Shown here in pieces: positions 1 to 34,451 of a DNA stretch of 34,451 nt (the stretch's first letter is position 1; the number at the start of each line of letters is the position of its first letter). The notes under the pieces are model-generated. The model was not told the DNA's origin and searched no databases. It saw only the letters and a program-made list of their open reading frames with translations. Source of the DNA: Sphingomonadales bacterium (GTDB taxonomy: Bacteria > Pseudomonadota > Alphaproteobacteria > Sphingomonadales > Sphingomonadaceae); NCBI GenBank assembly GCA_028869175.1, contig JAGWTB010000020.1:1-34451 (forward strand), read 5' to 3'. The translations under genes and the position numbers were made by a program.

Positions 1-200
1 AATCGCCCCGTAAACACGGCCCCGAAGATCAGACGAATGTGCTTTACCCATGATCCACCTCCAAAAAGGGTGAATCACAAATCAGGCCCCGCAGGAATCC
101 CGCGATTCAAGTTTTCCGCAATCCGATCTAGCTCACGCAAAGGCGCAAAGGCGCGAAGGGGTTGCGCGCGGGGGACGGCCTTCGGCGCAAATTTAGTATC

Positions 201-250
201 GTGTCCCCGGAATTGCGGTGTCCCCGGAATTGCGTGTCCCCGGAATTGCC
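201..250. repeat. three tandem copies of a ~16-bp unit GTGTCCCCGGAATTGC(G)
   Basis: Units read directly at 201-217, 218-233 and 234-250. The reverse complement (AATTCCGGGGACAC) recurs at 896, 1674 and 1694. Confidence 0.9.
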
Positions 251-337
251 GTCGACGCGCGGCACACCTCGGGGTTTGTTGGGTAGAAGTGGCTCGATCA
301 CGCGCCACTCGAAGTCGGTCAGGTCATATCGGCTCAT
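251..337 (-). pseudogene. truncated N-terminus of an IS5-family-like transposase
   Basis: Minus-strand ORF begins MSRYDLTDFEWRVIEPLLPNKPRGVPRVD, a typical IS5-type transposase N-terminus. It then runs into translated GTGTCCCCGGAATT repeats and stops. Confidence 0.75.
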
Positions 338-390
338 GCCGACGCTGAATCAGTATTCAGTTCGGAAGGGAAGCCCTATAGCATTCACTG

Positions 391-840
391 ATGATGGATG
401 CCCGGCTCAGAGCAGTTTGCTTGTGGATCGCCGCCTTTGCTGGCGTGATCTCTTTGGTCAGCATTCCGTTCTCTCCGATGCGGTTGATCCTATTCCCCGC
501 TACGATTTTCGTTGGCGGGACAGCGGTGTTTCTCTTCGTGAAGATACTTTGCCGCCGTGCCTACCGGCGAGGTATCGACGCCGCGAACAGGGAGATGCAA
601 GGTAGCGATCCGTGGCCAGGGCGAGCCAAAAGGTTCAGTGATCCCGATTGGGGTCTGTTTGGTAGCCGAGCCGGTTCACCTGCGCTTCTTTGGTTGCGCG
701 CAATACTCGTTCTCGGAATCCTGCCGATGGGACTGCTTCAGAATTGGATCGGCATGGATGTCGTTCGGCTCTGGTTCGCTGGCGGCTTTGTCGCGATGGA
801 ACTAAGCATAATGCATTTGGCGCTGTCGCAGCCCGCTTAA
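391..840 (+). CDS. hypothetical membrane protein (149 aa)
   Basis: Intact ORF with hydrophobic segments (VCLWIAAFAGVISLVSIPF, LILFPATIFVGGTAVFLFV, LRAILVLGILPMGLL); no family recognised. Confidence 0.5.
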   Translation: MMDARLRAVCLWIAAFAGVISLVSIPFSPMRLILFPATIFVGGTAVFLFVKILCRRAYRRGIDAANREMQGSDPWPGRAKRFSDPDWGLFGSRAGSPALLWLRAILVLGILPMGLLQNWIGMDVVRLWFAGGFVAMELSIMHLALSQPA

Positions 841-895
841 CGGTAGCCCACACAGACATTTTATGGGTTCACGACCTAGTTGGTGACGAGATCAA

Positions 896-1042
896 AATTC
901 CGGGGACACGATACCGAATTCCGGCGCCCTGGCTGCGGCGGCGATGGTGCGCAATGCCGGGGTGAAGGCGAAGCGGCGAACTTGCCTGCCTGTTGAGCTG
1001 TCCCTGGATTACGGTGACACCGCGTCATTCCGTCCAAGTTAT
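896..1042. repeat. 147-bp dispersed direct repeat, copy A
   Basis: Aligns without gaps to 1694-1840 at roughly 85-90% identity (hand alignment): AATTCCGGGGACACGATACC...GTCCAAGTTAT. Confidence 0.85.
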
Positions 1043-1083
1043 TGGGCGTTGCAGGTTTCCCTAGCGCGCTTGGTGGAAGCCTT

Positions 1084-1308
1084 ATGGCTGGCTGGATGAA
1101 CAGTGCTAAGAGACCCTCCGAACAAGCCCTGGAGGGCACACTATCCGGCTGGGGTGTTGGTGGATCGGGCGGATTTATTGGGGGAGTAGGAGAATATGGC
1201 AATTCGTCTGGCACTGCCAGTAGTGTTGGATTGCATACACCCGGTGTAGGAGCCTACGCTGGGTGGACTTGGAAACTCCCCTTCAAAACTCCATCATGGT
1301 GCAAATAG
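1084..1308 (+). CDS. Gly-rich small ORF, possibly a remnant of the C-terminus of an Rhs/polymorphic-toxin-like protein
   Basis: MAGWMNSAKRPSEQALEGTLSGWGVGGSGGFIGGVGEYGNSSGTASSVGLHTPGVGAYAGWTWKLPFKTPSWCK. The start is uncertain; the ORF track opens it at a TTG inside the repeat at 1042. Confidence 0.3.
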   Translation: MAGWMNSAKRPSEQALEGTLSGWGVGGSGGFIGGVGEYGNSSGTASSVGLHTPGVGAYAGWTWKLPFKTPSWCK

Positions 1309-1553
1309 CTATGAAATTTCTAGGCTATCTTCCAGTGCTGATAATGTGGTTGCTGTCGCTGGCCTTTTTCCTAAAGACGCGAGCTATACTCAGTTACTAC
1401 GCGCGATATGCGGCGGACCAGAAATCTGGTATCGGAATAATTCGTTATATCGTCACCATGATGACTAGCGATCGATATGTGCTTGCATTTAAAATTGTTG
1501 CAATCGCCATATTCCTGGCCTGCACGATTTTCGTGCTTCGAGCACTTCGCTGA
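1296..1553 (+). CDS. small membrane protein (85 aa)
   Basis: ATG at 1296 overlaps the preceding ORF by 13 nt. Two hydrophobic stretches (FLGYLPVLIMWLLSLAFFL, AFKIVAIAIFLACTIFVL). Confidence 0.4.
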   Translation: MVQIAMKFLGYLPVLIMWLLSLAFFLKTRAILSYYARYAADQKSGIGIIRYIVTMMTSDRYVLAFKIVAIAIFLACTIFVLRALR

Positions 1554-1693
1554 GAAGGCCGCAAAATACAATTACGGTGACACGTCCGTAAACCCCCAAA
1601 TTAACTCGCCTCGCTTCGGCCGGTAGTTCTGTGCGATACCGCCGCCTTCGAGTTACGGTGACCGTTGCAACGAGAATTCCGGGGACACAAGAG

Positions 1694-1840
1694 AATTCCG
1701 GGGACACGATACCAAATTCCGGCACCTTGGTTGCAGAGGCGGTGGCGCGCAATGCCGGGGTGAAGGCGAAGCGGTGAGCTTGCCTGCCGGTTAAGCTGTG
1801 CCGGGATTACGGTGATACCGCGTCATGCCGTCCACGTTAT
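1694..1840. repeat. 147-bp dispersed direct repeat, copy B
   Basis: Gap-free alignment to 896-1042. Preceded by a further AATTCCGGGGACAC unit at 1674-1687. Confidence 0.85.
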
Positions 1841-1950
1841 GGCCAGAACAAAAAATTTCACACGATGATGCCCCACCCAGCCGCACCTTCCCCGGTCACC
1901 CCGAACGCGGCGCTTGATCGGTAGCGCAGGTTCACCCCAACGCGCGACCT

Positions 1951-2252
1951 CTTCGTGTCTTCGTGTGAACCCCCTCAACGCTCCCACCTCGCGCACACCG
2001 GCCAAGGCATCGCAGTTTTAACTCACGCAAAGGCGCGAAGGGGTTGGGTGTGGGGGACGGCCTTGCGCACCAGTCTGCATCCAGCATTTGATCGACAGAC
2101 AGGCTGAGCCGCCGGGCACCGCATCTTCGCGCCTTTGCGGCTTTGCGTGAACCCCCAACCCCCTCACCCTCTGCGCGCGCGTCCGTGACAGCGCGTGATG
2201 GCAACGGGCGCGGGGCCGGAAATCTCGCACGAAGGCGGGAAGACACGAAGAT
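1951..2252. repeat. nested inverted-repeat block
   Basis: Inner arms CTCACGCAAAGGCGCGAAGG (about 2022) and CTTCGCGCCTTTGCGGCTTTGCGTGA (2125-2150). Outer arms CTTCGTGTCTTC (1951) and GAAGACACGAAG (about 2239). Confidence 0.7.
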
Positions 2253-2524
2253 ACTCCGCCCGGCCGCACCCCAAACCGCCGTTCCGGGCGCAACGGGGGC
2301 GCGGCGCGCGCGGCAAAGGCGCTTTCCTACAGGGGGTTAACCTGTCACACTCGCCGGGTTTCCTGTCATCCCCGCCCGAGGCTCCGGCGCGCCTGCCGGT
2401 CGTTGCGAGGGCGGCAAAACTTGTTATGTCGCACTCGCGTGAACTTCGTGAACTTTCCCTACTGCCATCAAATTCCACTCCCGCCAGACCCGCACTTTTC
2501 CGCCACCGAAAGCCCGCCCCGCCC

Positions 2525-2833
2525 ATGTCCCACGAAAAGCGCATCGTCACGTGCTCCGGTCCGCACGATGCCCATGCCTTTGACGGCATTCCGCTCCAGC
2601 CGCGGCGGGGCGATCTGGACAGGGTCTGTCCGGTCTGCGGCGGGCACGGGCAGTGGAATGCCGAGTTCGATCTGGCCAGCCAGCGATCGAAGCGCTGCTT
2701 TTGCGACAAGTGCGACGGGCGCGGGTGGATCGAGACCGGGAGCGACCTGGTCCCTCGCCCCGACATCGAGCTGGCCCCCGATGGCACGCCGCGCTGGGTG
2801 ACGCGCTATGACCCGTCGGATGACCGCGAATAG
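2525..2833 (+). CDS. small Cys-rich zinc-ribbon/DnaJ-knuckle-like protein
   Basis: MSHEKRIVTC... with paired knuckles CPVCGGHG and CDKCDGRGW; ORF from internal ATG to TAG. Confidence 0.65.
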   Translation: MSHEKRIVTCSGPHDAHAFDGIPLQPRRGDLDRVCPVCGGHGQWNAEFDLASQRSKRCFCDKCDGRGWIETGSDLVPRPDIELAPDGTPRWVTRYDPSDDRE

Positions 2834-2913
2834 CGGCGCGGCGGCGTGGGCACATGGTTAACCGCCCGCTTACCATTCCTCGCTAGGCTCTCCGCCGGGC
2901 ATGCACGGGGCGC

Positions 2914-3873
2914 GTGCCGAAATCGGGGGCCAGTATCTACGTGCATCGGTTGCAAGCCACCTTCGCCACACCAGAGGGCGAGAGCGAATGGGACGCCGGC
3001 CTGCGGGCGCTGGTCGAGGCGGGGGATCTGGCGGCGGCCGAGCGGCTGCTGAGCGAGGAGATCGCCGCGCTCGACAGCGATCTGGGCCGCCTCTGCCTTG
3101 CCGCCACCCGCGATGCGGTGCGCATCTCCGGCTGGGGCGAGCTGGCCGAAGCCGTGGCCGCATGGCCCGGCGCGCCGGTGACCGGGGTTACCCTCGCCAT
3201 GGGCAACGACGCCGACCTGGCCTTCGAGAAGGGCCAGCTCCACCATCCGTTCATGCTGCTGGGGCTCTACAGCGACGAGGCATGGGAATGGTCGCGCGCG
3301 ACCCGGGCCGAAGTGCTTGGCCAGTGCGATGCCCCCGAAGGTCCGGACTGGGCCGGGGCGGAGGAAGACATCGAGGTCTGGCTGGACGTGACCGGGCTCG
3401 ACGCGCTCAACACCGCGCTGATCCACCACAAGCAGCGCCACTTCATCCGCGACGGCGCGGTGGCCGAAGCGCCGCTGCGCTATGTCGAATTCACGCTCGG
3501 CTGCTGGTGGCGGGCCCTCGCCTTCCACCGCGCCATCGCCGCCGCGCTGGTCGAGCAGGCTTTGCCGGGGGCACCGGTGGTCGTCTCGGGGCTGGTCGAC
3601 ATGCGGCCCGCCGTGGTCTGCGCGCATATGCCCAAGGGACGCGGCGGCAAGCGCAAGCCGTCGCGCAAGAAGGCCGTCACGCTGGCCCATGACGCGCCCG
3701 ACGAGCCCGCGTTCGACGCGCCTGACATGGCGGCGAAGGGCCTGATCGTGCGCAAGGCGGAGGAAGAGGAAAGGCCGCTGACCGGCACCGACCTGCGCCG
3801 CCGCCTCGCCGCCGCCGAACCGGCGCCGGAAGAGCCGAAAAGGAGCCTGCTGGCCCGGCTGTTCGGGCGGTAG
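2914..3873 (+). CDS. conserved hypothetical protein (319 aa)
   Basis: Long ORF with coherent alphaproteobacterial composition; Lys/Arg-rich, low-complexity C-terminus; no domain recognised. Confidence 0.7.
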   Translation: MPKSGASIYVHRLQATFATPEGESEWDAGLRALVEAGDLAAAERLLSEEIAALDSDLGRLCLAATRDAVRISGWGELAEAVAAWPGAPVTGVTLAMGNDADLAFEKGQLHHPFMLLGLYSDEAWEWSRATRAEVLGQCDAPEGPDWAGAEEDIEVWLDVTGLDALNTALIHHKQRHFIRDGAVAEAPLRYVEFTLGCWWRALAFHRAIAAALVEQALPGAPVVVSGLVDMRPAVVCAHMPKGRGGKRKPSRKKAVTLAHDAPDEPAFDAPDMAAKGLIVRKAEEEERPLTGTDLRRRLAAAEPAPEEPKRSLLARLFGR

Positions 3874-4006
3874 ACTCCGCCGATGGCTTAACCTGCCGTT
3901 CACCATGCCCCGCCCCGGCAACGCTTCGTCGCCAAGCGCTTTCGCGACTCGGTTCGAGCCGCTCAGGAGCGCGGCATCGGGAATCGAAGACGGGGTCGCA
4001 CCTACC

Positions 4007-4462
4007 ATGACCAAGGCGTTTCGCGCAGGGCTGGCCCTGCTGGCGGCAGCATCGGGCCTTGCCGCCACTCCGGCGCAGGCCGGGCCGCTGCAATGCGTGC
4101 CCTTCGCCCGCGCCGTCTCCGGCATCGCCCTGTTCGGCCGGGCCGCCTCGTGGTGGGCGCAGGCAGCAGGCCGCTATGCGCGCGGACACGTTCCCCGCCC
4201 CGGCGCGGTGCTGGCCTTCGCCGCCAGCCGCGCCATGCCCGCCGGCCATGTCGCCATGGTGAGCCAGGTGATCAGCGCGCGCGAAGTGCTGCTGACCCAC
4301 GCCAACTGGTCATACCGCGGCGGAATCGAGCGCAATGTCCGCGCGGTGGACGTTTCCCCGGCCGGCGACTGGAGCGTGGTCCGCGTGTGGCACGGGCCAA
4401 CGCATGGCCTTGGCATCAGGATCAATCCGGCGCAGGGCTTCATCTACCCCCAGCCGGAGTAG
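4007..4462 (+). CDS. secreted CHAP-domain (NlpC/P60-like amidase) protein
   Basis: Signal peptide MTKAFRAGLALLAAASGLAATPAQA, then QCVPFARAVSGI...GAVLAFAASRAMPAGHVAMVSQV...HANW, the CHAP Cys/His/Asn signature. Confidence 0.8.
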   Translation: MTKAFRAGLALLAAASGLAATPAQAGPLQCVPFARAVSGIALFGRAASWWAQAAGRYARGHVPRPGAVLAFAASRAMPAGHVAMVSQVISAREVLLTHANWSYRGGIERNVRAVDVSPAGDWSVVRVWHGPTHGLGIRINPAQGFIYPQPE

Positions 4463-4463
4463 T

Positions 4464-5069
4464 TCAGGCCAGCGCCTGCCAATGCTTGATCGCCTCCACC
4501 GGCCAGACCAGCATCAGCACGTTGAGCGTCAGGTTGTCGCGGATCATCACCAGGGTGAACAGCTCGAAGGCCAGGGCCAGCGCTATGGTCGCCTTTACCG
4601 GCAGGCGGCTGGCGAGCCAGAAGCCCAGCGTCATGAAGCCGATGTCGCTCATCGAATTGAGGATCGAGTCGCCGGAATAGCCCCAGCTCAGCGTTACCGA
4701 GCGATAGCGGTCGATGATCAGCGGTGAATTCTCCAGCAGTTCCCAGCTCGCCTCGACGATCACCGCGATCGGCAGCGCCCAGCGGGTCGGCGCGCCGTCG
4801 AACAGGTGCCAGCGCCGCCACAGCAGGTGGGCCGCGCCGTAGAACAGCATGCCGTGGATCACGTGGCTGAACGAATACCAGTCGGCGATGTGCTGGCTGT
4901 TCTCGCTCGATTGCACCACGCCCCACCACAGCTTCACCGTGCCGCAGGCGCAGATCGGCGGGCGATGCATGGCGAAGAGGATCGCAGCGGCATAGGCCGC
5001 GATCAGCAAGGCGGCAATCAGCGCGGCGCGGTGAGGCAGCAGCGAACGGTGCGGGGCGGAGGGTGTCAT
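4464..5069 (-). CDS. DUF2585 family membrane protein
   Basis: [44 protein letters not shown]...[18 protein letters not shown] is characteristic of DUF2585. Confidence 0.85.
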
Positions 5070-5178
5070 CACATGCAACACGTCACAGGCGTTGCCCTGA
5101 ACTGTCAACCCTCGTAAACCCCGTCCAAATGGGATCGAACCGTCTTCACCACATCGCCAGCCTGCCGGAGGCGCGCCG

Positions 5179-6660
5179 GTGAACAGGCGTGCCTGCGTTA
5201 TCGGGGCGGGATTTGGTGGCCTGGCGCTGGCGATCCGGCTGCAGGCGGCCGGCGTGGCAACCACGCTGATCGAAGCGCGTGACCGGCCGGGCGGCTGTGC
5301 CTATGCCTGGGAGCGGGAAGGCTTCACTTTCGATGCCGGGCCGGGGGCAATCCCCGATCCCGCAGCCATCGCCGATCTGTGGCAGCTTTCCGGCCACGAC
5401 CCGACGCAGGACGTCGACCTGCTGCCGGTAGCGCCGTTCTGGCGACTCAACTGGCCCGACGGGGCAGTGTTCGACCTTTCCGGCGACGAGGCTGCGCTGC
5501 GCGCCGAGATCGCCCGCCTCGCGCCCGGCGATCTGGCGGGGTACGAGGAGTTCTGCGCCTATGCGGCCGCGCTGTGGCAGGAGGCATCGGTGCGGCAGGG
5601 CAGCACCCCAGTCAACAGTCTGGGCGCGATGGCGAAGGCACTGTCCGCGCTGGCCAGGCAGCAACCGTGGCGCTCGGTCCAGTCGATGATCGGCAGCTTC
5701 GTGAAGAGCGACAAGCTGCGCGAGGCGCTGGGCTTCCAGACCCTGCTGGCCGGTGGAAATCCGCTGACAGCCGGGGCTACCGCGCTGGCAGGGTACAAGC
5801 TTGAGCGGGATACCGGCCTGTGGTGGGCGAAAGGCGGCACCCAACGGCTGATTGCCGCCATGGCCAGGCAGTTCCAGCGGATCGGCGGCACGCTGGTGCT
5901 GCACGATCCGGTGCTGCGCATCCACACCCTGGGCAACCGCGCGACCGAGGTCGAGACGGCGAGCGGGTGGAAAGAGCGGTTCGACGCGGTGGCCAGCAAC
6001 GCCGATGTGGTCCACACCTATCGCGATCTGCTGTCCGACAACCCGCGCGGGCGCGACATGGCGCGCAAGCTGGCAAAGAAGCGCTTCTCACCCTCGCTGT
6101 TTGTCGTCCATTTCGGGCTTGAGGGAACCTGGCCCGGGATCCCGCACAACATGGTGCTGTTCGGTCCGCGCTGGCGCGGGCTGCTGGATGACGTGTTCGA
6201 TCACGGGGTGCTGCCGCAGGACCAGCTCATCCTGCTCAGCCATCCGACAGTGACCGATCCCTCGGTTGCGCCGCCGGGCAAAAGCACCTTCCGCGCGATG
6301 GTGCCGGTGGCCAATCAGGGCAAGTTGCCGATAGACTGGGAAGTGATCGGCCCGATGATGGAACAGCGGGTGCTGGTCGAAGTCGGCCGCCGGCTGATCC
6401 CTGACATCGACGACCGCATCGTCACCCGGTTTCATTACGCCCCGCGCGATTTCGCGCTCGATCTCAACGCCCATATGGGCAGTGCCTTCAGCCTTGAAGC
6501 CTTGCCCACCCAATCGCTGGCCCTGCGCCCGCACAGCCGCGATGACAAGATTGCCAATCTCTATCTGGTCGGCGCGGCGATCCATCCCGGTGCGGGTGTC
6601 CCCGCAGTGCTGGCCGGGGCGCAAATAACGGCAGGGCTGATGCTGGAGGAATTGCTGTGA
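5179..6660 (+). CDS. crtI: phytoene desaturase-like FAD-dependent oxidoreductase
   Basis: N-terminal [20 protein letters not shown] motif, [26 protein letters not shown]-terminal [28 protein letters not shown] start. Confidence 0.85.
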
Positions 6661-7076
6661 AACGATCTGCACCCTTGCCGGTGATCGCGCTGGCCGCCGC
6701 GCTGTGGAGCCAGGCTGCAGCGACGCGTCCGGTCTTCGTCGCCGAAACGCCGGGGCACACCCGCTTTTCGATCGAAGACAGTTCCGTCCGCGATCTCCCT
6801 TCGCCGCAGGGTATGATCAGGCAGGTGCAGCTGTATACGCAAAGCGCGCCGGACCCGGCCCTGATCAAGGGGCAAGTCGCCGCCGAAGGCACCATGCAGT
6901 TCCGCTGCGCCGCGCAGACATACCGCGAAGTCACCACAACCGCGATCTACAAGGATGGGTCGCGCCACCTGGTCATACCGCAATCGGAAACGCGCGCCTT
7001 TTCCCGCACCGCTCCGGGCCGTTTCGAGCGCACGCTGCTGGAAGCCGCCTGCCGGATGCCGGCGGTGCGGCCATGA
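6657..7076 (+). CDS. hypothetical secreted protein
   Basis: 4-nt overlap with the crtI stop; signal-like N-terminus [22 protein letters not shown]. Confidence 0.6.
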   Translation: MKRSAPLPVIALAAALWSQAAATRPVFVAETPGHTRFSIEDSSVRDLPSPQGMIRQVQLYTQSAPDPALIKGQVAAEGTMQFRCAAQTYREVTTTAIYKDGSRHLVIPQSETRAFSRTAPGRFERTLLEAACRMPAVRP

Positions 7077-7654
7077 AGCGGCTGGCGGTCTATTGCGGTT
7101 CAGCCACCCCGGCAGATCCGCGCTACATCGAACTCGCCCGAACGGTGGGCGACAGTCTGGCCCGGCGCGGCATCGGCGTGGTCTATGGCGGTGGCCGGCT
7201 TGGCCTGATGGGCGCGGTGGCGGGCGCGGCGCTGGCGGCGGGCGGCGAGGTGATCGGCGTGATCCCCGAAGCCCTGGTTTCGGGCGAAGTCGCCAACCCG
7301 GACTGCACCGAACTGCGCGTCGTCGCCAATATGCACGAGCGCAAGGCCGCCTTCACTGATCTGTCGGACGGTTTCCTGACCATCCCCGGCGGGGTCGGCA
7401 CGATGGACGAACTGTGGGAAGCGGTGAGCTGGGCGCAGCTGGGCTATCACGCGAAGCCGGTGGGTCTGCTCAACGCCTTCGGCTTCTATGACCACTTGCT
7501 CGCCTTCAACCGCCACATGGCCGAGACCGGTTTCGTCCGCCCGGCGCACCAGGGGATCATCATTGCCGAGGCGGAGCTTGACCTGTTGCTCACCCGCATG
7601 GCCGCGCACGAACCGCACACGCCGATCTTCGCAATGAAAGCGTCGGACCTGTAA
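7073..7654 (+). CDS. LOG family protein (lonely-guy / Rossman_fold_TIGR00730)
   Basis: MKRLAVYCGSATPADPRY, GGGRLGLMGAVA and the PGGVGTMDELWE motif. Confidence 0.92.
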   Translation: MKRLAVYCGSATPADPRYIELARTVGDSLARRGIGVVYGGGRLGLMGAVAGAALAAGGEVIGVIPEALVSGEVANPDCTELRVVANMHERKAAFTDLSDGFLTIPGGVGTMDELWEAVSWAQLGYHAKPVGLLNAFGFYDHLLAFNRHMAETGFVRPAHQGIIIAEAELDLLLTRMAAHEPHTPIFAMKASDL

Positions 7655-7691
7655 GAGCCTGAGCGGAAAGTCGGCGACGGAGGGTTAGGCG

Positions 7692-8402
7692 CTATGCCTC
7701 GCCGATGCGGTCGGCGTAGAGCAGGCGACCGCCGGAAAGGTGCCACAGCGCCTCGTTGAACTGGTCGGGCGCCATGGCAAAGCAGCCTTCGCTGCGGCCC
7801 AGCTTGCCCCACCGCGCGATATGTTCGGGCGCGGCATAGCCGGCGGGATGCATGACAATGGCGCGTTCAAGCGCGTTGGAATTGTCCTGGTCCAGCCCTT
7901 CGAGCCGGATCGAGGTGCCGTACTTGCCGTTGTACCACTCGCAGGTGAGATAGGCCCCGCGCGAGGTCGCTTCGGAGCCCGGCACGTTGGAAAACAGCTT
8001 CAGCCAGCCATCATGCTCCGGATCGGAACCACGGCCGTGGGCGACGTAGAACGAGCGCACCGTGCCGCTTTCCAGATTGGCGAAGTGGAGGCGCGGCTGC
8101 GAGGAAGGCATGGCAAAATCGGCCACGCCAACCAGATCGCGCCGCCACAGCACATTGCCCAGCCGGCCCGATTCGCGCGCGGCGACATCGAGTACCCGGC
8201 GGCGATAGGCCGCGCTGATCGGCTGCGGTGCGGGAACCGGCATGGGAGCAGGCAGCGGGGCCGCTTCAACCGGCGGCGCGGCATTGCGCGCGGCAAAAGC
8301 CTTGTCGAATTCATCGGTGAGCGACTGCGCCAGCGCGCGACCGGGCACGGCCAGCGCCGCGCCGGCAACCAGTCCACCCCGCAGGATGTCACGTCTGTTC
8401 AT
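7692..8402 (-). CDS. murein L,D-transpeptidase catalytic-domain (YkuD-like) protein
   Basis: Tat-like MNRRDILRGGLVAGAALAVPGRALA; HGRGSDPEHDGWLKLFSN, AIVMHPAGY, GRSEGCFAM (SxGC active-site motif). Confidence 0.85.
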   Translation of the reverse strand: MNRRDILRGGLVAGAALAVPGRALAQSLTDEFDKAFAARNAAPPVEAAPLPAPMPVPAPQPISAAYRRRVLDVAARESGRLGNVLWRRDLVGVADFAMPSSQPRLHFANLESGTVRSFYVAHGRGSDPEHDGWLKLFSNVPGSEATSRGAYLTCEWYNGKYGTSIRLEGLDQDNSNALERAIVMHPAGYAAPEHIARWGKLGRSEGCFAMAPDQFNEALWHLSGGRLLYADRIGEA

Positions 8403-8438
8403 GGCCCCCGTCATAGCAGCTTGTGGATAACCCGAAGC

Positions 8439-8954
8439 TTAACGAGTGGCCAGAGGGGAATCGGCGGATGCACGCGCAGCCGCGCCCAACCGAGCCAGCG
8501 CCTCGCCATCGACGCGCATGGTGGTCCATTCGTCCATCGGCCGCGCGCCCAGCTTGCGATAGAAGCCGATCGCCGGCGCGTTCCAGTCAAGCACCCACCA
8601 TTCCAGCCGGGCGCAGCCGCGTTCCACCGCCAGCCCGGCGAGATGAACCAGCAACGCCTTGCCCAGGCCTCCGCCGCGCGCTTCGGGCCGGACATAGAGG
8701 TCTTCAAGGTAGAGCCCGGGACGTCCTTCAAAGGTGGAAAAATTATGGAAGAACAGCGCGAAGCCCTGCGCCGCGCCGTCGACCTCGCCGATCACCACTT
8801 CGGCCATCGGTCGCGTGCCGAACAGATGCTCGCCCAGCATCGCGGGATCGAAGCGAACCTCGTCGGCCAGCTGCTCATAGTCCGCCAGATCGCGGATGAG
8901 CTGGAGGATCAGCGGCAGGTCGGCGGGCACGGCAGGGCGGATGGTGATGGTCAT
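8439..8954 (-). CDS. GNAT N-acetyltransferase, SSAT/diamine acetyltransferase-like
   Basis: FFHNFSTFEGRPGLYLEDLYVRPEARGGGLGKALL...CARLEWWVLDWNAPAIGFYRKLGA. Confidence 0.9.
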   Translation of the reverse strand: MTITIRPAVPADLPLILQLIRDLADYEQLADEVRFDPAMLGEHLFGTRPMAEVVIGEVDGAAQGFALFFHNFSTFEGRPGLYLEDLYVRPEARGGGLGKALLVHLAGLAVERGCARLEWWVLDWNAPAIGFYRKLGARPMDEWTTMRVDGEALARLGAAARASADSPLATR

Positions 8955-9253
8955 TCGTGAAACAGGGCCTCAAGATCGCGCCGGGCGTCGATCACCCGGA
9001 TGATGTCCACGACGGATTGCGCATGATCGACCCGGTAAAGCACCAGATAGGGGCGGCGCAGGATAACCCTGATGCCATCTATCAGGTCGTCGCGAGCCGG
9101 ACCCGCTTCCGGATAGTCCGCCAGTTGCCGGATGCCTTGCTCAATTCGTTCAAGCTGACGAATGGCCGCGTGTTCGTCGTGCCGGGCAATGCTCACCCAG
9201 ATGGCAGTCAAATCATCGCGTGCCGCAAGACTGCGGCGGATGGCAAAAGTCAT
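8951..9253 (-). CDS. parE: ParE/RelE-superfamily toxin
   Basis: SLAARDDLTAIWVSIARHDEHAAIRQLERIEQGIRQLADYPEAGPARDDLIDGIRVI...YLVLYRVD. Confidence 0.9.
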   Translation of the reverse strand: MTFAIRRSLAARDDLTAIWVSIARHDEHAAIRQLERIEQGIRQLADYPEAGPARDDLIDGIRVILRRPYLVLYRVDHAQSVVDIIRVIDARRDLEALFHE

Positions 9254-9513
9254 GCCTTGCGATCGGCCAGAATGCCCTGCCCGGCCCGCATTATGTCGGC
9301 CATACCGTCGTGTGGTTCGAAGCCGGAGGCAATGCCTTCCTCGATCAACGCCCGCACTTTGGCGAGATCACGGTCGCGCCGTTGCATCCACTCGGCAAGT
9401 GCGGCCTGGACAACATGATCGAGCGATGCGAATTCGCCACCAGCGACAGCCGCATTCGTGGCATCGACCAGTTCGTCCGACAGTTTGACCGAGACGTTTT
9501 CGATCTTTCCCAT
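9250..9513 (-). CDS. parD: ParD-type ribbon-helix-helix antitoxin
   Basis: MGKIENVSVKLSDELVDATNAAVAGGEFASLDHVVQAALAEW; ATGA overlap with parE. Confidence 0.88.
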   Translation of the reverse strand: MGKIENVSVKLSDELVDATNAAVAGGEFASLDHVVQAALAEWMQRRDRDLAKVRALIEEGIASGFEPHDGMADIMRAGQGILADRKA

Positions 9514-9577
9514 GACCAGAGGATAGTCGTGGCGCAAATGGCACGCAACCGTGTTTTGCCGCAGTCGGCGCCCGGCC

Positions 9578-10129
9578 TCAGTCTGGCTGGATCAACATGG
9601 TATCGCCGCGCAGCTCCACCTTGCCGAGCTTGCCCAGCACCGACTGGCCGAGCAGGTTGGTGCCCAGTCCTTCCATCACCACCGCCTGGACGCCATGCAA
9701 TTCGTGTCCGCCTATCTCGATGGTGTCCAGCATCACCGGCATGCCGTTGCCGGTGCCCGATGCCGTGCGCATGATCGGGCGGAAGTCTGCCGGATCGGCG
9801 GCAATGCCCAGTTCCTGCGCCGTATCGACCGTCAGCGCCACCACGTCCGCGCCGGTATCGACCAGAAAGCGCGTATCCGCCCCGTTGACCCGTGCCGACA
9901 TGTGGAACTGTCCGCTGGCATCGCGCCGCAGTTCCATCGCATCGTAATAGCTGTCGGAATGGCCGTCTTGCGGATGATCGGATGATGTTTCCGATGCCTT
10001 GCCATGTGGCGCATCGTCGGCGTGTTTCGCCGAAACACCATAGCGCGAATCCAGCCCCGTCGCGACGAGCATCATCGCGACGATCAGCACGAAAGTGAAG
10101 CCGAGCAGCCTTTGCATGGCAGGCTGCAT
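9578..10129 (-). CDS. retropepsin-like clan AA aspartic protease
   Basis: FLVDTGADVVALT active site, N-terminal TM segment, LGTNLLGQSVLGKL C-terminal motif. Confidence 0.88.
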   Translation of the reverse strand: MQPAMQRLLGFTFVLIVAMMLVATGLDSRYGVSAKHADDAPHGKASETSSDHPQDGHSDSYYDAMELRRDASGQFHMSARVNGADTRFLVDTGADVVALTVDTAQELGIAADPADFRPIMRTASGTGNGMPVMLDTIEIGGHELHGVQAVVMEGLGTNLLGQSVLGKLGKVELRGDTMLIQPD

Positions 10130-10135
10130 AGCGCC

Positions 10136-10152
10136 AAAGCGGTTACCGCTTT
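10136..10152. promoter_or_regulatory. near-perfect palindrome AAAGCGGTTACCGCTTT between ispG and the protease gene
   Basis: 7-bp arms AAAGCGG/CCGCTTT with a 3-nt loop, in the short gap 10130-10161. Confidence 0.45.
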
Positions 10153-10161
10153 ACCAACGGC

Positions 10162-11286
10162 TTACGCCGCCTTGCCCGCATCCGTGGTCGCCGCCTCGAT
10201 CTCCGCCGCCTTCTGTTCCACCAGCGCGACGATGTGGTCGAGCATGTCCTCGCTCTGTACGTGATGGTCGGTGACGCCCGAGAGGTAGACCATGTGCTTG
10301 CCATTGCCGCCGCCGGTGACGCCGATGTCGGTTTCGCGGGCCTCGCCGGGGCCGTTGACCACGCAGCCGAGCACCGAGAGCGACAGCGGCGTCTTGATGT
10401 GGCTCAGCCGCGCTTCCAGCGCCTCCACCGTGCGGATCACGTCGAAGCCCTGCCGCGCGCAGCTTGGGCAGGACACCACGCGCACCCCGCGCGTGCGCAG
10501 GCCCAGCGCCTTCAGAATCTCGAACCCCACGCGCACTTCCTCTTCCGGCTCGGCGGAGAGCGAGACGCGCAGGGTATCGCCGATGCCGGCCCACAGCAGG
10601 TTGCCGATGCCGATGCTGGACTTCACCGTGCCGCCGATCAGCCCGCCCGCCTCGGTGATGCCGAGATGCAGCGGGCAATCGACCGCCTCGGCCAGGCCCA
10701 TGTAGGCGGCGACGGCCAGGAACACGTCGCTGGCCTTCACCGCCACCTTGTATTCGTGGAAGTCGTGGTCCTGCAACAGCTTGATGTGATCGAGCGCGCT
10801 TTCGACCAGAGCTTCGGGGCATGGCTCGCCGTATTTTTCCAGCAGATTCTTCTCCAGGCTGCCGGCATTGACTCCGATGCGGATCGAGCAGCCATTGGCC
10901 TTGGCGGCGCGGACCACTTCGGCCACTCGCTCGCTGGAGCCGATGTTGCCCGGATTGATCCGCAGGCAGGCCGCGCCCGCATCGGCCGCTTCCAGCGCGC
11001 GCTTGTAGTGGAAATGGATGTCGGCAACGATCGGCACCTCGGCCGCGCGGACGATTTCGCGCAAGGCCGCCGTGCTTTCCACGTCGGGGCAGGAGACGCG
11101 GATGATGTCCGCCCCTGCCTCCTCGCAGCGGCGGATCTGGGCGATGGTCGCCGCCGCGTCGGAGGTCAGCGTGTTGGTCATGGTCTGGACGGTGATCGGC
11201 GCATCGCCGCCAACGGGCACGCGGCCCACCATGATCTGCCGGCTCTTGCGTTGCGCGATGTCGCGCCAGGGTCTGATCGAGGACAT
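10162..11286 (-). CDS. ispG: (E)-4-hydroxy-3-methylbut-2-enyl-diphosphate synthase
   Basis: [72 protein letters not shown]. Confidence 0.97.
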
Positions 11287-11423
11287 GCCCCCGCCTATAG
11301 GCGAGGCGCGGGGCGCGGCAAAGCCCGAAGGCGCGGCTGCACGGTATGGCCACGCGCCTTGCATCGATCTTGCTGGACCTTTCGGCATGGCTGCGCCAGT
11401 CTGCCGCGTGAAGGGGCGAGGCG

Positions 11424-12275
11424 ATGCGCTACGATTCCAGCCGCGATGCGCTTTACCGCCCGCAACTGCTGGACCCGCTCGATCCGGCACTGTTTGCGGG
11501 CAAGGACGATGCCCGCTGCGCCGAACTGTCGCGGCTGGCATATTACGCTTTCCCGCCCGATGAGGCCCGGCTCGATGCGGCGCTGGCGGCACTGGGCTTC
11601 GTCTCGCGCAGCTATTTCGAGGACCGGCAGAGCAATACCCAGGCCATGGCGCTGATCGATGCCGCCGGGCAGGCCGTGATCGCCTTTCGCGGCACCCAGG
11701 CGGGCCATCCGGTCGATGCGATCACCGACATGAGCTTCCGGCCGGTGGACTGGGGCCGCGGCGGCAAGGTCCATCTCGGCTTTCGCAGCGCCTATGACAG
11801 CCCCTCGTTCAACATCCGCGCCGCACTGGCGGGCTGGCTGGCGGATCACCGCCCCGGGCGGCTGATCGCCACCGGCCACAGCCTCGGCGCGGCGCTGGCG
11901 ACTTTGCTGGCCAGCGACCACCCGGCGGCGGAGCTGGTCACTTTCGGCAGCCCGGCGGTTGGCAATGCCGCCTTTGCCGCGCTGTTCACTGGCCGTGCGG
12001 TGCGCCGCTACTGCAATTGCTGCGACATCGTCGTGCGGGTGCCGCCGCCGCTAGCCGGTTTTCGCCACACGCCGGGCCTGCGCTACATCGACCGCAGTGG
12101 CAGGATCGCAGCCAGCGAACCCACCCCCGCTGCCATTGCCGCAGACACCGCACTGGCGCAGACGCGCTATCTCCAGCGCGCGCTCAACCCCATCGCCAAT
12201 GTCGCCAACCGCGCGCTGGCCGATCACGCGCCGGTCAATTACGTCTCGGCAGTGCTGGGCATCAGGACGGGGTAA
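11424..12275 (+). CDS. class 3-like lipase (alpha/beta hydrolase)
   Basis: [50 protein letters not shown]. Confidence 0.9.
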
Positions 12276-12309
12276 CGAGATGCCGCTCTTTTGAGTATGA
12301 AGAGAAATC

Positions 12310-12831
12310 TCACAGCATCGCCGCGAAGAGGAACTCCTCGTCCACCTGCTCGCCGACGTTGAAGGTGATGTCGGCCACGCGTTCGAAACCGTATCGCGCG
12401 TAGAAGCGCTGCGCACCGTCGTTGCCGCTCCACACCGAAAGCTGCATCTCGTCGCAGCCGCGCGCGCGCGCCTCGGCCATGGCCCAGTCCATCAGCGCCT
12501 TGCCCAACCCGCCGCCCAGCGCATCAGGCGCGGTGTAGAGCTGCTTGAGCTCGATCACCTTCGTCCCCCGCGCATGCTCGGGCCAGCCGCAGGCAAGGCC
12601 GAGTTTCGCATAGGCAACCAGCCGCCCGTCCCGCTCGGCAAGGCAATAGAGCTTGGCAGCATCGGCAACCTCACCCGCAACCGCCGGCTCGGAATGGACC
12701 TCGGCAAGGAAAGCGGAGAGGTCTTCGGGGCGATACATGTGGCCGAACTTGGCGACGAAGCTGTCGATGCCCAGCTGCGATAGTGCGGGAACGTCGGCTG
12801 GCGTGGCCGGGCGGAGGATGAGGTCGGTCAT
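12310..12831 (-). CDS. GNAT family N-acetyltransferase
   Basis: LKQLYTAPDALGGGLGKALMDWAMAEARARGCDEMQLSVWSGNDGAQRFYARYGFE. Confidence 0.9.
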   Translation of the reverse strand: MTDLILRPATPADVPALSQLGIDSFVAKFGHMYRPEDLSAFLAEVHSEPAVAGEVADAAKLYCLAERDGRLVAYAKLGLACGWPEHARGTKVIELKQLYTAPDALGGGLGKALMDWAMAEARARGCDEMQLSVWSGNDGAQRFYARYGFERVADITFNVGEQVDEEFLFAAML

Positions 12832-12836
12832 GGCAA

Positions 12837-13298
12837 TCACAAGGTCCGGGTCATGAACAGGCTGAACGGGTCTTCGCCATAGTCGGCAAAGGGCGCACAG
12901 GGAACGAAATGGTTGGCGCGGTAGAGCCGCTGGGCGGGGGCGAACTGTTCGGGCGCACCGGTTTCGAGGCTGAGCCGCAGATAGCCCCGCGCCCGCGCTA
13001 CCGCGATCAGGTGATCGAGAATCGCCTGCCCCACGCCCTTGCCGCGATAATCGGGATGCGCGCGCATCGACTTGAGCTCGCCATGCCAGGCGTCAAGCTG
13101 CTTGATCGCCCCGCATCCCGCCAGGCGATCCCCGTCCCACGCCGAAAAGAATGTCACATCCGCCGCGCGCAGCCGTTCGACCGGCATGGCGTGGACCGAA
13201 CAGGGCGGCGACCATGCGTGCATCTCGGCAAGGTGCAGCGTCAGCAGCTGGACGATTGCCTCGCCGGCAAGGTCATCCTCGATGAAGGTGAGCGGCAT
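12837..13298 (-). CDS. GNAT family N-acetyltransferase
   Basis: MRAHPDYRGKGVGQAILDHLIAVARARGYLRLSLETG; TGATG overlap with the upstream RDD gene. Confidence 0.9.
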   Translation of the reverse strand: MPLTFIEDDLAGEAIVQLLTLHLAEMHAWSPPCSVHAMPVERLRAADVTFFSAWDGDRLAGCGAIKQLDAWHGELKSMRAHPDYRGKGVGQAILDHLIAVARARGYLRLSLETGAPEQFAPAQRLYRANHFVPCAPFADYGEDPFSLFMTRTL

Positions 13299-14233
13299 CA
13301 CGGTTTCCCGTCAAACTTGTCCGCCTTGCGCTTGCCGAAGCGCATGCCCGCTTCCAGCCGGGCGCGGAGCTGGGTGTAGTAGGCTTCCAGAAAGGCGCGT
13401 TCGTCGCCGCTGCCGGGGGACCAGCCGATCTTGCGGCAGATCGCCTCGGCCACCGCAACTGTCGCCTCTGGCCGGTTTTCCCGCAGGACGCGTTCCAGTG
13501 TCTGCAACTCATACTCGCCGTAGACCGCCAGTTCCTCATCTCCGAACTTGTAGGTGACCCCGGTGCGGCGGCTTTCCTTGCCGCGCGCCGCTTCACCCAC
13601 CGACATCGCCGATTCCAGCTTGCGCTTGGGCGCTTCCACCACCCAGGAACCGGCGATCAGGTCTCCGGCGCGCAGGCGGTCCTTGTTGAAGAAGGGGAAC
13701 AACGCGAAAACCAGGAACCACGCGGTCGCCGCGATGCCCGCCGCGCCCATGTCTCCCCCGTCGCTGGCGGACAGCAGGAACACCAGCGGCAGGAACAGTT
13801 CGATATCGCGCAGCAGGTTGCGCGCGATCACCATCTCCGCCGAAAGCCGCCCGCCATCGCGCGCGGCGACACGAATGCCGGTCATCCGCTTGCCCGGGGT
13901 CGCCCCGCGCGGGCCGAGTTCGAAATAGAGGAACCAGGCGTTGCGGAACAGGAACATCGCCGCGATCCAGACGATGAACAGAAACTCCAGCGCATGCTCG
14001 ATAGCGGTCTTGTGCGCCTTGGCCGCGATCTCACCGAACGTGCCGCCGGCGATCATGGCCAGTGCAATGGTGGTAGCCAGCATGGCCAGCCCGATGAAGA
14101 TCAGGTCCAGTGCCAGCGCCCCGAAGCGCGAGCCACGGCTGGCAAGGGTGATCGGCAGTTCAATGCCTTCTGGCGTGACCATGCGGCGCAGGCGATCATT
14201 GCCGGCGCGCAGACTGGCTGGCGCGGCGCTCAT
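13298..14233 (-). CDS. RDD family membrane protein
   Basis: LPITLASRGSRFGALALDLIFIG...ELGPRGATPGKRMTGIRVAARDG. Confidence 0.9.
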   Translation of the reverse strand: MSAAPASLRAGNDRLRRMVTPEGIELPITLASRGSRFGALALDLIFIGLAMLATTIALAMIAGGTFGEIAAKAHKTAIEHALEFLFIVWIAAMFLFRNAWFLYFELGPRGATPGKRMTGIRVAARDGGRLSAEMVIARNLLRDIELFLPLVFLLSASDGGDMGAAGIAATAWFLVFALFPFFNKDRLRAGDLIAGSWVVEAPKRKLESAMSVGEAARGKESRRTGVTYKFGDEELAVYGEYELQTLERVLRENRPEATVAVAEAICRKIGWSPGSGDERAFLEAYYTQLRARLEAGMRFGKRKADKFDGKP

Positions 14234-15294
14234 GCTCCGGCGCTCCCTTGCGGCACGCGCCGGAAGGCGAAGAAGTAGCCGGTCCAGATCGCCAGCATCG
14301 CCCCGCCGACGGTGAAGCGCCCCGCCGTGGTGTCGATCAACTGCCGCGCAAAGCCTTCGAGCATGGCGGCGACCACCAGCATCAGCACCACGCCGACCAT
14401 GACCACCGCCGCACGCCGCCCCGCCTCACCCGCCGCCTGCATGACCGACAGCTGCCCGGGAAAGGCCATCGACCGGCCGACGTGCAGCCCCGCCCCGCCC
14501 GCCAGCAGGATAGCGTAGAGCTCGGTCGTGCCATGGACGGCCAGCCAGCCGGCGAAGTCCACCATCAGCCCCTGTCCGTGATAGAGCCACAGCATGGCCC
14601 CCATGGTACCCATGTTCTGCACCAGCAACATCAGCGAGGGCACGCCGAAGGCAAATCCCAGGGCGAAGGCCATGATCGAGACCTGCGCGTTATTGCTGAA
14701 CAGATAGGCGGAGAACGCGGACTTGGCATCCTGCCCCTGGTTGCCGAACAAGGTGCCATAGAGCACCTCGCGGCTTGCCCCCGGCACGCGCGCATCGGCG
14801 AACTGGCCGGGAACCAGAGCATAGTACCAGTCCGGATCGTGGGCGACGAGCACCCAGCCAACCACCGTGCCCGCCACCATCGCGGCGAGCGCGATCAGCA
14901 GGTCCACCCAGATCGCCCGCACCGCCGCCGACCAGCCGCCGCCGAAGAAGCGCCGCAGCCAGCCGCCCAGCGATACGCGCGGGCCATAGACCAGGAACCA
15001 TGCCCGCTGGACCAGCCCTTCGAGATAGGCCAGCGTTGCCGCATCGAGCGAGGTCTCGCGCGCGATCGAGAGGCTGGAGGCGACCGTGCGGTAGAGCACC
15101 GGCAGTTCAAGCACATCGGCATCGGACAGTTTGCGCACCCGCCCGGCTTCCATCCGCGTGACAATGGCCTCCAGTCTTTGCCAATCGCCTTCGCGTTCCT
15201 GGCGGAACCGGTCGGAACGCAGCGCCGCCGCCTCCAGCGCGGCATCGCCGGACTGCGTGTTCCTGCCGAACATGGTGCCCAGATCCAGCGCCAT
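14230..15294 (-). CDS. SpoIIM/DUF95 family membrane protein
   Basis: LVYGPRVSLGGWLRRFF, FSNNAQVSIMAFALGFAFGVPSLMLLVQNMGTMGAM, HGTTELYAILLAGGAGLHVGRSM. Confidence 0.9.
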   Translation of the reverse strand: MALDLGTMFGRNTQSGDAALEAAALRSDRFRQEREGDWQRLEAIVTRMEAGRVRKLSDADVLELPVLYRTVASSLSIARETSLDAATLAYLEGLVQRAWFLVYGPRVSLGGWLRRFFGGGWSAAVRAIWVDLLIALAAMVAGTVVGWVLVAHDPDWYYALVPGQFADARVPGASREVLYGTLFGNQGQDAKSAFSAYLFSNNAQVSIMAFALGFAFGVPSLMLLVQNMGTMGAMLWLYHGQGLMVDFAGWLAVHGTTELYAILLAGGAGLHVGRSMAFPGQLSVMQAAGEAGRRAAVVMVGVVLMLVVAAMLEGFARQLIDTTAGRFTVGGAMLAIWTGYFFAFRRVPQGSAGA

Positions 15295-16628
15295 TACAAT
15301 GCTCCCGCCCGTTTGATCGCGAGGTAGGAATCGATCAGCCGCGTGCCGATCCGGTCATAGGGAGCTTCCACCACGTCAACGCCGATCTGGCGCAGGCGGC
15401 TGGTGACGAGCGCCTTCTGGCGCAGCAGCGAATCGGCGGTGACCGACATGGCCAGCGCCTGCATGTCTGCCGGGGAAGCGCCGGCGATGTCTTCCAGTTC
15501 CTCGTCGGCCATGGTGACGAAAATGACGAGGTGGCGCGAAACCAGTCGGCCGATCGATTCGATCATCAGTTCCGCGCTGGTCGGGTCGGTGAAATCGGAA
15601 AAGACCACCACCAGCGAACGACGCTGCAGCCGTCCCGCCAGAGTGGCAAGCGCGAAGGTGAAATTGGGTTCCTGCGCGTGGTAGTCCAGCCCGGCAGCGG
15701 CGCGCTGCAACTGGGTGAAGTGGCGCGGGTCGGTGACGAACGGCGTCATCGTCTCGGGCCGGGCGGCAAAGCCGAACAGCGCCACCCGGTCCCCGCCCTT
15801 GAGCGCGACGTAGGCGGTGGCCAGCGCGGCGGACACCGCCCGGTCGATGCGCGGCAGGCCGCCCACCGGCTCGCACATCGCCTGCCCGCAATCGAAGGCG
15901 AAGACGATCTGGTTGTTGCGCTCTACCTCGAACTCCTTGGCATAGAGGTGCGTGTGCCGGGCCGAGGTTTTCCAATCGATCCGGCGGCGGTCCATGCCGG
16001 ACTGGTATTCGGTCAGCGCCTCGAACTCGTTGCCTTCGCCGCGCATGCGCCGGGCGATCAGGCCGAACTGCGAATTCTTGAGGAACGCCTGCAAGGCGGG
16101 CGAGCGCACCGCGCCCAGATTGGGCCAGACGCGCACTTCGGCGTCGATGGCGCGCGACGTCTGCCGTGCGCCGAGCCCCAATGGCCCGGTCCAGCGCAGC
16201 CAGAGCTTTTCCACCGCGCCGGTTCCGCGCCGGGTCGGCCTGAACTCCGCGCTGCCGCTGTGCGCGCCGCTGGCCGGATCGGGCGAGAGCGCCAAGGCCA
16301 GCGAACCGCCTTCGGCAAGGCGGCTGTCGATCGCCAGCGCGGCTTCGGTCCAGCGGCCGAGCCGGGTGGCGAAGTCCGCCAGAACCGTGATCCGGGCCGC
16401 ATCCCCCACTTCGACGTCGGCCGGGGCGATCAACCGCACGTCTTCCAGTCGCCCGGCCAGCAGCGCGTCGAGCAGCACCAGCGCGAGCAGCGTGCCGCCG
16501 AGCGCCGGGGCGACGATCCATGCCGCCGGGGCAACCGCCGCCAGCACCAGCGCGAAGGGCGCAGCCAGCGCGATCAGCAGCGCGGCGCGTCCGGTGGGGG
16601 CTACGGCAAGGGCGCGGAAGGGGTTCAT
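15294..16628 (-). CDS. DUF58 domain-containing protein (vWA-like)
   Basis: FEALTEYQSGMDRRRIDWKTSARHTHLYAKEFEVERNNQIVFAFDCGQAM. Confidence 0.93.
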   Translation of the reverse strand: MNPFRALAVAPTGRAALLIALAAPFALVLAAVAPAAWIVAPALGGTLLALVLLDALLAGRLEDVRLIAPADVEVGDAARITVLADFATRLGRWTEAALAIDSRLAEGGSLALALSPDPASGAHSGSAEFRPTRRGTGAVEKLWLRWTGPLGLGARQTSRAIDAEVRVWPNLGAVRSPALQAFLKNSQFGLIARRMRGEGNEFEALTEYQSGMDRRRIDWKTSARHTHLYAKEFEVERNNQIVFAFDCGQAMCEPVGGLPRIDRAVSAALATAYVALKGGDRVALFGFAARPETMTPFVTDPRHFTQLQRAAAGLDYHAQEPNFTFALATLAGRLQRRSLVVVFSDFTDPTSAELMIESIGRLVSRHLVIFVTMADEELEDIAGASPADMQALAMSVTADSLLRQKALVTSRLRQIGVDVVEAPYDRIGTRLIDSYLAIKRAGAL

Positions 16629-16668
16629 CGGTTGGACATAGACCTCGCGTGGGCTTGACCAGCCCGGA

Positions 16669-17639
<971 letters not shown>

Positions 17640-17643
<4 letters not shown>

Positions 17644-18944
17644 CGGGTCAGCATCCTTTCAAGGGCATGGAGGTCCTGCGCCGCGCCGAGCATCTCGTTC
17701 GGGCGGCGCGCTGCGCGCAGCCGCGCGGCGATGGCGGAAAATGGTACGGTGCCGGGCACCCGGGCTTCGAGTGCGCGATCTATCGCCGCTTCAGTTTCCG
17801 CAGCTTCGGCCATGCGCGGCAGGGCCAGAGCGCGGGCAATCCGCTCGCGCGCGTGGTCGGCATAGGGCGGCGCAATCAGGTGGAGCCGCCGGGTGCGGCG
17901 GATCAGCCCGGCAGCATTCGACACCAGCGCGCGCTTGCCAAAGGCAATGGCGCGCACCCCGGCACGCGCCGGCCCGAAGCGCACGAAGGCGCGCCAGCCC
18001 ACCGCCAGCGCCGCGATCAGCAAACACAGTGTCGCGGCCAGGAACGGCGGGGTGAAAGCGAGCGTCAGCAGGTTGGCCGACTGGCCCAGACCGTTCTGCG
18101 TGAGGTCGAAGGCCACGGCCTTGCCATCATCGCCCATCGCCGCACGGAACAGCGCTTCGGCCAACCGGGCATTTTCCGGCCTGGCCATGCCCCAGTTGTC
18201 GAGCAGGTCTGGATCGAACACGAAGACGACCGGATAGCTGTCTTCATCCTCGCCGTAGGTTTCCGGAGGATTGAGCGACAGGTCTTCAAGACCTGGGTAA
18301 ATGCCGCCATCGGCGATCCAGCCAGCCAGCGTTCGTCCGTCGGCAGCGCTGGCCACCAGCGGCACCAGTCGCTTGCCCCGGCCGGCAATCACGACCTTGG
18401 GATCGGGCAGGCTGCCAGTGATGTCCTGTGCCGACCATTGTCCGTTTGCCGGGGCTCCCTTGGCGTCCTTCATCTCGACCGTCAGGTCGTCAAAAAAGCC
18501 CGGGATCGGCGCGACCTGCGGAAAGGGCAGGTCGACCCAGCCCTGCTTCGCGCCCTTGCGATTCTGCGCGATGGGCACCGAGGCCCATTTCGGCAGGATC
18601 ACCAGCGTCGGACCGACCTGCTTGCGCTTGTCGACGATTGCCTGCAGTTCCTTGCCCTCGGCCCCGACCGGCGGGGTGAGCACCAGCAACCCGGGGCCAT
18701 CAAGCCCGGCGGCGGAGCGCACGCGGGTGACGGTCATGCCCCGCTTCTCAAGATAGCTTGCCAGCGCGGCATAGCCGTTGAGGCCCTTGCCGCCGACGTG
18801 GCCGCCGCCGTTGTTGGTGTTGCCCGCAGTCATCCCCGCGCCGATCATCCACAGCAGCGCGACGAACACGGCCCCGCCGAACAAGACCAGCGCCAGCACG
18901 GTGCGCGGCGAGAAGGGCGATGGATTGGCCGCGCCGGCGGTCAT
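17640..18944 (-). CDS. DUF4350 domain-containing protein
   Basis: Single TM N-terminus, [39 protein letters not shown]; located between DUF4129 and MoxR. Confidence 0.82.
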
Positions 18945-19600
18945 GCCGCCAGCCTTTCCAGCGCGAACTTGGCATAGGCCTCACGCGCGGCCTGCCAGTC
19001 GGCCAGATCGAGCGCGCGCAAGGCGAAGCGGCTGCGCTCCACCCGGTCGGCGATGACGCCGAAGGCCAGTCGCGCCCCTCCGGGGAGCGAGAGCAACCCG
19101 GCAATCTCGCGCGCGGTGCTGGCGGGATGCAGCCAGTCGGGCCGGACGGCGGCGATCTGCTGGACCGAGCGGCGCAGCAACAAGTGCGTCGCCTCGTCGA
19201 ACTTGCCTTCACCGGCCAGCCGGTCAGCGTCCTCCAGCAAGGCCAGAGCATCGGCATGGCTTGGCGTCCAGACCGGGACAACCTCGGGCCGGGGCCGGCG
19301 ACCTGCTTCGATCAGCGGCGCGAGCAAGCGCCAGACGATGGCAAGCACCGCCAGCACCGCCAGCCCGATCAGGATCCACTGCACCACCGGCCACGATACG
19401 CCGAGCGCCTTGCCCAGCGGTTCGAACAGCGATTTGAGGAATTCCTGCAATGGCTTGAGCCAGGCAGGAGGGGCGGGCGGAGCCTGCTGCGGCACCGGGG
19501 CAAACTGGATGTCCCCGCTGGCGCGCACGGCCTCCCAGTCGCGCGCAGCCTGCTGCGCGCTCTGCGATCCGGCAATCTGTTGGGCACCCGCCGACACCAC
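18941..19600 (-). CDS. DUF4129 domain-containing protein
   Basis: Single TM, then ALALLEDADRLAGEGKFDEATHLLLRRSVQQI...LHPASTAREIAGLL. Confidence 0.78.
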   Translation of the reverse strand: MVSAGAQQIAGSQSAQQAARDWEAVRASGDIQFAPVPQQAPPAPPAWLKPLQEFLKSLFEPLGKALGVSWPVVQWILIGLAVLAVLAIVWRLLAPLIEAGRRPRPEVVPVWTPSHADALALLEDADRLAGEGKFDEATHLLLRRSVQQIAAVRPDWLHPASTAREIAGLLSLPGGARLAFGVIADRVERSRFALRALDLADWQAAREAYAKFALERLAA

Positions 19601-19702
19601 TGCTAGGTGGCACGGCGCAAAGCCCGGCGCAAGCGCGTTGCCGCTCCGATTCGGTTGTTTGCCGGGGGGTTAGGAGAATGGACTGGCCAGCGCGGCAGCC
19701 GG

Positions 19703-20596
19703 TTACCCGCGCGCCCGGCCCTGCCTGTAGGTTCCCAGCGGGCGGAATTCCTTGCAGTGGAATTCCAGTTCGGCAATCGCCCGGTCCACCGCCGGATCGC
19801 CAGGCGCACCAATGATATCGGCGTAGAACATGGTGGCGGAAAAGCTGGCCCCCTTCTGGTAGCTTTCCAGCTTGGTCATGTTGACCCCGTTGGTGGCAAA
19901 GCCGCCCAGCGCCTTGTAGAGCGCGGCAGGGATGTTCTTCACCTCGAAGACGAAAGTGGTCATCGCCGCTTCGCCCGCCACACTGGCAGGAACAAGCGGC
20001 TGGCGCGCTAGCATGACAAAGCGGGTGGTGTTGTCCACCGCGTCCTCGACATTGTTGTCGATCACCTTGAGGCCGTAGAGTTCGGCGGCGATCTTCGGTG
20101 CAATCGCGCAGGCCTGCGGGTCTGCCATCTCGCGGACCAGCGCGGCGGCGGCGGCGGTATCGGCATAGGCCATCGGCACGATGCCGCGTTCCCGCAGGTA
20201 GCGGCGCGACTGGCCCAAAGCCTGCGGGTGCGAATAGGCCGCCGCGAAGGGACCGTCACCCAGGGCCATGAGGCTGTGGTGGATCGACAGGAAATGCTCG
20301 CCAACGATGAACAGTCCGCTTTCCGGCAGCAGGAAATGGATGTCCGCCACGCGTCCGTGCTGCGAGTTTTCGATCGGAATGATCGCACGGGCGGCACGCC
20401 CTTCCTTCACCGCATCCAGCGCATCCTCGAAGCTGAAACAGGGCAGCGGCAGGCAATCCGGCGCATATTCCAGCGCGGCCCGGTGCGAGTTGCAGCCCGG
20501 CGCGCCCTGCAGCGCCACGGCGCGGGCGGGATCGGCGGCAGCAGCAGCGGCCATCTGCTCGACCAGGGCGAGCGCAGGTTGGGGAAATGAATGCAT
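19703..20596 (-). CDS. pheA: prephenate dehydratase
   Basis: FEDALDAVKEGRAARAIIPIENSQHGRVADIHFLL, NTTRFVMLAR, ACT-domain MTKLESYQKGASFSATMFYADI. Confidence 0.95.
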   Translation of the reverse strand: MHSFPQPALALVEQMAAAAAADPARAVALQGAPGCNSHRAALEYAPDCLPLPCFSFEDALDAVKEGRAARAIIPIENSQHGRVADIHFLLPESGLFIVGEHFLSIHHSLMALGDGPFAAAYSHPQALGQSRRYLRERGIVPMAYADTAAAAALVREMADPQACAIAPKIAAELYGLKVIDNNVEDAVDNTTRFVMLARQPLVPASVAGEAAMTTFVFEVKNIPAALYKALGGFATNGVNMTKLESYQKGASFSATMFYADIIGAPGDPAVDRAIAELEFHCKEFRPLGTYRQGRARG

Positions 20597-20714
20597 GATT
20601 GCGTCTGGCCCCTAAGACTGTTGGCGAAATCCCGCAATGGGCCTTGCGCTTGGGCCGCACCGTTACTAGAGCGGCGCGCAAACTTGGAATCCATATCCCA
20701 ACGGGGCAATTTCG

Positions 20715-21605
20715 ATGGAAGACCGTTTCAATACCATCGCCGGCTGGACGCTGTTTTCGGGCATTGTCGCACTCGGTCTGGCCAGCCTGAGCGGCCACTA
20801 CTTCCGTGCCGACAAGAATCACCGTCCCGAGAAGATGGGCTATGCCATCGCCGGCGTGGCTTCCAGCGAAGGCGGCGCGAAGGAAGTGCCCTTCGAAACC
20901 CTGCTCGCCAGCGGCGATGCGGCCAAGGGTGAGGCGACCTTCAAGAAATGCGCTTCGTGCCACACGATCAATCAGGGCGGGGCCAATGGCATTGGCCCGA
21001 ACCTGTTCGCGGTGCTGGGTGACAAGATCGGCGCCGGTCGCGGCGGCTTTGCCTTCTCTGGCGACCTTGCCGGCAAGGGCGGCAACTGGGACTTCGCCAG
21101 CATGAACCAGTGGCTGACCAACCCCAAGAAGTTCGCCGCCGGCACCAAGATGACCTTCGCCGGCCTGTCGGATGGGGCAGAGCGCGCCAACCTGATGCTC
21201 TATCTCAACGCGCAGGGTTCGAACCTGCCGCTGCCGGCCGCGCCGGCCGCCCCTGCCGGGGGTGACGACGCTGCTGCCGCCGCCGCGCCGATCGTCGCCG
21301 ATGCCGCGAAGGGCGAGCAGAGCTTCAAGAAGTGCGCCTCGTGCCACACGATCAATGCGGGCGGGGCCAACGGCATCGGTCCGAATCTGGCCGGCATCTA
21401 TGGCGAAGCGGCGGCCACCGGCCGCGGCGGCTTTGCCTTCTCCGATGCGCTGAAGGCGAAGGGCGGCAAGTGGGACGACGCTTCGCTCGATACCTGGCTG
21501 ACCAACCCCAAGGCCTATGCCGCCGGCACCAAGATGACCTTCGCCGGCCTGGCCGACGCGCAGGAACGCGCCAACGTCATCGCCTATCTGAAGAACGCCA
21601 AGTAA
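20715..21605 (+). CDS. membrane-anchored di-heme cytochrome c with two tandem class I domains
   Basis: N-terminal TM anchor; two CASCHTIN (CxxCH) sites followed by GANGIGPNL and GTKMTFAGL in both halves. Confidence 0.95.
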   Translation: MEDRFNTIAGWTLFSGIVALGLASLSGHYFRADKNHRPEKMGYAIAGVASSEGGAKEVPFETLLASGDAAKGEATFKKCASCHTINQGGANGIGPNLFAVLGDKIGAGRGGFAFSGDLAGKGGNWDFASMNQWLTNPKKFAAGTKMTFAGLSDGAERANLMLYLNAQGSNLPLPAAPAAPAGGDDAAAAAAPIVADAAKGEQSFKKCASCHTINAGGANGIGPNLAGIYGEAAATGRGGFAFSDALKAKGGKWDDASLDTWLTNPKAYAAGTKMTFAGLADAQERANVIAYLKNAK

Positions 21606-21627
21606 GGTTTTCTCCAGCCGAAACATG

Positions 21628-21660
21628 AAAGGGCGGGGCCGCGAGGCTCCGCCCTTTTCG
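21628..21660 (+). terminator. Rho-independent-like terminator after cytochrome c
   Basis: AAAGGGCGGGGCC-GCGA-GGCTCCGCCCTTTTCG: GC-rich stem with one G-U pair, followed by T-run. Confidence 0.85.
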
Positions 21661-21752
21661 TTTGGCCTTGGCGATGCGCCAGCCCGGCGGCTCTTCCTGC
21701 CCTGGCAAAATGCGCCGGAGCGTTCCGGGCGTGCGTTAACCCTCCCTTGCGG

Positions 21753-21832
21753 ACTCAACTAATTCGATAGAGTATAAAGCTCAGCTTCTGGCCCCTACAG
21801 AACTGCTTTGATGTCTATCGGTTCAGTTGAGT
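21753..21832 (+). promoter_or_regulatory. 80-nt imperfect dyad / candidate structured 5' leader of the sulfate operon
   Basis: Arms ACTCAACTAATTCGATAGA (21753-21771) and TCTATCGGTTCAGTTGAGT (21814-21832), inner AAAGC/GCTTT and AG/CT, terminal hairpin TTCTG-GCCCCTA-CAGAA. Confidence 0.7.
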
Positions 21833-21865
21833 TTAAGCGTCGCACACCACGAGGGAGACGACACC

Positions 21866-22906
21866 ATGACCACCGCCCACCCGAAGCGCCGCCTGTTTCT
21901 TGCCGCTGCTGCCGCCACCGCCCTGACTGCCGTGCTTGCCGGCTGCTCCGGCGGAGGCGCGAAGAACGGCAATGCCGTGCAGATCACCAACGTATCCTAC
22001 GATCCCACCCGCGAACTCTATCAGGCGATCAACCCGGCCTTCGCCGCCGCCTGGAAGGCGAAGACCGGCCAGGACGTGGCGTTCCGCATGAGCCATGGTG
22101 GTTCCGGCAAGCAGAGCCGCGCGATCATTGACGGGCTGGATGCCGATGTCGCCACGCTGGCGCTGGCCTATGACATCGACGCCATCGCATCCAAGGGCCA
22201 CTTGCTCGGCGCGGACTGGCAGAAGGCGCTGCCCGACAACAGCGCACCCTACACCTCGACCATCGTGTTCCTTGTCCGCAAGGGCAATCCCAAGGGCATC
22301 CATGACTGGGGCGATCTGGTCAAGCCGGGCGTCCAGGTCATCACCCCCAATCCCAAGACCAGCGGCGGCGCGCGGTGGAATTTCCTCGCCGCCTGGGCCT
22401 ATGGCCGCAAGGCTGGCGGCAGTGATGCGGCGGCGGAAGCCTATGTCCGCCGACTCTTTGCCCAGGTGCCGGTGCTCGACAGCGGCGCGCGCGGTTCGAC
22501 CACCACCTTCGTCGAACGCGGCATCGGTGACGTGCTGCTCGCCTGGGAGAACGAGGCGCTGCTGTCGCAGAAGAAGCTGGGCGCGGGACAGTTCGAGATC
22601 GTCAATCCCTCGCTCTCGATCCTTGCCGAACCACCGGTGGCGGTGATCGCCGAGAATGCAAAGAAACATGGCACCGAAGCGGTGGCCAAGGCCTATCTCG
22701 AATATCTCTATACTCCCGAGGCGCAGGTCGCCATCGCCCGCAACTTCTACCGCCCGCGCGACCCGCAGGTTGCCGCGCAGTTCAAGGATCAGTTCCCGGC
22801 GATCCAGTTCGTCACCATCGACAAGGATTTCGGCGGCTGGGGCGCGGCGCAGAAGACGTTCTTCGACGATGGCGGCGTGTTCGACCGCATAACCACCGCG
22901 AAGTGA
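21866..22906 (+). CDS. sulfate ABC transporter substrate-binding lipoprotein (Sbp/CysP type)
   Basis: Lipobox [71 protein letters not shown]. Confidence 0.95.
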
Positions 22907-22948
22907 CCTGAACCCCTCCCGATCCTCCTATCGAGCAGGCCACTGCAG

Positions 22949-23800
22949 ATGCCGACTACCACCTTCCGCAGACCTGACTGGCGCGCGCCATCGGTGCTGC
23001 CGGGCTTCGGGCTGACCTTCGGGTTCACCCTCGCCTGGCTGACCCTGATCGTGCTGATCCCGCTGGCGACGATTTTCCTGCGCTCCGCCGGCATGGGCTG
23101 GCATGAATTCGTCGCCGTGGGATTTTCACATCGCGCGCTGGCAGCCTACCGCCTGAGCTTCGGCACGGCGGCGGCGGCAGGGCTGGTCAACGCATTGTTC
23201 GGCCTGCTCGTCGCCTGGGTGCTGGTGCGCTACAGCTTTCCGGGCAAGCGGGTGGTTTCGGCGCTGGTCGACCTGCCCTTTGCCCTGCCGACGGCTGTGG
23301 CGGGCATCGCGCTCACCGCGATCTATGCGCCGACCGGCTGGATCGGACAGTACCTTGAGCCGCTGGGCATCAAGGTGGCCTTCACCCCCATCGGTATCAC
23401 CATCGCCCTGGTATTCATCGGCCTGCCCTTCGTCGTCCGCTCGGTCGAGCCGGTCCTGGCCGACCTCGGCCATGATGTCGAGGAAGCGGCGGCAACGCTG
23501 GGAGCAAACCGGGTGCAGACCTTCAGCCAGGTTATCTTCCCGGCGATAGCACCGGCGCTGGTCACCGGCTTCGCCCTCGCCTTCGCGCGCGGCGTGGGGG
23601 AATACGGTTCGGTGATCTTCATCTCGGGCAACATGCCTGGCAAGACCGAGATCGCCCCGCTGCTGATCGTCACCCAGCTGGAACAATATGCCTATGCCGG
23701 GGCCACCGCGATCGCCACGGTGATGATGCTGGTGTCCTTCGTCATCCTGTTCGGGCTCAACACCTGGCAAGCGGTGCGCCGCCGGAGGCTGGGCGCATGA
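22949..23800 (+). CDS. cysT: sulfate ABC transporter permease CysT
   Basis: [23 protein letters not shown]...[28 protein letters not shown]. Confidence 0.95.
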
Positions 23801-24636
23801 GCCGGCAACACTCCACCAGCGAGGGCCGCGCCGCGCGGCTGGGGCTGATCGCACTGGCGCTGCTGTTCCTTGGCTTCTTCCTTGTGCTGCCACTGCTCGC
23901 GGTATTCAGCGAGGCACTGAAGCAGGGGCTGGGCGCATTTATCGATGCCGTGAAGAACCCCGACGCGCTGGCGGCGATCCGGCTGACCCTGCTGATTGCC
24001 GCGATCAGCGTGCCGCTGAACATGGTGTTCGGCGTGGCGGCAAGCTGGGCGATCACCAAGTTCCGCTTCCCCGGGCGGAACCTGCTGGTCACCCTGATCG
24101 ATTTGCCGTTCTCGGTTTCGCCGGTGGTTTCCGGCCTGATCTTCGTGCTGTTGTTCGGTGCCAACGGCTATCTCGGTCCTTGGCTGGCGGCGCATGGCGT
24201 GAAGATCATCTTCGCCGTGCCTGGCATCGTGCTGGCGACCGTTTTCATCACCTTCCCCTTCGTTGCCCGCGAACTGATCCCGCTGATGATGGAACAGGGC
24301 AAGGATGATGAGGAAGCCGCGATCTCGCTCGGCGCGAACGGCTGGCAAACCTTCTGGCACGTGACCCTGCCCAATATCCGCTGGGGCCTGCTCTACGGCG
24401 TGCTGCTGTGCAACGCGCGCGCCATGGGCGAGTTCGGCGCGGTCTCGGTCGTCTCCGGGCACATCCGTGGAGAAACCAACACCATGCCGCTGCATGTCGA
24501 GATTCTCTACAACGAGTACGATTTCGTCGGCGCCTTCGCGGTCGCCTCGCTGCTGGCCGCGCTCGCCCTGGTGACACTTGTCGTCAAGAGCCTGCTCGAA
24601 TGGCGCTTCGACCTTCATTCGGGAGCAAAGCATTGA
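23797..24636 (+). CDS. cysW: sulfate ABC transporter permease CysW
   Basis: [53 protein letters not shown] overlap with cysT. Confidence 0.95.
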
Positions 24637-25610
24637 TCCGCGTCCAGAACATCACCAAGCGCTTCGGCGAGTTCCCGGCGCTCCACGGCATCGACCTTGA
24701 AGTGAAGCCGGGTGAATTCATCGCCCTGCTCGGCCCTTCGGGCTCGGGCAAGACCACCCTGCTGCGCATCATCGCCGGGCTGGAGTTCCAGGATTCGGGC
24801 GAGGTCTTTTTCCACGACGAGGACGTTTCCAGCGTCGGGGTCGGCGAACGGCAGGTGGGTTTCGTCTTCCAGCACTACGCGCTGTTCCGCCACATGACCG
24901 TGGCCGAAAACGTTGCCTTCGGCCTGACCGTGCGCAAGGCGAAGAACCGCCCGGCGAAGAGCGTGATCAAGGCGCGGGCGGAGGAATTGCTCCGACTGGT
25001 CCAGCTCGACGGGCTGGGATCGCGCTATCCGGGGCAGCTTTCCGGCGGCCAGCGCCAGCGCGTCGCGCTGGCCCGGGCGCTTGCCATCGAGCCCCGGCTG
25101 CTGCTGCTCGACGAACCGTTTGGCGCGCTCGACGCCAAGGTGCGCAAGGACCTGCGCCGCTGGCTCAAGGACCTGCACCGCCAGATGGGGCTGACCTCGA
25201 TCTTCGTGACCCACGATCAGGAAGAAGCGCTGGAACTGGCCGACCGGGTCGTCGTCATGGACCACGGCGTGATCGAACAGATCGGCACGCCGGAGCAGGT
25301 CTACATGGAACCGGCGACGCCCTTCGTCGCCCGCTTCGTGGGCGAAACCAACCAGCTTCCCGCCAGCGACGGCAAGGACATGCTGCACGTGCGCCCGCAC
25401 GATCTGGAGATCGTTGCCGCGGACGGAGACGCCGTGCTGGTCGACAACGTCTTCCGCAAGGGCGGCTGCTGGCGGGTCGAAGGCACGCTTACCGGTGGCG
25501 GCAAGGTGGTGGAGATCGACCTCGATGCCAGCCGACCTGCCCCCTCGCCGGGCGAAACCGTGTTGATCCGCCCGCGCCGTTCCAAGATCTTTGCCCAGAC
25601 CGGAGCCTGA
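24633..25610 (+). CDS. cysA: sulfate ABC transporter ATP-binding protein CysA
   Basis: TTG start overlapping the cysW stop; Walker [53 protein letters not shown]. Confidence 0.95.
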
Positions 25611-25613
25611 ACC

Positions 25614-25796
25614 ATGAATACCAGCAGTAACCAGCCCCCGCTCGATCCCGCTGCGGCCCGGCTGCTCGAAGAGAGCCTCTCCAGTGTGCGGGAGGCGCTG
25701 ACCGGCCTCAAGTACGGGGCGATCTCGCTCACCGTCCACGAAGGCCGCGTCGTCCAGATCGACGTGACGGAGAAGAAACGGCTCAAGCCGAACTGA
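25614..25796 (+). CDS. DUF2292 (YezD-like) small protein
   Basis: LLEESLSSVREALTGLKYGAISLTVHEGRVVQIDVTEKKRLK. Confidence 0.88.
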   Translation: MNTSSNQPPLDPAAARLLEESLSSVREALTGLKYGAISLTVHEGRVVQIDVTEKKRLKPN

Positions 25797-25896
25797 ACCG
25801 TCACCCGCCACCCTTCTCGAATACCAGACTTCTCACCTCACCCACTCGCCAACCGGACCACTGGAGGCATCGTGACCCATACCCAAAGGACATCCG

Positions 25897-28377
25897 ATGA
25901 ACTCCCGTACCCTGCTTCTGGCTGGCGTGGCCTCGCTCACGCTGTTTGCCGCTCCCGCCCCAGCCCTTGCTGTCGAAACCGCTGCCGAAGCCGCAGCCGC
26001 AGCCGACACTGCCGCGCCGACTGACGATCAGCAGACCTCGGTCGGCACCGGCCAGGCCGACGCCGGCGAAGACATCGTCGTCACCGCCCGCCGCCGTCAG
26101 GAAACCTCGCAGGAAGTGCCGCTCGCCATCTCGGTGATCGGCGGCGAGCATATCGACAACACTGGCAGCTTCAACGTCGGCCGCCTGCAGCAACTGACCC
26201 CGGCGCTGCAGTTCTATACCTCCAACCCGCGCAATTCCGCCGTGAACATCCGCGGTATCGGCGTGCCCTTCGGCCTGACCAATGACGGCATCGAGCAGGG
26301 CGTCGGCATCTATGTCGACGATGTCTACTATTCGCGCGTCGCCTCGGCCACGTTCGATTTCCTCGACGTCAAGCAGATCGAGGTGCTGCGTGGGCCGCAG
26401 GGCACGCTCTATGGCAAGAACACCACGGCGGGGGCGATCAACATCACCACCCGCGCACCCACCTTCGACTTCGAGGGCCGCGCCGAGGTGACCGTGGGCA
26501 ACCTGGGCTTCAAGCAGGCCAAGGCAGCACTATCCGGGCCACTGTCTGACACCGTGGCGGCGCGCATCGCCCTGTCTTCCACCAGCCGGCGCGGAACGAT
26601 CTGGAACGTCAAGACCGGCAACTGGATCAATGAGCAGGACAACCTTGGCCTGCGCGGTCAGTTGCTGTGGCGGCCTTCCGGCAGCGTCGACGTGACGCTG
26701 GCAGGCGACTATTCGGTGCAGAACCCCGAATGCTGCGGCACCGTCTTCGTCCGTACCGATGCCACCCAGCGCGCGCTCGCCCGCCAGTACGCCGCGCTCG
26801 CCGCCGCACAGGGCTATGTCCAGCCATCGACCGATCCGTTCGCGCGGGTGACCGATCTCGACGCCGATCTCAACGCCGGCAACAAGATCGGCGGCGCATC
26901 GCTGCGGGTGAACTGGGATACCGGCGCGGGCAAGTTCACCTCGGTCACCGCCTGGCGGTTCTGGGACTGGAAGCCGGCCAACGACCGCGATTTCACTGGC
27001 CTGCCGATCACCACGGCATCGAACAATCCCTCGCAGCAGGACCAGTACACCCAGGAATTCCGCTTCTCCGGCGGGAACAGGACAATCGATTATGTGCTGG
27101 GCGCTTTCGGCTTTCACCAGAAGGTTCGCACCCAGGGCCTGCAAGTGCAGGGCACTGCGGCGAGCAAATGGCTGCTCACCGGTGCACTGGCCAACAATCC
27201 GGCGGTGCTGAACGGCCTGACTGCCAACAACGATATCCGGCTCGACAACACCAGCGTCGCGCTGTTCGGCCAGCTCAGCTGGAAGGTGACCGACCGGCTG
27301 ACCCTGCAACCCGGCCTGCGCCTGAACTATGACAAGAAGGACGGACTGTACGATTCGGTAGTAACCGGCACCGCATCGGACGGCACGCGCCAGCTCGTGC
27401 AGTTCGCCGGGGCCTATTCGACCGACCCGTGGATCGTCGCCCAACGCGGCGTGCTCGCACCGCAGCGTGTCGTCGCCAAGTACAGCGACTGGAACTTCAG
27501 CTACGATTTCAACGCCAGCTACAAGGTGGCGACGGACGTGCTGGTCTATGCCACCTATGCCCACACCTTCAAATCGGGCGGGATCAACCTCAACGGGGTT
27601 CCGGCAGACGCGGCAGGCAATCCGCTGCTGGCCGCCGCCACGGTGAAACCGGAAACGGTCAATCACTATGAAGCCGGGATCAAGAGCCAGTTCTGGGACC
27701 GCAAGGCAACGCTCAACATTGCCGCCTTCCGCACCGACATCGCCAATTACCAGGCGCTGGTGACCAACGGCCAACTCGGGGTGCTGCGCGGCTATCTGGC
27801 CAATGCCGACAAGGTCCGCACCCAGGGCTTCGAGTGGGACTTCTCGGTCCGCCCGAGCGAGCGGTTCAATGCCTATGTCAACGGCACCTGGACCGACGCG
27901 ACCTACCGCAAGTTCGTCGATGCGCCCTGCCCGCCGGAACTGTCGGGCGGCGGTACCGGCACGCCGGTCGCTGCGGCGGGCACGGTCGGCAACAGCCCGG
28001 CCAACTGCAACATTTCCGGCCAGCGCCTGCCGGGGGTTTCCAAATGGTCGCTGTCATGGGGTGCCGAGGCCAATGCGCCCGTCACCCTGCTGGGCAAGGC
28101 AGGCCAGGTCTACCTCGGCTATGACGGCAACGGGCGCACCCGCTTCTCGTCCAACCCGACGCCGTCGGCCTATACCTGGGTGGACGGCTACGCCCTCAGC
28201 AACTTCCGCGCTGGCTTCCGCACCGAGCATGGCATCGACCTGTTCGTCTGGGTGCGCAACGCCTTCGACGTCAACTATTTCGAGCAGTTGCAGGTGCCTT
28301 CAGGCAACACCGGCCTGATCGTCGGCAACCCCGGCGACCCGCGCACCTGGGGCGCGACGATCAAGGTGGAGTTCTGA
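25897..28377 (+). CDS. TonB-dependent receptor
   Basis: Signal peptide, TonB-box-like EDIVVTARRR, plug IRGIGVPFG...VLRGPQGTLYGKNTTAGAINI, C-terminal GATIKVEF. Confidence 0.96.
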   Translation: MNSRTLLLAGVASLTLFAAPAPALAVETAAEAAAAADTAAPTDDQQTSVGTGQADAGEDIVVTARRRQETSQEVPLAISVIGGEHIDNTGSFNVGRLQQLTPALQFYTSNPRNSAVNIRGIGVPFGLTNDGIEQGVGIYVDDVYYSRVASATFDFLDVKQIEVLRGPQGTLYGKNTTAGAINITTRAPTFDFEGRAEVTVGNLGFKQAKAALSGPLSDTVAARIALSSTSRRGTIWNVKTGNWINEQDNLGLRGQLLWRPSGSVDVTLAGDYSVQNPECCGTVFVRTDATQRALARQYAALAAAQGYVQPSTDPFARVTDLDADLNAGNKIGGASLRVNWDTGAGKFTSVTAWRFWDWKPANDRDFTGLPITTASNNPSQQDQYTQEFRFSGGNRTIDYVLGAFGFHQKVRTQGLQVQGTAASKWLLTGALANNPAVLNGLTANNDIRLDNTSVALFGQLSWKVTDRLTLQPGLRLNYDKKDGLYDSVVTGTASDGTRQLVQFAGAYSTDPWIVAQRGVLAPQRVVAKYSDWNFSYDFNASYKVATDVLVYATYAHTFKSGGINLNGVPADAAGNPLLAAATVKPETVNHYEAGIKSQFWDRKATLNIAAFRTDIANYQALVTNGQLGVLRGYLANADKVRTQGFEWDFSVRPSERFNAYVNGTWTDATYRKFVDAPCPPELSGGGTGTPVAAAGTVGNSPANCNISGQRLPGVSKWSLSWGAEANAPVTLLGKAGQVYLGYDGNGRTRFSSNPTPSAYTWVDGYALSNFRAGFRTEHGIDLFVWVRNAFDVNYFEQLQVPSGNTGLIVGNPGDPRTWGATIKVEF

Positions 28378-28385
28378 GCAGCGAA

Positions 28386-28418
28386 AGGGCCGGAACGGGG
28401 TTCACCCGCTCCGGCCCT
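28386..28418 (+). terminator. terminator-like hairpin after the TonB receptor
   Basis: AGGGCCGGAACGGG-GTTCA-CCCGCTCCGGCCCT, then TGTTGCTT. Confidence 0.75.
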
Positions 28419-28430
28419 GTTGCTTCGAGT

Positions 28431-28502
28431 CTGATGACATGACATTGATCCACCTTGCTGCCCAACCCCTTCGGGGCGGGCCGGTCAATGTCATGTCATC
28501 AG
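28431..28502. repeat. perfect 18-bp inverted repeat with structured spacer
   Basis: CTGATGACATGACATTGA (28431-28448) and TCAATGTCATGTCATCAG (28485-28502) are exact reverse complements. The spacer contains GCCC-AA-CCCC-TTC-GGGG-C-GGGC. Confidence 0.92.
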
Positions 28503-28511
28503 GCTCCACAG

Positions 28512-29270
28512 CTAACTCCCGTCCGAAACCAGCGTCCCGCCGTCCACCACCAGATTGTGCCCGGTAACGAAGGCCCCGGCGGGCGAGGCGAGGAATACGG
28601 CGGCTCCGGCCACCTCCTGCGGCGTTCCGGGGCGGCGCAGCGGGGTTGCCGCCATGCGCCGCGCCATGAAGGCTTCGTCCGCCAGCAAGGGGCCGGACAG
28701 TTCGGTGGCAATGAAGCCGGGCGACACGGCGTTGACCCGCACGCCCTGCGGCCCCCATTCCACCGCCAGATTGCGCGCGAGTTGCGCCACCCCGGCCTTG
28801 GCCAGGGCATAGGCGTTGATCCGCCCGTTGCCGCGCAGCCCGGCCAGACTGGCGACCAGAACCGCCGCCCCGCCCCCGCGCGCGGCAATGTGCGGCAGGG
28901 CCAGCCCGGTCAGCACCACCTGACTGCGCAGGTTGATTGCCATGACGCGGGCATAGTCCTGCATGTCGATCCCGGCGAATGGGCCGGGCTGGCCGGTGAT
29001 GCCGGCGTTGCAAACCAGCACGTCCAGCCCGCCCAGTTCTGCCAGCGCGAAGTCCGTCAGCCGGGCGAGCGCAGCGTCGTCCGCCACGTCGCAGGCGAGC
29101 CCCGGCTGGCCGAGCGCGGCGGCGACCCGCGCGGTATCAGTGGCATCCTCGCTGGAAATCACCACCTGTGCGCCCGCCGCGATCAGTCCTTCGGCAATCG
29201 CCTTGCCGATCCCCCGGGTCGATCCGGTGACCAGCGCCGCCTTGCCATCGAGGCGGAAGGCAGCGGTCAA
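28512..29270 (-). CDS. SDR family oxidoreductase
   Basis: ALVTGSTRGIGKAIAEGLI, VCNAGITG, AYALAKAGVAQLARNLAVEWGPQGVRVNAVSPGFI. Confidence 0.95.
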   Translation of the reverse strand: MTAAFRLDGKAALVTGSTRGIGKAIAEGLIAAGAQVVISSEDATDTARVAAALGQPGLACDVADDAALARLTDFALAELGGLDVLVCNAGITGQPGPFAGIDMQDYARVMAINLRSQVVLTGLALPHIAARGGGAAVLVASLAGLRGNGRINAYALAKAGVAQLARNLAVEWGPQGVRVNAVSPGFIATELSGPLLADEAFMARRMAATPLRRPGTPQEVAGAAVFLASPAGAFVTGHNLVVDGGTLVSDGS

Positions 29271-29920
29271 CGGCGTGGCCCAGCGAAGGCGCGCAGGCCG
29301 GCGGCGGCGCAGACCTCGTCGTTGTGGCCGATCGGTATGCCCGCCGCTCCGCTCACCCCGATCGCACCGATCAACCGGCCGCCGCGCAGGATCGGCAGCG
29401 CTCCGCCTTCGACGAACATCGCCGGCGTCACTTTCGCCTTGAGCGCCGGGTCGCGGCCCACGGCGGCGCTGGCGGCGGAACTGGCCATGGCGAAACCGCG
29501 CACCACTTCGGTCTTGCGCATGGCGACGAATACGTGGCTGCCATCGGCACCGTCGTCGGTCAGCATGGCCCGCGCTTCGCCCGAGCTATCGACCACCGCC
29601 GCGCCGACGCGGTAGCCCTGCCGGCGGCAGGCGAGCACGGCGGCGCGGGCCATGCGGGTGGCTTCGTCCAGGTTCGGTCCCGGTGCAGTCGATTCGGGCG
29701 GGCCGAATGGCCTGGGCATGGTCACCCCTGCGGGCAGCGGCGGCGGGGAGAGCGGCAAGTCGCCGTTGGCGTCAAGCATGGCAAAAGGTGGCAGTCGGTC
29801 GCCGGGAAGCGCGCGCGGCCCGGCAGGGGTTTCGTGGAACGGCGAATTGGCCAGCGCGATCCCCGTCCCGCCCAGCAACAGGCTTGAGACCAGTCCGGCC
29901 AGTGCCTTGATATTCCGCAT
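29267..29920 (-). CDS. secreted GlcG/HbpS family heme-binding-like protein
   Basis: Signal peptide; EATRMARAAVLACRRQGYRVGAAVVDSSGEARAMLTDDGA...GGALPILRGGRLIGAIGVSGA. Confidence 0.88.
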   Translation of the reverse strand: MRNIKALAGLVSSLLLGGTGIALANSPFHETPAGPRALPGDRLPPFAMLDANGDLPLSPPPLPAGVTMPRPFGPPESTAPGPNLDEATRMARAAVLACRRQGYRVGAAVVDSSGEARAMLTDDGADGSHVFVAMRKTEVVRGFAMASSAASAAVGRDPALKAKVTPAMFVEGGALPILRGGRLIGAIGVSGAAGIPIGHNDEVCAAAGLRAFAGPRR

Positions 29921-29934
29921 TGCCTTCTCCCTGT

Positions 29935-30456
29935 TCAGTCCGGTTCGACATCCTCCGGCTTCCGCTCGTCCAGCGGCTGGCCTTGGTGCAGGTAGGCTGG
30001 TGCTTCGATCAGGATGAAGGCGATGCGGCAGACCCTGTCGGTGGTGTTGCGCCACAGGTGGTTGGTGCCGCGCTGGACGATGATCCCGCCCTGCCGCACC
30101 GTCTTCCTGGCGCCGTCGTCCAGTTCCAGCTCGATCTCGCCTTCCAGCACGATGCCATAGTCGATCGAATTGGTCCGGTGCATCGGGCTCTGCTTGCCCG
30201 GCAGCATATCGACCACGCGGATCACCGAACCCTGGTTCAGCGTCAGCCCGGCATCGCGCTCGCGTCCGTCGGTTTCGTCGTTGTTGTCGGCGGGGACGGT
30301 GGCGGTGGTCCAGACCAGCAGGAACGAGGCATCGCCCGAGGGGATCATCTTGGTCGGGTTGACATCCTCGCTGCGGAACACCGCGCGGCCTTGCGCGTCG
30401 TGGCCGGTGACCACGCGCTGGATGGGGGGCAGACCGGAATCGGACAGCGCAGTCAT
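29935..30456 (-). CDS. cupin domain-containing protein
   Basis: MHRTNSIDYGIVLEGEIELELDDGARKTVRQGGIIVQRGTNHLWRN. Confidence 0.92.
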   Translation of the reverse strand: MTALSDSGLPPIQRVVTGHDAQGRAVFRSEDVNPTKMIPSGDASFLLVWTTATVPADNNDETDGRERDAGLTLNQGSVIRVVDMLPGKQSPMHRTNSIDYGIVLEGEIELELDDGARKTVRQGGIIVQRGTNHLWRNTTDRVCRIAFILIEAPAYLHQGQPLDERKPEDVEPD

Positions 30457-31406
30457 GCCTTCACCACCTTCTGTTCGATCACCCCGAACGGGGCGTGGCC
30501 ATCGGCGAGCGTGCCCTGCATCCGCACGCTGTCGCCATAGTGCATGAAACCGGTCTGCGGCTCGCCATGATCGACCAGTTCGATCCCGCGCCGCTCGGCG
30601 ATGCAGGATGAACCGATCTCGCGGTAATTGGCATTGGAGACAGTGCCCGATCCGATCACCGTACCCGCCACCAGATCGCGCGTGGCGCAGGCGTGGGCGA
30701 CCAGTTCGTGGAAGCCGAAGCCCATCGCTTCACCATTCGCCGCGCCAAAGCGCTGGCCGTTCCAGTCCACCAGCAGATCGGCGCAGACCCGGCCATTGCG
30801 CCACTGATCGCCCAGTTCGTCAGGCGTCACCGCGAAGGGTGCCATGGCGCAGGGCGGCTTGGCCTGGACCCAGCCGAAGCCCGTCTTCATTTCCGGCCCG
30901 GCCAGCTTGCGCAGCGACCAGTCGTTGATCTGCACCACCAGCCGGATATGCTTCATGCAGTCCGCCGCCGGAGTGGCCATCGGCACCGCATCGACGATCA
31001 CGCCGAACTCGCCTTCAAAATCGATGCCCAGATCCTCGCTGGGGAAGCGGACGTCTTCGGTCGGGCCGTAGAACCTGTCCGAAGTGCCCTGATACATCAG
31101 CGGCTTGTCGGTCTTGATCGGCTCGATGCCCAAGGCCTTGTCCATCAGCTCGCCGTGGCTGGCGAAGGCCGAACCGTCGAGCCACTGCCAGGCGCGCGGC
31201 AAGGGGGCGATGATCTGCGCGGGATCGAGCGGATCGGGAAAATTGGTGGCAGCGGCCAACTGCGGGGCCAGTTCGTCCCAGCGCTCCATCGCTTCCTGCA
31301 GTGTCCTGACCGGAGCCGGAGCACAGGCCTGGCCATCGGGCGAGACCACCACCAGCCGCCCGTCCTTCGTACCGTCGCGCAAGGTTGCCAGGCGCATGTG
31401 TTTCAT
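30453..31406 (-). CDS. fumarylacetoacetate hydrolase (FAH) family protein
   Basis: [67 protein letters not shown]-type overlap with the cupin gene. Confidence 0.93.
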
Positions 31407-31606
31407 TCTCCCGTCATGACCGTCAGGCACGGCCAAACCGTTGTCCATCGTTTCCCCGACCCGCCTGTGCAACCATGGCAATAGTAAGCAGCCTTGGCAG
31501 CCGCAAAGGCATTCGGTCGATAGCCAAGCATCGATACTATGCGATGGTCTGGACCCACCGCCACAGGCAATGGCCGGATGAACGGTCAACATATTCGGGG
31601 AAGATC

Positions 31607-32938
31607 ATGGCCCAGTGGCTCAAGCGCGGCATGGCGGCAGAGGCGAAGGCGGATGCCGACCGCAAGGTGCGCGACATAGTCGAGGCGGCGCTGGCCGACA
31701 TCGAGGCGCGCGGCGACGCGGCGGTGCGCGACATGTCGAACCGCTTCGACGGCTGGGACCGTGAAGACTACCGGCTCACCCAGGCGGAGATCGACCGCTG
31801 CGTCGAAAGCCTGTCCGCGCAGGAGCGCAAGGACATCGAATTCGCCCAGGCCCAGGTGCGGGGTTTCGCGCAGATCCAGCGCGCCTCGCTGCAGGACGTG
31901 GAGGTGGAAACGCTGCCCGGCGTCGTGCTCGGCCACAAGCATCTGCCGATCCAGAACGCGGGCTGCTATGTTCCCGGCGGCAAGTATCCGCTGCTTGCCT
32001 CGGCGCATATGAGCGTGATCACCGCCAAGGTCGCGGGCGTGCCGCGCGTCATTACCTGCGCCCCGCCGTTCCAGGGCACTCCGGCCCGCGCCATCGTTGC
32101 CGCGCAGGCCATGGCCGGGGCCGACGCGATCTATGCGCTCGGCGGCATCCAGGCGGTGGGCGCCATGGCACTGGGGACCGAATCCATCGACCCGGTCGAT
32201 ATCCTTGTCGGCCCGGGCAATGCCTTCGTCGCCGAAGCCAAGCGCCAGCTTTTTGGCCGGGTGGGCATCGATCTGTTCGCCGGCCCGACCGAGACCCTGA
32301 TCATTGCCGACGCCGTGGGCTGCGACCCCGAAATGGCCGCGACCGACATCCTCGGCCAGGTCGAGCACGGGCCGGACAGCCCCGGCGTGCTGCTGACCAA
32401 CAGCGAGGCATTCGCCCGCGCCACCATGGCGGAGATCGAGCGCCTGCTGCAGATCCTCCCCACCGCCGACCATGCCCGCAAGGCGTGGGAAGCCTTTGGC
32501 GAAGTCATCGTGGCGGAGGGTTACGAGGAGATGGTCAGCATCGCCGATCAGATCGCCAGCGAACACGTGCAGGTGATGACCGCCGACCCGGACTATTTCC
32601 TGCAGAACATGACCAATTACGGCGCGCTGTTCCTCGGCAATCGCACCAATGTGTCCTATGGCGACAAAGTGATCGGCACCAACCACACCCTGCCGACGAA
32701 GAAGGCGGCGCGCTATACCGGTGGGCTGTGGGTGGGCAAATTCCTCAAGACCTGCACCTACCAGAAGGTGCTGACCGACGAGGCGAGCACGCTGGTCGGC
32801 GAGTATTGCAGCCGCCTCTGCGCGCTGGAGGGCTTTGCCGGCCACGGCGAACAGGCCAATATCCGCGTGCGCCGCTTTGGCGGGCGCAACGTGCCCTATG
32901 CCGGGCAGGCGACCCCGAGCGAGGCGACGCGGGCGTGA
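31607..32938 (+). CDS. histidinol dehydrogenase-superfamily protein, HpsN (sulfopropanediol 3-dehydrogenase)-like
   Basis: [75 protein letters not shown]. Confidence 0.9.
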
Positions 32939-32953
32939 GCAAGGTTCAACTTT

Positions 32954-33060
32954 CCCCCCTCCCGTTCAGGGGAGGGGCCGGGGGTGGGGTCTCTCCGCTG
33001 GACACAGCGCCGCGCCCGGAGGACAGTCCCCACCCCAACCGCTCCCCTGAAGGGGAGGGG
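32954..33060. repeat. intergenic inverted repeat (REP/BIME-like)
   Basis: CCCCTCCCGTTCAGGGGAGGGGCCGGGGGTGGGG...CCCCACCCCAACCGCTCCCCTGAAGGGGAGGGG, between two co-directional genes. Confidence 0.85.
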
Positions 33061-33062
33061 CT

Positions 33063-33833
33063 TTGACCCTGCCCCGCACCCCCTCCTTCCGGCTTGACGG
33101 CAAGCGCGCCGTGGTGACCGGCGCGGGCCGGGGCATCGGCCTTGCCGCAGCGGCCGCACTGGCCGACGCCGGCGCGGAGGTTACACTGGTGGCCCGCACC
33201 GCCAGCGAGATCGAGGCAGCCGCCGCGCAGATCGGCAAGGGTGCCCGCGCCGTCACGCTCGATGTCACCGACACCGCCGCCGTCCGCGCCTTTTTCGAGA
33301 GCCGCCCCGCCTTCCACGTGCTGGTCAACAATGCCGGCACCAATCGGCCCAAGCCGATGTGGGAAAGCACCGAGGAGGATTTCGACGCGGTGCTGGGGCT
33401 CAACACCCGTTCCGCCTTCTTCGTCGCGCAGGCCTGCGTGCGGCGGATGCTGGCCGAGGGCGGCGCAAGCGGGTTCAAGGGCGGCAGCCTGATCCACATA
33501 TCCAGCCAGATGGGCCATATCGGCGGGCCGGCGCGCGCGCTCTACTGCGCCAGCAAGTGGGCGGTCGAAGGGATGAACAAGGCCATGGCGCTTGACCTTG
33601 CGCCCCACGGCATCCGGTCGAACACCATCGCGCCGACCTTCATCGAAACCCCGATGACTCGCCCCTTCATGGAAGACCCGGCGGCGCGCGCCAACATCCT
33701 GGCCAGGATCAAGCTGGGACGGCTGGGTGAGGTGGAAGACATCATGGGCGCGGTGCTGTTCCTCGCCTCGGACGCGTCCTCGCTGATGACCGGCACCAGC
33801 CTGGTGGTCGATGGCGGCTGGACGGCGGACTGA
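33063..33833 (+). CDS. SDR family oxidoreductase
   Basis: AVVTGAGRGIGLAAAAALADAGA, VNNAGTN, YCASKWAVEGMNKAMALDLAPHGIRSNTIAPTFIETPM; TTG start. Confidence 0.95.
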   Translation: MTLPRTPSFRLDGKRAVVTGAGRGIGLAAAAALADAGAEVTLVARTASEIEAAAAQIGKGARAVTLDVTDTAAVRAFFESRPAFHVLVNNAGTNRPKPMWESTEEDFDAVLGLNTRSAFFVAQACVRRMLAEGGASGFKGGSLIHISSQMGHIGGPARALYCASKWAVEGMNKAMALDLAPHGIRSNTIAPTFIETPMTRPFMEDPAARANILARIKLGRLGEVEDIMGAVLFLASDASSLMTGTSLVVDGGWTAD

Positions 33834-33852
33834 TTTTCAAGCGGAGCTCACC

Positions 33853-34451
33853 ATGTTCGAACCCTTCCCCGGAAACTATGTCTGGAATCTCGCGGTCAAT
33901 CTCGCGCTGGTCTGCGGCGGCAACCATGGCGAGATCGACGAGGCCTGCCGCCCGGTGCGCGAAGCCGCCAAGGCCGGGGCGGATGCGGGATCGGCGCAGT
34001 TGTTCGATGCCTGGATCGCGGTCGCCGATCAGGTCGCCGCCAATGCCGCAGCCGACGAGGCGGCGGGCTACCATCTCTCCGCCGGGTCCAAGTACCTGCG
34101 CGCCTCGGGCTATTACCTCGCCGCCGAACGCCTGCAGAGCCGCGATTACGCGCCGCGCTGGGCGGCTTACGACAAGGGGCTGGAACTGTACCGCAAGGGC
34201 GCGGCGCTGCGCGGGCAGCATGTCGATTTCGTCGAGATTCCCTATGAGGGGTCGAGCTATACCGCGATCTTCGTCCACGATGGCTCCGGCACCCCGCGCC
34301 CGACGCTGGTTTCGGTCAACGGGCTCGATTCGATGAAGGAGCAGGTCAACATGGCAGGCCATGGGCTCGCCAATCTCGAGCGCGGGATCAACACCCTGTT
34401 CGTCGACCAGCCCGGCACCGGCGAGGCGATCCGCAAGCGCGGCCTGCCCGC
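33853..34451 (+). CDS. alpha/beta hydrolase, FrsA/DHPON-hydrolase-like, truncated by window end
   Basis: Manual translation from ATG 33853: MFEPFPGNYVWNLAVNLALVCGGNHGEIDEACRP...VEIPYEGSSYTAIFVH...LVSVNGLDSMKEQ...LFVDQPGTGEAIRK; no stop before 34451. Confidence 0.8.
   Translation, partial: MFEPFPGNYVWNLAVNLALVCGGNHGEIDEACRPVREAAKAGADAGSAQLFDAWIAVADQVAANAAADEAAGYHLSAGSKYLRASGYYLAAERLQSRDYAPRWAAYDKGLELYRKGAALRGQHVDFVEIPYEGSSYTAIFVHDGSGTPRPTLVSVNGLDSMKEQVNMAGHGLANLERGINTLFVDQPGTGEAIRKRGLP

Follow-up and report, generated by a model that had tools for sequence, protein, structure and literature searches.

Does a long, hairpin-like dyad upstream of a sulfate uptake operon act as a structured RNA leader or as DNA? 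The dyad is 80 nt long and spans positions 21753-21832 of the window, by which we mean the whole 34,451-nt stretch of DNA that was analyzed. Its coordinates and sequence match those given in the initial annotation, and the architecture described there could be reproduced in full: the arms (21753-21771 and 21814-21832) pair at 17 of 19 positions if one G-U is counted, the internal loop GTAT/GATG, the AAAGC/GCTTT upper stem (21776-21780 and 21805-21809) and the terminal stem TTCTG/CAGAA are all present, and 33 nt separate the end of the dyad at 21832 from the sbp ATG at 21866. When folded as RNA, the dyad has a minimum free energy of -31 kcal/mol (z -5.05), and none of 200 shuffled sequences was equally stable. 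Pairing of this extent is far beyond chance. The genomic copy count, which had been proposed as a way to recognize a generic repeat, is one, and a generic genomic repeat was therefore ruled out. An intrinsic terminator was also ruled out, as the dyad has no T-run and none is listed there by a terminator scan.

Judged by its sequence, the cause of this pairing is the presence of two inverted copies of a DNA site, and not a selected RNA fold. Each arm is contained in a 27-bp imperfect palindrome, TAATGTCTAY-N7-RTTGAGTTTA, which is found repeatedly before the sbp genes of sphingomonads. Because each copy is nearly palindromic, the adjacent pair resembles a long hairpin. An operator had been offered initially as the alternative to RNA, and this suggestion is supported, since the two arms correspond to a palindromic site that is conserved and occurs at sulfur genes. 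The AAAGC/GCTTT upper stem is probably a coincidence in which a conserved box pairs with the -10 region. The features concerned are the following.

21750 to 21776, minus strand: O2, the upstream operator copy, a 27-bp imperfect palindrome that is inverted relative to O1 and contains the left arm
21776 to 21788, plus strand: AAAG-N5-CTTT-like box (AAAGCTCAGCTTC) in the -35 region, conserved in orthologous promoters
21807 to 21812, plus strand: predicted -10 element (TTTGAT), which abuts and overlaps O1 and aligns with TCTAAT, TATAAT or TTTAAT in orthologues
21809 to 21835, plus strand: O1, the proximal operator copy, which contains the right arm, matches the consensus exactly and is kept before sbp orthologues

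The operator matrix used to scan both strands of the window was built from 70 sites, all from relatives and none from the window's own genome. O1 is the best place in the 34 kb (29.75 bits) and O2 is the second best (19.95 bits), and the next unrelated place scores -0.8 bits. For comparison, the top scores in 20 random windows drawn from a first-order Markov model had a mean of 0.4 and a maximum of 11.6. The centers of O1 and O2 are 59 bp apart, and the pair flanks the core of the sbp-cysTWA promoter. At many sbp loci, one operator copy lies close to the gene, and a further two, spaced by 48 bp, are often present farther upstream. Because O2 is not kept in relatives at the spacing seen in the window, its role is uncertain. 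The best background matches of this AT-rich matrix cluster at about 1303-1512, where the window, GC-rich elsewhere, may be locally rich in A and T.

Comparison of orthologous promoters supplied most of the information on where transcription should begin. Of 150 genomes sampled from the genus, 48 have a match to the sbp protein, in a few cases a weak one; eighty sbp loci were retrieved, and 35 orthologous loci were scored for the arrangement of operator, box and -10 element. The AAAG-N5-CTTT box lies exactly 38 nt upstream of the operator core at 29 of the 35 loci, and at any other offset tested (-60 to -18) it occurs at one locus at most. A -10-like T-NN-AAT is located between box and operator at 26 loci of the same set. 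The orthologous upstream regions share the word TGTCTAY-N8-TTGAGTTTA, which is present in repeated copies with no common hairpin. No such box was found at the same place before hydrolase-cysK operons, and at sbp it is possibly an activator site or an unusual -35 element.

A generic sigma-70 scan lists no promoter at the dyad, so the promoter assignment is one made from conservation alone. Transcription would likely start near 21817-21820, inside the right arm, which would leave the left arm untranscribed. The initial annotation had placed a possible promoter across the left arm and reasoned that the dyad might then act as an operator. That consequence agrees with our results; a transcript from this promoter would presumably also begin past the left arm. 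Transcription that reads through from the cytochrome c gene upstream could bring the left arm into a transcript. After that gene, at 21624-21668, a GC-rich hairpin followed by TTTTCGTTT was noted by eye, is not listed by the consensus scan, and is likely a terminator between the cytochrome c gene and the dyad.

The genes downstream from the dyad are arranged as follows.

21866 to 22906, plus strand: sbp, sulfate ABC transporter substrate-binding protein (NCBIfam NF008022 and TIGR00971, above cut-off)
22949 to 23800, plus strand: cysT, sulfate permease (TIGR02139, above cut-off)
23797 to 24636, plus strand: cysW, sulfate permease (TIGR02140, above cut-off)
24408 to 25610, plus strand: cysA-like ABC ATPase, with Walker A and ABC signature motifs recognized by eye (the listed open reading frame is longer than the gene)
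25614 to 25796, plus strand: small DUF2292 protein, OscA-like (PF10055; NF033785 at 40.7 bits, below the OscA cut-off of 85)
25897 to 28377, plus strand: TonB-dependent receptor (PF00593, PF07715)

The TonB-dependent receptor is probably the last gene of the sulfate operon, and no operator match was found directly upstream of it, between 25600 and 25900. Over the compared part, it is 78% identical to the receptor of locus L186 in genome G058, which has an operator upstream. Close relatives of this receptor elsewhere have an operator of their own beside an Rrf2 gene, and its substrate may thus be a sulfur compound. The OscA-like DUF2292 gene sits between cysA and the receptor, and OscA is a sulfur-starvation protein.

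The site also recurs before other sulfur genes. Genome scans with a sequence-only model of the operator at a threshold of E ≤ 1 returned three matches in the own genome, which are O1, O2 and a site at C116:584-609, with O2 in third place genome-wide; the single E-values are weak (0.04-0.37). The site at C116:584-609, with another copy 48 bp ahead of it, precedes an operon for a serine hydrolase (PF06821) and cysteine synthase (cysK). In eleven further genomes (twelve with the own genome), sites recur before sbp, the hydrolase gene and genes for TonB-dependent receptors, and recurrence before other sulfur genes is therefore seen both in the own genome and in relatives. We consider the odds slightly better than even that Sphingomonadaceae have a sulfur regulon whose cysteine-rich Rrf2 regulator falls below the curated cut-offs for both CymR and IscR, and which would control sulfate uptake, the hydrolase-cysK operon and TonB-dependent receptors, while a further factor would act through the AAAG-N5-CTTT box. 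In the literature searched, which included few subscription journals, we found no account of such a regulon, so that it is possibly new. For the control of sulfur genes in sphingomonads, these results supply a defined motif, a set of target genes and candidate regulators.

The site has the architecture of an Rrf2-type operator, namely a palindrome with seven base pairs between its half-sites that abuts a conserved -10 element. This distance fits the central 7-bp region described for hmpA1, an operator of the Rrf2 protein NsrR (PMC9338935). Linkage to an Rrf2 gene is observed as well, in relatives only. At seven loci, an Rrf2 gene is located just upstream of sbp, and the gap between the two holds a variant operator that is CCTAY-N7-RTAGG-like. 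Another Rrf2 protein of about 150 aa is encoded in most sampled genomes of the genus, and in four of them, including G058, an operator site lies 120-240 bp past the stop codon of its gene. In G058 and at locus L157, a TonB-dependent receptor follows the Rrf2-linked site. Several of the genes for the ~150-aa protein are preceded by a weaker site, no more than about 50 nt from the start, which suggests that they may be autoregulated.

The linked Rrf2 proteins match the solved CymR structures 2y75 and 3t8r by sequence. They score 66.5 and 65.0 bits with the curated CymR model, which does not reach its cut-off of 195, and 73.2 and 61.3 bits with the curated IscR model, which does not reach its cut-off of 207.55. 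CymR is an Rrf2 protein that controls cysteine metabolism in Firmicutes (PMC2869319). As in the CymR regulon of Bacillus and Staphylococcus, an Rrf2-family dimer is implicated here and cysteine or sulfur genes are targeted; the linked Rrf2 differs in falling below the CymR cut-off, in its extra conserved cysteines and in its alphaproteobacterial host. A search for a CymR-like Rrf2 in the own genome, a 67.5%-complete draft, gave only two other Rrf2 genes. The neighboring lipoprotein gene (bamD-like by eye) has no match in this draft either, and given its incompleteness, the absence of the Rrf2 gene is uninformative.

We favor, with a probability of roughly three in four, the interpretation that the dyad comprises paired Rrf2-type operators that repress sbp-cysTWA when sulfur is plentiful. 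A regulator of the Rrf2 family, dimeric and similar to CymR in sequence, would bind the operators when sulfur or cysteine is sufficient, and operator occupancy is expected from the CymR analogy to be high under this condition. Bound at O1, which overlaps the predicted -10 element and start, it would block RNA polymerase. O2 directly precedes the -35 region and would make repression tighter, perhaps through cooperative binding. Under sulfur limitation the regulator would leave, and the sulfate uptake operon would be expressed. In this scheme, the sites, how they are conserved and placed, the sulfur genes that share them and the linkage to Rrf2 genes are observed, whereas we infer the identity of the binding protein, its binding, the direction of regulation and the signal to which it responds.

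The most serious competitor retains the paired DNA operators and assigns them to a regulator from outside the Rrf2 family, perhaps a sulfur regulator of the LysR type, with the linkage to Rrf2 genes being incidental. The AAAG-N5-CTTT box is conserved and of another type, so another factor may act at this promoter, and the own draft lacks the linked Rrf2. However, an incidental linkage is opposed by the seven loci at which Rrf2 stands just before sbp and a variant operator lies between the two genes, and by the four genomes that have a site just past another Rrf2 gene, and the spacer length also fits Rrf2 operators (PMC9338935). We regard this explanation as unlikely.

Considerably less plausible is that the site serves a regulator of iron or Fe-S metabolism, of the IscR/RirA type, and not a sulfur regulator. 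Both IscR and RirA belong to the Rrf2 family. The candidate regulator carries conserved cysteines, as do other Rrf2 members, and it scores slightly higher with the IscR model (73 bits) than with the CymR model (66 bits). In Alphaproteobacteria, Rrf2 proteins such as IscR act at palindromic sites overlapping promoters, including the Iron-Rhodo-box (PMC4618611), and the sites described here share this arrangement. Yet 73 bits is far under the IscR cut-off of 207.6, and sites in the own genome are found only at genes for sulfate uptake and cysteine synthesis, not at iron or Fe-S genes. Furthermore, the SUF-linked Rrf2 locus of the own genome gave no match, and the motif is unlike the Caulobacter IscR motifs (PMC11475020).

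A structured cis-regulatory RNA, such as a riboswitch or other leader in the sbp 5' UTR, is what the initial annotation had leaned toward, and the very stable fold upstream of a metabolic operon is in keeping with that idea. The proposed check for conservation and covariation upstream of orthologous operons has now been run, and its outcome speaks against the RNA version. For this purpose, 29 orthologous promoters were anchored on the operator and the box, and the base pairs of the window were compared with the same pairs after the partner had been slid by 1-3 positions. The pairs can form in 47.6% of cells, compared with 39-44% for slid partners, which is about the level of chance, and the mean folding z is -0.4 in these loci as opposed to -5.6 for the window by the same measure. 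The hairpin is thus absent from the orthologous promoters.

Rfam was also consulted: no family matches at gathering score, and none overlaps 21753-21832 in permissive mode. The sul1 RNA motif (RF03058) is associated with sulfate-transport genes in Alphaproteobacteria. In contrast, the dyad has neither a sul1 match nor a conserved RNA structure, and the sul1 model gave no match above cut-off anywhere in the own genome. With chance-level pairing in orthologues, no Rfam match, a conserved promoter that would put the start inside the right arm, and a DNA motif that fully accounts for both arms, an RNA leader is the least credible of the explanations considered and very improbable. The dyad is best described as a real and well-conserved, predicted DNA operator pair of a sulfur regulon, and not as a new RNA. 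A candidate RNA switch is thereby replaced by a testable DNA operator, in a clean case of neighboring palindromic operators that mimic a structured RNA.

The distal operator copies found in relatives show a regularity of their own. At many sbp loci (L013, L014, L015, L020, L101, L103 and L114), the two upstream copies are exactly 48 bp apart, and the first copy of this pair has the conserved spacer TCTACTCATTTCATCGACATT. The same 48-bp pair is also present before the hydrolase-cysK operon of the own genome (L121, about 540-609).
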